NCBI GenBank assembly: GCA_025059875.1
Contig: JANXCT010000001.1
Span: 496,001-560,000, forward strand
Source of the DNA: Candidatus Kapaibacterium sp.
Lineage (GTDB): Bacteria > Bacteroidota > Ignavibacteria > Kapaibacteriales > HRBIN21
Length of the DNA stretch: 64,000 bases
Reading direction: 5' to 3'
Shown here: positions 1-64,000 of the stretch, in pieces
Numbering within the stretch: the first letter of the stretch is position 1
How the letters are laid out: each line of letters starts with the position of its first letter
The notes under the pieces: model-generated
The model's database searches: none
What the model was told of the DNA's origin: nothing
Seen by the model: only the letters and a program-made list of their open reading frames with translations
Translations under genes and position numbers: made by a program

Positions 1-1349
1 GTGAACCGCAGAGAGCTCTCTGCACCTGCAGGCACGGTTAGACGGAATCCCACGGTAGTGGCATCAATGCGCCAGTGCGGATGGGTTGCACTCGTTACGC
101 GCCAGTTCTGCTGATCCCAGCGGAGGCGGAATCGGATCTCTACGGTAGCCGGTTCCTGCCCGCCGTTGAGGAGTGTTAGCGCGTAGCTCTCCTCCACGAG
201 ATCACTGCCGAGCTCTCGGCGCTCTACTGTCTGCTGTCGGGCTTTCAGCTCAAAGGTCGGTCCGAGCTCTATGGTTGCTGTGTCTCCAGTGGGGGTCTCT
301 GGGAACGGTACAATCCCGAGGAGCTCCAGGGTGTCTCCTGACGAGACGAACACTCTAGCGATGCCTTTGGGCAATGGCTGTCCAAGCCCATTCTGAGATG
401 TGTTGGCAATGCGGAGTAGGCGGAGCACGGGAAGGGACCCACTCCCATCGGCAAAGGCTTCGACGATGTGGAGCCACTGGCTGCGGCTGTCGGTACAGGG
501 TAGCAGTGGAACCTGTATGGAGCTGTTGGCGGGCAAGGAAAGGACGCGGGGCAAGGTGTAGCGGTAGACGCCACGCATCTCGGTCGGCGAGGGCTCGCGA
601 GGACTTTTAGCGAGCAAGGCTTCACCGAGCTGAGCCCGTTGGAATGGCCCTGGGATAGCGCTCATCTGTGGAACGTAGCCGGCAACAAGGCTGACGTAAG
701 CAGAGTCGTAGTCCCTCTCAGACGAGTTCTCCACATGCGCAAAGCCGCACAGCCGCAATGAGGTTCCGCGGGGAGGCACGTAGAGAGTGTAAACAGCTTG
801 CCAGCGAAGCGCATCCGTAAGGTAGGCAACCGTTAGCGGGACCTCGCCGGCGCGATCGGTCTCTACCAGCGCCGTCAGTGAGATAGGAGTCGTGAGCTCT
901 GGCACCTCTTCCTCGACCAGGATTCGGAATTCGTTCGGTGAAGGGAGCAGAAGGAGTCCGGCTGGCGTGCGGACGAGGGCATGGTTAGGGAGTACTTTCA
1001 CCAGCGTGCCGGTGATGACTTGCTCCTTCTCTGGGCTGATGAATCGCAAGGAGCGACCCTGGAGCCGCTTCAAGGCTTCCTCCCCCGACGAAGGGGGCTG
1101 AGCAACGGAGTGCCATACTATCCTCATTCGCTCTGGCTCTTGGACCTCTACACTCGTGGGATTAGCTAAGGGAATACCGGGAAAGGCAACCAAGGTTTGT
1201 CCGGCGGTGAGGCGGGCAGTCCATCGCTCGCGCGCAAAGGCCATACCGTTCTGGTAGATCGTGAGGTACCGTTCGGAGAGCTGGGCAGAGATCGGCTGGG
1301 CGTCTAAGGAAGAGCTCGCCACCAGAAGGAGCGTAAGAGTACACCACAT
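1..1349 (-). CDS. DUF4139 domain-containing exported protein (partial, runs off left edge)
   Basis: The gene reads leftwards and leaves the window, so about 449 residues are visible and the C-terminus is missing. The first residues (MWCTLTLLLVASSSLDAQ) form a signal peptide. The centre contains ALRWQAVYTLYVP followed by FAHVENSSERDYDSAYVSL, the pattern of the DUF4139 family (mucoidy-inhibitor-A-like), in which an aromatic pair precedes a beta-rich region with an Asn and acidic run. The family is exported or periplasmic and its biochemical role is not established. The ATG at 1349 lies 6 nt after the stop of the small membrane protein gene, so it probably belongs to the queA operon. Family assignment is fairly sure; function is unknown. 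Confidence 0.72.
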   Translation of the reverse strand, partial: MWCTLTLLLVASSSLDAQPISAQLSERYLTIYQNGMAFARERWTARLTAGQTLVAFPGIPLANPTSVEVQEPERMRIVWHSVAQPPSSGEEALKRLQGRSLRFISPEKEQVITGTLVKVLPNHALVRTPAGLLLLPSPNEFRILVEEEVPELTTPISLTALVETDRAGEVPLTVAYLTDALRWQAVYTLYVPPRGTSLRLCGFAHVENSSERDYDSAYVSLVAGYVPQMSAIPGPFQRAQLGEALLAKSPREPSPTEMRGVYRYTLPRVLSLPANSSIQVPLLPCTDSRSQWLHIVEAFADGSGSLPVLRLLRIANTSQNGLGQPLPKGIARVFVSSGDTLELLGIVPFPETPTGDTATIELGPTFELKARQQTVERRELGSDLVEESYALTLLNGGQEPATVEIRFRLRWDQQNWRVTSATHPHWRIDATTVGFRLTVPAGAESSLRF

Positions 1350-1355
1350 CGCAGC

Positions 1356-1694
1356 TTATAAGCGCAGTAGCCAACGTCCCAGGGCAGAAAGAATAGAGAT
1401 GAGGACCGAGCCGCGCAAGGCGCTTCCGAAGCCATCGATCCGAAAGCCTGGCACAATTGCTGCTGCCAGCCATAGCCCGACGGCATTCAGAACGAAGAGG
1501 AAGAGCCCGAACGTGAGCACTACAGCAGGGAGCATCAGCAGGACCAGCAAGGGGCGCACTACAGCGTTGATGAGTCCTAACACGGGCACTGTCAGCAGTG
1601 CCGACCATACGTTGGCGATACTGATTCCTGGCAGTGCAGCGGCTACGAGACCGATGACGGCAGTGTTGAGCAGCCACGATGCTATCAGGCGCAT
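1356..1694 (-). CDS. YvlD-type small membrane protein (phage holin family 4_2)
   Basis: This 112-residue protein is almost entirely hydrophobic, with four predicted membrane segments at about residues 5-25, 30-50, 52-75 and 88-110. The pattern LLNTAVIGLVAAALPGI, then GLINAVVRPLL, then FVLNAVGLWLAAAIVPGF matches the YvlD/phage_holin_4_2 family, including the conserved NAxxRPLL and NAxxLxxAxxxxPGF elements. Despite the name, members are ordinary chromosomal inner-membrane proteins of unknown role. It sits 8 nt downstream of queA and 6 nt upstream of the DUF4139 gene, so cotranscription is likely. Confidence 0.82.
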   Translation of the reverse strand: MRLIASWLLNTAVIGLVAAALPGISIANVWSALLTVPVLGLINAVVRPLLVLLMLPAVVLTFGLFLFVLNAVGLWLAAAIVPGFRIDGFGSALRGSVLISILSALGRWLLRL

Positions 1695-1702
1695 CCAACC
1701 CC

Positions 1703-2758
1703 TCAGAGAATGAGCATCGCGTCACCGTATGCGAATAGGCGATAGTTCTCCTTTACTGCTGTTCGGTATGCCTTCATGATGAGCTCAGGTCCTGCGAGTG
1801 CTGCCCCGACCAGTAGCGATGGCGAGGTCGGTGGGTGGAAGTTGGTGATTATGCTCTGTACAATCCGGAACTCGTACGGTGGGTAGATAAAGCGGTCGGT
1901 CCATCCCCGAGTGGGCTTGATGACGCCCGTGGTCAACGCACTGGACTCCAAAGCACGTGCAACACTGCAGCCGACAGCACAGACACGTTTCCGGTTCTGT
2001 AATGCCCGGTTGATGACCTCTGCTGCTTGTGGACTGACCTCGAAGTATTCCGAGCTCATCGTGTGCTTGCTGAGGTCCTCCACCTCGATGGTTTCAAAAG
2101 CTCCCAGCCCGATGTGGAGGGTGATCGGGACAATGCGGACTCCGCGTTGAGTCAGTTGTTGCACCAACTCTCGCGTGAAGTGAAGGCCTGCCGTCGGAGG
2201 AGCTAAGGACCCGATGCGCTCTGGATTGGCGAAGACGGTCTGGTACCACTCTTTGTCGCTTTCCTCTGGCTGTCGCTGAATGTAGTCGGGGAGGATAACG
2301 CTCCCCAACCGTTCCATGACCTTGTACAGGTCGCCGGTGTAGCTAAATCGGACAATACGCCCGCGCGAGGTCGTGTTGTCTATGATCTCGGCGTAGAAGC
2401 GGTTGTTGTCAAAGTAGATTTTGTTGCCGATCCGCACCTTTCGAGCGGGTTCCACGAGCACTTCCCAGATATTCGCCTCGGGGCTCAATTTGCGGGCCAA
2501 AATGACCTCAATTGGAGCATATGTCCGCTCTTTCTTCCCGATGAGACGGGCCGGGTAAACCCATGTGTCGTTGACAACTAGGCAATCACCCTTGTGGAAG
2601 TAGTCAATGATGTCGCGGAAGGCCCGGTGCTCCAGCTCTCCAGAATCACGATGGACAACCAGCAAGCGGGCACTGTCGCGTGGATCTGCAGGGAAGCGGG
2701 CAATTGCCTGTTTTGGGTAAGAGTAACGAAACGCGGACAGCTTCGTCCGTAGGAGCAT
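1703..2758 (-). CDS. queA: S-adenosylmethionine:tRNA ribosyltransferase-isomerase QueA
   Basis: QueA transfers and rearranges the ribosyl part of S-adenosylmethionine onto 7-aminomethyl-7-deazaguanine in tRNA, forming epoxyqueuosine in queuosine synthesis. The 351-residue product shows family hallmarks: VVNDTWVYPARL near the N-terminus, GSLAPPTAGLHFT in the middle, THIGLGAF-like HIGLGAFETI, and TNFHPPTSPSLLV near the C-terminus. The reading frame is open upstream to 2941, but that would add about 61 unrelated residues and overlap uvrB. The ATG at 2758 gives the usual N-terminus (MLLRTKLSAF) and has GGGGAG just upstream. The gene is divergent from uvrB and heads a leftward operon. Confidence 0.95.
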   Translation of the reverse strand: MLLRTKLSAFRYSYPKQAIARFPADPRDSARLLVVHRDSGELEHRAFRDIIDYFHKGDCLVVNDTWVYPARLIGKKERTYAPIEVILARKLSPEANIWEVLVEPARKVRIGNKIYFDNNRFYAEIIDNTTSRGRIVRFSYTGDLYKVMERLGSVILPDYIQRQPEESDKEWYQTVFANPERIGSLAPPTAGLHFTRELVQQLTQRGVRIVPITLHIGLGAFETIEVEDLSKHTMSSEYFEVSPQAAEVINRALQNRKRVCAVGCSVARALESSALTTGVIKPTRGWTDRFIYPPYEFRIVQSIITNFHPPTSPSLLVGAALAGPELIMKAYRTAVKENYRLFAYGDAMLIL

Positions 2759-2827
2759 CTCTCCCCACATGGCGCCGTGTCGTAGCTGATAGTACAGCAT
2801 ACGTGACGTAAATCCTGCCGATTTCGT

Positions 2828-2835
2828 TAGTTTTA
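2828..2835 (+). promoter_or_regulatory. Candidate -7 promoter element of uvrB
   Basis: TAGTTTTA differs from TAnnTTTG only at the last base. It lies 34 nt before the ATG at 2870 but only 7 nt before the ATG at 2843, which supports 2870 as the true uvrB start. Confidence 0.4.
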
Positions 2836-2869
2836 GCTCCTTATGCCTGAAAGGCCTTGCCGACGTCGA

Positions 2870-4954
2870 ATGGCGAGAAGTGGATTCCAGCTCGTTGCAC
2901 CATACAAGCCTGCTGGAGACCAGCCCAAAGCAATTGCCCAACTCGTGGAAAATCTACGACGTGGTGTGAAGCACCAGGTACTGCTCGGTGTAACTGGATC
3001 GGGGAAGACCTTCACCATCTCTAACGTCATTGCCGAAATCCAGAAGCCGACCTTGGTCATTTCGCCGAACAAGACCCTAGCAGCCCAGCTCTATGGCGAG
3101 TTTCGCCAGTTCTTCCCTCACAATGCTGTGGAGTTCTTCATCTCGTACTACGACTACTACCAGCCGGAGGCTTACGTGCCAGCGACGGACACCTACATCG
3201 AGAAGGAGGTTGCCATCAACGAGGAGATAGACCGGCTACGGTTGCGTGCGACGAGCGCCCTCTTGGAGGGGCGTCGGGATGTCATCGTAGTTGCTTCCGT
3301 GAGCTGCATCTACAGCATCGGAAAGCCTGAAGATTTCCAAGCAACATTGCTGCCCCTCCGAGTGGGGATGCGGATGGGACGGCGTCAGCTCTTGTCAAGG
3401 TTGGTCGATATCTACTACACCCGCAATGACGAGGAGCTGACGCGTGGTACCTTTCGTGTCCGCGGGGATGTCATTGACGTTGTTCCTGGGTACGAGCACA
3501 CGAACGCCCTTCGGATTGAGCTCTTCGGGGATGTGATCGACCGCTTAGCATGGATAGACCGTGTCGGCGGTGCTGTGCTAGAAGAAGTAGAGGCTGTGAC
3601 TCTCTATCCTGCAAAGCTCTTCATTACAACAAGAACTCAGCTAGAGCGCGCGATTGTCTCCATCCGACAAGAGCTGGCCGAGCGATTGCGCGAACTCCGT
3701 GCTCAAGGGAAGGAATTGGAAGCCCGGCGGTTGGAACAGCGTACGCTCTTCGACCTAGAAATGCTCCAGGAGATTGGCTATTGCCCGGGCATTGAGAACT
3801 ACTCGCGCCATCTCTCTGGTCGCCAACCAGGAGAGCGCCCATGGTGCTTGCTAGACTACTTCCCGCGCGATTACTTGCTCATCATTGACGAAAGCCATAT
3901 CACCATCCCTCAGTTGCGGGGAATGTACAACGGGGACCGCTCACGGAAGCAAACCCTCGTTGAGTATGGCTTTCGCTTACCTTCAGCACTGGACAACCGT
4001 CCTCTGCGCTTTGAGGAGTTTGAGGAGCTCGTCAATCAGGTCATCTACGTAAGCGCGACGCCAGGGGAGTACGAGTTGGAGAAGAGCCAGGGAATGGTCG
4101 TTGAACAGATCATCCGCCCAACAGGGCTTCTGGATCCGGAGATTCAGGTGCGTCCTACTCGCCACCAGATAGACGACCTGCTAGGAGAAATCCGCCGGCG
4201 AATAGAGCGGAAGCAACGGGTCTTGGTTACAACGCTGACAAAGCGTATGGCCGAGGACCTTGCAGAGTACTTAAGCGCCTTTGGGATCCGCGTGGCCTAC
4301 CTCCATGCTGATATTGATGCGGTGGAGCGGGTGGAGATCCTCCGAGATTTCCGCCTTGGTCGCTACGATGTACTGGTTGGCGTCAATCTGCTTCGCGAGG
4401 GGTTAGATCTGCCGGAAGTCTCGCTCGTCGCGATCCTCGATGCTGACAAAGAAGGGTTCCTCCGCAGCTACCGCTCGCTCCTGCAGATCGCTGGGCGCAC
4501 AGCGCGGAATGCGGAGGGTCTGGTCATCCTCTACGCTGACCAGATTACGGAAGCGATTCAGAAGGTGATCTCCGAAGCGAACCGTCGCCGGGCGCTCCAG
4601 ATAGAGTACAACCGTCAGCACGGCATCAACCCACGTACGGTCTACAAGAGCCTGGAGGAGATTCTCCAGACGACGGCTATTGCGGACATTCAACAGCGGC
4701 GGTGGCGGAGCCTTCCTGCTACTGCCCACTGTACAGCTCCAGTGGTAGCCGATCCACTCATCGCTTACATGACTGCCGAGCAGCGGCGACAACTGGCGCA
4801 GGAACTCCAGGCAGAGATGCGGCGTGCTGCGCTGGAGCTGGACTTTGAGCGCGCCGCTGAGTTGCGGGACGCACTGCTACAGCTCTACCGTGACTTCCCC
4901 GAGGATTTCCCTGACCTCCCGTTGCCGGCCGTGAAGCCGGAGGGCTCGTCGTGA
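2870..4954 (+). CDS. uvrB: Excinuclease ABC subunit UvrB
   Basis: UvrB is the damage-verifying helicase-like subunit of nucleotide excision repair and partners UvrA and UvrC. The 694-residue protein has Walker A GVTGSGKT (about residues 40-47), the beta-hairpin signature [10 protein letters not shown] (93-102) that inserts between DNA strands, DESH in the Walker B region, helicase motifs around VSATPG and [14 protein letters not shown], and a C-terminal UVR motif ([12 protein letters not shown]) that binds UvrC. An in-frame ATG at 2843 would add nine atypical residues, so I prefer 2870, whose product begins MARSGFQLV like other UvrB proteins. No LexA-type dyad like the one before lexA is visible upstream. 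Confidence 0.97.
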
Positions 4955-5015
4955 GCTCTCCTGAAAGGTCCGCCGCAGGGAAGGGATTTCCTGATCTGCG
5001 CCGATACCGCTAGCG

Positions 5016-7463
5016 CTACCGAACAATGAGCACGGGAGACCGGAAGAGCTGGGAACCGCTCCGTACAGTCAGGGTGTATGTCCCGGCAGCTAACGAATAG
5101 ACTGGTAGTACGAGTTCACCTACCTCAGCTCCAACTGAGCGCCGTATCTGAACTCGGCCCTGAAGGTCGCGGAGCTCTACCTCTGCAGGGTAGGTTAGGT
5201 TGGAAGGTATGCGTACTCGCACGACCCCTGTAGCAGGGATTGGGCTGATATGCAGTGCTTGTGGTAGGACCTCAGCAACGCTTGTAGCCTGACGCCCGAC
5301 CCCTGACAAGAGCACAATAGCTTGTGGCTCCGTAGGATCGTTGCAGGTGATGGTAAGCTGTGCTGTGTGGGAGCCCGTTCGAGTTGGACGGAACTGGATT
5401 TCAAGTGTCGTCTCCTCGCTAGGGTTCAGAACAATCGGCACGAGGTCAGCTTCTGGGACATTGAAGGCATTAGCATCCGCTCCACTAAGCTGGATCTGTG
5501 TGATGCGTAGCTCCGCGTTACCTGAGTTGCTGATGCTTAGCGTCAGCGAGCGCGTCGTGTTGATCTCTACTGAGTCAAACCGCAGTGAGTATGTGCTCAG
5601 GGCAATGCGGGGCTGAGATTGCTGTCCACCGCCGCCCAGGAGCCAGGTCACAACCCGGTTCCACAAGTCTTGCCGTAAGCTAGCGCTGGCGATGGCTTCA
5701 GGGCCAAAACTCGTGTAGACAATTCGATTCCCATTGCTGAGCTCTCTCCGCACTCCCCCAAGAGAGCTCGGCGTGTTGTCGTAGTAGAAGACAGGCTGCG
5801 AAGCGCTGCCCGAGCGGAGACTGAAGATGTCCGTGTAGAGATTATAGCCTGCGTTGACGCTAGTGTTCGCGGTTGCAGAGAAGCCATTCCCGATTGGATC
5901 GTTCGCTACCCCCGCGATGGGGAATGAGACGAGGGTGTTGCCGCTGAAGCGCTGCTGGAGCCGAGTATACTGGAGACCCAGGTCGTTGGTGTAGAAGCTC
6001 CGAGCTGCGGAGGTGCGGTACTGAGATTGGGGATCGAAGGCCCAATACATCCCTGCCTGGGAGATCAGCCACACCCGTGTGCCAGCATTGAGGGCTTGTC
6101 GGATAGCGTTGAAGATGTGGTCTAACTCACCGCCTGGAGTATGGAGGGGGTAGTCCCCCATCGGGAAGACTGCAAGCCGAAAACTTTGCACTGGGAAGGC
6201 TGCCATCTCTTCCGGAAGAAGCGGCAAGAAGGCTACATCCCCTCGGAGCGCAGGGATTTGGGAAGCGATGTTGAGGTAGGCAGTAACAAACCAGGGCGTG
6301 ATGCCGTAGTAGAGTATGTACTGGGAGTTTTCCGAAAGCAGGCCTACGACAACGCTCGTATCCTGGAGCTCTAGAATCGCTCCACCGGTCCGAGTGAGTA
6401 GCTTAGGCTTCAACTCCAGCCGTACATATCCTGCATCGCTCGGGGAGGTAATCCGTAGGGTGAATTGCTGAGATGCTCCAGGAGCTAAGTAGACAGAGTC
6501 TGGGGAGATCGTTGCGCTCCAGCCTAAGTTCTGCAAGACTACACTGCGGTTTGGGTCAGCCACGAGACGGAAACTGTAAGCTTGAGAGCTTGTGTTCCGC
6601 AGAGTTACCGTCCGCGTAACGGTTGTGCTGCGTGGTATGTATGAGAACTGCGGGGTTGGAGCCGTGAGCTGGACTGTGACGTATGCGAGCTTCTCCTCTA
6701 AGTTGGTCCCGGCGTCGATTATCTCCCTTGTAGAGCTGTTCTGGACGAACGCGATGACGTAGTCCTGGCCTGGAGGCCACAGCTCCCCAGTGCCCAATTG
6801 GTAGACAAACGGACCAAAGCTCTGTTCCTGCCCCGGAGCAATGGAACCTGACAGGGCTGTCCCGCTCGCGCTCGGTAGCATCTTCATCATGGCATCGTAG
6901 AAGACCGTTTCGCCGTTTGAGTTCTGGAGGCGCTGTGGAAGGTCAGGGAGGTCTACCCGACGGTTGACGACCGCTGTGTGCAGTACGTGCCCGCTCAGCG
7001 ACAACGATTGAGAACCGACATTCCGGATGCGTACAGTAACGCTGATGTTAGGGGCATTCTGGCGGGACTCTATAACCGTAATCTGGAGTCGTACGGGTCG
7101 ACTCTGTTGCTGCCGGACGGCATCGTCAAAGGCGCTGGTAACAGGGTGTCCTGTCCATGTCCCCATAACGGCGGCGAAGGGGATACTATTGACTCCGTAG
7201 TACTGCCGGCGTGCCTGGTTCTCCGTTGGGTTCGCCACGTTGAAGGGATCGCCAGGAGCTGGCCAATTCATGTGGTAGCGGATAGAAATTAGCCCCCGGT
7301 CTACGCGGACCATAGCGTTGAGCTTCTCCGATGCTTGGACGCACGGGGGGCATGTTGCACTGGTGAACTCCTCTATGAGCACGTACCGCTTCGGGGGCTG
7401 CTGAGCCAATAGGCTACTCCAGAGACTGAGCCCGAGCAGGAGTGTGAGTCCATAACGCGCCAT
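5016..7463 (-). CDS. Exported thioredoxin-fold protein with choice-of-anchor domain and T9SS sorting domain
   Basis: The 815-residue protein begins with a signal peptide (about residues 1-21). A thioredoxin-like region follows, with EEFTSATCPPC giving a CPPC pair at residues 38-41 and a later IPFAAVMG resembling the cis-Pro loop. Around residues 640-735 there is an HYDIN/choice-of-anchor-D type beta domain (GNAELRITQIQLSGADANAF, LEIQFRPTRTG). The last 80 or so residues have the T9SS type A sorting pattern: HISPIPATG, VELRDLQGRVQ, LAAGTYTLTV and a terminal LIVR. The domain order suggests secretion and surface anchoring of a disulfide-active or redox protein; substrates are unknown. It reads towards uvrB and is 61 nt from it. 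Confidence 0.75.
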   Translation of the reverse strand: MARYGLTLLLGLSLWSSLLAQQPPKRYVLIEEFTSATCPPCVQASEKLNAMVRVDRGLISIRYHMNWPAPGDPFNVANPTENQARRQYYGVNSIPFAAVMGTWTGHPVTSAFDDAVRQQQSRPVRLQITVIESRQNAPNISVTVRIRNVGSQSLSLSGHVLHTAVVNRRVDLPDLPQRLQNSNGETVFYDAMMKMLPSASGTALSGSIAPGQEQSFGPFVYQLGTGELWPPGQDYVIAFVQNSSTREIIDAGTNLEEKLAYVTVQLTAPTPQFSYIPRSTTVTRTVTLRNTSSQAYSFRLVADPNRSVVLQNLGWSATISPDSVYLAPGASQQFTLRITSPSDAGYVRLELKPKLLTRTGGAILELQDTSVVVGLLSENSQYILYYGITPWFVTAYLNIASQIPALRGDVAFLPLLPEEMAAFPVQSFRLAVFPMGDYPLHTPGGELDHIFNAIRQALNAGTRVWLISQAGMYWAFDPQSQYRTSAARSFYTNDLGLQYTRLQQRFSGNTLVSFPIAGVANDPIGNGFSATANTSVNAGYNLYTDIFSLRSGSASQPVFYYDNTPSSLGGVRRELSNGNRIVYTSFGPEAIASASLRQDLWNRVVTWLLGGGGQQSQPRIALSTYSLRFDSVEINTTRSLTLSISNSGNAELRITQIQLSGADANAFNVPEADLVPIVLNPSEETTLEIQFRPTRTGSHTAQLTITCNDPTEPQAIVLLSGVGRQATSVAEVLPQALHISPIPATGVVRVRIPSNLTYPAEVELRDLQGRVQIRRSVGAEVGELVLPVYSLAAGTYTLTVRSGSQLFRSPVLIVR

Positions 7464-7507
7464 GGCCTTTTCCTCCAGTGCTGTGAGGAGTACGATACGA
7501 GTGCGAA

Positions 7508-7515
7508 CAAAGATA
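7508..7515 (-). promoter_or_regulatory. TAnnTTTG promoter element
   Basis: TATCTTTG on the minus strand, 44 nt before the start of the thioredoxin-fold T9SS protein gene. It matches the Bacteroidota -7 consensus exactly. Confidence 0.6.
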
Positions 7516-7590
7516 CGGCTTTTTCGGAAACTCTGATTGCCCGTTGGAATGCCGCGTGTAGAGGACTGAAGACTGGTAGGGCAAGTTGCG

Positions 7591-7598
7591 TAATTTCA
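7591..7598 (+). promoter_or_regulatory. Candidate -7 promoter element of dctP
   Basis: TAATTTCA, a 6 of 8 match to TAnnTTTG, 27 nt before the dctP ATG. The spacing fits the other elements in the window but the match is imperfect. Confidence 0.3.
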
Positions 7599-7625
7599 CG
7601 TTCGGTAGTGTAGCTGCAATGGGTC

Positions 7626-8723
7626 ATGGAACGACGTAAAATCCTAAAGTACGGCGTTGTTGGTAGCGTTGCCCTGCTTGGCTGGGCCTGTCAGCGGAAG
7701 GTGCCAGCACACTCTACCACCTTGGTGGGACCACAGACGCAGGTTCGCTGGCGCCTAGCAACCTCGTGGCCTCCCAACTTTCCGGTCTTCGAGCATGGTC
7801 CTCGACGCCTGGCCGAGTTGCTGGCGAAGATGTCGGGAGGACGGTTCGTGCTTGAGGTCGATTCTGCCGGCAAGCACAAAGCGCCGTTTGGTGTCTTCGA
7901 CATGGTCCGCAACGGAACGTACGATATGGCACATACGGCAGCCTACTACTGGAAGGGCAAGGAGGCAGTGATGTCGCTCTTCACGACCGTTCCCTTCGGG
8001 ATGAACGTTCTAGAGCAGTACGCATGGCTCTTCTACGACCGTGGGATGGAGCTCATGCAGCGAGTGTTCGGTAGGCATGGATTGCTCTCTTTCCCCGGCG
8101 GAAATACGGGGATGCAGATGGGTGGCTGGTTCCGGAAGGAGATTCGCTCTGTGCAGGATTTCCGAGGGCTGAAGATTCGTATCCCTGGCCTTGGAGGCGA
8201 AGTGTTGGCCCGTTTGGGGGCTGAGCCTATTACTCTGCCGGCAGGTGAACTCTACACGGCGCTGGAGAAACGTGTCATTGATGCCCTGGAGTGGGTGAGC
8301 CCAGCAATAGACCTGACGATGGGCTTCCAGCAGATCGCGGAGTACTACTACTTAGGCTGGCACGAGCCGGCAGCAGAACTTCAGTACCTCGTCAACAAGC
8401 GCCGATTTGAGGAGCTTCCCGAGGAGTTCCAGGCGATGCTGGTGACGGCGATGAAGGAGACTGCTCTGGATGTAACTAGCGAGTTCTTCGCTCGTAACGT
8501 GGAGGCGTTGAAGGAGCTCCATACCAAGTATCCGAAGGTCAAAATCATGCAGTTCCCCCCAGAAGTCATCGCAGAGCTGAAGCGGCAGACACGGCTACTC
8601 CTTGAGGAGTATGCGGCTCGAGATCCTCTCTTCCGGGAAGTGTGGGAGAGTCAACAGCGCTTCCTGGAGGATGCTCGTCGGTGGACAGCTATTTCGGAGC
8701 ACTACTACCTCAACATTCGCTGA
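7626..8723 (+). CDS. dctP: TRAP transporter substrate-binding protein (DctP/TakP family)
   Basis: This 365-residue protein is the periplasmic receptor of a tripartite ATP-independent (TRAP) uptake system. The N-terminus has a Tat-like twin arginine (ERRKILKYG), a hydrophobic stretch and Cys22 in LLGWAC, so it may be a Tat-exported lipoprotein, though the lipobox is not canonical. The core has WPPNFPVF, GGWFRKEI, DFRGLKIRIPG and a segment around DALEWVSP, which resemble the TakP/lactate-binding branch that binds 2-oxo acids or hydroxy acids through an Arg, a Trp and a metal ion. Substrate is inferred only. The membrane subunits follow immediately, but on the opposite strand, and the two coding regions overlap by 19 nt at their 3' ends. 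Confidence 0.9.
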   Translation: MERRKILKYGVVGSVALLGWACQRKVPAHSTTLVGPQTQVRWRLATSWPPNFPVFEHGPRRLAELLAKMSGGRFVLEVDSAGKHKAPFGVFDMVRNGTYDMAHTAAYYWKGKEAVMSLFTTVPFGMNVLEQYAWLFYDRGMELMQRVFGRHGLLSFPGGNTGMQMGGWFRKEIRSVQDFRGLKIRIPGLGGEVLARLGAEPITLPAGELYTALEKRVIDALEWVSPAIDLTMGFQQIAEYYYLGWHEPAAELQYLVNKRRFEELPEEFQAMLVTAMKETALDVTSEFFARNVEALKELHTKYPKVKIMQFPPEVIAELKRQTRLLLEEYAARDPLFREVWESQQRFLEDARRWTAISEHYYLNIR

Positions 8724-9988
8724 AGCCCGAAGAGCTCAGGAGCCAGCACCAAGGCGCAGACCATAAGTACCTGCAGGGAGATGAAGGGGATCACTCCCCG
8801 GTAGATGTCCAACGTCTCCATGGATGGAGCAGCTCCCTTCAGATAGAAGAGGCTGAACCCGAACGGTGGTGTCAGGAACGAGGTCTGCAGGTTCATCGCG
8901 ATTACGACTCCGAGCCACAGCGGATCAAACCCGGCACGGACAAGGACAGGGGCAATAATTGGGACAGCGATGTAGCTGATCTCGACGAAGTCCAGGAAGA
9001 AGCCGAGTAAGAAGATAAGCAGCATCGCGACTACAAGCATACCCGTTGGGCCACCCGGGAGTCCTTCAAAAAAGTCGTGGACGGCCTGCTCCCCACCGGC
9101 GTAAGAGAAGGCCATAGAGAATGCTGTAGCGCCAATGAGGATTGTGAAGACCATCGCAGAGATACGGGCCGTCTCGCGAGCTGCTTCCCAGAGTAGTTGC
9201 CAGGAAAAGCGCCGGTGTAGTAGGGATAGACCAACGCTGCCAATTGCCCCAACGGCAGCCGATTCTGTCGGGGTAGCTATCCCGGCGAAGATGGAGCCCA
9301 GCACGAGGACGATGAGGAACACTGGCGGCGCTACGGCCCAGACAATCCTCTGCCACGACAGCTGGTGCTCTAAGGGGAGAGGAGGAAGCCACTGAGGTCG
9401 CAAGAGGCCTACTGCTATAGTCCAGACGACGTAGAGTAGGGCCAGTGCTATGCCTGGCATGAATGCTGCTCGGAAGAGGTCTCCCACGGGAACCTGAAGG
9501 ACCTCTCCCAGCACGATGAGCACAATAGAGGGAGGGATAATCTGCCCAAGCGTTCCTGCCGCGCAGATGACGCCAGCAGCGAAGCGTCGGTTGTAGCCGT
9601 ATTTCAGCATCACTGGCAGAGCGATCAGGCTCATTGCAACGACCGTTGCCCCCACAATTCCAGTAGAAGCGGCCAAGATGCTCCCAACGAGGATTGTCCC
9701 GATCGCTACCCCTCCGCGCAGGCGTCCAAAGAGCATTCCAATCGTCTCCAGCAGCGTCTCGGCTAATCCTGAACGCTGGAGGACCATGCCCATGAAGATG
9801 AAGAGCGGAACGGCCATGAGGGTGAAGTTTGTCATCAGCGCGTAGATCCGCTCTGGCAGCATTGCGAAGAGCTCCACTTGCCCGGTCAGCACTGCGAAGG
9901 CGATGGCGACAGCAGCGAATGTGAAGGCCACTGGATAGCCGAGCATCAACAGAACGAACGCCACTGCGAAGAGCAGGATGCCAATCAT
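8705..9988 (-). CDS. dctM: TRAP transporter large permease subunit DctM
   Basis: The 427-residue protein is a twelve-helix membrane protein of the DctM/ion-transporter superfamily, the sodium-coupled transport subunit of TRAP systems. Typical segments include TLMAVPLFIFMG near residue 55, GTLGQIIPPSIV near 145, ATPTESAAVGA near 240, and a C-terminal part with TPPFGFSLFYLKG. Its start overlaps the dctQ stop by 4 nt (ATGA), so the two are translationally coupled. Its 3' end overlaps dctP, which is transcribed towards it. Confidence 0.95.
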   Translation of the reverse strand: MIGILLFAVAFVLLMLGYPVAFTFAAVAIAFAVLTGQVELFAMLPERIYALMTNFTLMAVPLFIFMGMVLQRSGLAETLLETIGMLFGRLRGGVAIGTILVGSILAASTGIVGATVVAMSLIALPVMLKYGYNRRFAAGVICAAGTLGQIIPPSIVLIVLGEVLQVPVGDLFRAAFMPGIALALLYVVWTIAVGLLRPQWLPPLPLEHQLSWQRIVWAVAPPVFLIVLVLGSIFAGIATPTESAAVGAIGSVGLSLLHRRFSWQLLWEAARETARISAMVFTILIGATAFSMAFSYAGGEQAVHDFFEGLPGGPTGMLVVAMLLIFLLGFFLDFVEISYIAVPIIAPVLVRAGFDPLWLGVVIAMNLQTSFLTPPFGFSLFYLKGAAPSMETLDIYRGVIPFISLQVLMVCALVLAPELFGLQRMLR

Positions 9989-10503
9989 AGCCTCTGCTCC
10001 CTAGCCGCTGCATGATCTTGTCCCCGAGCTCTCCGCCATACCAGCACGAGCGCTGCCGCGGCCAAAAGCCCAAAGCTGAGCGGAATGGCAGCCTTGAACA
10101 CGTACACTGCTGGTAGTCCTCCGGGATTCGGTGAAGCTTCCTGGATGGCGAACGAGTACGCGACGAAATCGTACGATGCCCAGAGCACGACTCCGGTGAA
10201 GGGAAGGAGAAGGAGGAGTGTGCCGAGGATGTCAATCCGCCGTTGCCACACTTCGGGGAATCGGGCGTAGAAGATGTCTACTCGCACGTGTCCGCCAACA
10301 CGTAACGTTGGTGCCATAGCTAAGAGGAACGTCAGTGCGTAGAAGTACCACTGCAGCTCCTGCAGAGCCATAGCACTCACGTTGAAGACGTACCGTGCCA
10401 AGACGTTCCCGAAGACCAGAAGGGTGAGCACCAAGACACAGAGGGCAGCCACTGACTCAGTTCCACGCAGCATGCGCTCGACTGCTTGGACCAGACGCTC
10501 CAT
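9985..10503 (-). CDS. dctQ: TRAP transporter small permease subunit DctQ
   Basis: DctQ is the small four-helix membrane subunit that bridges the binding protein and DctM. The 172-residue product has four hydrophobic segments (about residues 18-40, 55-73, 91-113 and 134-156) and the family element ALQELQWYFYALTFLLA. The frame is open upstream to 10533, but a TAnnTTTG promoter element ends at 10536, so the ATG at 10503 is the better start. It is divergent from the cyclase-like gene and forms an operon with dctM. Confidence 0.9.
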   Translation of the reverse strand: MERLVQAVERMLRGTESVAALCVLVLTLLVFGNVLARYVFNVSAMALQELQWYFYALTFLLAMAPTLRVGGHVRVDIFYARFPEVWQRRIDILGTLLLLLPFTGVVLWASYDFVAYSFAIQEASPNPGGLPAVYVFKAAIPLSFGLLAAAALVLVWRRARGQDHAAAREQRL

Positions 10504-10535
10504 GATGCTGTCTTCCAGGGGGTTGCGAAGCATTG

Positions 10536-10543
10536 CAAAATTA
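10536..10543 (-). promoter_or_regulatory. TAnnTTTG promoter of dctQM
   Basis: TAATTTTG on the minus strand, 32 nt before the dctQ ATG at 10503. Together with 10576-10583 it forms a divergent promoter pair. Confidence 0.65.
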
Positions 10544-10575
10544 CTCGGCAGCTTCTTGGGGGAGCTTGGCGGCCC

Positions 10576-10583
10576 TAATTTTG
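10576..10583 (+). promoter_or_regulatory. TAnnTTTG promoter of the cyclase-like gene
   Basis: TAATTTTG, 27 nt before the ATG at 10611. A TTG at 10556-10558 lies 17 nt upstream and could serve as the -35/-33 contact. Its position inside the longer open frame supports the 10611 start. Confidence 0.65.
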
Positions 10584-10610
10584 TCGAAGTTTGCCTCAGG
10601 CGGGCTCCTG

Positions 10611-11390
10611 ATGCGAGTATGGATTGAACTGCCTGGACGCCGAGTGGCTATAGACCCGAGCTCCCCAATAGAGCTGGCCTTTCCGATCATCGATGGAGCA
10701 CAGGTTCCTCGGGCTTTTGGGTTCCAAAAGCCGCAGATTGTGCCTGTTCGGCAAGGGAGCTTCGTAGGTTCAGTTGCTGCTGGTGGACCATGTAACTGCG
10801 ATTGTCTGCAGCTCATCCCCCATGGACACACGACTCATACTGAGTGCATCGGGCATATCACAGCAGAGCGTATCCCACTCTACCACTGTCTGCGCCGCTA
10901 TCTCTTTTGGGCACAGTTGGTGACCGTACAGCCTCAGGTTCTAAGCAATGGCGACCGGGTAATCACAGCGGCTCAGCTCCAGTCCATGCTCGTGAACCCG
11001 CCTCCGGAAGCACTGATTGTGCGAACGGTCGGTATAGATCCAAAGGGGCAGGACTTCTCAGGAACAAATCCTCCGTATTTCACTCCCGAGGCTGCAGAAT
11101 TGGTGGTGCGCTACGGCATCCTACACTTGCTGACCGACTTGCCGTCCATAGACCGAGAAGAGGATGGCGGGGCGTTGCGAGCACACCGTGCTTTTTGGCA
11201 GTATCCTTATGCACCGAGGGTGGAGGCGACAATTACAGAGCTCCTTTCCATCCCACCCGCATTGCCAGATGGAGAGTACCTGCTCCAGTTCCAGATCCTC
11301 AATCTTGATAGTGATGCCAGTCCCAGCAAACCCGTCCTCTACGCCCCTCTAGAGGTCGGAGAGTGGATGAGAGCCGAGTACCTTGTGTAG
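10611..11390 (+). CDS. Cyclase-family (kynurenine-formamidase-like) metal hydrolase
   Basis: This 259-residue protein resembles the cyclase family (PF04199), metal-dependent hydrolases that include kynurenine formamidase and isatin hydrolase. The metal-binding region is visible as [15 protein letters not shown], a variant of the HxGTHxDxPxH signature. Downstream is [15 protein letters not shown], the usual second signature, followed by a HRAFW segment. The substrate is not evident; nothing nearby suggests tryptophan breakdown. The frame is open back to 10533, but a promoter element at 10576-10583 and the absence of homologous residues support the ATG at 10611. pyrG follows with its own promoter 12 nt after the stop. 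Confidence 0.75.
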
Positions 11391-11401
11391 GAGCTTTTCT
11401 C

Positions 11402-11409
11402 TAAGTTTG
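11402..11409 (+). promoter_or_regulatory. TAnnTTTG promoter of pyrG
   Basis: TAAGTTTG, 66 nt before the pyrG ATG at 11476. It sits in the short gap after the preceding stop, giving pyrG an independent promoter with the longest leader of the set (about 60 nt). Confidence 0.6.
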
Positions 11410-11475
11410 GGCTGTGCTCGGTGTATTTCGCAGCAGCGATGTACCGGGGAAGAGTGGTTAGGTAGGGGACATGCG

Positions 11476-13113
11476 ATGCCGGTCACGAAGTACATCTTCA
11501 TCACGGGTGGTGTGCTTTCCTCACTAGGCAAAGGGATTGCAACCGCATCTCTGGGACTACTTCTAAAACAGCGCGGATTCAGCGTAACGGCGCTCAAGTT
11601 CGATCCTTACATCAACGTGGATCCTGGCACGATGAATCCCTATCAGCACGGGGAGGTCTACGTCACCGATGATGGTGCTGAGACCGACCTTGACTTGGGG
11701 CACTATGAGCGCTTCATGGGCATTACGACCTCGCGGCTCAACAATACAACAGCAGGACAGGTCTACTACGAGGTTATCCAGCGTGAGCGCAAGGGCTACT
11801 ACTTGGGCAAAACCGTCCAGGTTGTCCCGCACATCACCGATGAGATCAAGCGCCGAATGACCATCTTCGATGGACAGTACGACATCGTGCTCATCGAGAT
11901 CGGCGGAACGGTTGGGGACATCGAGTCGTTACCGTTCCTTGAGGCTGCCCGTCAGCTCTGCCTGGAGCGGGGAGTACAGAATACGCTCAACATCCACTTG
12001 ACCTATGTGCCCTACATTCGTTCGGCTGGAGAAGTCAAGACAAAGCCAACCCAGCATTCGGTCAAAGCGTTGATGGAAGCAGGAATCCGCCCCGATATCC
12101 TCCTCTGCCGTACGGAGCAGCGGTTGAGCCGTGAGGTCCGCTCAAAGATTGCACTCTTCTGCAACGTAGAGGAGGAGGCCGTCATTGAGGCCCTGGATGT
12201 AGAGACGATCTACGAAGTACCGCAGCTCTTCAGTCGCCGAGGGCTTGACACGATCGTGCTGAGGAAGCTCGGCCTCCAAGGGAAGCCCCTTCGGATGGAG
12301 TGGTGGAACAGCTTTGTGCGACGCATCAAGCATCCTCGCCACAGCATTACGGTGGCCTTCGTAGGGAAGTACACCCAGTACTGGGACTCGTACAAGAGCA
12401 TCCTGGAAGCACTCGTCCATGCCGGTGCCGTTGGCAACACCCGGGTCAATATCCGGTGGATCAGCGCCGAGGAGCTGTTGTTCAATGGAACTGTGGAGAA
12501 CCCTCTGACGGATGTTGATGGTGTCTTGGTTGCTCCTGGGTTTGGAGCCCGCGGAGTAGAAGGCAAGATTGCGGCTGCTGGCTACGCTAGGCGGCATAAC
12601 ATTCCCTACTTCGGTATCTGTCTGGGAATGCAGTGTGCCATCATTGAGTTTGCGCGTAACGTCTGCGGTTGGCCTGAAGCTCATTCGGCCGAATTCGCCC
12701 GAACGGATTACAACGTCATTGACCTTCTGCCGGAACAGCGGAAGGTCAAGCAGAAAGGGGGAACGATGCGCCTGGGAGCTTATCCGTGCATTATCCGTAG
12801 AGGGACGAAAGCGTGGCAGGCATACAAGCAGGAGCTGGTCTACGAACGGCATCGGCACCGATACGAAGTCAATCCCGATTTCCTGCCGGCACTCCAGGAG
12901 CATGGACTCATCGTTAGCGGTAGCTCACCGGACGGGCGGCTCGTGGAGATCGTGGAACTAGCCAATCATCGCTGGTTCGTCGGGGTACAGTTCCACCCAG
13001 AGTTTAAGTCACGCGTTCCCACTGGCCACCCGTTGTTCGTAGAGTTCGTTCGGGCGGCGTTGCGCTATCGTCAGGCACGGCAAGGACTGGTGCCAGCGGT
13101 GGTAACTGGATGA
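11476..13113 (+). CDS. pyrG: CTP synthase
   Basis: PyrG makes CTP from UTP, ATP and glutamine. The 545-residue protein has the N-terminal synthetase domain with [10 protein letters not shown] (residues 11-20), the UTP/Mg region [18 protein letters not shown], and the C-terminal class I glutamine amidotransferase domain with nucleophile Cys382 in FGICLGMQ and the catalytic His/Glu pair in VGVQFHPEF. The frame is open upstream to 11383, but family members begin at [12 protein letters not shown], so I use the ATG at 11476. The stop overlaps the next gene by 4 nt. Confidence 0.97.
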
Positions 13114-14396
13114 CACCTCAGACGATAATCCTTACAGAGCTGTCGGCCACCACCACGGAGGAGTTTTTTCCGTTCAGTAGCCTGCACTGCCTCTGGGAGC
13201 TCCGCTGGGGACCTTTCCAACTCTACGAGTGGTGGCAGCGCCTCTTCCCGAGGGCTCGCATTGCCGTAGCTGTCCCGCCTGAGCGCGAACTATGGCGCCG
13301 CTCCTTTCTGGCAAGGACACCAGCAGTAAGCGAAGGTGGGGTCGTAGAGCCGATTCTGGTGGTGAATACACAACTTCTGCCGCTGCGCCGCACCTTCCAC
13401 ACTCTTGCCGGGATATGGCGAGACATGACTGCAGAGCACAAAATATGGGCCGTTCTGACTGAGGGAGTGATGGCGGCGTTGTGGATAGACTCTCCAACGC
13501 TTCCAGACGAAGTAGTGGGGCTGGGGAAGGGGCAGTGGCTACCAGAGACTGCGGAGTGGTGTCAACGGATACCGCACGTTGAGCAATCACTGCCACTGCT
13601 GCACTCACTATGGGAGCTCATTGCGACACTGCCGGAGGCGTTTGCCGAAGCGGAGTCCATGCTCCCTTTGGGAGTGGACCTGGAGTTGTGGCAACGGCGC
13701 GGGGTCTGGATTCTTGCTCCCGAACGGGTTGCCATCGCTCCTACGGCTGAACTTGCTCCTGGAGTTGTCATTGATGCACGCGGTGGGGCGGTCATTATAG
13801 AAGACGGGGTCGTCTGCCAGCCCCATGCAGTCCTGCTTGGACCGTGTAGCATCGGGCAGCACTCTCTACTCCGTGCCCATGTTACAATCGGCGCCTGCAC
13901 CGCCGTTGGAGAGCATTGCCGCCTCGGCGGGGAAGTTGCCCATAGTATCTTCCACGGCTATGCCAATAAACAACATGAGGGGTTCGTCGGGCATTCCTAC
14001 GTTGGTGAATGGGTAAACCTTGGGGCTGGCACGACGACGTCTAATCTGAAGAACACTTACGGCACTGTGCGGGTACGCTTGCCCGTCGGTGAACGTGACA
14101 CCGGGATGCAGTTCCTCGGAACACTCTGCGGTGACCATACGAAGACGGCAATAGGTACCTGCCTGCGGACAGGGGCTGTAGTAGGTGTCTGCACGAATAT
14201 CCTCTCAGGGGGGATGGAGGCTCGGCTAGTTCCCTCTTTCAGCTGGGGAGACACTTGCCAGCCGCAGCCCTATGCCATCGAGAAGGCCCTCGAAGTGGCC
14301 CGTCGTGCGATGGCACGTCGCCACAGGGAACTCTTCCCGGAGGAGGTTGAACTCTTGCGTCGTGAATACGAGCGTTGGTGGAGTGAAACAGCTTAG
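13110..14396 (+). CDS. Bacteroidota-type GlmU-like sugar-1-phosphate nucleotidyl/acetyltransferase
   Basis: This 428-residue protein matches the alternative GlmU family of Bacteroidota/Chlorobiota, thought to supply UDP-N-acetylglucosamine for peptidoglycan and surface glycans. The N-terminal half lacks the usual LAAGxGTRM loop but keeps the family's [19 protein letters not shown] region. The C-terminal half, from about residue 205, is a left-handed beta-helix with hexapeptide repeats ([50 protein letters not shown]). The [14 protein letters not shown] element resembles the acetyltransferase site of GlmU. Start overlaps the pyrG stop (ATGA). Specific substrates are inferred. Confidence 0.82.
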
Positions 14397-14404
14397 GGAT
14401 CGCA

Positions 14405-15802
14405 ATGTTCTTCCGGCTGCTTTACGACGAGGCTCTGGCGCAGGCCTCCTACTTCGTAGGATGCGAAGCCACAGGCGAAGCATTGGTGGTGGATCCAACA
14501 CGAGATGTAGACCGCTACTTAGAATTAGCGTCACAGCATGGATTCCGTATTACGGCTGTTACCGAGACCCATATCCATGCTGACTTCCTGTCGGGTACCC
14601 GGGAGCTTGCAGAACGGACTGGAGCGGCAGTCTATCTGTCTGGTGCAGGAACTCCGGACTGGCAGTACCGTTGGGCGACGACGGGGCTAACACTGCTTCA
14701 GAACGGGGATACCTTCCGTATAGGGCACTTGCTCATTACCGCGCTCCACACCCCAGGGCACACGCCCGAGCATCTCTGCTTTGCTCTGACGGATCGAGGC
14801 GTAGGAGCAACCCATCCGGTGGGCGTCTTTACGGGAGATTTCCTGTTCGTTGGGGATGTTGGGCGACCGGACCTCTTGGAAAGCGCTGTTGGACAGCGCG
14901 GAGTAGCTCGGCAGTCGGCGGAGGTGCTCTTTGACTCACTTGCCATCTTGGAGACACTGCCCGACTTCGTCCAAGTCTGGCCTGGACATGGTGCCGGTAG
15001 CGCCTGCGGCAAGACGTTGGGAGCAATCCCGCAATCAACGATTGGCTATGAGCGCCGCTACAACCCGGCTTTGCAGATAACGGATCGTACGCGGTTTGTT
15101 GAGTTCGTCCTCCAGGGGCAGCCTGACCCACCACTGTACTTTGCACGGATGAAGCGCCTCAATCGGGATGGGGTACCAATCCTTGGCAACCTGCCACAAC
15201 CGCGGCGACTGACGCTCCAGGAGCTCCGTCCCCTCCTGCCGGAAGTCTGGGTTGTTGATACTCGGTCATGGGGGGAGTTCCAAGAAGGGCATCTCGAAGG
15301 ATCAATCTTCGCTCCGTTGACGAGGGCCTTTCCGACGGTAGTGGCATCGTACGTACCGGAAGATGCCCCAGTCGTCTTGATCCTTCCAGAGTCTCTCCTC
15401 CTGGAGGCCATACGACAACTCGTGCGCGTCGGGGTGGACCGGATCGTGGGGTACGTTGAACCGCACCATCTTTCAGCAGCTAACGGCTTGCTGCAGTCGC
15501 TGCCTACCGTAACTGTGGACGAATTGAGCTCGGTACGGCCCGATTCCGTCGTATTGGTGGACGTGCGCAATCACGACGAGTACGCAGCTGGGCATATCCC
15601 AGGTGCACTCCACGCTCCCTATGCACGGCTGCCCGAACACCGGGGTCGGTTGCCGAAGGACGCAGAGCTGATAGTCTACTGCTACTCCGGTGAGCGTTCA
15701 GCGTATGCGGCTGCTTTGCTGCAGCGGTATGGCTTCCGAGTGCGCCAGTATGCTGGGGGATTCCGGGAATGGGCGCTTTCAGGAGGACCCGTTGAGCGAT
15801 GA
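14405..15802 (+). CDS. CstB-like persulfide dioxygenase-rhodanese fusion
   Basis: The 465-residue protein joins an ETHE1-like metallo-beta-lactamase domain (about residues 1-250) to two rhodanese domains. The iron-binding region is THIHADFLSG (His56, His58, Asp60), followed by HTPGHTPEH (His119) and FTGDFLFVGDVGRPD. The first rhodanese (about 270-355) has LILPES where the active Cys loop should be and so is a pseudo-domain. The second (about 370-460) has the active loop CYSGERS with Cys426. This order is the one described for CstB, which oxidises low-molecular-weight persulfides to thiosulfate. It suggests cytoplasmic sulfide/persulfide detoxification. The 3' end overlaps rsmH by 24 nt, tail to tail. 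Confidence 0.88.
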   Translation: MFFRLLYDEALAQASYFVGCEATGEALVVDPTRDVDRYLELASQHGFRITAVTETHIHADFLSGTRELAERTGAAVYLSGAGTPDWQYRWATTGLTLLQNGDTFRIGHLLITALHTPGHTPEHLCFALTDRGVGATHPVGVFTGDFLFVGDVGRPDLLESAVGQRGVARQSAEVLFDSLAILETLPDFVQVWPGHGAGSACGKTLGAIPQSTIGYERRYNPALQITDRTRFVEFVLQGQPDPPLYFARMKRLNRDGVPILGNLPQPRRLTLQELRPLLPEVWVVDTRSWGEFQEGHLEGSIFAPLTRAFPTVVASYVPEDAPVVLILPESLLLEAIRQLVRVGVDRIVGYVEPHHLSAANGLLQSLPTVTVDELSSVRPDSVVLVDVRNHDEYAAGHIPGALHAPYARLPEHRGRLPKDAELIVYCYSGERSAYAAALLQRYGFRVRQYAGGFREWALSGGPVER

Positions 15803-16711
15803 GGGTAGACGTTCAGCGGCGCGGAGCCGTGCGCTCCGACAGCGAGGGTTCTGTTGCACTTCTGCTGCTGATGGCCGTAAAGGCTTTGGGGTAAGGATGC
15901 GGAAGAGTGGCACGGAACTTGTTGATGTTTGCCGAAGGAAGTCTTTGACAATTCGGTCCTCCAGTGAGTGGTAGCATAGCACAACTAGGCGTCCGTAGGG
16001 TGCCAGCAGTTTCAGTGCGCACTGGAGGGCATCCTGAAGGGCACTGAGCTCGTCATTGACAGCGATGCGGAGAGCCTGGAAGATACGGGCCAGCGACTTC
16101 AGGCGGTGGGGAGGTGGGACGACCTCCTCTACCACCGCCCGAAGATCCGCTGTAGTCCGTAGGGGCGCGCTCCGCCGGCGTTGTACGATCCGACGGGCGA
16201 TCGCCCGGGCTCGAGGCTCTTCGCCGTAGTAGCGAAAGAGCGACGCGAGCTCTTCCTCCGATGCTGCTGCCAGCAGGGCTTCCGCTGTCTGGGGAGAGTC
16301 GGGGCTGAAGCGCATGTCTAAAGGCGCCACCGCTCGGAAGGTGAAGCCACGCTCGGGAGTGTCCACCTGATGCCACGACAACCCTAGGTCCAGTAGGAAG
16401 CCCTGCACCTTCCCCATTACATCGGTCAATAACGTGCATGCATCCCGGAAGTTCGCCCGCAGCAGGCGGAGGCGCCCCTCCTGGATTTCCCGCGCGAATC
16501 GCTGTTGGCAGTATGCTAATGCTTCTGGGTCCACATCCATCCCAATCACGTACCCTGCTGATAGGCGCTCGAGTAGTGCTGCCGTATGTCCACCCCCACC
16601 GATCGTTCCATCTACGTAGATGCCCTCTGGCGAGCAGAACCATAGCGCTACAGCCTCCTGCAGCATTGCGGGTACATGGTATGGTCTATTGCCATCAGAC
16701 AGCGGTCTCAT
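15779..16711 (-). CDS. rsmH: 16S rRNA m4C1402 methyltransferase RsmH (MraW)
   Basis: RsmH N4-methylates C1402 of 16S rRNA using S-adenosylmethionine. The 310-residue protein begins with HVPAMLQEAV, then the SAM-binding loop VDGTIGGGGHTAALL, DLGLSWHQVDTPERGF, a central helical insert, and CYHSLEDRIVKDFL near the C-terminus, all family signatures. Its start overlaps the mraZ stop by 4 nt. The usual downstream division genes (ftsL, ftsI, murE, mraY) are absent; instead the convergent dioxygenase gene overlaps its 3' end. Confidence 0.97.
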   Translation of the reverse strand: MRPLSDGNRPYHVPAMLQEAVALWFCSPEGIYVDGTIGGGGHTAALLERLSAGYVIGMDVDPEALAYCQQRFAREIQEGRLRLLRANFRDACTLLTDVMGKVQGFLLDLGLSWHQVDTPERGFTFRAVAPLDMRFSPDSPQTAEALLAAASEEELASLFRYYGEEPRARAIARRIVQRRRSAPLRTTADLRAVVEEVVPPPHRLKSLARIFQALRIAVNDELSALQDALQCALKLLAPYGRLVVLCYHSLEDRIVKDFLRQTSTSSVPLFRILTPKPLRPSAAEVQQNPRCRSARLRAAERLPSSLNGSS

Positions 16712-17154
16712 GAAGAGCGCATAACATGTGCGGCAACCTCTTCATAGGACCGAGCAAAGCTTACTAAGTAGCGCTCGAATTCCGCTGGGTTCCAGAACTC
16801 GATGTGGTCTACCACTCCGACAATCGTCACCTTGGAGTTGATCCCGGCGAACTCGAGATGGCGGCGGGGGAGCATGATGCGTTGCTGGGCATCCAGTTGC
16901 ACCTCTTCGCTCCATGCCAGGATCATTCGGAGGAAGAATCTCTCTTGCTCATCGTACTGATTGAGGCGGGCGAACCGCTCTTCATACTTTCGCCATTCGT
17001 CCAAGGGGTAGGCTACAATACAGCGGTCCACTCCGCGAGTGACAATGAACGTGTCTTGTGCTTCTGGAGAGAGGCTTCGACGCATCTTAGCCGGTAGGCT
17101 CACACGGCCCTTAGCATCTAGGGAGTGGGTCTCCTGTCCCTTGAAGAACGCCAC
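16708..17154 (-). CDS. mraZ: MraZ, DNA-binding regulator of the division/cell-wall operon
   Basis: The 148-residue protein has the two tandem MraZ/AbrB-like halves. The first has SLDAKGRVSLPAKMR and the second LDAQQRIMLPRRHLEFAGI, each with the conserved GR(V/I)xLP pattern. MraZ represses its own operon by binding direct TGGGA-type repeats; such repeats occur 32-64 nt upstream of the start (see 17186-17218). It is followed by rsmH with a 4-nt overlap. Confidence 0.96.
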   Translation of the reverse strand: MAFFKGQETHSLDAKGRVSLPAKMRRSLSPEAQDTFIVTRGVDRCIVAYPLDEWRKYEERFARLNQYDEQERFFLRMILAWSEEVQLDAQQRIMLPRRHLEFAGINSKVTIVGVVDHIEFWNPAEFERYLVSFARSYEEVAAHVMRSS

Positions 17155-17185
17155 AGTCTGCTACGTGAAGTTGCTACGGACGCGC

Positions 17186-17218
17186 TGGGAGAATCTCCCA
17201 CTTTCTCCCACCACTTTG
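17186..17218 (-). promoter_or_regulatory. Candidate MraZ operator
   Basis: On the minus strand TGGGA occurs at 17210-17206 and again at 17200-17196, exactly 10 bp apart. AAAGTGG occurs at 17217-17211 and 17204-17198. A perfect 15-bp dyad (TGGGAGA-A-TCTCCCA) covers 17186-17200. TGGGN repeats at 10-bp steps are the described MraZ target in proteobacteria, and AAAGTG repeats are the one described in Mollicutes. Location just upstream of mraZ supports autoregulation. Confidence 0.6.
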
Positions 17219-17405
17219 TCTACAAAAAAGGCGGATGCGCTCCATCGCACCTCGCTACCCTTGGTCGTAGGGGGACGGAGTAGGGCTATGAGCCTCAAAA
17301 TGAGCGTTTTCTTACAAAAATCGTGCATTTGGCATACACCTATCGCCGTTATTGTGTGTTTACAGTTGAAGTCCTCCCGCGGCGGACAGCATTAGGTAGA
17401 GTGCC

Positions 17406-17424
17406 ACTGAACAGATTCTCAGTA
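17406..17424. promoter_or_regulatory. Candidate LexA operator, upstream copy
   Basis: ACTGAACAGATTCTCAGTA contains the perfect half-sites ACTGA and TCAGT separated by 8 bp. It recurs as a near copy 31 bp downstream, so both would face the same side of the DNA helix. Confidence 0.5.
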
Positions 17425-17436
17425 TCAGCGTGACGG

Positions 17437-17455
17437 ACTGAATAGATTTTCACTA
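17437..17455. promoter_or_regulatory. Candidate LexA operator, downstream copy overlapping the promoter
   Basis: ACTGAATAGATTTTCACTA differs from the upstream copy at 3 of 19 positions. It contains TAGATTTT (17443-17450), a 7 of 8 match to the -7 element, so a repressor bound here would block the promoter. Confidence 0.5.
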
Positions 17456-17487
17456 GCTTTGTGGTCGCCGCACCAACTCAAAGGAAG

Positions 17488-18147
17488 ATGGCGGAGCGGG
17501 GAACCGGACTGAGCCGTCGGCAGCTCCAAGCTCTTCGCTGTATTGCTGAGAGTATTGCAGAGCGGGGATTCCCTCCAACCATTCAGGAACTGTGCCACGC
17601 GCTAGGATGTCGCTCTACTAATGCCGTGTACGGGCTCCTCAAGGCCTTAGAAGCAAAGGGATACCTCCGTCGCCTTGCTAGAGGACGTGCTCGGAGTCTA
17701 CAACTGACGGAGAGAGCTCTTGGAGGTACAGGTCTGTACTCTCAGAAGCACCACGGGCGTGTAGTTCCAGTACTGCGCTCTGGAGTGGTGTTGGATCCAG
17801 CTGAGGTGTTCCGGGTACCTGTTGGCTACGTATTCTTGGATCCCCTAGTGTTCCCTGAGGAAGAGCTCTTCGCCCTCACCGTTCCAGATAGCGCTCTGCA
17901 AGGGGCCGGGATTCTGAGTGGCGACATCGTCATCGCAGTTCGCTCTAGGGAACTAGTTCCTGGGAGACTCATCGTGGCTTGGGTCAGTAGTACCCTCTTG
18001 GTGCGATTTCTGTATCAGACTCCGCGTGGATGGGAACTGCAAGCTTCCGAGCGCTCTGTGCCACCGCTACGCTTCCATGCTTCTGATCAGGATGTCGTCG
18101 TCGTAGGGCGGGTCATCGGCCTGTTGCGCCGCTTTACTCAGGGCTGA
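17488..18147 (+). CDS. lexA: LexA-like repressor lacking self-cleavage residues
   Basis: The 219-residue protein has an N-terminal winged helix like LexA (LSRRQLQALRCIAESI, then GFPPTIQELCHALG and STNAVYGLLKALEAKGYL) and a C-terminal S24-like domain. Ser135 of VPDSALQGAGI matches the catalytic serine. However, the general-base Lys is Arg173 (SSTLLVRFL), and the scissile Ala-Gly is replaced by Val-Leu in RSGVVLDPAE (about residues 98-107). By family knowledge it should not self-cleave normally. A GTG at 17461 would lie 5 nt after the second dyad, so I prefer the ATG at 17488. It may be an SOS repressor with altered release or a regulator that no longer answers DNA damage. Confidence 0.82.
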   Translation: MAERGTGLSRRQLQALRCIAESIAERGFPPTIQELCHALGCRSTNAVYGLLKALEAKGYLRRLARGRARSLQLTERALGGTGLYSQKHHGRVVPVLRSGVVLDPAEVFRVPVGYVFLDPLVFPEEELFALTVPDSALQGAGILSGDIVIAVRSRELVPGRLIVAWVSSTLLVRFLYQTPRGWELQASERSVPPLRFHASDQDVVVVGRVIGLLRRFTQG

Positions 18148-18268
18148 AAACCGACAGTTCGGTACGGTGATGTAGGTCATGTCGGAAAGCTGGAGATTCT
18201 TGGGAATTTTGCCCACGGAAAGGGTCTCTCTTCTTGTGTATGCAAGTCTCACAATCTTTGAAACTCCA

Positions 18269-18742
18269 ATGCGCTGGCTCAGAGTACTCTTCATGCTGCT
18301 TCCGTTGGGATTGCTGGGCTGTGGCGGCGCGGAGAAGCCAGAGCCATCTAAGGTGGAGGAAAACGCAGCAATGGAACAGGCTGCAAAGGTCCCGACCGTC
18401 GCAGGTGTCTCTGCGGAAGTTATGCAGCGCGGTAAGCAGATCTACGACTCGTACTGCAAGACATGCCATCAAGCGAGCGGACAGGGGATCGCTGGTGTCT
18501 ACCCTCCACTAGCGAAGTCCGATTACCTGAACGACAAGCGTAAGACTATCCACTCAGTGGTCTTCGGGCTTTCGGGGCCGATTGTAGTTAATGGGAAGCA
18601 GTACAATGGGGTTATGCCTGCGGCCCCATACAACGATCAAGACATCGCAGCAGTACTGACCTACGTGTACAACAGCTTTGGCAATCCAGGCGGCATTGTG
18701 ACCCCTGAGGAAGTTGCAGCGGTCCGCAAGGCTGGAAAGTGA
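18269..18742 (+). CDS. Lipoprotein c-type cytochrome
   Basis: The 157-residue protein starts MRWLRVLFMLLPLGLLGC, a lipoprotein signal ending at Cys18, so it is membrane-anchored outside the cytoplasm. A linker of about 35 residues leads to a single class I cytochrome c domain with the haem motif CKTCH and a later GVMPAAPY whose Met is the probable sixth ligand. It could carry electrons to a terminal oxidase or other acceptor. The frame is open back to 18179, but only the ATG at 18269 gives a signal peptide at the very start. It ends 3 nt from the convergent M23 gene. Confidence 0.9.
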   Translation: MRWLRVLFMLLPLGLLGCGGAEKPEPSKVEENAAMEQAAKVPTVAGVSAEVMQRGKQIYDSYCKTCHQASGQGIAGVYPPLAKSDYLNDKRKTIHSVVFGLSGPIVVNGKQYNGVMPAAPYNDQDIAAVLTYVYNSFGNPGGIVTPEEVAAVRKAGK

Positions 18743-18745
18743 GGC

Positions 18746-19984
18746 TTACTTGAGCCAGTCGAGTGGGTTGAGAAGCCGGCGCCCGTGCCAAAGCTGGAGG
18801 TGAAACCCTTCACCGTCCGGGGTGTTGCCGGCGGAGCCGAGCACAGTCTCGTGTGTGACGCTCGTTCCAGGCTTGACGGCGACGCTACTGAGGTTGCCGT
18901 ACACAGAGCGGAAGTTGTCAGCATGCTCTACGATGACGACATGCTGGTAGGTCGGCAGCCACTGGATAGCCTTAACGGTACCGGCAGCTACTGGCCGAAC
19001 AGGGGTGCCGTAAGGTGCGGAGATGTCGATACCGGGATTCTCCCAGCTAACACCTGTTTCTGGGTTGCGGTGGAGACCATATCCCCGAAGGAGCTTTCGG
19101 GAGACCAAGGGCCATCGAAATTCTGGACGGCTGGAAAGAGTTGGGGAGGAGAGCTGCGCTGTTGGAGAGGGAGTGCGGGGGGATATTGGCTGAGGTGGAA
19201 GCGACGAGTGTCGGCGAGCCTCAGCGATGAGCTGCTCGATAAGCCGTCGGAGCTGCTGAGCGCTCTGCCGGCGCTTCTCCAACTGGAGCCGAAGCTGTCG
19301 TTGGCGTTCTCGGGTCTGCCGTAGGAGGTGCTCCTGCCGAGAGAGTGTAGCTGTTAGCTCTCGCTGCTGCTCCTCGCGGCGCTGGAGCCATTGCTGGCGC
19401 TGCTGATAGAGCGAGGCAAGCCGGGCTTGGAGTTGGGCCATGACCGCATAGCGCTCCGCTACGTCCTGTTGGCGTGCTGCGTAGTGCAAGAAGAGTGCTG
19501 CAGTGTAGTGCTGTAACTGGGATCGGAGTAAGTGGTCTTCGGTGCGTATCCATACGGTGTAGAATTGGCGAAGGAGCCGACGCTGTTGCTCGTTCAAAGT
19601 ATCATGCTGACGGCGCAGTAGGTCGAGTTGCTGCTGGAGGAGTTGTAGGGAGTCGTCTAGGACCCGGAGCTGTGTCCCGATGGCTACAATGGAGCGTTGT
19701 AGGAGCTGGCGGTAGCGACGTAGACGCTCTACCCGCTGCTGTAGGGAGAGTTCCTGGCGCTGTTCGGCTTGGAGCTGCTGTCGGAGCTGGTCAATTGAAC
19801 GCTGGAGTTCGTTGAGGCGCTGGCGATAACGCTCTAGTTCTGCTGGCTTGGTGCTGGCGGGCGAAGGGAGGTATCCCAGCGCGAAAGCAAGGCAGAACGC
19901 AAAGGTCAGTCTAATCAGTCTCCGCTGCTGGGACCCGCTCAATCGCTGCCCCAAGTTGCTGCAGCTTGAGCTCAATGGCTTCAT
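18746..19984 (-). CDS. EnvC-like coiled-coil protein with degenerate M23 (LytM) domain
   Basis: The 412-residue protein has a signal peptide around residues 20-45, a long Gln/Arg-rich coiled coil (about 50-250), a Pro/Ser linker and a C-terminal M23/LytM domain (about 290-412). The zinc and catalytic positions are changed: the HxGxD site reads NPGID (Asn316, Asp320), YxHL reads YGNL (Asn364), and HxH reads HLQ (His395, Gln397). This is the pattern of EnvC/NlpD-type factors that activate cell-wall amidases rather than cut peptidoglycan. The start at 19984 overlaps murA by 74 nt; an ATG at 20035 is also open. Confidence 0.85.
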   Translation of the reverse strand: MKPLSSSCSNLGQRLSGSQQRRLIRLTFAFCLAFALGYLPSPASTKPAELERYRQRLNELQRSIDQLRQQLQAEQRQELSLQQRVERLRRYRQLLQRSIVAIGTQLRVLDDSLQLLQQQLDLLRRQHDTLNEQQRRLLRQFYTVWIRTEDHLLRSQLQHYTAALFLHYAARQQDVAERYAVMAQLQARLASLYQQRQQWLQRREEQQRELTATLSRQEHLLRQTRERQRQLRLQLEKRRQSAQQLRRLIEQLIAEARRHSSLPPQPISPRTPSPTAQLSSPTLSSRPEFRWPLVSRKLLRGYGLHRNPETGVSWENPGIDISAPYGTPVRPVAAGTVKAIQWLPTYQHVVIVEHADNFRSVYGNLSSVAVKPGTSVTHETVLGSAGNTPDGEGFHLQLWHGRRLLNPLDWLK

Positions 19985-21176
19985 AACCTCGATCCAAGTG
20001 GTGGACTCCGAAGACCTCCGTTTGCCCAGTAGCAATCAGGCCAGCGATGATCAGTGCTGCACTAGCCCGGAGGTCGCTAGAGACGACGCTGGCGCCTCGA
20101 AGCGGGCGACCACCATAGACCACGGCTGTGTTTCCATGTAGCTCTAGCGCTGCCCCAAGCCGCTGGAGCTCGGCGACGTGCTTAAAGCGGTCGGGGTAGA
20201 TGGTATCTGTAATCCTGGAGATGCCTGGTGCTTGGAGCATTAAGGCAGTCCACTGAGCTTGGAGATCTGTCGGGAAACCAGGGTATGGTGCTGTTTGGAT
20301 AGTGCTTGCTCTCGGAGAATCCTCCATGCGGAGCGTGATGGTGTCGCGAGCAATGTGGAGGAGAGCTCCAACACGCTGGAGGGACTCTATTAGTGCTCGA
20401 ATGTGCTCGGGATTAACGTGGGTCAACGTGACCTCGCCTCGTGTAGCAGCGGCGGCGATCAAGAACGTGCCGGCCTCTATTCGGTCCGGGATAACCTCAA
20501 TGGCGGCGGGATGCAAGCTAGCAGAACCGACGATGCGCAGCGTTGGGGTCCCTATTCCTTCGATGTGGGCGCCCATCTGGCAGAGGAATTCTGCCAGCTG
20601 CGCAATCTCAGGCTCCATTGCAGCGTTGTGCAGGTAGGTTTCGCCTTCGGCTAACGCGGAGGCCATAAGGAGATTGCCCGTCGCTCCGACACTAGGAAAG
20701 CGCAGTCGGATGGTCGTCCCGCGTAACCGTTCTGCCCGCGCATACACGCAGTCGTCGCGTAGTTCTACCGTTGCCCCTAACTGCTGCAGGCCCCAGATAT
20801 GGAGGTCTACAGGTCGAGGGCCCAACGCGCAGCCTCCAGGAAGAGCCACCTCGGCGTAACCGTATCGGGCAAGGAGAGGACCTAAGACGTAAAAGGAGGC
20901 TCGCATGCGGCTTACGATCTCCCGAGGCGCCCGGAAGGAGTGCACATTGCGAGTGTCGATCCAGAGCTCGTCTCCCTGCAAGCAGCAGGAGCAACCAAGG
21001 GCCTCAAGGAGCTCCATCATCGTGAAGACATCGGTTAGCCGGGGGACGTTCCGGAGAACGTGGATGCCAGGTGCCAGGAGGGTAGCAGGAGCCAAGGCTA
21101 GGACAGCATTCTTAGCTCCCGAGATGCGGACCTGTCCTCGTAGTTCCCGTCCACCAGTGATGACCAGCTTCTCCAT
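19911..21176 (-). CDS. murA: UDP-N-acetylglucosamine 1-carboxyvinyltransferase MurA
   Basis: MurA performs the first committed step of peptidoglycan synthesis, adding enolpyruvate from PEP to UDP-GlcNAc, and is the target of fosfomycin. The 421-residue protein starts MEKLVITGGRELRGQVRISG, has SGAKNAVLAL with the conserved Lys-Asn pair, and carries the active-site loop VALPGGCALGPRPVDLH whose Cys corresponds to the fosfomycin-reactive cysteine. The conserved GTF(L)IAAAATRG and DLRASAALIIAGL segments follow. It precedes and overlaps the EnvC-like gene, tying synthesis and remodelling of the wall. Confidence 0.97.
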   Translation of the reverse strand: MEKLVITGGRELRGQVRISGAKNAVLALAPATLLAPGIHVLRNVPRLTDVFTMMELLEALGCSCCLQGDELWIDTRNVHSFRAPREIVSRMRASFYVLGPLLARYGYAEVALPGGCALGPRPVDLHIWGLQQLGATVELRDDCVYARAERLRGTTIRLRFPSVGATGNLLMASALAEGETYLHNAAMEPEIAQLAEFLCQMGAHIEGIGTPTLRIVGSASLHPAAIEVIPDRIEAGTFLIAAAATRGEVTLTHVNPEHIRALIESLQRVGALLHIARDTITLRMEDSPRASTIQTAPYPGFPTDLQAQWTALMLQAPGISRITDTIYPDRFKHVAELQRLGAALELHGNTAVVYGGRPLRGASVVSSDLRASAALIIAGLIATGQTEVFGVHHLDRGYEAIELKLQQLGAAIERVPAAETD

Positions 21177-21210
21177 CCCTGGGCTCCCCAGCAGGGCACC
21201 GTGGTGCGGG

Positions 21211-21218
21211 CAAAAGTA
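21211..21218 (-). promoter_or_regulatory. TAnnTTTG promoter of murA
   Basis: TACTTTTG on the minus strand, 34 nt before the murA ATG, an exact consensus match in the murA/accC divergent region. Confidence 0.6.
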
Positions 21219-21248
21219 GGGCCTTCAAAGCAAACAGCAATGGGGTTG

Positions 21249-21256
21249 TAATTTCG
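21249..21256 (+). promoter_or_regulatory. Candidate -7 promoter element of accC
   Basis: TAATTTCG, one base off TAnnTTTG, 36 nt before the GTG start of accC. Confidence 0.4.
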
Positions 21257-21292
21257 TGCACGCGGAGTGTGGTATAGGGCTCCGGCGGTGCC

Positions 21293-22651
21293 GTGTTTCG
21301 CAAAGTTCTGATTGCAAACCGTGGGGAGATTGCCCTCCGCATTATCCGGGCATGCCGTGAGATGGGGATTCGGACGGTTGCCGTGTACTCAGAGGCAGAC
21401 CGATACTCCCTCCACGTGCGCTTCGCCGATGAGGCAGTATGCATTGGGCCGCCGCCGAGCAAGCAGAGCTATCTCAATATCCCCGCCATCATCGCGGCAG
21501 CCGAGGTGACGAATGCTGATGCGATTCATCCAGGCTACGGCTTCTTGGCAGAGAATGAGGCCTTCGCCGAGATCTGCCGTGATTGTGGCTTTGTCTTCAT
21601 CGGCCCCACCCCCGAAGCAATAGCGAAGATGGGGAATAAATCCGTAGCGAAGGAGACGGTCAAAGCTGCTGGCGTTCCCGTTGTCCCTGGCAGCGACGGG
21701 GTTGTTAGTACTCTTAAGGAGGCCAGGGAGGTTGCTCGGGAAATTGGGTATCCGATTATGCTGAAGGCAGCGGCTGGGGGCGGGGGAAAAGGGATGCGGC
21801 TTGTAGAGAGCGATGAGGGACTGGAACGAGCCTTCATTCTGGCGCGTAATGAGGCAGAGGCGGCCTTCGGCAATCCCGATGTGTATATAGAGAAGTTCAT
21901 CGTGCAGCCCCGACACATCGAGTTTCAGGTCTTCGGGGACCACCACGGTACGGTGATCCATCTCAACGAGCGGGAGTGCTCCATCCAGCGCCGACACCAA
22001 AAGCTCATCGAAGAGGCTCCTTCCCCGATCATGACACCGGAGCTCCGGCAGGCAATGGGGGAGGCCGCTATCCGAGCAGCCCGCGCTGTAGGCTACGTCA
22101 ACGCAGGGACGGTGGAGTTCCTAGTGGATAGGGACCGCAACTTCTACTTCATGGAGATGAACACCCGCATTCAAGTGGAGCACCCTGTCACAGAGGAGTC
22201 GATCGGTGGGATTGATCTCATCAAGGAGCAAATTCGGGTGGCAGCCGGCGAGCCACTATCGCTGCGTCCCACCCCTCCACGATTCCATGCCATAGAGTGC
22301 CGCATCAATGCCGAGGATCCCTTCAACGGCTACCGTCCCTCGCCTGGGGTGATTACAAGCCTTCACTTTCCGGGAGGCCTAGGGGTGCGGGTTGATTCTC
22401 ACATCTACCAAGGTTACTCCATCCCGCCGTACTACGATTCGCTGATCGCTAAGCTCATTGCTGTAGCGCCAACTCGCGAGGAGGCGATTGCCCGTATGCG
22501 GCGGGCTCTAGAGGAGTTCGTTGTCGAAGGTATTGCGACGACGATTCCTTTCCACCTGGCGATGATGAACAACCCTGATTTCATTGCTGGGCAGTTTGAT
22601 ACGCGGTATCTGGAGGAACACGATTGGCGTCAGTATGCGCCTGTAGCGTAG
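21293..22651 (+). CDS. accC: Biotin carboxylase subunit of acetyl-CoA carboxylase
   Basis: AccC carboxylates the biotin on its carrier protein using ATP and bicarbonate, the first half-reaction of malonyl-CoA formation. The 452-residue protein has the N-terminal fold starting [16 protein letters not shown], the ATP-grasp glycine loop [12 protein letters not shown], and the active-site strand [18 protein letters not shown]. The start codon is GTG at 21293. The length is that of a stand-alone subunit with no fused carrier. The usual partner accB is not beside it; instead gcvH follows 24 nt downstream. Confidence 0.95.
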
Positions 22652-22675
22652 TCAAACATCCGGTCAAGCTTAGCA

Positions 22676-23065
22676 ATGCGCTTTCCCGAAGAGCTCTGGT
22701 ACACGAAAGATCACGAGTGGCTGCGGGTCGTGGACGGCGTTGGTACAGTTGGCGTTACGGACCACGCCCAGCGTGAGCTTGGGGATATTGTGTTCGTCGA
22801 TGTCACCGTCAACGTTGGGCAGGTAGTTGAGGCTGGCCAAGTTGTGGCCACGATTGAAGCAGTCAAGACCGTTGCCGATGTGTATTCCCCGGTCCGTGGG
22901 AAGGTGCTAGAAACGAACTCGCTGCTCTCAGAGAAGCCTGAGCTCATCAACCAGGATCCATACGGGGAGGGCTGGATCCTCCGGCTCCAGCTAGAAGAAC
23001 CGCAGCAACTTGATCAGCTTCTAGATGCTGCGGCGTATAAGGCCCTCATCGGGTATGAAGAGTAG
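22676..23065 (+). CDS. gcvH: Glycine cleavage system H protein
   Basis: GcvH carries the lipoyl arm that shuttles the aminomethyl group in glycine cleavage. The 129-residue protein has the compact barrel with KDHEWLRV, GVTDHAQRELGDIVFV, and the lipoylation site TIEAVKTVADVY with Lys64. It lies 24 nt after accC on the same strand and probably shares its transcript, although the other glycine-cleavage genes are not in the window. GcvH can also serve as a lipoyl donor for other complexes such as 2-oxoacid dehydrogenases. Confidence 0.96.
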   Translation: MRFPEELWYTKDHEWLRVVDGVGTVGVTDHAQRELGDIVFVDVTVNVGQVVEAGQVVATIEAVKTVADVYSPVRGKVLETNSLLSEKPELINQDPYGEGWILRLQLEEPQQLDQLLDAAAYKALIGYEE

Positions 23066-23317
23066 CGCATTGAGTGCGGGCACAGGGCTTCCGAAGGGGG
23101 ATAGGTCATAGGGGTGGTTGTGTGGCCGCGACGACTCGAAGTGGGGGCTTCTTTGCGGGAGAAGGCAATAGGGCAGGGACGTAAGGGAACTGTGACGGCG
23201 GCGCTGCATGATTGGGTGAATGTTAGCCGGGCCAAGCCGCGTGTTGACATGCTTCTCTTAAGGGAACGCTACCGAATCCCCGTTCTACGTCTCCCGTCTA
23301 GCGAAAGAGCTGTGAGG

Positions 23318-24001
23318 ATGCTGATGCGATGGGTAATACTCCTTGGCTGTGCGGCTGTGCTTACCCTCCAAGCGCAGATCGCAGGCGAGCAAACGGCAGA
23401 GATTCCGGATAGCCTTTTCGTCTTTGAGTCGCCTCACCCACTGATCTTGGCAGAGGAGGCTCTACCTGCCACGTGGGGACTCGTTGCGACGTTCTCTGGC
23501 AACGGGTTCGGTGGAGGTATCTACTACCAGCAGGCCCTCGGGAAGGAATGTGCCTGGTCAGCGGAACTGACGCTCTCCGGCGCTCGGAACTCTGACGAGT
23601 TTGAGGTCTACGATCCCTACTCCGGCACTGTGTACGTTCCGGGCAAGGTCAATCGGTTGTTCCTCATTCCGCTCTCCCTCAGCCTGTCATACTTTCCGTT
23701 CAGCGAGTCGCTGGATGAGAGCTTTGCACCGCTTGTCTCTGTGGGCATAGTGCCGACCCTCATCCTCTCTACGCCGTACGCGGAGGAGTTCTTCCGTTCG
23801 TTTCGCTATGCTCGATTCTTCCTGCGGCTGGGGGGACATGTGGGGATTGGTGCATATGTCCGCTACGGGAGTCGCGGATTCTTGGGGATTGGTCTGCGGT
23901 ACTATGCCATCCCCTTCGGCGGTGCGGGTTTGGAGAGTGTTCGCGGACGGCCTATTCAGGATTTCGGGGGCTTCGTGCTGAGCTTGCGGCTGCCATTGTA
24001 G
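23318..24001 (+). CDS. Exported protein, probably an outer-membrane beta-barrel, unknown function
   Basis: I do not recognise a family. The 227-residue product has a signal peptide (MRWVILLGCAAVLTLQAQ from the ATG at 23324; the ATG two codons earlier at 23318 is equally possible). The rest alternates short amphipathic strands rich in aromatic residues and glycine, such as GNGFGGGIYYQQ, FLIPLSLSLSYFPF and GIGLRYYAIPFGGAG, and ends FVLSLRLPL. This is the look of a small barrel with a C-terminal hydrophobic strand. The frame is open back to 23114 but the upstream part is not signal-like. TTGACA at 23244-23249 is a possible -35. Confidence 0.6.
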   Translation: MLMRWVILLGCAAVLTLQAQIAGEQTAEIPDSLFVFESPHPLILAEEALPATWGLVATFSGNGFGGGIYYQQALGKECAWSAELTLSGARNSDEFEVYDPYSGTVYVPGKVNRLFLIPLSLSLSYFPFSESLDESFAPLVSVGIVPTLILSTPYAEEFFRSFRYARFFLRLGGHVGIGAYVRYGSRGFLGIGLRYYAIPFGGAGLESVRGRPIQDFGGFVLSLRLPL

Positions 24002-24161
24002 TGAGGGCGGGCTGGGTAGGGCGCTCCCGCAGGGGTTTGGAAGCAGCTTCGGCAATCTAGGCAGGAATACATCGACTCCTTGGTGCCGCCTTGTGGACGG
24101 AGGCGGGGACATGGGCGGGCTTCTGTGAATTTGCTGTCATTGCTCGTTTAGCAGAGTTTCA

Positions 24162-24179
24162 GCGGTTTCCGCCTTTTTT
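24162..24179 (+). terminator. Possible weak intrinsic terminator
   Basis: GCGG-TTT-CCGC hairpin followed by CTTTTTT, 160 nt after the barrel-like gene. The 4-bp stem is short, so this is tentative. Confidence 0.3.
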
Positions 24180-24220
24180 GCGGTTACCTCTGGGGCGTGA
24201 CAAGACAGTCAAGAGTGAAG

Positions 24221-24239
24221 CAGCGTCCGCTGGACGCTG
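24221..24239 (+). repeat. Perfect 8-bp inverted repeat before rlpA
   Basis: CAGCGTCC and GGACGCTG flank a 3-nt loop, 40 nt before the rlpA start. It could be a terminator stem or a leader structure; no T-run follows. Confidence 0.4.
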
Positions 24240-24279
24240 TTGTTAGCCAGGGAGGGTGGAAGAAGCTCGCAGTAGAAGC

Positions 24280-25023
24280 ATGCTTGGTAACTGGTTCCGG
24301 CGATGGTCACCACTCGGGTGGCTTGTGTTCTGGGGTGTCTTCATCGTTGTGCTCTCGGTCACCATCCTCGTGCAGGCACAAGAGCGTGTGGAAAGGGAGG
24401 GAGGAGGGCTGACGTCAGACTCCAGCATGGCTGAGCAGCCAACGTTCGCGGAGTGGAGCCCGTTTGCGGTTCAGGAGGGGTTAGCGACGTGGTATGGGCC
24501 GGGGTTCCATGGTCGGCGGACAGCTTCTGGGAAGCGATACAACATGCACGAGCTCACCGCTGCTCATCGCTGGCTACCGTTTGGAGCGCTCGTTAAGGTG
24601 AGCCTTCCAGATGTGGATTCTGCCGTGGTGGTCCAGATCACTGACCGGGGACCGTTCGTGCGCCGGAGAATCATCGATCTCTCATGGGCTGCAGCAAACA
24701 CCCTGGGAGTTCGATTGCATCCAGTACGGATTGCTGCATACCTACCGCCACGAGATTCGGCTCAGGTGCTGGGGTTTACTCCTGGCTGGGGAGTCTACGT
24801 TGGACGGCGGAGTGCCTTCGTGCTCGTGGATAGCCTGCGGGACTGGACGCAGGCTGTCCGGCGATGGGAGTGGTATCGGCAGGAGGTTCCCACCGCCTGG
24901 CTGTTGGCCACGTGGCTGCCGGGGGTCGATAGTGCGGAAGGGGGCGGGCCCGACGCGTTGTGCTTCTACATTGGGGTTCCTCGGGTAGGCGCTGCGAATA
25001 GCCTGCTGGGCTATCTGCGGTAA
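24280..25023 (+). CDS. rlpA: RlpA-like septal ring / peptidoglycan-binding protein
   Basis: The 247-residue protein has an N-terminal membrane anchor or signal (about residues 12-32) and a double-psi beta-barrel of the RlpA family (about 65-160). Visible signatures are GLATWYGPGFHGRRTASG, LTAAHRWLPFGALVKV and ITDRGPFVRRRIIDLSWAAA. RlpA proteins act in the periplasm; some cut glycan strands lacking stem peptides. There is no SPOR domain, and the last 85 residues are not recognised. The ATG at 24280 gives a cleaner N-terminus than an in-frame ATG at 24256. Confidence 0.88.
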   Translation: MLGNWFRRWSPLGWLVFWGVFIVVLSVTILVQAQERVEREGGGLTSDSSMAEQPTFAEWSPFAVQEGLATWYGPGFHGRRTASGKRYNMHELTAAHRWLPFGALVKVSLPDVDSAVVVQITDRGPFVRRRIIDLSWAAANTLGVRLHPVRIAAYLPPRDSAQVLGFTPGWGVYVGRRSAFVLVDSLRDWTQAVRRWEWYRQEVPTAWLLATWLPGVDSAEGGGPDALCFYIGVPRVGAANSLLGYLR

Positions 25024-25050
25024 GTCCCAGGACAGAGCTCTGCCATCCCC

Positions 25051-25058
25051 TATTTTTG
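25051..25058 (+). promoter_or_regulatory. TAnnTTTG promoter of dapA
   Basis: TATTTTTG, 29 nt before the dapA ATG. The context CCCTATTTTTG recurs before purB and merR. Confidence 0.7.
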
Positions 25059-25072
25059 CCACTGTGTTGGGC

Positions 25073-25084
25073 AGGAGGAGGGAG
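25073..25084 (+). promoter_or_regulatory. Strong ribosome binding site that decides the dapA start
   Basis: AGGAGGAGGGAG ends 3 nt before the ATG at 25088, selecting it over an in-frame GTG at 25064. Confidence 0.6.
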
Positions 25085-25087
25085 TCA

Positions 25088-25987
25088 ATGGTGCAGCTTC
25101 GTGGGACGTTGACGGCTCTGGTGACCCCATTCCAACGCGATGGTTCGGTTGACTGGGCTGCTCTGCGCCGGCTTGTGGAGTTCCAGCTCCAAGCAGGGGT
25201 CGAAGGCTTAGTCCCGGTCGGTTCTACAGGGGAGAGTGCAACGCTGAGCTTTGAGGAGAAGGTCGAGATAATTGCGCGGGTCGTTGAATGGGTAGGTGGG
25301 CGAGTGCCAGTGGTAGCGGGCACGGGGACAAACGACACTCGGACAACGATAGAGCTGACGCGGCAGGCTCATCGGGTAGGAGCTGATGCCGCGCTGATTG
25401 TCTGTCCGTACTACAACAAGCCGACCCAGCAGGGACTCTATGAGCATTTCCGAGCCGTGGCGGAAGCGGTCCCCATCCCGATCGTTCTCTACAACGTTCC
25501 AGGGCGGACCGCTGTCAATATGACGGCCGAGACGCAGCTCCGGCTGGCAGAGGAGTTCCCAACAGTTGTGGCTACCAAAGAGGCATCGGCCAATCTAGAG
25601 CAGGTGATGGAGATTCTCCGGAATGCCCCACCACACTTTGCCGTCTTGGCTGGGGACGATATGCTGGCGTTGCCGATGATTGTATGTGGGGGCGTTGGGG
25701 TGGTCTCTGTCATTGCAAACTATGCTCCGCAGCAGTTTGGAGAGTGCATTCGCTCGGCCCTTGCAGGAGAGTGGGAGCGTGCAAGGACGCTGCACTACGC
25801 GCTCTTCCCGCTCATGCGGCTCAACTTCATTGAATCCAATCCCATCCCGGTAAAGGCAGCGCTGGCGATGATGGGACTCATCGAGGAGGTCTACCGGCTA
25901 CCGCTGACACCACTGCAGCCGCGCCATCGGGAGCTGCTAGAGCGTGCCCTGCGGGAGGCGGGGATACTACAGGGAGCTGCGGTATGA
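25088..25987 (+). CDS. dapA: 4-hydroxy-tetrahydrodipicolinate synthase
   Basis: DapA condenses pyruvate with aspartate semialdehyde in lysine and diaminopimelate synthesis, feeding the cell wall. The 299-residue TIM barrel has GSTGES (substrate carboxylate loop), IPIVLYNVPGRT with the catalytic Tyr, and VVATKEASANLEQ with the Schiff-base Lys near residue 160. Length and order are normal. The start is fixed by a strong AGGAGGAGG just upstream, and the promoter element ends 29 nt before it. Two small lipoprotein genes follow, each overlapping by 4 nt. Confidence 0.97.
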   Translation: MVQLRGTLTALVTPFQRDGSVDWAALRRLVEFQLQAGVEGLVPVGSTGESATLSFEEKVEIIARVVEWVGGRVPVVAGTGTNDTRTTIELTRQAHRVGADAALIVCPYYNKPTQQGLYEHFRAVAEAVPIPIVLYNVPGRTAVNMTAETQLRLAEEFPTVVATKEASANLEQVMEILRNAPPHFAVLAGDDMLALPMIVCGGVGVVSVIANYAPQQFGECIRSALAGEWERARTLHYALFPLMRLNFIESNPIPVKAALAMMGLIEEVYRLPLTPLQPRHRELLERALREAGILQGAAV

Positions 25988-26571
25988 GCTGGCGAGTGCT
26001 GGTAGTGGTAGGGCTGGCGGGGTGTGGGCTGTTGAGTCCGCGGACACCACAGCCGCCAGAGTACGGGGGTGCCCAAGAGTACCAACAACCCACAACACCA
26101 GCGGCAGTGGTGGAAAACTTCCAGCATGCAGTTGCCCGCCAGGATGTGGTTGCTTTCCTGCGGTGTCTACTGGACAGCACCGAAGCGCCGGGAAGGAGCT
26201 ACCGCTTTGAGCCTTCTGGGCAAGCATTAGCCCGGTATGGAGCCGTCTTTGCCCACTGGGATCGTGAAGCAGAGCGGCAGAGCTTCCTGGGAATGGTGAG
26301 CCGCGTACTGCCAGGAGCAGCGCCGGAGTTGATCCTCATCGCTCCGGTCTTCGAGCTGCAGACGCCGGATTCAGCGGTCTTCCGGGCGGAGTATCGGTTG
26401 TCGGTCCCCCATCGGGAGCCAGGAGTGCCGGGGACAGCACGTGGAATGCTACGGTGGACGCTCGTTCCTCTCCCTAACGGCTTCTGGGTTATTCAGCGGT
26501 GGACTGATTTGGACGCCGCAGATACGGCAGCGATTAGCTGGAGCGTGTTCAAAGCACTCTGGCGACTATGA
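25984..26571 (+). CDS. Small lipoprotein, NTF2-like fold suspected
   Basis: The 195-residue product begins MSWRVLVVVGLAGCGLLSP, a lipoprotein signal with Cys14. After a Pro-rich linker, TPAAVVENFQHAVARQDVVAFLRCLLDST looks like the first helix of an NTF2/SnoaL-type fold (repeat in positions about 40-65), and the end WTLVPLPNGFWVIQRW resembles the closing strands of such domains. I know no specific function. It overlaps the dapA stop (ATGA) and the next lipoprotein gene, so the three are probably one transcript. Confidence 0.65.
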   Translation: MSWRVLVVVGLAGCGLLSPRTPQPPEYGGAQEYQQPTTPAAVVENFQHAVARQDVVAFLRCLLDSTEAPGRSYRFEPSGQALARYGAVFAHWDREAERQSFLGMVSRVLPGAAPELILIAPVFELQTPDSAVFRAEYRLSVPHREPGVPGTARGMLRWTLVPLPNGFWVIQRWTDLDAADTAAISWSVFKALWRL

Positions 26572-27068
26572 GGGCGGCTGCTGTGGTAGCGCTGGCTGTA
26601 ATGACTGGGGGATGCCTCAACCCGTTCGCGCCCCGACTCGCTGAGGAGGTGGCTGAACACGAGGCGATAGCGGACCAGCGGACGGTTACGGGGCTCTTCC
26701 AGAAGTTCCGCTATGCTTACGTCTTGCGCGATACCCTCCTCTACGGGCAGCTCCTGGATTCGGCCTTCACGTTCTCTTACCGCAACTACGAGCTGGGGGT
26801 GGACGTGGTGTGGGGTCGCCAAGAAGACATGCGGGCTACGGCAGGTCTGTTCCGTGCGGCGCAGCACATCGAGCTAGTCTGGCACGAGATTGTCGACTTC
26901 TACGGGGATTCGGTGCAGTGCGTCGTCTCGCGAGGCTTTGCTTTGGAGATTGCGTTCTCCCCAACGGATGTTGTCCGAATTGGCGGGCGAGCTACCTTCC
27001 GACTGCAACGCTCCCAGCCCGATCAGCCGTGGCGGATTGTGAGCTGGCGTGATGAGTCCATGGAGTAA
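26568..27068 (+). CDS. Small lipoprotein, second NTF2-like paralogue
   Basis: The 166-residue product starts MRAAAVVALAVMTGGC, a lipoprotein signal with Cys16. The body (LFQKFRYAYVLRDTLLYGQL, then FTFSYRNYELGVDVVW, ending PWRIVSWRDESME) has the helix-then-curved-sheet pattern of NTF2-like domains. It is similar in layout, not obviously in sequence, to the gene before it, which it overlaps by 4 nt. Function unknown. Confidence 0.65.
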   Translation: MRAAAVVALAVMTGGCLNPFAPRLAEEVAEHEAIADQRTVTGLFQKFRYAYVLRDTLLYGQLLDSAFTFSYRNYELGVDVVWGRQEDMRATAGLFRAAQHIELVWHEIVDFYGDSVQCVVSRGFALEIAFSPTDVVRIGGRATFRLQRSQPDQPWRIVSWRDESME

Positions 27069-27136
27069 GGTTACGTGACCTTCGCAGAACGTAGCGGGCT
27101 GCCGTGTCCTTCAGCGGTGCCCTTACGCTCTCCCCC

Positions 27137-27144
27137 TATTTTTG
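27137..27144 (+). promoter_or_regulatory. TAnnTTTG promoter of purB
   Basis: TATTTTTG, 27 nt before the purB ATG at 27172. An in-frame TTG lies inside this element, which rules it out as the start. Confidence 0.7.
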
Positions 27145-27171
27145 CGGCTGTGGAATTGGCGGTGCGCAGGC

Positions 27172-28491
27172 ATGATTGCGCGGTACAGTAGACCGCAGAT
27201 GGCAGCGGTCTGGGAGGAAGGAGAGAAGCTGCGCATCTGGCTGGAGATTGAGCTTCTGGTTTGTGAAGCGCTGGAGAAGTACGGGTGGGTCCCTGTGGGG
27301 GTTGCGGAGCGCATTCGGCAGAAGGTGCGTATCCTCCCCGAGCGGATTGCAGAGTGGGAGCGGAAGGTGAAGCACGATGTCATCGCTTTCCTCAGTAGCT
27401 TAACGGAGCAGCTCGACGAGGAGGGGCGATACCTCCACTTTGGGCTAACCTCCAGCGATATCGTGGACACAGCCCTAGCAGTCCAGTTGCGGAGGGCGGG
27501 GACTATCTTGCTGGCGGAGCTTGAGGAGCTAGAAGATGCGCTGTGGCAGCGGGCGCAGGAATTTCGGGAGACGCTCTGTGTCGGGCGGACGCACGGCGTC
27601 CATGCCGAGCCGATGACCTTTGGGCTGAAGTTTTTGAGCTGGTTTCAGGAGTGTCGCCGTAATTGGGAACGCCTTCGGATAGCTGTGGATGGTATCAGCT
27701 ACGGGAAGCTCAGCGGCACGATTGGGACCTATACGCAGTTGCCTCCGGAGGTGGAGGCGTACGTCTGCGAGCGCCTGGGACTGAAGCCAGAACCGGTGGC
27801 GACGCAAGTCGTGCCCCGCGATCGCCATGCCCATTTCCTGGCTACCTTAGCCCTCATCGGCGGCATGTGCGAGCGGATTGCTACTGAAGTACGCCACTTG
27901 CAGCGTACAGAGGTGCGAGAAGCAGAAGAGCTCTTCTCTGAAGGCCAGCGCGGGAGCTCGGCCATGCCGCACAAGCGCAATCCGATTCATGCTGAGCGCG
28001 TCTGTGGCTTAGCTCGTCTGTTGCGCTCCTACGCGCTCGTAGGCTTTGAGAACATCGCGCTGTGGCATGAGCGAGATATCTCTCACAGTAGCACGGAGCG
28101 TGTCGTCCTGCCCGATGCTACGGTTGTGGCAGACTACATGCTGGGGCTCGTGACGGAGCTGGTGAAGACCCTCCAGGTCTATCCAGAGCGCATGCGGCAG
28201 AACTTGGAGTTGACGCAAGGGCTCATCTACTCGCAGACGGTCCTCCTGGAGTTAGTCCGACGGGGCATGAGTCGAGAGGAGGCGTACCGCGTAGTCCAGA
28301 GAGCGGCTATGGAAACCTGGCAGACTGGCCATCCCTTCTGGGAGACATTGTGGGAACAGCCCGAAGTTCGCGAACACTTGGGCTCTCGAGAAGCGCTTGC
28401 ACAGTTGCTGGCGCCTGAAAGGCTGCTCCGCAATGTTGGTTACCTCTTCGAGCGTAGCGCTGTGTCCAGAGCTTCGGCACCATCGGCATGA
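27172..28491 (+). CDS. purB: Adenylosuccinate lyase
   Basis: PurB releases fumarate from SAICAR and adenylosuccinate in purine synthesis. The 439-residue protein starts MIARYSRPQM like its homologues, has the HFGLTSSDIVDTA segment near residue 85, VGRTHGVHAEP with the catalytic His, and the fumarase/aspartase superfamily loop GSSAMPHKRNP with the catalytic Ser. All signature residues are intact. Its stop overlaps the glycosyltransferase start by 4 nt. Confidence 0.97.
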   Translation: MIARYSRPQMAAVWEEGEKLRIWLEIELLVCEALEKYGWVPVGVAERIRQKVRILPERIAEWERKVKHDVIAFLSSLTEQLDEEGRYLHFGLTSSDIVDTALAVQLRRAGTILLAELEELEDALWQRAQEFRETLCVGRTHGVHAEPMTFGLKFLSWFQECRRNWERLRIAVDGISYGKLSGTIGTYTQLPPEVEAYVCERLGLKPEPVATQVVPRDRHAHFLATLALIGGMCERIATEVRHLQRTEVREAEELFSEGQRGSSAMPHKRNPIHAERVCGLARLLRSYALVGFENIALWHERDISHSSTERVVLPDATVVADYMLGLVTELVKTLQVYPERMRQNLELTQGLIYSQTVLLELVRRGMSREEAYRVVQRAAMETWQTGHPFWETLWEQPEVREHLGSREALAQLLAPERLLRNVGYLFERSAVSRASAPSA

Positions 28492-29615
28492 GCTGGGTAG
28501 AGTGGCTCTGCCTCCTTGGTGTCGCAAGCTACGTCGTGCGGGGGAGTTTCTTCGTGCTCGGGGCTTGGCGGGAGTGGCGGCGGGACCGTGCCGCGAAGGG
28601 AGTAGCCCCCGAGGGGGAGTTACCGAGTGTTTCGGTCATCATCCCCGCCCGTAATGAAGAGCGGACCATAGCCCGCTGCGTTGAGTCGGTCATGGCCTCC
28701 GACTATCCTCAGTTCGAGGTCATCGTCGTGGATGACCGTTCAACTGACCGGACTGCGGAGGTGCTGCAGGAGCTGCAGCAGCAGTACGGAGAACGTCTCC
28801 GTGTCATCCATCGAAGGGAGGAACCGCGGGAACGGAACCTTCAAGGTAAGGCCGGGGCCCTGCATTGCGGAATGGAACAGGCCCGCGGCGAGGTTGCTGC
28901 CTTCACCGATGCTGATTGTGTCGTGCCGCCGACATGGCTGCGGGCCGTTGTTGCCCCATTCTGTCATCCAGAGGTTGGCTTTGTAGCTGGGCTGACGGTA
29001 GTCAGCGGCCGACGGCTCTTTGACCATATCCAAGCGGCGGAGTGGCTCCTCCTTGGAGCGGCTGGGGGCGCGGGAGTGGGGTGGGGACAAGCGCTGGGCT
29101 GTTACGGCAACAACATGGCAGTACGATGCCAGGCATACTGGGACGTTGGTGGGTATGCCCGTATTCCGTTCTCTGTCACCGAGGACCTTTCGCTGCAGCA
29201 GGCAATCCGCCGCCGTGGGTGGCGGATGCGCTTCCTCTTCAGCCCAGAGGGGATGGTCAGCACGCTGCCAGTTGCAACCGTTTGGGACCGGCTGCGCCAG
29301 CTCCAGCGGTGGGGGCGAGGGGGATTGCTATTAGGGGGGTGGGCAGTGGGGTTCGGGATGACAACGGTGCTGTTCTGGGGGGCAGTGTTTGCCGCCTTGC
29401 TGGTGGGGGAGTGGCTGTGGACTCTTGGGCTAGTAGGGTGTCGTCTGGTAGCCGATGGCGCGTTAGGGGTCTTGGCCACATGGACTCTGCGACGGTGGCA
29501 GCTTCTCTGGGCTCTCCCGCTGGGAATTCTGACATTAGCCGTCGTCGAGCTCGTGCTGCCCTTCCTCGTCTTCTTGCAGCCGCGCGTACGCTGGAAGGGG
29601 CGCACCCTATCGTAG
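28488..29615 (+). CDS. Membrane family 2 glycosyltransferase
   Basis: The 375-residue protein has an N-terminal membrane segment, a GT-A domain (about residues 45-260) and two or three C-terminal membrane helices (about 285-365). Motifs are VSVIIPARNEERTIARCV at the start of the domain, VVDDRSTDRT, FTDADC (the DxD-type metal site), TEDLSLQQAIRRRGW and LRQLQRWGRGG (QxxRW). This layout is that of processive or lipid-sugar transferases acting at the inner face of the membrane. The sugar is not deducible. It is translationally coupled to purB and followed by a terminator. Confidence 0.9.
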   Translation: MSWVEWLCLLGVASYVVRGSFFVLGAWREWRRDRAAKGVAPEGELPSVSVIIPARNEERTIARCVESVMASDYPQFEVIVVDDRSTDRTAEVLQELQQQYGERLRVIHRREEPRERNLQGKAGALHCGMEQARGEVAAFTDADCVVPPTWLRAVVAPFCHPEVGFVAGLTVVSGRRLFDHIQAAEWLLLGAAGGAGVGWGQALGCYGNNMAVRCQAYWDVGGYARIPFSVTEDLSLQQAIRRRGWRMRFLFSPEGMVSTLPVATVWDRLRQLQRWGRGGLLLGGWAVGFGMTTVLFWGAVFAALLVGEWLWTLGLVGCRLVADGALGVLATWTLRRWQLLWALPLGILTLAVVELVLPFLVFLQPRVRWKGRTLS

Positions 29616-29630
29616 GTACCGCCAGTAACG

Positions 29631-29645
29631 GCCCTTAGGGCTTTT
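29631..29645 (+). terminator. Intrinsic terminator after the glycosyltransferase
   Basis: GCCC-TTA-GGGC hairpin followed by TTTT, 15 nt after the stop. It separates purB-GT from the dehydrogenase gene. Confidence 0.5.
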
Positions 29646-29647
29646 CG

Positions 29648-29655
29648 TAATTTTG
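29648..29655 (+). promoter_or_regulatory. TAnnTTTG promoter of the dehydrogenase E1 fusion
   Basis: TAATTTTG, 26 nt before the ATG at 29682, immediately after the terminator. AGGAG precedes the start. Confidence 0.65.
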
Positions 29656-29681
29656 GCGCTGTATGCTCCCAAGGAGCTCCT

Positions 29682-32129
29682 ATGGCGACGGTGCGACATC
29701 GCAAGGTTCGGCCGGTTTCGGCTGATGGACTATGGCGGTTGCCGGAGTGGGTGACACCGCAAGAGGTGCTCCGAGACTACCGCCTCTGTTGGGAGAGCCG
29801 CCATGCCAGTCTGCTAGGGAGGCGGGAGGTCCTGACGGGGAAAGCCAAGTTCGGCATCTTCGGCGATGGCAAAGAGGTCGCCCAGGTGGCGATGGCCAAG
29901 GCCTTTCGGCCTGGAGACTGGCGCTCAGGATACTACCGTGACCAGACGCTCCTGATGGCTCTGGGGCTATTGACGCTAGAACAGTTCTTCGCCCAGCTCT
30001 ACGCCCATGCTGATGAAGAGGCTGAGCCCCATTCGGCAGGACGGCAGATGAACTGCCACTTCGGCGGGCGTCTCATTGACCGCAACGGTAACTGGCTGCC
30101 CCAGACTGTCCGCGTGAACATTGCCTCCGACATATCGCCGACGGGATCGCAGATGCCCCGCCTCGTAGGGCTGGCGTATGCATCGCGCCTCTATCGGGAG
30201 CTACCGGAGTTGCGGCAGTTCCGCGAGTTATCGGACAATGGGAATGAGATTGCCTGGGGCACGATTGGCAACGCTACGTGTGCCGAAGGGATGTTCTGGG
30301 AGGCGGTCAACGCAATCGGTGTGCTCAAAGCCCCGGCAATCATCTCTATCTGGGACGACGGCTACGGTATCTCCGTTCCGAACGAGCACCAAGTGACGAA
30401 GTCCAACATTTCGGCTCTGCTCGAGGGCTTCCGACGGACTCCAGGGCAGCGCGATGGGTTTGAGATCTACACAGTTCGTGGCTGGGACTATCCAGCACTG
30501 GTTGCAGTCTACCAGCACGCTGCCGAACTTGCGCGGCGCGAGCACATTCCTGCCATCATCCACGTCACAGAGCTGACGCAACCGCAGGGGCATTCCACTA
30601 GCGGCAGCCACGAGCGCTACAAGCCGCCAGAGCGGTTGCAGTGGGAGCGTGAGCACGACTGCCTGGTGCGGATGCGACAGTGGATCCTCCAGGAAGGGAT
30701 AGCGACGGCAGAGGAGCTCGACGAAATTGAGCGGCAAGCTGCTGAGACTGTTCGGCAGGCGAAGGAGCGAGCTTGGCGAGCCTACCAGGAACCCATCTTG
30801 CGGGAGCGAGCGGAGCTTGCGGCCCTTCTGCAGGAGTTAGAGAGCGTTAGCTCACGCTCTGAGGAGATAGCCCAGGTGCGGGCGGAGCTGCTCGCTGTTC
30901 GAGAACCCGTCCGCAAGGACTTGATGGTGGCAGTCAACCGTGCCCTCATCGCTGTAGCTTTTGAGCCGAGCCCACAGCGGGACCGGATTGTGCGCTGGCG
31001 CTGGGCACTGGAGGAGCAGCAAGCGGAGCGCTATAGCTCGCACCTCTACAGTCAAACGCCGTTTTCAGCGCTGCGCGTGCCAGAGATTCCACCAGTGTAC
31101 GCGGAGGACTCACCGCTGGTGAACGGGTTTGAGGTCATCAACGCCTGCTTCAACGAAGCGTTGCGACGTGATCCCCGTGTCATCATCTTTGGCGAGGACG
31201 TCGGGCGGTTGGGAGATGTCAACCAAGGATGTGCGGGACTGCAGGCGCGTTATGGAGAGCTTCGAGTCAGTGATACGGGCATCCGGGAGTGCACAATCGT
31301 AGGACAGGCCATCGGGATGGCATTGCGCGGCCTGCGCCCGATAGCGGAGATCCAATACCTGGACTACCTGCTCTACGCCCTGCAGATCATGTCCGATGAC
31401 ATCGCCACGATGCGGTGGCGGACGAAGGGGATGCAGCGGGCACCCGTCATCATCCGTACCCGCGGGCATCGGCTGGAGGGAATCTGGCACTCTGGTTCCC
31501 CGATGGCAGGGATTATCAACCTCGTGCGGGGGATGCTGGTGCTGGTTCCGCGCGACATGACGCGGGCGGCAGGATTCTACAACACGGTCCTCCGCTCCGA
31601 TGATCCGGCGCTAATTGTGGAAGTCCTCAACGGCTATCGGCTTAAAGAACGGTTGCCAGCCAATATCGGCGAGTTCACTGTACCAGTCGGGGTCCCAGAG
31701 GTCCTGCGAGAGGGCACGGACATCACCATCGTGACCTATGGAGCCTGCTGTCGAATCGTGCTGGAAGCTGCCCAACTGCTGGAGCGAGTCGGGATTAGCG
31801 CGGAGGTGATCGACGTCCAGTCACTGGTGCCGTTCGACATCCACCATCGGATTGTGGAGTCGCTGAAGAAGACCAATCGCATTCTGTTCGTGGACGAGGA
31901 CGTTCCTGGGGGAACCACGGCGTACATGATGCAGCAGGTCTTAGAGGTTCAAGGTGGTTACCGCTGGCTGGATTCGCCACCGAAGACCCTGCCGGCCCAG
32001 GAGCATCGGCCTGCGTACGGGACGGATGGTGACTACTGGTCCAAGCCGAACGTGGAGCAGGTTTTCGAGGCGGCGTACATGGTCCTGCATGAGGCTGATC
32101 CACGTCGCTATCCACTCTTCTTCCGATGA
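29682..32129 (+). CDS. Fused alpha/beta E1 component of a 2-oxoacid (branched-chain type) dehydrogenase
   Basis: The 815-residue protein joins the E1 alpha domain (about residues 30-400) and E1 beta domain (about 480-815) that are separate chains in most bacteria. E1 decarboxylates a 2-oxo acid with thiamine diphosphate and passes the acyl group to lipoyl-E2. The alpha half has [16 protein letters not shown], a TPP/Mg region [15 protein letters not shown] and DDGYGISVP; the beta half has [33 protein letters not shown] and an ending [15 protein letters not shown]-like segment. Such fusions are common in Bacteroidota and are annotated as 2-oxoisovalerate dehydrogenase. No E2 or E3 gene is in the window. 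The true substrate could also be pyruvate. Confidence 0.9.
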
Positions 32130-32162
32130 GCTTGTTGGGGAGTGTACTAAGGGGTGCAAACG

Positions 32163-33542
32163 ATGCGAGTGGAGTTATTGGAGCGGTACTACGCCTGCGA
32201 GCTGACCCCAGTAGAGCGCTTCCAGCATGTGGTACGCTCGCTACTAGAGCGCCCTTATGTGGCAGGCATCGTGCTCGTGCTGTGCACGATCATCGCACTC
32301 GCGTGGGCCAATAGTCCTTGGGGAGACACATATGCGGCGCTCTTTTACACCCACTTCGTTGTGGGCTACGGTGACATAGCGCTCTCAAAGCCGCTGGTGT
32401 TCTGGATCAACGACGGCTTGATGGCAATCTTCTTCTTCCTCGTGGGGCTCGAGGTGAAGCGGGAGATTCTGGAGGGGGAGCTCTCGACTTGGCAGAAGGC
32501 CGCGCTACCAGTCGTTGCCGCGATTGGTGGAATGCTCTTTCCAGCCCTGATCTTCACTGCATTCAATTACGGGCAACCAACTCTACGTGGGTGGGCAATT
32601 CCCGCCGCTACAGACATTGCCTTCGCCGTAGGGATTCTCTCCCTTTTGGGGCATCGAGTCCCGCATAGTTTGAGGATCTTCCTGCTGAGCTTAGCAATTG
32701 CTGATGATATCGGAGCTGTACTCATCATCGCCGCGTTCTACACAGCGGACTTGTCGTTTGGTGCGTTAGCGGTCGGTGCGGTGGGATTAGGGGTGCTATG
32801 GGGGTTCAACCGGCTGCGGATTTACAACCTCGCCGTGTATGCCGTAGTTGGTGTGGTGATCTGGATGGCCTTCCTGAAGTCGGGTGTCCATCCGACAGTG
32901 GCAGGAGTTTTGACGGCGCTGACAGTTCCCCTCCAACCCCGGATGCCATGGGAGCGGTTCTGGAGGGGGACTCTCCAGTTGTTGTCTGAGTCCACCTATC
33001 AGGATGGGATGCCGAAGACGTACGTCATGACGCTCGTTGAGCACGTAGAGCGGGCGAGCATTCAGGCGATGTCCCCTCTGCAGCGTGCTATCCATGGGCT
33101 GCATATGTGGGTGACGTACGCCATCATGCCGCTGTTCGCGTTAGCGAATGCGGGGGTAAGGGTGGAGGTAGAACAGATTGGGATGCTGCTGGCTTCGCCG
33201 GTGCTCTGGGGTGTTGCGTTGGGGCTCTTCTTAGGCAAGCAGCTTGGTGTCTTCGGGTTTTCCTATCTCCTGACTCGCTTGGGGGTAGCGAAGCTTCCTA
33301 CGGGGGTACGATGGAGCCACGTGTATGGAGTGTCGCTCTTGGCAGGGATTGGCTTTACGATGGCGCTGTTCATTGCTGGACTGGCCTACGGGGATTCGCT
33401 GCTGACCTTAGATGAGGCAAAGCTTGGGGTATTACTCGGCTCAGCACTCTCAGCGGTTGTCGGTACGGCTGTACTCTGGCGTGTGCTCCCGCGTCTGGAG
33501 GCAATCCAGGGAGAGGGCGCGCTAGAGAATGCAGTCAAGTGA
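32163..33542 (+). CDS. nhaA: Na+/H+ antiporter NhaA
   Basis: NhaA exchanges sodium for protons across the inner membrane for pH and salt balance. The 459-residue protein has about twelve helices and the family elements WINDGLMAIFFFLVGLEVKRE, PAATDIAFAVGIL and LAIADDIGAVLII with the adjacent aspartates that bind the ion, and GIGFTMALFIAGLA near the C-terminus. The ATG at 32163 has AAGGGG upstream; an in-frame GTG three codons earlier is less likely. It overlaps the flippase gene by 14 nt. Confidence 0.96.
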   Translation: MRVELLERYYACELTPVERFQHVVRSLLERPYVAGIVLVLCTIIALAWANSPWGDTYAALFYTHFVVGYGDIALSKPLVFWINDGLMAIFFFLVGLEVKREILEGELSTWQKAALPVVAAIGGMLFPALIFTAFNYGQPTLRGWAIPAATDIAFAVGILSLLGHRVPHSLRIFLLSLAIADDIGAVLIIAAFYTADLSFGALAVGAVGLGVLWGFNRLRIYNLAVYAVVGVVIWMAFLKSGVHPTVAGVLTALTVPLQPRMPWERFWRGTLQLLSESTYQDGMPKTYVMTLVEHVERASIQAMSPLQRAIHGLHMWVTYAIMPLFALANAGVRVEVEQIGMLLASPVLWGVALGLFLGKQLGVFGFSYLLTRLGVAKLPTGVRWSHVYGVSLLAGIGFTMALFIAGLAYGDSLLTLDEAKLGVLLGSALSAVVGTAVLWRVLPRLEAIQGEGALENAVK

Positions 33543-35055
33543 GGAACGCAAGGCCGAAAGTTCTCGGGAGCAGTCTGCCGAGCACCTCTACCGGATCGTG
33601 CGGAATGCGGCGATTGCCGGCGGGGGCAACCTCTTTGGGCAGTTGCTAGGGCCTGTGATTGGGGTCATCACGACTCGGGCTTTGGGGGCGGAGCTCTATG
33701 GTCTGTACTCCCTACTGGTCCAGTGGGGTGCGTTGTTAGCAGAAGTCGTCAAGACAGGGTGGGCAGCGGCGATCGTACGGTTTGTCGGCGTCTATCGAGC
33801 GCAGGGGTGTCTTGAGTGGCTTAAAGGGGCAGTGTGGGTAGGGATTGGCTGGGTGGGGCTCATTGGCACGGTCGTCGTTGGGGTCGTCATCGCTGCGGCA
33901 GAGCCGCTGAGTTCTCTTCTGATGCCGAACCACCTGCAGGCAGCGGGAGCGTTGCGGTTCTATGCTCCTGCTGTCTTGCTGACGGCGCTCTACGGCATCA
34001 CGCTGGCTGTACTCACGGGCTTCCAGCAGCAGCGGCTGGTACAGCTCAGTTATGCTGTCGTCGGCAACATTACCAAGCTGCTCGCGCTGCTGGTGTTCCT
34101 CGGGATGGGGTGGGGGATATACGCTGCTTTGGGGGCAAGTCTGCTGCAGGATGCTGTGGTGTTGGGGGTAAGCCTACTGTTCGTGCTGCGGGTCTTCCCG
34201 GAGCTACGCTTGCCGCAGGTTCGGCCGCGGGTAGCCTGGCGGGAGTTGCTCAGGTACGCTGCGACACTGCTGGCGACTAGCCTACTCTACCGGTACACGT
34301 TCCAACTGGACATCCTCGTACTAGGGCTCTTTCGGACGGCAGCAGAAGTCGGAATGTATGCAGCCGCGGTCCGTCTCCAGCCGCTCTTGGCATTGCCGAC
34401 GTATGCGCTTGGGGAGACGTTCAACCCTGTGGTTGCGGGGCTCTATGCCCGTGGGGAGCGGGAGCAATTGCGGATCGTCTATAGCACTGTGGTCCGGTGG
34501 TCTCTCTTGCTGACGTTTCCGCTTGTGCTGCCCTGCGCTATCGTGCCCTCGGCGGTGTTGAGCGTGTTTGGAGCGGAATTCCAAGCAGCAGCGGCAATAC
34601 TCCCGTTGCTCAGTGTGGGAACCTGGATCGGGGCTGCCTTCGGGGTTGCCGGTTATGTGCTGAATATGGCAGGTAAACCGCAGGTAAACCTGCTCAACGG
34701 CGTCATTACGGCTGTGCTCAATGTAGCGCTCTTCTGGTTCCTCATCCCTCCACTGGGGATGTGGGGAGCAGCGCTGACGTATGCGCTCGTCAATGTGGGG
34801 ATGGCATTCATACGGGTGGGGCAGGTGTGGTGGATTCTGCGGCTCCATCCCTGCGAGGGGCTGCTTGGGCGGGCGGCAGCCGTTGTGGCGCTGGCTTTAG
34901 GTGCCGCCCTCCTCGGGAGCTCTGTAGAGCCCTGGCTGGGGGCTCTCCTAGGACTGGCTATTTTTGGGGTCATGGTTCGGATTGGGCTGGGCCCCTATGA
35001 CCGAGCAGTTTGGGAGCAGTGGCGGGCTCGACGTGAATCCAGAGCAAGTGATTGA
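33529..35055 (+). CDS. Wzx-type polysaccharide flippase (MOP superfamily)
   Basis: The 508-residue protein has about fourteen membrane helices and the polysaccharide-synthesis pattern of Wzx/RfbX: GGGNLFGQLLGPVIGVITTRALGA-like opening (about residues 26-50), GLYSLLVQWG, and a C-terminal domain with LLNGVITAVLNVALFWFLIPPLG. It should move lipid-linked glycan units across the inner membrane. It begins a run of five overlapping or abutting genes for glycan modification and probably supplies its transport step. Its 3' end overlaps the next gene. Confidence 0.9.
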   Translation: MQSSEERKAESSREQSAEHLYRIVRNAAIAGGGNLFGQLLGPVIGVITTRALGAELYGLYSLLVQWGALLAEVVKTGWAAAIVRFVGVYRAQGCLEWLKGAVWVGIGWVGLIGTVVVGVVIAAAEPLSSLLMPNHLQAAGALRFYAPAVLLTALYGITLAVLTGFQQQRLVQLSYAVVGNITKLLALLVFLGMGWGIYAALGASLLQDAVVLGVSLLFVLRVFPELRLPQVRPRVAWRELLRYAATLLATSLLYRYTFQLDILVLGLFRTAAEVGMYAAAVRLQPLLALPTYALGETFNPVVAGLYARGEREQLRIVYSTVVRWSLLLTFPLVLPCAIVPSAVLSVFGAEFQAAAAILPLLSVGTWIGAAFGVAGYVLNMAGKPQVNLLNGVITAVLNVALFWFLIPPLGMWGAALTYALVNVGMAFIRVGQVWWILRLHPCEGLLGRAAAVVALALGAALLGSSVEPWLGALLGLAIFGVMVRIGLGPYDRAVWEQWRARRESRASD

Positions 35056-35773
35056 GGTCCGCTTCCGTGACCAGATGGCGGCGCAGTATGCCGCCCTCGT
35101 AGCCCAGCGGGGGGCGTACTGGTGGTATGCTGTGCGGTGCTTCCTGCTACACCGAATGGGGCTACAGCGGGGCGGATGGCTCTACGATGCCGGATGCGGG
35201 GTCGGACTCTACTCCCTGGCGATTGCCCAGCAATTTCCGTTTGTTCGTATCTTCGCTGTGGATTTTTCCGCTGAAAGCCTCCGCCTTCTGGAGGCTGCAG
35301 CCCGTGAGAGCGGAGTAGGGGAGCGGATTGTGTGCATCCAGGCTGACATCACCCGTTGGGTGCCCCCGCACCCTGTCCGGTGGGTGCTCTGTACGGAAGT
35401 TCTGCAGCACATTCCGACGGAGTCGCTGCGGCTGCAGGCTCTGTATCGCTTTGCAGAAAGCCTCCTGGCCGATGGAGAGCTGTGGCTCTTAGTGGCCCGC
35501 TATACGCTCCGAGACCGGTGGCGGGGAATCCCAAAATGCAGTGACGAGCGAGACCGTGGCGGTTCCTTCCGAATGCGCTTCACGCCCGAGGAGTTGCGCT
35601 GCCTCCTTTGGAGGGCAGGGTTCTCCTCGGTACGCCTCTTTGGGGCCCCTGTCCCGCCAAGTCGCGTGGGGAATCGTCTACCCCTGACCCTCTGGAAGGT
35701 AGCTTGGGGAGTGCAAGCGGTGCCGTGGAGCTACGCGTTGGGGCGTGTCATGCTTGCTCGGGCTTGCCGCTAG
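34997..35773 (+). CDS. SAM-dependent class I methyltransferase
   Basis: The 258-residue protein has the SAM-binding loop YDAGCGVGLYSLAI, an acidic residue after the second strand (IFAVDFSAESLRLL), and VLCTEVLQHIPTESL as motif post-III, typical of small-molecule or sugar methyltransferases. The last third is specific to this protein. The ATG at 34997 overlaps the flippase by 59 nt; a GTG at 35048 would give an 8-nt overlap and is a good alternative. Position suggests it methylates a surface glycan. Confidence 0.85.
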   Translation: MTEQFGSSGGLDVNPEQVIEVRFRDQMAAQYAALVAQRGAYWWYAVRCFLLHRMGLQRGGWLYDAGCGVGLYSLAIAQQFPFVRIFAVDFSAESLRLLEAAARESGVGERIVCIQADITRWVPPHPVRWVLCTEVLQHIPTESLRLQALYRFAESLLADGELWLLVARYTLRDRWRGIPKCSDERDRGGSFRMRFTPEELRCLLWRAGFSSVRLFGAPVPPSRVGNRLPLTLWKVAWGVQAVPWSYALGRVMLARACR

Positions 35774-35775
35774 CG

Positions 35776-36843
35776 ATGAAGCTGGAGGCCGTCGGGCTTG
35801 ATGAGTTCAGGGCCTTACGGGAGGAGTGGAATGCCTTGGTGGCGCGCTCTGGGAGCAATACCCCGTTCCTCCGCCACGAGTGGCTCTGCGCTGTTGCAGA
35901 GACGCTCGCTGCTCCAGGATGGACGCCACTCATCCTACGCCTGCAGGATGGGAAGCAGAGCTTAGGCTACGTTCCACTGGTGCAGGTGAAGAGCCCAACC
36001 CGCTTTGCCATTCGGATGTCCCGACTTCACTTTCTAGGGGTGCAGTTGACAGAATTCGCCGATTTCGTCCTTCCGGCAGAGGAACAGGAGGTAGTAGAGG
36101 CAGCACTCTCCGCATTGCAGCAGTGGCATGGATGGGTAGAGTTTGTCGGGCACTACATCAGCGAGACTTCTCCGCGGATAGGTACCTACGCTAGGCTGGC
36201 CCAGCGATGGCCTGGGGGAGAGCTGGTTCCGTACGAGCCTTGCTGGTACATCCGAATTGCTGGGCGTACGTGGGAGGAGTACCTCTGCGAGGAGGCGGGG
36301 CGTGAGTTCGTCATCCGTGGGGTACAGCGCCGGGCTGCGGTGTACGAGCAGCTCGACTGGAGCGTTGAGGAGCTAAGAGTCCCATCGGCAGAGATCATCG
36401 GCGACGTCGTCCGACTCCATGCCGCTTCACAACGTCGGAAGGGCCGGACGTCCTTGTTCATATCTGACCGGCGCTATCGGGACTTCTTGGAGCGGATTCT
36501 TGCTGAGAGTGCTCGGTTGGGATGGCTCCGTGTGTTCGTGCTCTGGATTGAGCAGCAAACGGCGGCCTTCATTCTGGGCTTCCTGTACGGCGGGGTCTTC
36601 TACTGGTGGCTGCAGGGGTTTGATCCCAAGTACGAGCGACTAGCGCCGACGAAGGTGCTCTTGTGGCATGTCCTGCAGCGTGCCTTCAGCGAGCAGTGGC
36701 AGGAGTTCAACTTCATGGGGGGCGGCACGGAGTACAAGCGGCACTGGGCAAAACGATGGCGTCAGTTCTACCGTCTTCGGCTACCGAGGTGGCGCGGTCT
36801 GGCCCGATGGCTCAACCTTTGGCGGTTCCGGCGTCGGTGGTAG
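35776..36843 (+). CDS. CelD/BcsL-type (FemAB-like) acyltransferase
   Basis: The 355-residue protein belongs to the GNAT-related CelD/FemAB group (PF13480). Visible elements are FRALREEWNALVARSGSNTPFLRHEWL at the N-terminus (about residues 9-37), a middle EVVRLH-type helix with QRRKGRTSLF, then RVFVLWIEQQTAAFILGFLYGG and WWLQGFDPKYERLAPTKVLL, which is the double GNAT strand-helix. The end FMGGGTEYKRHWAKRW is also typical. Such enzymes attach acyl or aminoacyl groups to polysaccharides or lipids. The start is 2 nt after the methyltransferase stop. Confidence 0.85.
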   Translation: MKLEAVGLDEFRALREEWNALVARSGSNTPFLRHEWLCAVAETLAAPGWTPLILRLQDGKQSLGYVPLVQVKSPTRFAIRMSRLHFLGVQLTEFADFVLPAEEQEVVEAALSALQQWHGWVEFVGHYISETSPRIGTYARLAQRWPGGELVPYEPCWYIRIAGRTWEEYLCEEAGREFVIRGVQRRAAVYEQLDWSVEELRVPSAEIIGDVVRLHAASQRRKGRTSLFISDRRYRDFLERILAESARLGWLRVFVLWIEQQTAAFILGFLYGGVFYWWLQGFDPKYERLAPTKVLLWHVLQRAFSEQWQEFNFMGGGTEYKRHWAKRWRQFYRLRLPRWRGLARWLNLWRFRRRW

Positions 36844-37445
36844 GATGGCTGCGAGGTGTGCGGCGGCTGTTGCGTGCTTATCGCCGTCAGCTGTTCTCGC
36901 GTGAAAGCTTCCTATGGTTGCAGCTATCACTTGCTGAGGTCCCTCGGCGGGCGGGGATGCCTGAGGGGATAAGGGTCTACACGTTCGACGAGCGCTGGGC
37001 CTTTTTGGATGCCCTACCGCAGGAGTTGGCCGAGCGATTAGAGAAGCTCTGGGTTGCTCTACCGAGATCGCTCGTCTTTGCTCACGCAGTCGAAGGGACG
37101 CCAGTAGCTTACTACTGCTTCGCGAGCAATGGGCTCCTGTGGGTAGAGGAGCTGGGAGTGCAGCGGTACTTTGCTCCGGACGAGGCGTACGTGCACACGT
37201 GCTACACCCTGCCACCATACCGGGGCAGGGGGCTGCACAGCCGGACGATTGCGGCTGCTTGTGGATGGCTAGCCTGCCACGGCTTCCGGCAAGCGTATGC
37301 ATTGGTGGGAGAGCGGAATCTCCCGTCGTTGCGCGGTTTCCAGCGGGCAGGGTTTGCTAGTGTCAGCCGCGTTGTCACCTGGCGGCTGGGGGGGTATTTG
37401 GTGCGTGTCCGTTCTGGTAGAGGGATCTGGTGGGATGGTAGCTAA
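36837..37445 (+). CDS. GNAT-family acetyltransferase
   Basis: The 202-residue protein ends in a GNAT domain: AYVHTCYTLPPYRGRGLHSRTI is the acetyl-CoA-binding loop (PxxRGRG), followed by ALVGERNLPSLRGFQRAGF with the conserved Asn and Phe of motif B. The N-terminal 90 residues are not recognised. I take the GTG at 36837, which overlaps the preceding stop by 7 nt; an ATG at 36807 is possible. The context suggests acetylation of a sugar in the same glycan as its neighbours. Confidence 0.8.
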   Translation: MVGWLRGVRRLLRAYRRQLFSRESFLWLQLSLAEVPRRAGMPEGIRVYTFDERWAFLDALPQELAERLEKLWVALPRSLVFAHAVEGTPVAYYCFASNGLLWVEELGVQRYFAPDEAYVHTCYTLPPYRGRGLHSRTIAAACGWLACHGFRQAYALVGERNLPSLRGFQRAGFASVSRVVTWRLGGYLVRVRSGRGIWWDGS

Positions 37446-38451
37446 GCGGATGCAGGAGGCACGGCGCTTTCTGGCAATCACTGTGGATACGGAGTGCGAC
37501 AAAGGACCGGGGTGGCGAACACAGCGCCCGATCCGGTGCCGCAATGTGGTGGAGGATATACCACGGTATTTCCATGAGCCCTTCTGGCACTTAGGTGTGC
37601 GGCCAACGTACCTACTGAGCCCAGAGGTCATCCGGGATGCGGAAGCATCGGAGGTGCTGCGTGGACTTCCTGGGGCACCGGAGTTGGGAACCCATCTCCA
37701 CGGAGAATACGTAGAGCCCGAGCTGCAGTGGGATGCTGAGGGCACGTACACGATGCAGTGCACCTATCCGGCTGAGCTGGAGTGGGCAAAGCTTCGACGC
37801 TTGACAGAGCTCTTCCAGGAGCGTTTTGGGGTAGCTCCTCGGAGCTTCCGCGCAGGGCGCTACGGCATCGCTGCTCGTACCATCCCGATGCTGGCAGCAC
37901 TGGGCTACACCGTTGACAGCAGCGTCACCCCGTACAAGTGGTGGGCTCCAGAAGTCCGCTTTATGACGGCTCCGCCGTTTCCATACTACCCTTCGCCACA
38001 CGACATCTCAGAGCCGAGCCCGGAGGGGCAAGTCTTGGAAGTGCCAGTGAGCGTCTTACCGGGGATTTGGGACAAGATACCGGCAGCATGGCGGAAGCAC
38101 TTCAATCCGTACCATCCGGTCGTAGCATGGCTATGGCGGCGGTGGAATCGCTACGTCTGGGATATGCGGCCCCGGCTCTTCTATGCTGCCTTCACACCGT
38201 TGCGGGACCTCTTGAGGACGGTGCAGTGGTATGTCCAACTGGCTGAACGTAGCGGACATGACGTCGTGCTTGTGATGACGCTCCATAGCTGTGAGCTCCG
38301 ACCGGGTGCAAACCCGTACTTCACCACGCGGCAGCAGTGCCAGCTCTTCGTTGATAGGATGTTGCGGGTCACCAACTACGCTCTTCGGTGTGGCTTCGTC
38401 CCTGCGACGCTAGCAGAGATTGCCAGCCAGGTGCAGGCCTGGACAGGATAG
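37435..38451 (+). CDS. Polysaccharide deacetylase (NodB/WalW-like)
   Basis: The 338-residue protein has the order of metal-dependent polysaccharide deacetylases: FLAITVDTECD (metal-binding Asp region near residue 15), ELGTHLHGEY with the His pair, RSFRAGRYGIAARTIPML, LGYTVDSSVTP, and MTLHSCEL near the C-terminus with the last catalytic His. This variant resembles WalW-type proteins in exopolysaccharide clusters. It should remove N-acetyl groups from a glycan, opposite in effect to the adjacent acetyltransferase. It overlaps that gene by 11 nt. Confidence 0.82.
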   Translation: MVAKRMQEARRFLAITVDTECDKGPGWRTQRPIRCRNVVEDIPRYFHEPFWHLGVRPTYLLSPEVIRDAEASEVLRGLPGAPELGTHLHGEYVEPELQWDAEGTYTMQCTYPAELEWAKLRRLTELFQERFGVAPRSFRAGRYGIAARTIPMLAALGYTVDSSVTPYKWWAPEVRFMTAPPFPYYPSPHDISEPSPEGQVLEVPVSVLPGIWDKIPAAWRKHFNPYHPVVAWLWRRWNRYVWDMRPRLFYAAFTPLRDLLRTVQWYVQLAERSGHDVVLVMTLHSCELRPGANPYFTTRQQCQLFVDRMLRVTNYALRCGFVPATLAEIASQVQAWTG

Positions 38452-38454
38452 CAG

Positions 38455-40410
38455 ATGCGGGGCGAGAGCAGCCTACTGTGGCTCTGCTGCCTATGGAGTA
38501 GCGTGGCTGGGGTGGTTTCCCAGGACACCATACGTGTTGACACGGCTCGATACCGATTCCCGCCGTTCGCTGTGGAGGCACAGCGCCCTGCAGCCGAGCA
38601 GCTCGTGGCGGTGCCGATAACTGCCGTGTCGGCTCGAGAAATTGCCCGGCAGATCGTCTGGCAGGGCGCTGAGGCTTTGGTGGGGCTCCCGGGGGTTTTC
38701 ATCCGGGATTACGGCGGACTCGGTGGACTGAAGACTATCTCCGTCCGTGGGCTTGGGGCCACGCAGACACTGGTCTTGCTGGATGGCGTCCGCCTGAATA
38801 CGGCGCTACACGGCGTCTACGACGTGGGGAATCTCCCTACGTCCTTCGCCGAAGAGCTCGTGCTCGTTGCTGGCGGAGCCTCTGCACTGGTGGGAGCGTA
38901 TGCCGGTTCGGGGGTCGTCTCGGTGCACACACTTCCGAGACAACCGTTCCCTTACCTCCGGGCGCTCTTGGGGGTGGCCTCGTTTGGCGAGTGGCGGGCG
39001 GCATTCCAAGGGGTAGTGGCGGGGGAGACAGCGGTGACAAAGGTCGGGCTCCAGTATTTGAGGTCGCGCGGGGATTACCCCTTCCAGACCCACCAGTTCG
39101 GGGAGCTGCGGACGGAACGGCGGCAGAATGGGGACTACGAGGCATTGACGGGACTCTTCGCCGTGGAGCATTCGTTGCCCGATGTCCGAGCGTCGCTGCA
39201 AGGGTTCTGGCTACGCGCTCTCCGAGGGGTCCCAGGTGCGGTCGTCCAGGGCCGAATAGAGTTCGCCCAGGCCCGTTTGGAAGAGGCAGACGGCTTCGTT
39301 GCAGCTCGGTTCTCCCTGCCGCGGGTTGGACTGGAGTGGCTTTCGGCTGTACGGCATGGCTTCCTGCAGTATCGAGACCCTGAGGCGCGGGTTTGGGGGC
39401 CACGCGGGGCTTACGACGATGCGGTTGCCTGGGAGGCCGTCACGACGATCCGATGGCACAGGACGGTTCTGCCCCCGACGTCGGGCTGGCTCCAGGCTGA
39501 GCTCCGCCGAGAGATGGTTGAGGGAACGCTGCTGCGCCCGCAGGGACGGTCAGAAGCGAGGCGCTGGAGCGCTACGCTGGCAGCGTCGCTGCTTCAGCGT
39601 CTCTGGGGTGGCGAGCTCGTGACCGCTCTTCGCTGGGAGGCGTACCGGCAGTATGCTCCAGCATTCTGCCCGCTGGTAGGGCTGCAGTACGCTTGGCAGG
39701 CCCTTCGCCTGCGTGTCCAGTGGAGCCACAACTTCCGTCCCCCGAGCTTTGCTGAGCTGTACTACTTCAACTTCGGCTCCCCTGACCTACGGCCGGAGCG
39801 CACGGAGTCCTGGAACGTTGGGGTGGAGTGGGCTGTTGCCGACTGGATGAGGCTGCGGGCGGATGCCTTCACGATGTGGGTGCGGGACCAGATTGTGGCG
39901 GTTCCGAGGAGCCCTGTCTTCTGGAGTGCTCGGAATGTTGGGCTTGTCTGGAGCCGTGGCGTAGAGGTTGCTGCTTCTGTACAGGGCGGCAACTGGCTGC
40001 GGCTTGCGGCTCACATGACGTGGCAGCGTGTCACTGACCAGACCGACAATCCGTACACGCGTGGGCATCAGCTCCCGTACGTCCCGATGCTGCTGGGGGC
40101 AGCGAAGGCCGAACTGCTCTGGTCTCCTGTGGAAGTCACGCTCCAACTCTTGGTGACAGGGCAGCGCTGGAGCCAGCCGGATAATGCTCCGGAGAGCACC
40201 ATGCCGCCATATGGGCTCCTAGACTGTGCCCTCAGCTATCAATGGCCTCTTGCAGCGGCGACCGCTACTTTCCGAGTAGCGTTGCGGAATGCAGGGGACG
40301 TGCGCTATGAAGTCATCCGGAACTACCCGTTGCCCGGCCGTTCCGTGCGGGCGGAAGTGGAGTTGCGTTGGTCGCCTCATGGGAAACTCCCTTCCCATGC
40401 ACGCCATTGA
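38455..40410 (+). CDS. TonB-dependent outer-membrane receptor
   Basis: The 651-residue protein has a signal peptide (about residues 1-22), a plug domain with LVGLPGVFIRDYGG, VRGLGATQTLVLLDGVRL and the end PTSFAEELVLVAGGASALVGAYAGSGVV, and a barrel rich in aromatic strands (RVQWSHNFRPPSFAELYYF, LRPERTESWNVGVEWA). The pattern is BtuB-like, which suggests vitamin B12 or a similar small chelate, but the position after the glycan genes allows a sugar ligand. It begins 3 nt after the deacetylase stop and overlaps the convergent lyase gene by 34 nt. Confidence 0.88.
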   Translation: MRGESSLLWLCCLWSSVAGVVSQDTIRVDTARYRFPPFAVEAQRPAAEQLVAVPITAVSAREIARQIVWQGAEALVGLPGVFIRDYGGLGGLKTISVRGLGATQTLVLLDGVRLNTALHGVYDVGNLPTSFAEELVLVAGGASALVGAYAGSGVVSVHTLPRQPFPYLRALLGVASFGEWRAAFQGVVAGETAVTKVGLQYLRSRGDYPFQTHQFGELRTERRQNGDYEALTGLFAVEHSLPDVRASLQGFWLRALRGVPGAVVQGRIEFAQARLEEADGFVAARFSLPRVGLEWLSAVRHGFLQYRDPEARVWGPRGAYDDAVAWEAVTTIRWHRTVLPPTSGWLQAELRREMVEGTLLRPQGRSEARRWSATLAASLLQRLWGGELVTALRWEAYRQYAPAFCPLVGLQYAWQALRLRVQWSHNFRPPSFAELYYFNFGSPDLRPERTESWNVGVEWAVADWMRLRADAFTMWVRDQIVAVPRSPVFWSARNVGLVWSRGVEVAASVQGGNWLRLAAHMTWQRVTDQTDNPYTRGHQLPYVPMLLGAAKAELLWSPVEVTLQLLVTGQRWSQPDNAPESTMPPYGLLDCALSYQWPLAAATATFRVALRNAGDVRYEVIRNYPLPGRSVRAEVELRWSPHGKLPSHARH

Positions 40411-42605
40411 AGGCGTGCCGTCCGCGGTGGACTGCCATCGAGCTGGAGAGGGAAGAGGTTGGGTGGAGCCTGGAAGAGTTGCCGGCCGTTCGCGGTGAGG
40501 AAGGTCCCGTAGGTGAAGCCACACTGGATACCGGTTGCGGTTTGCTGCAGGAAGGCGAAATCGGCGTCGGTAGCGAAGGTACCAAGGGCAAGTGTCCGGA
40601 GGCTGCTCTCGTACTGTGGGCGACGTCCGTCTCCGACGCTGCCGGCCCGAACGTCCCACAACGCCGTGAAGAGCCACGAGGTGTCGTCCTGGGTAAGTCG
40701 GACGCCGATTCCGGTTGGTAGCACGACGAGGCTGTCCTGACCAGGCGGCGGTGTCTGCATGGTCCGTGGGACTGGGAGGAGGCGGGTTGCACAGACAACG
40801 CGCTCTCCAGCCCTAAACCAGCCGCTCAGCCACCGGACATAGGCGACTGCTGGGATTCCATGACGTGGCAGCGATATCACGGTATCCCGCATCCCGGGCT
40901 GACCGAGTCCCAGCACTGCTAATCCCCATGCCGTGTTTCCCCGGAGGCCCGGAATGGAGTCCGTAGCCAGGAGGCACCATCCTCTTCCAGAACGGAGCAC
41001 CGTTCCGCCGTGCCAGAACTGGGCGAGCGTAAAGGCGCCGTCCCGTAGGAACTGCACGATGTCTAGCACCAAGAGCTGGGCAGAGGAGCGCAGGAAGACC
41101 CAGAGCCGTTCCCATACGTACCCAGCCACTTCCTCTACCAGCCGGAGCCGTGCGTAGCTGAGGCTGCGGAAGTCCCAGACGTCCACCCGAGTGGTCTGGA
41201 CGGGTCGGTGGGTGCCCGCATGGCGGAGGAACTCCCAGAGCGATTGCCCAGCAGAGGGCTTGGCTGCACGCACGATGAGGCGGTTGTGGAAGTATTCGGC
41301 CCGGTATGCCCCGTAAGGCCCTGAGGGGACGGCGTCCCGGTAGCCCGGCGGCGTCAGTAGCAAAGCCCCTTGGTGGAGGAACCAGGCAATGGAGAGCTCA
41401 TCGGAGTGGCCGTGCGAGCCCTTCTCCTCTTCGATTGGCAGCGACTGTTGCAGAAAAGTCTGGGCCCTCCAGCCGAATGGGGGCGCATCACGGTAGTTGA
41501 GCAGAACGAACGTTGCCGCTGTGTCCCACCCTGTTCGGAAGACCAGCTTCTTGGACAAGGCGTCTTCGGACCACGATAGCGTGGGTTCCGGCGGGAGCGG
41601 TAGCAATGTGGTATCAGCCCATCGGGCAGCATCCCAGAGGATAAGGGCACGGTACGGCGGAAGCGGCGCTTGGGGCATGACCCAGCGGCGGAAGATCTGC
41701 AGCGCTGCCCAACGATACTGCGGCCTGCGGAGGCGAGTGGCCGCCCACTCAAACGCAGCAATGAATTCGGCAGCGTTCTCCCCGGGGGTTCGGGTGTCGC
41801 CGAAAGGGGCCACAGTGCCAAAGGGTGCCAGGAGCTGGAGTGCGGCTTCAACGTAGAGCGACACCTGTGGGAGGCGCCAGGTTGCGGAGTCGGTACACTC
41901 CCCGTAGAGTAGCAGCGCGTGCAGCCAGATGCCCCAGTAGAGCTGGGCATCCTCCAATAGCCAGCTCTGCTGGCTCTCTGCTACTAGGGTGCGGGCAGTA
42001 GTGCGCCAGAGGTGTGCCCGAGGTCGATCTGGACACGCCTGGGCCGCCAACTCTAGGCCGAGCGCCCGCAGAACGGCGCGGTTCATAGCACCGACTTCGG
42101 CGAAGTGGAGGGCATGGTCGGCGCTTTCGGCGATGAACTGTTGCATGTAGGCCTGCTGCGCTGCCGAGAGTGCTTCTCGAATGCGGAGATAGGCCCTGCA
42201 GAAGATGGGGAGAGCGAAGAAGCTCGTCACTGGCGGGACGCTGTGGGCGTACTGCGGTATGCGGTGTCGGAGCTCCTCAGGGTAGAGGCGTCGGAGTGTA
42301 TCGTAGAGGACGAGCCACCGGAACGCCGTAAGAGCATAGGAAGGCTCGCGGGTCTGTTCGTAGAGGGCCGCTGCCAGTCCTGCTACGGCTACAGGCTCAA
42401 TCGGAGGGTGGAACTCTTGGAACTCTCTGGGAGCAAAACCGGCACGCCAGCGGGCGATCTGGACTGGCAGTTGATGGAGAGCAGCCTGATAGCTCTGCCA
42501 GACTACCTCCTGGTACGTCGCCGCGGTGCTGCTCCACAGGAGCCCTACCGTCCCAAGGCAGCAAGCCCCCAGAGAGCTGCCAAGAGGAGTCCGACGACGA
42601 GCCAT
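40377..42605 (-). CDS. Heparinase II/III-like (alginate-lyase family) protein
   Basis: The 742-residue protein has a signal peptide after MARRRTPLGSSLGACCLG, an alpha-helical toroid (about residues 30-380) and a beta-sandwich C-terminal half. The conserved heparinase II/III element is GSHGHSDELSIAWFLHQG followed by LLTPPGYRD. Such enzymes eliminate uronic-acid-containing polysaccharides in the periplasm or outside. The ATG at 42605 overlaps the symporter gene by 61 nt; upstream ATGs at 42656 and 42689 overlap it further. Being coupled to a sodium/solute symporter suggests uptake of the released sugar. Confidence 0.8.
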   Translation of the reverse strand: MARRRTPLGSSLGACCLGTVGLLWSSTAATYQEVVWQSYQAALHQLPVQIARWRAGFAPREFQEFHPPIEPVAVAGLAAALYEQTREPSYALTAFRWLVLYDTLRRLYPEELRHRIPQYAHSVPPVTSFFALPIFCRAYLRIREALSAAQQAYMQQFIAESADHALHFAEVGAMNRAVLRALGLELAAQACPDRPRAHLWRTTARTLVAESQQSWLLEDAQLYWGIWLHALLLYGECTDSATWRLPQVSLYVEAALQLLAPFGTVAPFGDTRTPGENAAEFIAAFEWAATRLRRPQYRWAALQIFRRWVMPQAPLPPYRALILWDAARWADTTLLPLPPEPTLSWSEDALSKKLVFRTGWDTAATFVLLNYRDAPPFGWRAQTFLQQSLPIEEEKGSHGHSDELSIAWFLHQGALLLTPPGYRDAVPSGPYGAYRAEYFHNRLIVRAAKPSAGQSLWEFLRHAGTHRPVQTTRVDVWDFRSLSYARLRLVEEVAGYVWERLWVFLRSSAQLLVLDIVQFLRDGAFTLAQFWHGGTVLRSGRGWCLLATDSIPGLRGNTAWGLAVLGLGQPGMRDTVISLPRHGIPAVAYVRWLSGWFRAGERVVCATRLLPVPRTMQTPPPGQDSLVVLPTGIGVRLTQDDTSWLFTALWDVRAGSVGDGRRPQYESSLRTLALGTFATDADFAFLQQTATGIQCGFTYGTFLTANGRQLFQAPPNLFPLQLDGSPPRTARLQWRAWEGSFP

Positions 42606-44650
42606 GCTCCACCGAATCCGAGGACATCTTCCCAAGATGGCTTCCCGATCTCCCATGCTGAACCTGGGAACAGCTTCTGTGCCTCCCATCGCTCAGGACG
42701 CTGGGCGGCGTCTTCCAGCGCTTGCCGATCTGCTTCCGGTGTTGGCTGGACGGGCACGCGGAGCCGGAGGAAGAACTGCCGCACAGCTGCATCGGAGGAA
42801 GGGCGGGTCAGGAGGCTGAAGAGGAACAGGAGCACGAACGGGAAGAGTGCGTCGAAGGCGAAACGGGCAGCGTTCAGCTCAGCTTTGCTCCACTGCTGCA
42901 AGTCCAGTCCGAACCACGATAGCACCCACAGCTCGGCATGGAAGCGCCCCTGTCCGATGCGGCGGGAGTTGGGATCGGCTGGATTCTCCTGGACGACGGT
43001 CTCAAAGAAGACTCCAGTCGGCGGGATGAGCACAGTCTGGGCAAGCCGCTCTCCAATCCGCTGTGCTCGCCCCTGCTGGACATCCTCTGCCGTTGCCGGA
43101 CGGTGAACAACGGCGGTGCGTGCGGCCGTCTCCACTGTCAATGCCGGATGCGCTCGGGTCCAGGGGAGCACAGGGAAGAGGTGGGGGATGCCGATGTACA
43201 GCACCAGGCAGACGAGCACCTGGATGATCACCGCCGTTCGCGTCAGCCGTCGCCAGAGGAAGCCAAGCCAAATCGGGGCTCCGAAGATGGCCGGGAGGGT
43301 GATGAAGTACTTGAACAGGTCCAGCACGTTGTTGACCCAGATTGCGACACCAGCCGCGCCGAAGAGAGTGAGTAGCACCACGATTCGCCCGACGAGGACG
43401 TAGTGGCGCTCCGAGCGCTTCGGTACCAAGGGTGCGTAGAGGTTGCGCACGAAGAGAGCAGCGTAGGTGAGTGCGTTGGTGTCCATCGTTGACATATTCG
43501 CAGCTACCATCCCTATGAGCATCAGTCCCAGGAGGCCGGGGGCGAGGAACTCCCGCATGAGCAGCCCCCAGAGGAGCTCTGGATCGTGGATGCGGCCAGC
43601 GAAGAGCGCCGCTCCAATGAGTCCGACGAGGGCCCAGAAGAGCATGATCAGGCGCTTGGCGAACATGCCTCCGAGAAGCCCCAATCGCGCAGCCCGCTCA
43701 TCTTGGGCTGAGCCAGCAATTGTCACTAGCGGAGCCGCCGCAATGATGGAGACAAGGTTCGCCACAGACATGGCGAGCACGGTGAGCGGACCGTAGTCCG
43801 TCAGCGTCGCCTCTCCAAACACGGCAAAGAAATGCTCGGGTAGCCGCTGACGGAGACCTGTAAAGCCGCCAACTGCAGCAAGTCCAGCAGGCACCAGGAG
43901 GACGGAGAAGGCGATGATGAGCAGCCCCTGCAGTACGTTCGTCCAAGCGGCAGCGGCAAATCCTCCGAGGAGCGTGTAGAGTGCAACAATAGCAGCAAAC
44001 GAGAGGTAGATCGTGGATGGCTCTACCCACGAGATGACCCCTCGGAGTTGACCGCTCTCCGCTAGCTCGTGGAGCTCCTCTAAGCGCTGGCGTTCGGCCG
44101 CGGAGAGCTCCTCCAATGGCCGCTGGCGTAAGCGTTGATATTCCGTGAAGAGTTCCACCTGTCGGCGTTCTTCGGCCGTCCAAGCAGCCTCAGGCTTCAG
44201 CAGGAGCGCCGCTATCGTCTTGCCAGTGATGACGAAGCTCACGGCTCCGCCAACGATGGCCATCACGAGCGTAAATGAGGCAAAGAGGGCGGCCAGGAAA
44301 GGGCTTCGGAAGCGCTCGACGAAGAAGTCGCTGAGCGTCACAATCCGCGCCCGACGGTAGAGGGTGGCGATGAACCAGTAGAACGGGGTGAGGAAGAGCA
44401 CCAGATACTGGATCCACATGCCGCCAAGACCCTGGCGGTAGACTTCACGGCTGATAGCGATGGCTTGGTCTGCATTCGTCGCATTGCCGAAGCTGAGGAA
44501 GAACTGGACTATCGTCCGGAGGCGACGCCCTGCCAAGAAGAATTCCTCCTGGCTCCGCTGCCGCCTCCTTAAGCGATATCCGATCCAGAGCACCGAGAAG
44601 ATGTAGATGCCGATGACCAAGAGGTCCAACCAGTGAAGCCCAAGTAGCAT
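42545..44650 (-). CDS. Sodium/solute symporter (SSS family)
   Basis: The 701-residue protein is longer than most family members because of a loop with charged helices (about residues 155-205) and a soluble region near 500-600. Family elements are IYIFSVLWIGYRLRRRQRSQEEFFLAGR (residues about 13-40), a GxxxTNADQ segment (SFGNATNADQAI), and MIGMVAANMSTMDTNALTYAAL. About thirteen membrane helices are visible. SSS carriers import sugars, amino acids or carboxylates with sodium. Its ATG at 44650 overlaps the rsgA stop by one base (TGATG), so it is coupled to rsgA and the lyase. Confidence 0.9.
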   Translation of the reverse strand: MLLGLHWLDLLVIGIYIFSVLWIGYRLRRRQRSQEEFFLAGRRLRTIVQFFLSFGNATNADQAIAISREVYRQGLGGMWIQYLVLFLTPFYWFIATLYRRARIVTLSDFFVERFRSPFLAALFASFTLVMAIVGGAVSFVITGKTIAALLLKPEAAWTAEERRQVELFTEYQRLRQRPLEELSAAERQRLEELHELAESGQLRGVISWVEPSTIYLSFAAIVALYTLLGGFAAAAWTNVLQGLLIIAFSVLLVPAGLAAVGGFTGLRQRLPEHFFAVFGEATLTDYGPLTVLAMSVANLVSIIAAAPLVTIAGSAQDERAARLGLLGGMFAKRLIMLFWALVGLIGAALFAGRIHDPELLWGLLMREFLAPGLLGLMLIGMVAANMSTMDTNALTYAALFVRNLYAPLVPKRSERHYVLVGRIVVLLTLFGAAGVAIWVNNVLDLFKYFITLPAIFGAPIWLGFLWRRLTRTAVIIQVLVCLVLYIGIPHLFPVLPWTRAHPALTVETAARTAVVHRPATAEDVQQGRAQRIGERLAQTVLIPPTGVFFETVVQENPADPNSRRIGQGRFHAELWVLSWFGLDLQQWSKAELNAARFAFDALFPFVLLFLFSLLTRPSSDAAVRQFFLRLRVPVQPTPEADRQALEDAAQRPERWEAQKLFPGSAWEIGKPSWEDVLGFGGAWLVVGLLLAALWGLAALGR

Positions 44651-45690
44651 CAGCGTCGTCCTCGACGCCACTCATACTCGTACTTAGGGAGGCTCTGCCA
44701 CAGGCGGCAGTAGTGTTCATAACGCCATGCTGGTATCTCTCCCCGCTCAACAGCGGCTCGCACTGCGCACTGAGGTTCGTGGGTGTGACTGCAGGGCTGG
44801 TAGGTGCATTCCTGTGCCCATAGGGAGAAATCGTCGAAGTAGGCTGGCAGTTCGTCGCGCGTCAGTTCCCAGATTGTCAGGTCCTGAATACCTGGCGTGT
44901 CGACGATGTAACCGCCCTGAGGGAGCCGAAACATGCGCGCCATGGTGGTGACATGGCGACCGCGCTGCAGCTTGTGGCTGATTTTGCCAACGACTTGCTC
45001 TTCCATGCCCAGGAGCAGGTTCGTGAGCGTGGATTTGCCAACTCCGGAAGGACCTGAGAAGACGGAGATCTTGTCTTGAAGCACTTCTCTCAGGCGGTCA
45101 ATTCCAGCCCCAGTTCGCGCACTGCAGAGGATGAGCTGCACACCAAGCCGTTCGCTGTAGTACCGTAGGTCCTCTGAGAGCTGTTCCAGCGAGCCCAGAT
45201 CCAGCTTGTTGATGCAGAGAATTGGGGTTAGCTCGCCCCGCTGCGCGGCAATGAGGTAACGGTCAATGAGGAAGCGATCGTATCTCGGTTCGGCCGCAGC
45301 GTGGAGGATGACGAGCTGGTCAACGTTGCTGGTGATGACCTGTTCTTGTCCCTCGCGGCGGCGGTACCGGGTCAGCTTTGTACGGCGATTGTGGATGGAG
45401 ACGATCATGCCCTGTGGCAGCCCACTAGGGGCTTGCTTGTCGGTGAGGATGAACTCTACGAGATCACCGACGGCAACGAGTGTTGAGTCTCCATGGTGCA
45501 CCACGACGGTTCCGGCGATGCTACATTCCACTAGCGTCTCTGGTGCTTGTTCTGGCTCCACTAGCCACCATCGTCCTGTCCCCTCCATGACACGGCCCTG
45601 CTGTGGTGGGTGAGAGAGAGGCTTTTGCTTGACGGGTTTAATGGCGGTTCGGTGTCGGCCCTTTGAGTGCTCGTCCCATCGGGCTGCCAT
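44650..45690 (-). CDS. rsgA: Ribosome small subunit-dependent GTPase RsgA
   Basis: RsgA matures the 30S subunit and checks its decoding centre. The 346-residue protein has an OB-fold (about residues 40-110), a circularly permuted GTPase with G4 first (INKLDL), then G1 GPSGVGKST and G3 DTPGIQDL, and a C-terminal zinc site CTYQPCSHTHEPQC. All key residues are intact. The basic N-terminal extension of 34 residues is like that of other RsgA proteins; an ATG at 45588 is the shorter option. It lies 9 nt after the exporter gene and overlaps the symporter start. Confidence 0.96.
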   Translation of the reverse strand: MAARWDEHSKGRHRTAIKPVKQKPLSHPPQQGRVMEGTGRWWLVEPEQAPETLVECSIAGTVVVHHGDSTLVAVGDLVEFILTDKQAPSGLPQGMIVSIHNRRTKLTRYRRREGQEQVITSNVDQLVILHAAAEPRYDRFLIDRYLIAAQRGELTPILCINKLDLGSLEQLSEDLRYYSERLGVQLILCSARTGAGIDRLREVLQDKISVFSGPSGVGKSTLTNLLLGMEEQVVGKISHKLQRGRHVTTMARMFRLPQGGYIVDTPGIQDLTIWELTRDELPAYFDDFSLWAQECTYQPCSHTHEPQCAVRAAVERGEIPAWRYEHYCRLWQSLPKYEYEWRRGRR

Positions 45691-45699
45691 GGGGCGGCT

Positions 45700-46425
45700 C
45701 TAAAAGGCGGGGAGCAAGCGGAAGATGTCGTGCCACCGGGTTGTTGCCAGCACTCGAATTCCCAACATCGTGCCGACACCGATGAGGACGACTCCGACCA
45801 ACCGGTAGAGGCGCTCCAATGCTTCCTGATTCAACCGCTGGCGAAAGTGGTGGATACCGGAAGCCAGAAGCTGTAGCCAGAGGAAGTTCCCCAATCCAAA
45901 GCCGAGGGCGAAAGCACCGATGCTCCAAGGGTCGCCTGGGGAGACAAGCCTGAACTCATGGGCCAGGAGGCCAACGTACGCCAGCGTAGAAGTGAAGGTA
46001 GGGCTGGCGATGTTCATGAGTGCCATGCCGGCGCCGACAAAGAACGCTCCGCGCTGCTGCAACGACCAGACGGCAGCCGGCGGTGCCGGAATAGCTCGAG
46101 GCCACGTAACCGGTCGAGGCTGCTGGAGTTGAATAACGCCGTAGACGACGATGACAGCAACGAACAGAAGCTGGAGCGAGAGTGAGAAGATGGGATGCGC
46201 TCCCAGGAAGTTCAGCATGTTGCTGATAGCACCCGTTGCAAGGAGGGCCACAAAGCAGAGCAGGGCATCCACCAAGCCTGCTCCAGCCGCAGTATGCAAT
46301 CCAGCTTGGCGGCCTCGGAGCAGACTATTCTGCACAACGGTAATCGTTACTGGTCCAACAGCCGGTAACGCCACCAAGACTCCAACAACAACCCCAGCGA
46401 GGCTTGAGACGACCGCTGTGACCAT
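45700..46425 (-). CDS. LysE/RhtB-family amino-acid exporter
   Basis: The 241-residue protein has six hydrophobic segments and the opening VALPAVGPVTITVVQNSLLRG, which is the LysE-family N-terminal signature (PGPxxxxxxxxxxxxG) with a Val in place of the first Pro-Gly. The C-terminal half has FFVGAGMALMNIASPTF. LysE proteins export amino acids or related metabolites. The substrate cannot be told. It precedes rsgA by 9 nt and is probably cotranscribed. Confidence 0.8.
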   Translation of the reverse strand: MVTAVVSSLAGVVVGVLVALPAVGPVTITVVQNSLLRGRQAGLHTAAGAGLVDALLCFVALLATGAISNMLNFLGAHPIFSLSLQLLFVAVIVVYGVIQLQQPRPVTWPRAIPAPPAAVWSLQQRGAFFVGAGMALMNIASPTFTSTLAYVGLLAHEFRLVSPGDPWSIGAFALGFGLGNFLWLQLLASGIHHFRQRLNQEALERLYRLVGVVLIGVGTMLGIRVLATTRWHDIFRLLPAF

Positions 46426-46477
46426 CGACTACAGCTCCAGGCTATGGGGTACCTCGTGCATAGCGCTGGTTGCCGTC

Positions 46478-48169
46478 TCAGTAGACGAGCACCGTAGAGT
46501 GCCAGACTCGGGCCAGCGCAGGGGAGGCAATCCGACACAGGTAGACGCCTCTGGCCAATGAGGAGCCAAGTGGGAGAGCATGCCACCTCGCTCCCAGTTG
46601 GGGGAGCATCCACTCTGCAACACGCTCTCCGGTCGGAGAGAAGAGTTCAACTGAGGCAGTCGTAATTCCCTCTTGCGGTAAGGAGAGCCATAGATGCCCC
46701 TCACTGTAGCGTACTGTCGGTGAAAGGTTCGGTGAGCTCGGGACACTTGCTGGCGGGGTTAGGGGGATGACGGTGCCGTCGGGTAGGACTAGAATCGGCT
46801 GGAGGTCTGGACCGTTGCCATTGGCAGCTGGGTTGGCAAAGCCTGTGACGACCAGGACTGCAGCTCTGCCGTTGTGGGGTGAGAGGTTGAGGACGTATTC
46901 GGAAGGTAGCCCGCGGAGGGTGTCGGCAGAAGCTGGGAGCTCCCGATAGGGTGCAGTGCTAGCGAAGGATAGCCCTTCTGCAATGGTCTGTCCTCCAACT
47001 CTGAGGGTGACAGCTGGTGCATCGGTGACCGCGTGTACTGCACTGAGGGCAACTGTGCCAGGCGAGCTCTGAAGTTGGAGCGGGAAGGTGACAATCGTGA
47101 GGTCTGTTGGGCGACCTTCAGGGTTCGGAGCAAAGTTCTGTGGCGATAGGACACCGCAGACCACAGCGCCGATCTGCACACCGGAGGGGAGGATGACCGT
47201 GAAACTGCGCAGAGTGTCTCGGACGTCGCGGCTGTTGCTCGGGGCGAGACCTATTGTCAGTGGCCTCTCTGCAGGGAGCTCCATGACGGGTGTGGTGCTC
47301 CGGAAACCGAAGTCGTCGACTCGTGTCCCGTTGAGGTACACGTCCACAAGGCGGAGCTGTGGGTCTGGGCTAGCATGAATAATCTGGACCTGAGCCGTCG
47401 GGTTGGCCGCATCCAGCCGTTGGAATTCGATGATTGTACCGTCCAAGAAGACTGCATGGAGCCCTAAACTAGCCCCGTTCTGGTTGCGTGCTGGTTGGGC
47501 GAAGCCAGAGAGCACTAGGAGTCCGGAGCTCCCCTCAAAAGGGCGGAGGTCGCCACGGAAACGAGCTATAGGAGAGCCGTCCGAGCTCACGAGTTCCACT
47601 GTCAGCGTGTCGGCAGGCAGCAACCCTTGGACGATGGTGCCGTAGCTAGCGCTTCCAGTGTAGAGGGGCTGCCCGTTTCCCCTTAGAATGCGGAGTCGTG
47701 GGACATCGGTTGCAGCATGGGTGAAGGCAAGCCAGACACGATCTGTGTCACTCATGATGGGGACCTCTTGGATGAGGAGCCGTGCTGCTGTGCTGAGCCC
47801 ATCAGGGTTTGGGGCAAACCGCTGGGGAACTCGGAGACCTAGGAAGACCAGGATGTAATCCCGTTCCGGCTGAGGGGCAAGGGTGATAGTGGCTACAGCA
47901 TTCGATGCCCCAGTGCTACCTTCTGGCAGTACAGAGATACGGTATGACAAGCCTGGACCGGCTAGGACTTCCCTCCGAAAGCTGAGCTGACGGAAAGGCA
48001 GTCCAAGCTGCAGCCAGTCGCCGTCGTAGTAGACATCTACTCGCTCCAGCTCCGGATCTGCAGTGGCGTGCAGCACAGAGAAGCTGGCAATCTGGGCATA
48101 TGCCGAGACTATAGCCACACTCGTCGCGATGCCAATCCACCCGATGCGCTGCAGCATGTGCGGCCTCAC
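46478..48169 (-). CDS. Exported DUF4397 repeat protein with T9SS sorting domain
   Basis: The 563-residue protein has a signal peptide ending near AYAQ (residue 26) and four DUF4397 repeats: SVLHATADPELERVDVYYDG, AFTHAATDVPRLRILRGN, QIIHASPDPQLRLVDVYLNG and SAVHAVTDAPAVTLRVGG, at about residues 28, 147, 261 and 381. The last 70 residues resemble a T9SS type A signal (LWLSLPQEG, ELFSPTGERVAEW, LARGVYLCRI, terminal VLVY). DUF4397 is a surface or periplasmic beta domain of unknown function. An ATG at 48157 is an alternative start. The exporter gene follows 52 nt downstream. Confidence 0.8.
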   Translation of the reverse strand: MRPHMLQRIGWIGIATSVAIVSAYAQIASFSVLHATADPELERVDVYYDGDWLQLGLPFRQLSFRREVLAGPGLSYRISVLPEGSTGASNAVATITLAPQPERDYILVFLGLRVPQRFAPNPDGLSTAARLLIQEVPIMSDTDRVWLAFTHAATDVPRLRILRGNGQPLYTGSASYGTIVQGLLPADTLTVELVSSDGSPIARFRGDLRPFEGSSGLLVLSGFAQPARNQNGASLGLHAVFLDGTIIEFQRLDAANPTAQVQIIHASPDPQLRLVDVYLNGTRVDDFGFRSTTPVMELPAERPLTIGLAPSNSRDVRDTLRSFTVILPSGVQIGAVVCGVLSPQNFAPNPEGRPTDLTIVTFPLQLQSSPGTVALSAVHAVTDAPAVTLRVGGQTIAEGLSFASTAPYRELPASADTLRGLPSEYVLNLSPHNGRAAVLVVTGFANPAANGNGPDLQPILVLPDGTVIPLTPPASVPSSPNLSPTVRYSEGHLWLSLPQEGITTASVELFSPTGERVAEWMLPQLGARWHALPLGSSLARGVYLCRIASPALARVWHSTVLVY

Positions 48170-48895
48170 GGAGAGAGGTACGACTAACCGCGCTGCAAAT
48201 TAAGAGACAGCCGGGATTGCTAGAACAGAGCTCGTCAGAGGTCTGCGAAGAAAGCAGGGAAAGGCGCGCGGGAGCGGCTCTTTGCCTCTACGCTGGGGGC
48301 GAGGTAGTACGTCGATTGATGTCGGTGGAGGGCCCCGTCAGGCTGGATGCTGGAACGCTCCTCGGCAAGAGGGGGAGTTGTAGATGAGGTCTCGCCAAAA
48401 GAGGCGTACGTACCGTTCTGTGCTGCTATCGGCAATTGAAGGGTACTGGAGTGTGGACAAGCTCATCTCCGGGCACTTTGCGCTTCTCTGGGAGGGCGCG
48501 AGTGAATGGCTTGGTGAAGCCCCTTGACGGCTAATCCTAGGTTTCCCGTCCCAGGTATAGCGGTAACCGTGCGCAAGGGTAGCGCTGGTCACCTTTAGCA
48601 GTTTGAGAAGCTTCGGGGGTCTGGTGCCCGCTCAGGTCTGGAGACCCGCTCTGGAGCTAGCGTTACGGCGTCATAGCCCTCGGAGGCGACGGTTGGCTTC
48701 AGCCCCATGCTCTCCGCAATCCGTAAGGGAATGCACTGCATCCGGCATATCGTCCACAGAGGACAGGAGCATAGCCAGGTTTGGTATGCGTGATGCGCTG
48801 TTCAGTGGTGGGATGTTCCTCGTTCGCTGTGGGAAGATGCCGTGCCGCGCGGTAGTCTGTGTTGGGACTTGCTGCGCAAGGTGCAGGTAGCACGG
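48170..48895. other. 726-bp stretch without a convincing gene
   Basis: No conserved protein or known structural RNA is visible. The largest minus-strand frame (48338-48592, 84 codons) and a TTG-started frame at 48235-48435 (66 codons) have plausible codon use but overlap each other in different frames, as in a decayed or frameshifted gene. A TAATTTGC near 48195-48202 (minus) is a partial promoter match for the DUF4397 gene. I found no tmRNA, RNase P or SRP RNA signature on either strand. Confidence 0.4.
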
Positions 48896-51800
48896 TCACG
48901 GCAGATAGATCAGGGGATGGCTCTCCAGGACTGTTCCATCGGCCCAAAGGAGGCAGTAGTAGGTACCAGCGCTAAGGTGTGCCAAGGGGATTTGCCAGGG
49001 ATGGCCACAGAGGCGAGCAGCTTCGCCTTCTGCAATCCGCAGGAGCCGACGCCCAAGGGCGTCGTAGAGCTCGATCCGGACGTACCGAGGAAGCTGGTGG
49101 CCGCAGTGGAGCCAGACGTGGACGCCGTCACCCGTTGCTGGCTGCAGGGTGATGGTAAGGAGGCGGTCTGTGGGGATCGGAGAAGGTTTTCCTACAGAGG
49201 TAGGGATGTGGAAGCCGGCAATCTTGTAGATGTTGCCGGAGAAGTCTGTGACCCAAAAGCCTCGGTCAGTGGGATCGTACTCCACGCCTCTAGCATTGAT
49301 GTTGGCCCCGCGGCGCGTGAATAGCGTTAGGCTGTCGGTCGGTCCTGCGGGCAGAGGGAGCGGAATCCGGAAGAGGTAAGAGGCCGCCAATGAACCGCCA
49401 GAGAAGTCCGTGACAACGTGGTAGAGCTCGTTGTCAGCTTCACTCACAGCGAGTCCGCGTGGTCCGCTAGGTAGCCGGGAAGGATTAGGATGAGTGGATT
49501 CTACAGCACCCGTTACAGGATTGACGACGTAGAGGCGCTGTTGCCCATCGCGCTCTGCGACGATTAGCTTGCTGTTGTAGAAGCAGAGTCCTGTTGGGTA
49601 GCTGGCAGGGCTAGGATACTGCCGCACTAGCCTGCCTGTGGTGTCCAAAACAAGGATGAGGCCAGAGCTTCCTTGGGCCGTGCTGTTGAGTTTGTGGACG
49701 TAGAGCAGTCCATTGGCTCGGTCTATGGTAAGGTCCGTGTAGAGGCTGTCTCCACCAGGGATGCGCACTTCCTTCTCCACTTGGAGAGTTGCTACGTTGA
49801 GCTTGTACAGGTATGGTGTGTAGAAGCTTGTCGTCCACAGGCCTCCACGCCCGTCGGAGGCAATACCATACGGGACATGCGCAGTGCTCGCATCGACCAG
49901 CACAGCGCCGCGATGTCGCTCCAGGAGTGTGAAGGTTGGGGTAATGCGTACTTGGCTGGGATCAGCCGTTGATGTGACCCGGACTCGCACCCAGATACTC
50001 GGGCGGTTGGGGGAGAGCCACCGTAAGGAGGTCGAAGTAACCCCGTCGGCAATGAGCTCCCAGCTGCGTCCATCGTCCAGAGAGAATTCTACCCGAACGG
50101 GTGGGGTGAAGCCGTACCAGGAGATAGTTACCGGCGAGCCGGCAACGAAAACCTCTCCGCCGGCTGGGGCTGTGATGGCTGGTTCGGCAATGGGTCCTGT
50201 CGGTAGCGGGATTTCCCACATGGAGCGGCCATGAGTGGCTGCCCGTAGGACTCGACGACGGTGGTGGATTGCCAGATCCACCACGGGCGAGCGTGGGAGC
50301 CCTACGCCATAGGGAAACCACGTCGCTCCCCCATCGAGGGAAGCAAACACCCCAATATCTGTGCCGACGAAGATGTGGCGTTCGTTGAGCGGGTCTATGA
50401 CAATAGCGTTGACTGGGATATCGGGCAGCCCAGAACTAATGTCATGCCAGCTCTGCCCCCCATCAGTGCTGCGCCATACGTGGCCGCTACCAAACCCTGA
50501 GACGGTGACGTAGACTGTCTGGGGATCGGCCTCAGAGAGGGCAAAGTCCGTGACGAAGCGATTGGGAAGCCCGTTCCGTCCGACGTCAGTCCAGTTCTGG
50601 CCACCATCGGTCGTGCGCCAGACTTCTCCGCGCATGTTGCCGATGAAGATGACCGAGGGGTCAGCAGGTGAGATTCCGATCGCAGTTATGGAGGCGCTCA
50701 TTGGCGGGGAGATAGGTTCCCAAGAGTCTCCGCCGTTATACGTAGCATAGAGGCGCCGCCGTCCGTGGTAGAGCGTCTGCGAGTTAGTGGGGTCCATCAC
50801 GAGCGGGGCTGACCAGTAGCCAGGATCATTCGGGTCGATCCCACGGGTGATGCGCTGGAAGCTGCCAGTGGCTAGGTTCCGTTTCCAGAGATCACCGTTC
50901 GGGAATTCGCCGTAGAGGATGTCGGGATTGTCGTGGTCAACGACGACGAAGAAGCCGTCCCCGCCAGCTACCATGCTCCAGTTGCCCCCACGGTTCCCCA
51001 GAGTTCCGTTGTCTTGTGTCCCCCCGTAGTTGACGTCGTCTCGGGACTGGTCAATTGCCATCGCGTAGAACTGAGTGACGGCAAGCCCGTTGTTGATCGC
51101 CGTCCACGTCGCCCCAGCATCCGTGCTGCGGTACATGCCGCCGTCATTGCCAGCGTAGACGATGTTAGGATTGAGCGGGTTAAAGGCAGCAGCGTGCTGG
51201 TCTACGTGGACGTGTCCACCGGAGTAGCCGTGCGTGACGTTGGTCCAAGTAGTACCCCCATCAGTGGTGCGGTAGATGTCGATCCCACCTGCCAACACTA
51301 TGTTGGGGTTGGTCGGGTGGATGACGACGTACGCATTGTACCATCCCTGACCGTTGAAGAAGCTTTCTTGGCCTTGGTAGACGAGCTGCCACTGGCGCCC
51401 GCGGTTGGTGGATTTGTAGATGGCCCCGATCCCACCGCTACCGTTCTGCTCCACGAGGGCATAGAGGATCTCCGGAGCTGAGGGTGCCTGCTGGACGCAC
51501 ACACGCCCGAGTGCGCTTGGTAGCCCGTTGCTCCGGAAGGTCCAGGTGATGCCGCCATCAGTGGAGTGATAGACGCCGCGGCCGGCGACACCGATGAAGA
51601 ACTCCGCCGTGTCGTTGGGGTTGATGCTAATGTCGGTAACGCTGCCAACGAAGGTCCGGCTCCACGTCTGCCCAGCATCGGTAGAGCGCCAGAAGCCAGC
51701 GTAGTTCTTCGTTGCCCCAGCTACGATGAGGCGGGGATTGCGAGGATGCACCTCAATTTTGGAGAATGCTCCAACGTGCGTTAGACCAATCGGTGTCCAG

Positions 51801-52354
51801 CTTTCACCCCCATCAGTGGATTTGAAGATGCCAGCTCCGAAGTAGGAGTCAATGTTGTTGCTCATCTCGCCGGTAGCAGCGTAGATGATATTGGGTGCCG
51901 TTGGGTCGATGGCGAGGGCGCCAAATGAGAGTGAGTTCCCGTCGTCGAAGAGGGGCTGCCACGTCTGTCCGCCATCGGTGGTGCGCCAGATGCCTCCTGC
52001 TGCAGCGCCAATGTATACCCAGCCCTCCTTCGTTGGATGGTGAACGACAGTCCGGATGCGCCCGCCGATATGGAAAGGTCCGATCGGCTGCCAGCGAGGC
52101 TGGAGTGATTGGAAACCGACCTTGCCCATAGTCCGTTCCAAGGACCGGGCCTGTTCTAACGCCCTTAGCCGAGCCCCTTCTGGGATACGCTCGAACGGGT
52201 AAGCACGGGGAAAGCGGAAGGCCTCTTCACGTACACGCGGATTCTCTTTGCCGCGGATTTGCAGATACTCCTCAGTTGCACTACTCCCGGCGGGGAGTAG
52301 CAGGAGGCATACGAATGACAGCAAGCTGCACAGGTGTACCATAGTGGTTCGCAC
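48896..52354 (-). CDS. Large secreted Asp-box (BNR/VPS10-like) beta-propeller protein with T9SS sorting domain
   Basis: The 1152-residue protein has a signal peptide (residues 1-26), at least ten Asp-box repeats with the S/T-x-D-G-G-x-x-W core (for example WRTTDGGQTW, FKSTDGGESW, YHSTDGGITW, WRSTDGGQSW) spread over residues about 125-690, then a beta domain (EPAITAPAGGEVF), a second propeller-like part (about 810-1060) and a C-terminal T9SS sorting region (RIELYDALGRRLLRI, LSAGTYYCLLW, IYLP). Asp-boxes are structural; they occur in sialidases and sortilin-like receptors, and no catalytic set is evident. Probably a surface-exposed binding or hydrolytic protein. Confidence 0.82.
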   Translation of the reverse strand: MRTTMVHLCSLLSFVCLLLLPAGSSATEEYLQIRGKENPRVREEAFRFPRAYPFERIPEGARLRALEQARSLERTMGKVGFQSLQPRWQPIGPFHIGGRIRTVVHHPTKEGWVYIGAAAGGIWRTTDGGQTWQPLFDDGNSLSFGALAIDPTAPNIIYAATGEMSNNIDSYFGAGIFKSTDGGESWTPIGLTHVGAFSKIEVHPRNPRLIVAGATKNYAGFWRSTDAGQTWSRTFVGSVTDISINPNDTAEFFIGVAGRGVYHSTDGGITWTFRSNGLPSALGRVCVQQAPSAPEILYALVEQNGSGGIGAIYKSTNRGRQWQLVYQGQESFFNGQGWYNAYVVIHPTNPNIVLAGGIDIYRTTDGGTTWTNVTHGYSGGHVHVDQHAAAFNPLNPNIVYAGNDGGMYRSTDAGATWTAINNGLAVTQFYAMAIDQSRDDVNYGGTQDNGTLGNRGGNWSMVAGGDGFFVVVDHDNPDILYGEFPNGDLWKRNLATGSFQRITRGIDPNDPGYWSAPLVMDPTNSQTLYHGRRRLYATYNGGDSWEPISPPMSASITAIGISPADPSVIFIGNMRGEVWRTTDGGQNWTDVGRNGLPNRFVTDFALSEADPQTVYVTVSGFGSGHVWRSTDGGQSWHDISSGLPDIPVNAIVIDPLNERHIFVGTDIGVFASLDGGATWFPYGVGLPRSPVVDLAIHHRRRVLRAATHGRSMWEIPLPTGPIAEPAITAPAGGEVFVAGSPVTISWYGFTPPVRVEFSLDDGRSWELIADGVTSTSLRWLSPNRPSIWVRVRVTSTADPSQVRITPTFTLLERHRGAVLVDASTAHVPYGIASDGRGGLWTTSFYTPYLYKLNVATLQVEKEVRIPGGDSLYTDLTIDRANGLLYVHKLNSTAQGSSGLILVLDTTGRLVRQYPSPASYPTGLCFYNSKLIVAERDGQQRLYVVNPVTGAVESTHPNPSRLPSGPRGLAVSEADNELYHVVTDFSGGSLAASYLFRIPLPLPAGPTDSLTLFTRRGANINARGVEYDPTDRGFWVTDFSGNIYKIAGFHIPTSVGKPSPIPTDRLLTITLQPATGDGVHVWLHCGHQLPRYVRIELYDALGRRLLRIAEGEAARLCGHPWQIPLAHLSAGTYYCLLWADGTVLESHPLIYLP

Positions 52355-52370
52355 TGTTGTTGGTTCGCCA

Positions 52371-52378
52371 CAAACTTA
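52371..52378 (-). promoter_or_regulatory. TAnnTTTG promoter of the Asp-box protein
   Basis: TAAGTTTG on the minus strand, 16 nt before the ATG at 52354 and 28 nt before the ATG at 52342. The spacing seen elsewhere (26-46 nt) favours the second ATG. Confidence 0.6.
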
Positions 52379-52408
52379 GCGTTTGTTAAAGGAAGTTCTG
52401 CAGTCAGC

Positions 52409-52585
52409 TCACAGTCGGACGAGCCGCTCGTAGATGAGCTTGAAGGCAGCGAAAGCAAGGAGGAGGAAGAGCAGGAGTCCAACCCACCACCCGTATTCCT
52501 CCCCGATGACGACGATCGCAATGGAGAGGAAGAAGACCGTGACGGAGGTTAGCAGGAAGATGCCTACCATGCGCAGCAGTTCCAT
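52409..52585 (-). CDS. Small two-helix membrane protein (58 residues)
   Basis: The product has two hydrophobic helices, about residues 5-27 and 32-50, with a charged turn (IGEEYGW) between and a basic tail (KLIYERLVRL). The longer open frame back to 52672 overlaps hflX and is not needed. The ATG at 52585 is 8 nt after the hflX stop, so it is likely the last gene of the glgP-hflX operon. I do not recognise a family. Confidence 0.6.
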   Translation of the reverse strand: MELLRMVGIFLLTSVTVFFLSIAIVVIGEEYGWWVGLLLFLLLAFAAFKLIYERLVRL

Positions 52586-52593
52586 TGCTGAGC

Positions 52594-53916
52594 TCAGGCG
52601 TGGTGTGGGATCACAGTGTGGAGGTACAAGGCGTACTGTTGGCGTAGTCGCTCGCCGACAGCGGTGGGGCACCGAATCTGGAGTAGCATGCCCTGCTCTA
52701 GAGCTTCTTGCCGTACGAGCTCACCAGCAGTGCGGAGTCCGTAGAGTGTCCGAGCTTCCGTGTACGGGATCAGGAAGGTCATCAGCTCCGTCTGCCCTTC
52801 GTATGCCTGCTGGAGTGCTAGGAGGAGGCGGCGGAGGTTGATGCCGCGTTCAGCCGAAATGAAGACTGCTGAGCTGAACTCCACCTCTAGCTCTCGAAGG
52901 CGTTCCCGGTCGTGGATTAAGCGGTCAACTTTGTTGAACACTAGGACAGTAGGCTTGTCGTGGGCTCCCAGCGTGCGGAGTGTTTCGTCAACGACGCGGA
53001 TATGCTCTCGGAAGTGGGGATGAGAGGCGTCAACGACATGGATCAGGATGTCGGCTTCCTGGACTTCAGCCAAAGTGCTGTGGAAGGCAGCGATGAGCTG
53101 AGGTGGAAGCTTGCGCAGGAAGCCGACCGTATCGGAGAGAAGGGCTATTTGCCCATTGGGTAGTCGGAAGCGGCGGACAGTAGTGTCGAGTGTTGCGAAG
53201 AGGCGATCGGCAACGAGGACAGGGGCTCCTGTCAGGGCCCGCATGAGAGTAGATTTGCCAGCATTTGTGTATCCGACGAGGGCAAACCGTGGCAGTGCCT
53301 CCCGCCCTTTACGTCGTTGGGCACGCTGCTGGGCTATCTGCTGTAGCTTGCGCTGGAGGACCTGAATCCGGCGCCGGATGAGACGACGGTCAGTCTCCAG
53401 CTGAGTTTCACCAGGTCCCCGGGTACCAATCCCACCAGCCTGTCGTGAGAGGTGGGTCCAGAGTCGGCTTAGGCGAGGCAGGAGGTATTGGAGTTGGGCT
53501 AACTCTACTTGGAGCTGCGCCTCTTGGGTGCGGGCTTGCATGGCGAAGATCTGCAGAATGACCCCGGGCCGATCCAGCACCTTCACGCCCCATGCCCGCT
53601 CCAGGTTGCGGACCTGCACCGGCGAAAGTTCATCGTCGAAGACGACGGCGGAGACTCCGGAGTGATGGATGAGGGGCTTCAGCTCTTCAACCTTCCCACG
53701 CCCGATGAAAGTCGCGACGTCTGGAGCAGAGCGTTCTTGCCAAAATACCCCAACCACTTCGCCTCCGGCGCTGTGGACCAATGCTTCCAGTTCCTGCAGG
53801 TGATCGAGGAATTCCGACCGTGGTAGCGGGCGGCGAAGGAGACCTACGAGGAAGACGCGCTCTCGTGTCTCAGGTGTCTGCACGCTCCTTCCTGCTTTGA
53901 CTGTCAGAGCTACCAC
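52594..53916 (-). CDS. hflX: GTPase HflX
   Basis: HflX is a ribosome-associated GTPase that splits stalled or stressed ribosomes. The 440-residue protein has the HflX N-terminal domain (FLDHLQELEALVHSAGGEVVG, about residues 36-57), GGIGTRGPGETQLE before the G domain, G1 GYTNAGKST, G3 DTVGFLRKLP and G4 FNKVD. The ATG at 53916 overlaps the phosphorylase gene by 47 nt; a GTG at 53883 preceded by AAGGAG would cut the overlap to 14 nt and is equally likely. Confidence 0.95.
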   Translation of the reverse strand: MVALTVKAGRSVQTPETRERVFLVGLLRRPLPRSEFLDHLQELEALVHSAGGEVVGVFWQERSAPDVATFIGRGKVEELKPLIHHSGVSAVVFDDELSPVQVRNLERAWGVKVLDRPGVILQIFAMQARTQEAQLQVELAQLQYLLPRLSRLWTHLSRQAGGIGTRGPGETQLETDRRLIRRRIQVLQRKLQQIAQQRAQRRKGREALPRFALVGYTNAGKSTLMRALTGAPVLVADRLFATLDTTVRRFRLPNGQIALLSDTVGFLRKLPPQLIAAFHSTLAEVQEADILIHVVDASHPHFREHIRVVDETLRTLGAHDKPTVLVFNKVDRLIHDRERLRELEVEFSSAVFISAERGINLRRLLLALQQAYEGQTELMTFLIPYTEARTLYGLRTAGELVRQEALEQGMLLQIRCPTAVGERLRQQYALYLHTVIPHHA

Positions 53917-56482
53917 CTGCAGCTAGGGACGAAGGGGCAGCGTCTTCTATTACGTGCGTCCAGGGTTGAGCCCAGCAGCAGAGCCGTAGCTCAGCAGAGC
54001 TTGGCAGGGCTGGATGCCAGGGGACGATTCGGACAGTGTAACCGAACTGACCACTCTCTTCCAGGGAGAGGTGCCCTGCGAACCAGTGAATGCTTCCATT
54101 GCTGCTCACGTGTTCCAAGGGGATGACCCATGGCTCGGTCATCTCGCCTTCGGGCTGTACGCGTCCAGCATAGAGTTCTACGCGGACGTCTTCGGGGGAG
54201 AGTCCTCCAAGCTCGGCCTCTACACGGACGTGGAGGAGAGCACCGGTGCTCAGTTCCGTGTCGGCGGAGCTAATGACGCGGAGGATACGCACGTTTGGCC
54301 ACTGTTCCTGGACGCGCTGGCGCCAGTGGGTTATGGAGTGGACAAGGCTTGCCTGGGAATCGAGGAGCATGGAACGAGCACGATGTGCAGGGAGATAGCA
54401 CTCTGCAGCGTACTGTCGCACCATGCGCGTACAAGAATACTGGGCCGCAGCAGTGCGGATGGCATTCTTCATCATCGTTACCCATCGTTCCGGGATGCCT
54501 TCGGGGTTGCGTTCGTAGAAGAGCGGAATGATGCGGTACTCTAGCAAGTCATAGAGCTGCTCCGCCTCAGCAGCATCCTGTTCTTCCTCGGAAGTGTACT
54601 CTTCCCCCTGCCCGATTGCGAAGCCGTTCATTCCTGTATAGGCTTCATCCCACCAGCCATCGAGAGTGCTGCAGTGGAGGACACCGTTGAGGGCAGCCTT
54701 CATCCCACTGGTGCCGCTAGCCTCCTGCGGGCGGCGGGGAGTGTTGAGCCAGAGGTCACAGCCTTGGACGAGCAGGCGGGCTAGCTCTAAAGAGTAGTTC
54801 TCCACGAAGACGACGTGGCGCTCTAATCCGGCATCTACGATCGCACGGATGATGCTGTGGATAGTTTCCTTGGCAGGGATGTCCTGCGGATGCGCCTTGC
54901 CAGCCAAGATGAGCTGCACTGGGCGCTCGGACGAACAGAGGAGGCGACGCAAACGCTTCGGGTCTCGGAAGAGGAGTCCCGGGCGTTTGTAGAGGGCAAT
55001 TCGGCGGGCGAATCCAATCGTTAGGGCGTCGGGATTGAGGAGCAAAGAAGGTGTTGCTGGAAAGGTTCGGTATCGTTCCTGTAGGGCACTGATGAGGCGC
55101 TTGCGGAGGGTCTCATGGACTCTCCACAGCTCTTGCGGTGGGATAGCTTCAACGGCGTCCCAGAGGACTGGGTCAGCATTCTCACTACGCCATCGCTTGC
55201 CGATATAGCGATCAAAGAGGTGGGCAATCTCAGGAGCAACCCATGTCGGCAGATGTACCCCGTTGTTGATAGAGCCGATGGGGACCTCATCCTCAGGGAA
55301 TGAGGGCCAGAGAGCATGCCACATGTGACGTGCTGTCTTACCGTGGAGACGACTGACGCCGCGGCGGTGCCATGCGACGTTGAGTCCGAATACCGTCGGG
55401 CTGAAAGCCGCAGGGTCGGAAGGGAGCTGTCCAAGCTGGAGGAGCTGCTCTGGCCTTACCCCGATCTCGGCAGCGTACGGTTCCAAGTAGTGGCGCAGTA
55501 AGTCGGCCCGGAAGACTTCATTCCCTGCGGGGACAGGGGTATGAGTGACGAAGACTGTAGAGGCTCGCACGATCTCCAGAGCTTCCGAGAATCCCACAGA
55601 GTGCTCTTCCATGGTCTGCCGTATCCATTCTGCGGCGGCAAGCACGGAGTGCCCTTCGTTGAGGTGGCAGACGGCCGGTCTGATACCCATAGCACGGAGT
55701 GCCCGCATGCCACCAATTCCTAGCACGAGCTCTTGCTGGATTCGGGTTTCTATCGTCCCGCCGTAGAGGCGGTCAGTGATGTCCCGATACTCCACGAGTG
55801 AATTGTACTCGTGGTTGGTGTCCAAGAGGTAGAGTGGCACGCGTCCGACGAGCATCCGCCAAATCCGGATGTAGAGTGGGCCTTTTGGGAAGGGGAGCGA
55901 GATCAGCAACGGTCGACCAGTCTCGTCGCGCACCAAGGTGAGCGGTAGGAGGGAGATATCATTGGCTGGGTAGAGTTCGTACTGCCAGCCGCTCTCGGCC
56001 AAACGCTGCTGGAAGTATCCCTGCTGGTACAACAGTCCAAGGGCCACCAGTGGGATGCCGATATCGCTAGCGGTCTTCAGGAAGTCACCTGATAACACCC
56101 CGAGGCCACCGGCGTAGTTCGGAAAGCTCTCGTGGATGCCGTATTCAGCACAGAAGTACGCTACCGTTCCCAGTATCGTGCCAGAGGGCGCCGAAAAGCG
56201 AATAGGGGCTTCCAGGTAGGTGCGGAAGCGCTGGTAGATGTACTGGAGGACCGCCAAGAAGTCTGGGTCTCGTGCCGCCTCACTAAGACGGGCTTGAGAG
56301 ATACGCTGCAGGAGCGCAAGGGGGTTGTGGTGGACCTCATCCCAGAGCTTTGGGTCTAAGCGGGCAAAGAGGCTCTGTGCCTCACTGTCCCAGCACCACC
56401 AGTAGTTGTACGCCAACTCCCGTAAAGGGGTCAGTGGAGCTGGCAGGGTTGGAGTCACAACGACGATCCGCAGGGGGAGCAT
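53870..56482 (-). CDS. glgP: Alpha-glucan (glycogen/maltodextrin) phosphorylase
   Basis: The enzyme releases glucose-1-phosphate from storage glucan. The 870-residue protein has the N-terminal helical domain typical of the bacterial alpha-glucan phosphorylase group (LRELAYNYWWCWD, residues about 21-33), FCAEYGIHESFPNYAGGLGVLSGD-like catalytic entry (about 109-132), HLNEGHSVLAA, FVTHTPVPAGNE, and the pyridoxal-phosphate Lys in SGTSGMKAALNG. The C-terminal 130 residues are an extra beta-rich part. It starts the operon with hflX. No glycogen synthase is nearby. Confidence 0.95.
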   Translation of the reverse strand: MLPLRIVVVTPTLPAPLTPLRELAYNYWWCWDSEAQSLFARLDPKLWDEVHHNPLALLQRISQARLSEAARDPDFLAVLQYIYQRFRTYLEAPIRFSAPSGTILGTVAYFCAEYGIHESFPNYAGGLGVLSGDFLKTASDIGIPLVALGLLYQQGYFQQRLAESGWQYELYPANDISLLPLTLVRDETGRPLLISLPFPKGPLYIRIWRMLVGRVPLYLLDTNHEYNSLVEYRDITDRLYGGTIETRIQQELVLGIGGMRALRAMGIRPAVCHLNEGHSVLAAAEWIRQTMEEHSVGFSEALEIVRASTVFVTHTPVPAGNEVFRADLLRHYLEPYAAEIGVRPEQLLQLGQLPSDPAAFSPTVFGLNVAWHRRGVSRLHGKTARHMWHALWPSFPEDEVPIGSINNGVHLPTWVAPEIAHLFDRYIGKRWRSENADPVLWDAVEAIPPQELWRVHETLRKRLISALQERYRTFPATPSLLLNPDALTIGFARRIALYKRPGLLFRDPKRLRRLLCSSERPVQLILAGKAHPQDIPAKETIHSIIRAIVDAGLERHVVFVENYSLELARLLVQGCDLWLNTPRRPQEASGTSGMKAALNGVLHCSTLDGWWDEAYTGMNGFAIGQGEEYTSEEEQDAAEAEQLYDLLEYRIIPLFYERNPEGIPERWVTMMKNAIRTAAAQYSCTRMVRQYAAECYLPAHRARSMLLDSQASLVHSITHWRQRVQEQWPNVRILRVISSADTELSTGALLHVRVEAELGGLSPEDVRVELYAGRVQPEGEMTEPWVIPLEHVSSNGSIHWFAGHLSLEESGQFGYTVRIVPWHPALPSSAELRLCCWAQPWTHVIEDAAPSSLAAGGSSDSQSRKERADT

Positions 56483-56513
56483 CTATGCTCAAGCCTCGTC
56501 GCTCAACGGCATG

Positions 56514-56521
56514 CAAACTTA
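56514..56521 (-). promoter_or_regulatory. TAnnTTTG promoter of glgP-hflX
   Basis: TAAGTTTG on the minus strand, 31 nt before the glgP ATG. Confidence 0.65.
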
Positions 56522-56754
56522 GGGCCTGGAAATAGCTCCCTGCTGGATGGGGGCATGGTTTGCTCAGGGTGCGGGGTGCAGGACATTCTACCACTGCTCG
56601 CAAAGGTTCGGGGGCTGCTGGCGTGCTTGGACATCAGCCGTTCCTCATGCCTCCTCAATGATGCGGCCCACGGGATCCACAGAGCGGCTAGCACGCGGTC
56701 ATACTGGATGTCTGCGTAGAGATTGAGCTTCCGGGCCGCTTGGTTGGCAGACCC

Positions 56755-56762
56755 TATTTTTG
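56755..56762 (+). promoter_or_regulatory. TAnnTTTG promoter of merR
   Basis: TATTTTTG in the context CCCTATTTTTG, 34 nt before the merR ATG. Confidence 0.7.
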
Positions 56763-56785
56763 TGTCGTCAATCCCCCGTCAGCTC

Positions 56786-56794
56786 AAGAGGAGG
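56786..56794 (+). promoter_or_regulatory. Ribosome binding site that decides the merR start
   Basis: AAGAGGAGG ends 2 nt before the ATG at 56797, ruling out an in-frame TTG at 56740 that lies upstream of the promoter element. Confidence 0.55.
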
Positions 56795-56796
56795 TA

Positions 56797-57138
56797 ATGG
56801 AGCGCTACTATCGGATCGGGGAGGTCGCGCGCCTTTTGGGGGAGCAGCCCCACACGCTGCGGCATTGGGAGCGTAGCTTTCGCCAGCCGCGCCCTCGCCG
56901 AGGTCCGATGGGGGAACGCCTCTACTCTGAAGCGGATATTGCCGTGCTGCGCCGTATTCAGCATCTACTCCGCGTGGAGCGTTACACTCTGCCGCAGGCT
57001 CTGCGTATTGTGGCTGAGCAGCCGATAGAGCTTACGGGACGGTCTCACAGTCCATTCCCTCGTGAGGTTCTTCTTACTCTTCACGCGACACTGGCGCTCT
57101 TCCTCCGTCTGCTGCAGCGTGGGGCAGTGGGAGGATGA
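56797..57138 (+). CDS. Short MerR-family transcriptional regulator
   Basis: The 113-residue protein is a MerR winged-helix domain (MERYYRIGEVARLLGEQPHT, then LRHWERSF, then RLYSEADIAVLRRIQHLL) with only about 35 residues after it. That tail is a short amphipathic helix (LLTLHATLALFLRLLQ), enough for dimerisation but with no visible ligand domain or metal-binding Cys. Such short MerR proteins are common in Bacteroidota and their targets are mostly unknown. ssb follows 55 nt downstream with its own promoter-like element. Confidence 0.88.
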   Translation: MERYYRIGEVARLLGEQPHTLRHWERSFRQPRPRRGPMGERLYSEADIAVLRRIQHLLRVERYTLPQALRIVAEQPIELTGRSHSPFPREVLLTLHATLALFLRLLQRGAVGG

Positions 57139-57150
57139 GAGCGTTGTGCG

Positions 57151-57158
57151 TATTTTTA
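57151..57158 (+). promoter_or_regulatory. Candidate -7 promoter element of ssb
   Basis: TATTTTTA, one base off the consensus, 35 nt before the ssb ATG. Confidence 0.4.
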
Positions 57159-57193
57159 CGCCACGTTAGTGCTATTCGCTGAGGGTTGGGAGG

Positions 57194-57640
57194 ATGGCAA
57201 TGCGCTCGCTCAACAAGGTCATGCTCATCGGTAACGTGGGACGGGAGCCAGAGCTCCGCTATACTCCGGAAGGGGTTCCGGTCGTTACCTTTCGGCTGGC
57301 GATGACGGAGGTCCGGCGCGGGCGGGATGGAAGTGTCCGCGAGCATACGGAGTGGCATACGATCGTAGCTTGGCGGGAGCTGGCGGAGGTGGTACACCGG
57401 ATTGTCCAAAAGGGCTCTCGAGTCTACGTTGAAGGGCGGCTCCACACTCGGGAGTTTGAGGACCGCAATGGCAACCGACGGCGAGAGGTGGAGATTTGGG
57501 CTGACACGATGCTGCTCCTCGACCGTCGTCCCCGCGATAGCGGAGAGGGAGCTTCAACGCCCGAGAGCTCGTCTTCAAACATCGCCCAAGACTACGACCC
57601 AGATACCTCGGCTGTACCGGATGATGAAGTGCCGTTCTGA
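57194..57640 (+). CDS. ssb: Single-stranded DNA-binding protein
   Basis: SSB coats single-stranded DNA in replication, repair and recombination. The 148-residue protein has the OB-fold signature SLNKVMLIGNVGREPELRYT, HTIVAWRELAEVV and SRVYVEGRLHTREFEDRNGN, then a Ser-rich acidic linker ending in DDEVPF, the partner-binding tip. The ATG at 57194 has GGGAGG upstream. It precedes the MCE gene by 15 nt. Confidence 0.96.
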   Translation: MAMRSLNKVMLIGNVGREPELRYTPEGVPVVTFRLAMTEVRRGRDGSVREHTEWHTIVAWRELAEVVHRIVQKGSRVYVEGRLHTREFEDRNGNRRREVEIWADTMLLLDRRPRDSGEGASTPESSSSNIAQDYDPDTSAVPDDEVPF

Positions 57641-57655
57641 GACCTTGGTGGTGCT

Positions 57656-58591
57656 GTGAGCGAGCAGCAGCGATTAGAGCTTAAGGTAGGCCTGATTACA
57701 CTGGGTGCGATCGCGCTCTTCCTGTTAGGCATCACGTGGGCGCGGGGTGTTCGTGTTGGGGGTGCGGAACGGGAGCTGCGCATCCGCTTTCCACAAGCAG
57801 CGGGGTTGGAGGTAGGGGCTCCCGTGTTCGTCAATGGGGTGCGGCAGGGTAGCGTCGTTGGCATAGAACTCCAGGGTGCGACGGTGCTTGTAGATGTGCG
57901 ATTGGCAGGGAATGTCCGACTGGCCCGCGATGCCTCAGCTCGAATTGGGCTCCAAGAGCTCACAGGCGGTCGCAAGATCGACATCTTCCCTGGAACGGCA
58001 TCGGAAGCTCTGCCTCCAGGAGCGGAGATCCCTGGCACTGCGGCTCCAGATGTCGCGGAGCTCTTGGTTACGCTTGGGCGCCTGAGCGAGGAGTTGCAGC
58101 GCTTCACTGCTCGGCTAGACACAGCCGTTGCGCGGTTGTTGACAACAGAGGCACAGCAGCAGTTACGGCAGACCATCGCCGATGTAGCAGTCACAGCCCG
58201 TCTGCTGCGGGAGTTCAGTGAACGGTACCGCGAGACCTTAGGGCAAGGGGTTGAGGATGTCACAGCGATAGCGGCGGAGTTGCGGGAACTTCTGAGCCGG
58301 AACCGACTTGCCGTGGAGTCAACCCTCGCGAATCTCCAGCAGCTCTCAGCAGCAGCAGGCCGCACGCTGGGCAATGCGGATACTCTAATAGCGGAACTGC
58401 GGTCTACTTCGGCTCGGCTGGCGGCGCTCTTAGATCGCCTCTCTGAGGGTAGGAGCATTGCCTCTCGGCTGCTCTACGACGAGGAGTTTGCCCGTCAGGC
58501 GGATTCCGCGCTTGCTCTTATCCGAAGCTTCCTTGGGCAGATTCAGCAGCACGGTGTCAACGTCAACGTGCGCTTGGGGACCCGGCCGTAG
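57656..58591 (+). CDS. MCE/MlaD-domain protein
   Basis: The 311-residue protein has an N-terminal anchor (about residues 11-29), one MCE domain (about 40-120, with FPQAAGLEVGAPVFVNGVRQG and LTGGRKIDIFPG) and a long helical tail. MCE proteins form periplasmic rings or tubes that carry phospholipids between membranes with an MlaE permease and MlaF ATPase; neither is nearby here. The start codon is GTG, 15 nt after ssb. The next gene begins immediately after its stop. Confidence 0.88.
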   Translation: MSEQQRLELKVGLITLGAIALFLLGITWARGVRVGGAERELRIRFPQAAGLEVGAPVFVNGVRQGSVVGIELQGATVLVDVRLAGNVRLARDASARIGLQELTGGRKIDIFPGTASEALPPGAEIPGTAAPDVAELLVTLGRLSEELQRFTARLDTAVARLLTTEAQQQLRQTIADVAVTARLLREFSERYRETLGQGVEDVTAIAAELRELLSRNRLAVESTLANLQQLSAAAGRTLGNADTLIAELRSTSARLAALLDRLSEGRSIASRLLYDEEFARQADSALALIRSFLGQIQQHGVNVNVRLGTRP

Positions 58592-59251
58592 ATGGCTCAA
58601 GCGTCGCAATCAACACCCACAACCCCAGAGATTCTGGCGTACATCCAGCGCCACTTCTCAGCGGAGGATGAGTTCCTAGCTCGGCTTCGTCAGGAGGCCA
58701 AAGCAAGGGGGTTCCCCGAAATCTGGATTGCTCCTGAGCAAGGAGCATTTCTGCAGGTGCTGCTACGTGCTGTGGGAGCACGGCGGGTACTGGAGATCGG
58801 CACTCTGGTGGGCTATTCGGCTATCATGATGGCACGCGCACTACCCCCAGACGGGGAGCTAGTGACACTAGAGTGGGACCCTGAACGAGCAGCCTTCGCC
58901 CGCCAAGCGATTCAGCGGGCGGGCTTGGCGGGGAAGGTACGGGTTGAATGCGCCGATGCCCGCGAATGGCTCCGAAGCTTCAGTCCGCCGGAGCCACTGG
59001 ATTTCGTCTTCATTGACGCGGACAAGGAGAGCTACACGCTGTACGTAGAGCTTTGCTTGCCGCTCCTGCGAGTCGGTGGTATCATCTGCGGAGACAACGC
59101 GTGTGCATGGGGGCAGATCGCATCCGAGTCCGATGCACCGGAAGTCCAGGCGCTACGCGAGTTCAACCTTCGAATGGCGACGCATCCGCAGCTCCAAAGC
59201 TGCTTTGTGCCGTTGGGCGATGGCATGGTGTTAGGACTGCGGCGCTGGTGA
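58592..59251 (+). CDS. Class I O-methyltransferase (COMT/CCoAMT-like)
   Basis: The 219-residue protein is an O-methyltransferase of the PF01596 type. It has VLEIGTLVGYSAIMMARALP as SAM motif I, VTLEWDPERAAFARQAIQRAG with the acidic residue for SAM ribose, and DFVFIDADKESYTLYVELCL with the metal-binding aspartates. The usual substrates are catechols or hydroxylated aromatics, but many bacterial members have no known substrate. The start abuts the MCE stop and the stop overlaps the VWA-OmpA start (GTGA). Confidence 0.93.
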   Translation: MAQASQSTPTTPEILAYIQRHFSAEDEFLARLRQEAKARGFPEIWIAPEQGAFLQVLLRAVGARRVLEIGTLVGYSAIMMARALPPDGELVTLEWDPERAAFARQAIQRAGLAGKVRVECADAREWLRSFSPPEPLDFVFIDADKESYTLYVELCLPLLRVGGIICGDNACAWGQIASESDAPEVQALREFNLRMATHPQLQSCFVPLGDGMVLGLRRW

Positions 59252-60561
59252 GCCTCTCGTTGCTCTGGGGAGGCCTGCTACAGAGTGTGGGCCAGAACTG
59301 GAGCCGTCCGGCCTCTAGCCTCCGTCCAGGGGAACCTGTCTTCGCCGATGTCTGGCGGATTGATGCCCGCTTGTACCCGGAGGAGGTGCGACTCTTTGTG
59401 CGGGTCCGGGATAATGCGGGGGCCCCGATCACGCACTTAGCCCCGCCTCATGCCGGACCGGAGTGGCGCCAATACTGGGCAGACCTGCGCGAACAATTAG
59501 GACTGTCGCAAGTCCCAATCGACAGCTTCAGCGTGCGGGAATTCAACGAGTGGGATACGCTCAGCTACGCGTTCGTGCTAGCGTTGGACCGCAGCGGTTC
59601 CATGAGTTCGGTACTCCCAGCGCTTCAGGCAGCGGCTGAAGGATTCATCCACGGCAAGCGCTCCACCGACCTCTTGACCTTGGCTTTCTTCGGGGAGCGA
59701 ATGGAAGTCCTCAGTCCCTTCGAACGGGACGCTGGGCGCCTCGTTGCACAGCTTCGGCGGTCGAAGCTCCTCGACGTGGGGGTCTACACGGCCGTCTACG
59801 ACGCGCTCTTACAGGGCGTTCGCCTGCTGCAGGCAGTAGAGGCGCCTCTGCGGGTGCTAGTGCTCTTCTCTGATGGGGACGACAACAGCTCCCAGGCGAC
59901 GGCACTCCAGGTCTACGAAGCAGCCCGTGCGGCGGATGTGCGAATCTTCACGCTCGGCTTCGGATACACGCAGGATTCCCTTTTAGCGGCTCTTGCCGCG
60001 TATACCGGGGGACGGTACTATGCACTCACCCGTCCAGAGGAGCTCCAGGCAGCGCTGAGCGATATCTACCGCAGTCTGCGGAACTTCTACCTTGTGCGCT
60101 ACCGTCCGCCAGTGTACGCGGGACTCCATCGGGTAGCGGTGACCCTCCACATCGGCGGGGATACGGTACAGGCTCACGGTGAGTACGACACAGCCCCGAT
60201 TACGCCGTTCGACACCGTCGGGAAGCAGTTCGAGCGCATCATCCTCTTTGACTACGACAAGGCCACCCTGCGTCCGGAGGCAATCCCGATTATCGATGAG
60301 CTGGCAGAGCTATTGCGGCGCTATCCTCGGGTGCGGCTGGAAGTGCAGGGCCACACCGATAACATTGGCACACCAGAGTACAACCAACGTCTCTCCGAGG
60401 CCCGAGCACAAGCAGTCGTGGAGGCGCTTGTAGAACGCGGCATTGATCGCCGCCGCCTGCGGCCCCGTGGCTTCGGGATGACGATGCCAGTGGCGCCTAA
60501 CGATACGGAGGAGAATCGCCAGCGAAATCGGCGGACGGTCTTCAAGATCATTGCCAAGTGA
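59248..60561 (+). CDS. Exported VWA-OmpA fusion protein
   Basis: The product of about 437 residues has a hydrophobic N-terminus (SLSLLWGGLLQSVGQ), a beta domain, a von Willebrand A domain (about residues 115-300) with a full metal-binding site (LALDRSGSMSS, then FSDGDDNSS), and a C-terminal OmpA-like peptidoglycan-binding domain (FDYDKATLRPEAIPII, EVQGHTDNIGTPEYNQRLSEAR, RRTVFKI). The start is uncertain: GTG at 59248 overlaps the methyltransferase stop by 4 nt but gives a signal lacking a basic end. It would anchor a metal-dependent adhesion domain to the cell wall. Confidence 0.85.
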   Translation: MSLSLLWGGLLQSVGQNWSRPASSLRPGEPVFADVWRIDARLYPEEVRLFVRVRDNAGAPITHLAPPHAGPEWRQYWADLREQLGLSQVPIDSFSVREFNEWDTLSYAFVLALDRSGSMSSVLPALQAAAEGFIHGKRSTDLLTLAFFGERMEVLSPFERDAGRLVAQLRRSKLLDVGVYTAVYDALLQGVRLLQAVEAPLRVLVLFSDGDDNSSQATALQVYEAARAADVRIFTLGFGYTQDSLLAALAAYTGGRYYALTRPEELQAALSDIYRSLRNFYLVRYRPPVYAGLHRVAVTLHIGGDTVQAHGEYDTAPITPFDTVGKQFERIILFDYDKATLRPEAIPIIDELAELLRRYPRVRLEVQGHTDNIGTPEYNQRLSEARAQAVVEALVERGIDRRRLRPRGFGMTMPVAPNDTEENRQRNRRTVFKIIAK

Positions 60562-60563
60562 GG

Positions 60564-61907
60564 CTAAAAGCCGAGTCGAAGCAGCTCATCCACGATGGCA
60601 TCGGCCCACACGTTGACACTCTCCCCGTAGACCTGTCCTGGCGGCAGGAAGAGCAGCTCGGCGTATGTAGTGGGGTCCTGCGGGGAGAAGTCCGATGAGG
60701 TACAGAGCCATGAGCTCTCCTCAGGGCGGAACTCGTTGTCGACATCAGTGAGCTCTACAGCAAACCGAAGTGTGAGCTGGCTGCTACCGAACGCGTCCAG
60801 CGAGTCCGACAGAAGGAGGAGTGGCAGCCGGAGCTTAGCGACGTATCCTTCTGGGCGTCGGGAGACGATGGCCTTCGCGCGGCGCCACAGGTCAGCCTGG
60901 AAAGGAGTTTGGGATGGGGTATGGAGGAAGAGCTGGGGCGGGGTATCGGCGAAGTCCCCGAGTCGTAGGCTGATCTCAAGGGTTTCCCAGCGTTCTACGG
61001 GGCGGGAAGGACGCCGTCGTCGGCCGACCGAAGGGGTAGCGGATGTGTCAACGTAGCTGCGGGCGAACCAGAGGCGGAGCATATCGGCAGGGCAGGTGTC
61101 GCAGCGGGCAAGTGTCAACTCACTGTCCGCCACCCAGACGGCGAGGTAGAGGTAGTACTCGTCGTAAGTGGCACGTAGCCGTAGAGCAGCGTCCTCTGGA
61201 CCGTGCCAGTAGTAGGCTCCTCGTGGGACGTAGTCCACGACTCCGCAGGTAGCGTCGGTGAAGGTAACTCCCAGAGGGCGTTGTCGGCGTGGGTATGCTG
61301 GAAGCACGATGGCACGGCGTTCTGCAACCTTACGTCCGCCTTGGAAGCGGCGATGGATGCGTTCCAAGGAGCGGTAGTAAGTGAGCTGCTCCGAAGAGCG
61401 CTCGCCCGCGGTCTCCAAGGTTAGCTCCTCCCACAGCAGGAAGTGTCCGAGCCAGTAGCGGTAGCCTCGCAGGCTCCAGCGGTTGTTCTGGAACTTCTGC
61501 GTGATGTAGCAGATGGTGTCTCGGATGGCTATGCCGACCTCCAGCGGGAGACTGATGAAGGGTACGATGAACTGTGCGACGTTCAGCAAGAAGCCATCCT
61601 GGTCAACGAATGCATAGACACGGACGCGCTGCTGCCGCTCCTTGGGGATGAAGACCGTTAGGGCGAGATCCGGATAGCCGTCGCCGGAAAAATCTCCGGC
61701 ATCCCAGCCCCAGATTTCATATGAGGCCCCAAGTGGTAGCTGGGTACGGATGTCGGCAATGAGGGCATGGTCGAAGTACGGTTCCAGTAACCGGGCGAGC
61801 TCATCGAACGAAAGCCCTCGTTGAGCGGCCGCTGGCAGCACGACCCCAGTGCAGAAGAGCGCTACCGCCGCGAATCTTCTAAAGCCATCTGGACTAAGCG
61901 CTCGCAT
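60564..61907 (-). CDS. Exported protein with FG-GAP-like and CBM9-like regions, unknown function
   Basis: The 447-residue protein has a signal peptide (MRALSPDGFRRFAAVALF to PAAAQ). The N-terminal part includes WDAGDFSGDGYPDLALTVF, an FG-GAP/calcium-loop-like element, and the part from about residue 215 (ALRLRATYDEYYLYLAVWVADSEL, then SLRLGDFADTPPQLFL) resembles the CBM9-like fold found in exported enzymes and binding proteins. Function is unknown. The ATG at 61907 overlaps ddl by 46 nt, so it is the last gene of the ddl operon and converges on the VWA-OmpA gene with 2 nt between. Confidence 0.65.
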   Translation of the reverse strand: MRALSPDGFRRFAAVALFCTGVVLPAAAQRGLSFDELARLLEPYFDHALIADIRTQLPLGASYEIWGWDAGDFSGDGYPDLALTVFIPKERQQRVRVYAFVDQDGFLLNVAQFIVPFISLPLEVGIAIRDTICYITQKFQNNRWSLRGYRYWLGHFLLWEELTLETAGERSSEQLTYYRSLERIHRRFQGGRKVAERRAIVLPAYPRRQRPLGVTFTDATCGVVDYVPRGAYYWHGPEDAALRLRATYDEYYLYLAVWVADSELTLARCDTCPADMLRLWFARSYVDTSATPSVGRRRRPSRPVERWETLEISLRLGDFADTPPQLFLHTPSQTPFQADLWRRAKAIVSRRPEGYVAKLRLPLLLLSDSLDAFGSSQLTLRFAVELTDVDNEFRPEESSWLCTSSDFSPQDPTTYAELLFLPPGQVYGESVNVWADAIVDELLRLGF

Positions 61908-62890
61908 AGCTCTGGGAACTCTATCCCCGCAGCCTGTGCCGCTCTCGGGACCAGGCTCATGGACGTCATGCCTGGGATTGTGTTGAGCTCCAAGCAGAAG
62001 AGCTGTCCATCGGCGTCGAGCCGGAAGTCTACTCGGCTGAAATGCCGGCAGCCGATGATACGGTGGGCCGATAGGGCTAAGTTCTGCGTAAACTCTGCGA
62101 TGTCCTCCGGTAGCTCTGCGGGACAGATATAGCCCGTCTTCCCGGGTGTGTACTTGTGCTCGTAGTCGTAGACGCCAGAGCTGGGTAGGATTTCGACAAT
62201 TGGGAGCGCCTCCTCTCCAAGGATAGCAACGGTGAGTTCTCGGCCTTCGATGTACCGCTCCACGATGACCAAGTCCGAGTAGCGAGCAGCATGTTGGAGG
62301 GCTGCTTCCAATTCCTCCTCCGTTGGGTCGTGGAGGAAAGTGGTTCCCACGGTGGAGCCTTGGTCGTTGGGCTTCACTACCAGATGGGCTCCCAGCTCTG
62401 ACCGGATGTCTTCCAGAATACCAGGCTGCTGGAGCTGTTCGGGGGCTAATGCTATCCAACGTGGTGTGGGGATACCGGCAGCGACGAAGAGGAGTTTTGC
62501 TAAATGCTTGTCTGCCGCTACCGCACTGGCGGTTGAGGTGCTGCCGACGTACGGGATGCCGCGGAGTTCTAGCAGGACCTGTAGCCGACCATCCTCACCG
62601 TACGGACCATGCAGCACGGGGAAGACGACATCAACATCGTCGAGCAGAGGAGAGCTAATGCACTCGGCTAACGCCCAAGGGGAGAACGCTCGGAGTTCTT
62701 CCTCTGACGGCAGGTGGGAGCTGAGGTTTTCTAGCTCTGCATCGCTCAGCAGGGCATGAGCGCCTCGCGCTGGGTCTAACGGGAGCACTTCATGGCCGCG
62801 TTCCCGCAGTGCAGCTGTGACCCATCGTCCGCTGAGGAGCGAGATGTTGCGTTCTGGGGATATCCCGCCTAAGAGCACAGCGACGCGCAC
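61862..62890 (-). CDS. ddl: D-alanine-D-alanine ligase
   Basis: Ddl joins two D-alanines for the peptidoglycan stem. The 342-residue ATP-grasp protein begins MRVAVLLGGISPERNISLLSG-like (residues 1-21), has LHGPYGEDGRLQ, VVKPNDQGSTVG, and FCLELNTIPGMTSMSLVP with the Mg-binding Glu and Asn. The start is GTG at 62890, with AGGAG upstream and a TAnnTTTG promoter 46 nt before. The next gene overlaps its stop. Confidence 0.96.
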   Translation of the reverse strand: MRVAVLLGGISPERNISLLSGRWVTAALRERGHEVLPLDPARGAHALLSDAELENLSSHLPSEEELRAFSPWALAECISSPLLDDVDVVFPVLHGPYGEDGRLQVLLELRGIPYVGSTSTASAVAADKHLAKLLFVAAGIPTPRWIALAPEQLQQPGILEDIRSELGAHLVVKPNDQGSTVGTTFLHDPTEEELEAALQHAARYSDLVIVERYIEGRELTVAILGEEALPIVEILPSSGVYDYEHKYTPGKTGYICPAELPEDIAEFTQNLALSAHRIIGCRHFSRVDFRLDADGQLFCLELNTIPGMTSMSLVPRAAQAAGIEFPELCERLVQMALEDSRR

Positions 62891-62936
62891 GCTCGTTCTC
62901 CTACGCTGTACAACTGCCGTGGCACGAATGCGGCCG

Positions 62937-62944
62937 CAAAAATA
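62937..62944 (-). promoter_or_regulatory. TAnnTTTG promoter of ddl
   Basis: TATTTTTG on the minus strand, 46 nt before the ddl GTG, in the short gap after the Omp85-family stop. Confidence 0.65.
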
Positions 62945-62953
62945 CAGGCGCTC

Positions 62954-64000
62954 TCAGAAGGCATGTCCTAAGCCCAAGTGGAGCGCCCACCGGCTCTTTG
63001 AGAAGGGGCGCTGGGAGAACCATGGTGCAGTTGGGTGCAGGGGATCGTGGAGCCGTAGGGCGACGTCCAGTCGGATTGGTCCAACATCGGTTAGGTAGCC
63101 AATCCCAATCCCAGCAGAGAGGGCCAGCCTGCGGAAGAGATCCTTAGGCCGAAGAGTCCCGTAGAGGGACGGGGTCAGACGGTTGTAGGCATTGCCCCAA
63201 TCCAAGAAGCCAGTCACAAGCAGTTGTTGAAGGATTGGGCTTAGGAACCCAGCCCGTGCAGCGGGCGGACGCCATCGTAGCTCGCAGGAGCCTTCTACCA
63301 AGAGCGCGGCGCCGATGTACGAGGCCAATGTTCCGCCAACGCCTGTAGAGAGTCCACCCGAGACCGGGTCCCAGAGGCTTCGGGAAGCCCAGCCGCGGAC
63401 ACTGTTGGCGCCACCGGCAAAGAAATGTCGATCGTACGGCACGTACGACCATGTTCGGTTGCGCCACCAGATGTGACCGAAGCGCAACTTGCCAGCAAGC
63501 ACTGTTCGTGGATTGACTGGAAGGAAGCCCAACAGCAGGAGCTGTAGTCGCACGTACTGGGCTAAGCCTACGGCACCAAGCCCACCAAGCTCGACTGTGC
63601 TGAATGCAACATGCCCTCTGGTCGGATTGGTAGGATTATCGCGGTGTTCAGCCCCAAGGGTGAGGCTGAGGGTGATGTCAGAAGGCGGCAGCAGGCGTTG
63701 TCCGTTGCGGGTGTACGTGTAGAGCCGCTCGTACTGTCGCAGGAACGCTGCTAAAGCCGGCACCGTATCAACGGCTGCAACAGCACGCAAGTAGTTGATG
63801 GGCCGCTCTGCGCGAACGTCTACTGCCAGCTCAGAGGTAGTCATCCACGTCCATGGGGCGAATTCCACCGGTAACCGGAGCTGGAGGCTCAGTGCCTCAA
63901 GCCGGAGCGGTGAGGCTAAGACACGGATCCCATAGCTGAGGCGCGAACTCATGCCGATGCGGCGTGCAGCGTAGGGGAGCCATACCCCAGCTCCAAGCTG
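62954..64000 (-). CDS. Omp85-family (BamA/TamA-like) outer-membrane barrel, partial at right edge
   Basis: The frame is open to the window edge, so about 348 C-terminal residues are visible and the N-terminus lies outside. The Omp85 hallmark VRGW occurs in FFAGGANSVRGWASRSL, and the C-terminal strands follow the family pattern: ALSAGIGIGYLTDVGPIRLD and an ending in Phe (HLGLGHAF). In-frame ATGs such as that at 63952 lie inside the barrel, so I do not use them. It should be an outer-membrane assembly or translocation barrel; whether BamA, TamA or a surface-lipoprotein type cannot be told without the POTRA region. ddl follows with its own promoter. Confidence 0.85.
   Translation of the reverse strand, partial: QLGAGVWLPYAARRIGMSSRLSYGIRVLASPLRLEALSLQLRLPVEFAPWTWMTTSELAVDVRAERPINYLRAVAAVDTVPALAAFLRQYERLYTYTRNGQRLLPPSDITLSLTLGAEHRDNPTNPTRGHVAFSTVELGGLGAVGLAQYVRLQLLLLGFLPVNPRTVLAGKLRFGHIWWRNRTWSYVPYDRHFFAGGANSVRGWASRSLWDPVSGGLSTGVGGTLASYIGAALLVEGSCELRWRPPAARAGFLSPILQQLLVTGFLDWGNAYNRLTPSLYGTLRPKDLFRRLALSAGIGIGYLTDVGPIRLDVALRLHDPLHPTAPWFSQRPFSKSRWALHLGLGHAF

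Follow-up and report, generated by a model that had tools for sequence, protein, structure and literature searches.

LexA proteins without the usual self-cleavage chemistry have been described before. In Synechocystis sp. PCC 6803, LexA carries Gly-Gly in place of the scissile Ala-Gly and Asp in place of Ser119 and is thought not to run an SOS response (PMC3091678); its activity is controlled by other routes, possibly phosphorylation (PMC7567884). The non-canonical LexA of Bacteroidetes has a CI-like helix-turn-helix, keeps both Ser-Lys and Ala-Gly intact, and does run the SOS response (PMC8565304). At the mraZ locus, the described regulator is MraZ, which binds GTGGG-type repeats (PMC5282649). 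Control of the mraZ/dcw cluster, which is widely conserved, is poorly understood beyond a few models. A search of the open-access literature, which was not exhaustive, found no published pairing of LexA with mraZ.

Here, we analyze a LexA-like gene that lies next to mraZ in a 64,000-nucleotide stretch of DNA (the window) from a Kapabacteria-type assembly (98% complete) that has named relatives among MAGs of the class Ignavibacteria, Candidatus Kapaibacterium included. Our comparisons make it probable that the gene encodes a LexA-derived regulator that is unable to cleave itself, belongs to a conserved family spanning the phylum (GTDB Bacteroidota), and is dedicated to the mraZ control region. 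This suggests that an SOS repressor has been re-used as a dedicated switch at mraZ.

The LexA-like gene and its product

The gene is an intact ORF of 219 aa (17488–18147, plus strand), characterized through Pfam, alignments, and a structural model. ATG 17488 is the likely start codon because the upstream GTG at 17461 sits within a putative -7 promoter box (17454–17461). The product has a LexA-type winged-helix domain at residues ~6–69 (Pfam LexA_DNA_bind, PF01726, E=1.8e-16) and an S24-like domain at residues ~91–215 (Pfam Peptidase_S24, PF00717, E=2.8e-10), while its score against the NCBIfam lexA equivalog stays below the cut-off (94.8 vs 110.95 bits). The top PDB match, by both sequence and fold, is 1jhh, an S119A mutant of LexA. 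An AlphaFold model (mean pLDDT 81; 10-sequence alignment, domain arrangement unsure) compares to LexA C-domains with TMt ~0.8 and rmsd ~2.5.

Divergent from this gene lies mraZ (16708–17154, minus strand; Pfam MraZ, E=1.3e-30), followed by rsmH/mraW (15779–16711, minus strand; Pfam MraW methylase, E=1.2e-89); the mraZ cluster in this genus consists of mraZ-rsmH only. The neighborhood also includes murA and an M23 peptidase gene. Downstream is a c-type cytochrome gene (18179–18742, plus strand), an order that is kept across the genus and not in other families; the cytochrome gene is duplicated in two congeners and may be co-regulated with the LexA-like gene.

Alignment with E. coli LexA places Val-Leu at the scissile A84-G85 and Arg173 at K156, as the sequence-only reading had proposed for both sites, and reveals neither a conserved Lys nor an Ala-Gly at shifted positions. 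That reading also held that the catalytic Ser was kept as Ser135, which we correct: HMMER and MAFFT alignments agree in placing Ala136 at S119, with Ser135 pairing with M118. The protein has neither residue of the Ser-Lys dyad (Ala136, Arg173) and no scissile Ala-Gly or Cys-Gly (Val-Leu), so that, by alignment, all three cleavage elements are gone, not two. In E. coli LexA, Arg at position 156 alone shifts the pH dependence of cleavage and does not fully abolish it; the Lys-to-Arg change is thus insufficient for a claim of uncleavability, which is carried by the loss of Ser. Loss of the entire dyad together with the scissile bond, throughout the clade, makes it appear unlikely that RecA-driven self-cleavage removes the protein, and the original expectation to this effect is now on firmer ground. 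The DNA-binding half, which had been called normal, does retain the winged helix and N41, but E44-E45 of the E. coli recognition helix are replaced by Tyr-Gly.

A phylum-wide family of predicted non-cleavable homologs

The same residues are missing in relatives. Among 44 homologs drawn from ~18 families of the phylum, Arg is found at position 156 in 44/44, Ser at 119 in 2/44, and Ala-Gly in 0/44; because all relatives show an equal state, the condition of the window protein is neither chance nor sequencing error. In a maximum-likelihood tree of 60 proteins, a single branch parts the non-cleavable homologs from canonical LexA (support 100/99; 200/200 bootstrap trees), and in families f16 and f13 a canonical LexA coexists as a distinct protein. 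A single-query scan of named genomes had detected non-cleavable members only in Kapabacteria/Ignavibacteria; members across the phylum required a profile search. Judging from the tree and the residue pattern, the LexA-like protein is a member of an old, conserved, and separate family, and not a decayed lexA. The description of its machinery as "lost" therefore holds for the cleavage residues, but not as a picture of a LexA in decay; the family is tied to mraZ.

The profile search covered 396 genomes of the phylum, and we then read 20 loci, hand-picked from the matches for family spread and including a few whose residues were known beforehand; in this set, non-cleavable members outside the class were divergently adjacent to mraZ in 11/11 cases, vs 0/9 for canonical LexA genes. 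Within the order, the gene adjoins mraZ divergently in f1, f4 (with the exception of genome G036), and f3 (G100), and this arrangement also occurs in f16, which belongs to the same class and lies outside the order. In the present analysis, we define a class of non-cleavable LexA-derived mraZ-locus regulators by Arg156, absence of Ala-Gly, placement on the separate branch, and paired TGAA-N6-TTCA upstream of mraZ, all of which are seen for the window protein.

Putative palindromic operators between the two genes

Two putative operators lie in the intergenic region: an mraZ-proximal palindrome, ACTGAACAGATTCTCAGT (17406–17423), conserved across genus, order, and phylum, and an mraZ-distal one, ACTGAATAGATTTTCACT (17437–17454), recognized by comparison and overlapping the promoter of the LexA-like gene. 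Both are 18-bp palindromes of the form ACTGAA-N6-TTCAGT (core TGAA-N6-TTCA), 31 bp apart start to start, and such pairs are found again in congeners as well as other families, where their starts are separated by 31 or 40–42 bp. Abutting the distal operator is a putative -7 box of the LexA-like gene, TAGCTTTG (17454–17461, plus strand), that is conserved in congeners and follows TAnnTTTG, which we take to be the Bacteroidota-type -7 promoter consensus. The distance between the operators and the mraZ start is 250–430 bp, and the putative mraZ promoter is likewise far away from them, which tells against our main explanation.

Because a count of the motif inside the window alone, allowing 2 mismatches, is not significant (3 vs 1.6 expected), the evidence for these operators is comparative. 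In each of 73 genomes, we scanned the 650 bp preceding mraZ, with a score threshold of 18 of 24. Within the order, the best pair reached ≥18/24 in 22/28 genomes with the protein vs 0/41 without it; the rank-test p of 1.5e-9 for this co-occurrence is overstated, as the genomes are related and the counted species lack phylogenetic independence. A motif-blind search recovered these same pairs in most of the genomes concerned. The exact ACTGAA-N6-TTCAGT is rare, with 14 sites in the 22 protein-bearing genomes searched for it, 11 of the 14 upstream of mraZ. The genomes G003 and G004 have no further copy of the exact core CTGAA-N6-TTCAG beyond that location. Members from other classes show pairs of the ACTGAA or GGTGAA/AGTGAA type, with the core TGAA-N6-TTCA, and 8/11 score above shuffles (p ≤0.005). 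The pair in G388 is clear, but its spacer is 7 bases long, beyond what the pair scan could score; like the pairs in G159 and G451, it counts as divergent or shifted, and no recognizable operator pair was found in G011 and G101, exceptions that weigh against our main explanation.

Departures from the standard pair partly coincide with changes in the protein. Six protein-bearing genomes of the order have no standard pair, and three of them (G013, G048, and G101) have Arg/Lys for Asn41. In G013 and G048, we found ACCAAT-type pairs 29 bp apart, scoring 22 vs 19–21 in shuffles; a match between these pairs and the changed recognition-helix position 41 is suggestive. G021 carries a variant ACTGAT pair, and G047 has a single weak site in place. 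The Arg41-type f16 genomes have a conserved half-site, GTTTAGC, but no significant operator pair.

Taken with the co-occurrence, the paired architecture leads us to infer that the protein binds these sites, most likely as two dimers on the paired TGAA-N6-TTCA operators. Bound protein would likely block its own promoter in the source genome, since one palindrome overlaps the TAnnTTTG box of the LexA-like gene, giving negative autoregulation. Transcription of mraZ would be modulated from the same shared sites, alongside MraZ acting at its own boxes nearer mraZ. As self-cleavage is not available, another route of release would be needed, which could be a ligand, modification, proteolysis, or dosage, independent of RecA.

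Additional elements in the mraZ leader

Between the operators and mraZ lies a further conserved element, TGTAAACACACAATAACGGCGATA (17341–17364, minus strand; consensus TGTRAAC-N5-ATAAY-NN-CRATA), which in relatives is often followed by a terminator-like hairpin. We rejected this element as a standard promoter, as it shows no convincing -33/-7 or sigma-70 pattern, and the mraZ leader gave no Rfam match to a known RNA. It is possibly a leader, an attenuator, or an unrecognized promoter. Nearer mraZ are direct repeats resembling MraZ boxes, GTGGGAGAAAGTGGGAG (17195–17211, minus strand, by sequence), which are presumably of the MraZ binding-site type. In some f7 genomes (G019, G052; L173, L178), sequences resembling DnaA boxes, TGTGGATAA/TGTGGATAG, lie between the conserved element and mraZ.

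The conserved element raises a mechanistic variant of our main explanation, in which the protein would be an activator, not a repressor, of an unrecognized promoter at TGTRAAC-N5-ATAAY-NN-CRATA, with the operators helically phased upstream. In relatives, the distance from the element to the proximal operator clusters at 68–71, 79–81, or 90–91 bp, so the spacing looks as if it were held on a single face of the helix. However, statistical backing for this phasing is weak (p ~0.04, from a rough test over five classes of distance), the element matches no known promoter, and a core of it is also present in some genomes without the LexA-like protein. We therefore regard activation as doubtful, although it is the best placed of the alternatives considered here.

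Palindromes that remain at mraZ when the gene moves

A second alternative is that the protein regulates only itself: the palindromes would serve the promoter of the LexA-like gene, and mraZ would be an incidental neighbor. An operator does overlap or abut the gene's own TAnnTTTG-like box in the source genus and in f4. The alternative is nonetheless improbable in view of genomes in which the gene lies elsewhere. In G036, it is on a different contig, and both palindromes are still upstream of mraZ, now divergent from a gene for an FAD-dependent oxygenase. Likewise, the gene has moved in f5, f7, and f10, where the palindromes are retained upstream of mraZ and none were found at the relocated genes. 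No operator pair is present at the promoters of the individual relocated genes of other families L049, L050, L051, L053, L055, L058, L059, L061, and L064. In f5, the gene upstream of the palindromes encodes an LD-carboxypeptidase and is co-oriented with mraZ, which leaves mraZ as the sole evident target. That the palindromes stay at mraZ after the gene moves argues for a retained function at the mraZ locus, beyond autoregulation.

Probable separation from the SOS response

The protein could also be an SOS repressor that still reports DNA damage, inactivated through another RecA-linked route such as trans cleavage or a protease. It retains the LexA fold, its half-site is similar in sequence to the E. 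coli CTGT-N8-ACAG box, and RecA is present in the genome. Against this, the scissile Ala-Gly is absent, no operators (≤1 mismatch) were found at recA, and no Y-family polymerases were found in the source genome or four congeners. The sites are concentrated at mraZ; elsewhere, sites with ≤1 mismatch are barely above the frequency of a reversed control in most genomes, and we accordingly rejected a broad SOS-like regulon. G014 and G028 show some excess of such sites over the control. Where a canonical LexA coexists (f16 and f13), it is a separate protein. The window protein is itself the only S24 protein found in the assembly, so the search for a second, canonical lexA, suggested along with the initial reading, returned none; apart from RecA, the genus has no SOS partners. 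Altogether, a continuing RecA-linked role seems quite unlikely, and we infer that the regulator acts independently of RecA.

The source assembly contains two strong RecA matches (G000:C1:353177–353962 and G000:C12:9062–9844), while congeners have one; the second copy may be a duplicate or a contaminating contig.

That the gene is a decaying, pseudogene-like LexA without function is scarcely credible: catalytic residues are gone and identity within the genus is only 45–62%, pointing to fast divergence, but the frames are intact, Arg173 is invariant, the winged helix is conserved, and linkage and operators are kept over the phylum.

Comparison with known systems

Our preferred explanation remains a non-cleavable, LexA-derived regulator at the mraZ control region. 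A broader version can be offered only tentatively, with chances somewhat short of even: in this version, the mraZ (division and cell-wall) locus would long ago, and throughout the phylum, have gained a second regulator that arose from LexA as self-cleavage was lost; it would work together with MraZ in a complex whose two operators and third conserved element are held in helical phase, uncoupling the locus from, or replacing, the SOS link of DNA damage to division. "Division control" would be indirect in this genus, because the mraZ cluster there has just mraZ-rsmH. A LexA-derived partner with defined putative operators provides a directly testable mraZ regulator for a whole phylum and would represent a case of an SOS repressor turned RecA-independent. 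It also means that a "lexA" annotation in this phylum may not imply an SOS response.

Among known regulators, E. coli LexA (TIGR00498) shares the winged-helix and S24 fold, LexA mutants are the best matches of the window protein, and the operator form CTGA-N8-TCAG resembles E. coli CTGT-N8-ACAG. Unlike E. coli LexA, the window protein is without the Ser-Lys dyad and Ala-Gly, and its putative sites are at mraZ, not at SOS genes. The non-canonical Bacteroidetes LexA proteins are S24-domain regulators from the same broad phylum; in contrast to them, the window protein combines a LexA-type winged helix with a dead S24 domain. MraZ is likewise a regulator at the mraZ leader, but its fold is unrelated and its GTGGG-type repeats are present separately. 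A non-cleavable LexA working outside the SOS response has a precedent in Synechocystis, where it belongs to a single cyanobacterial lineage and has a broad regulon, whereas the family described here forms a separate phylum-wide clade, with Arg at position 156 and tied to mraZ.
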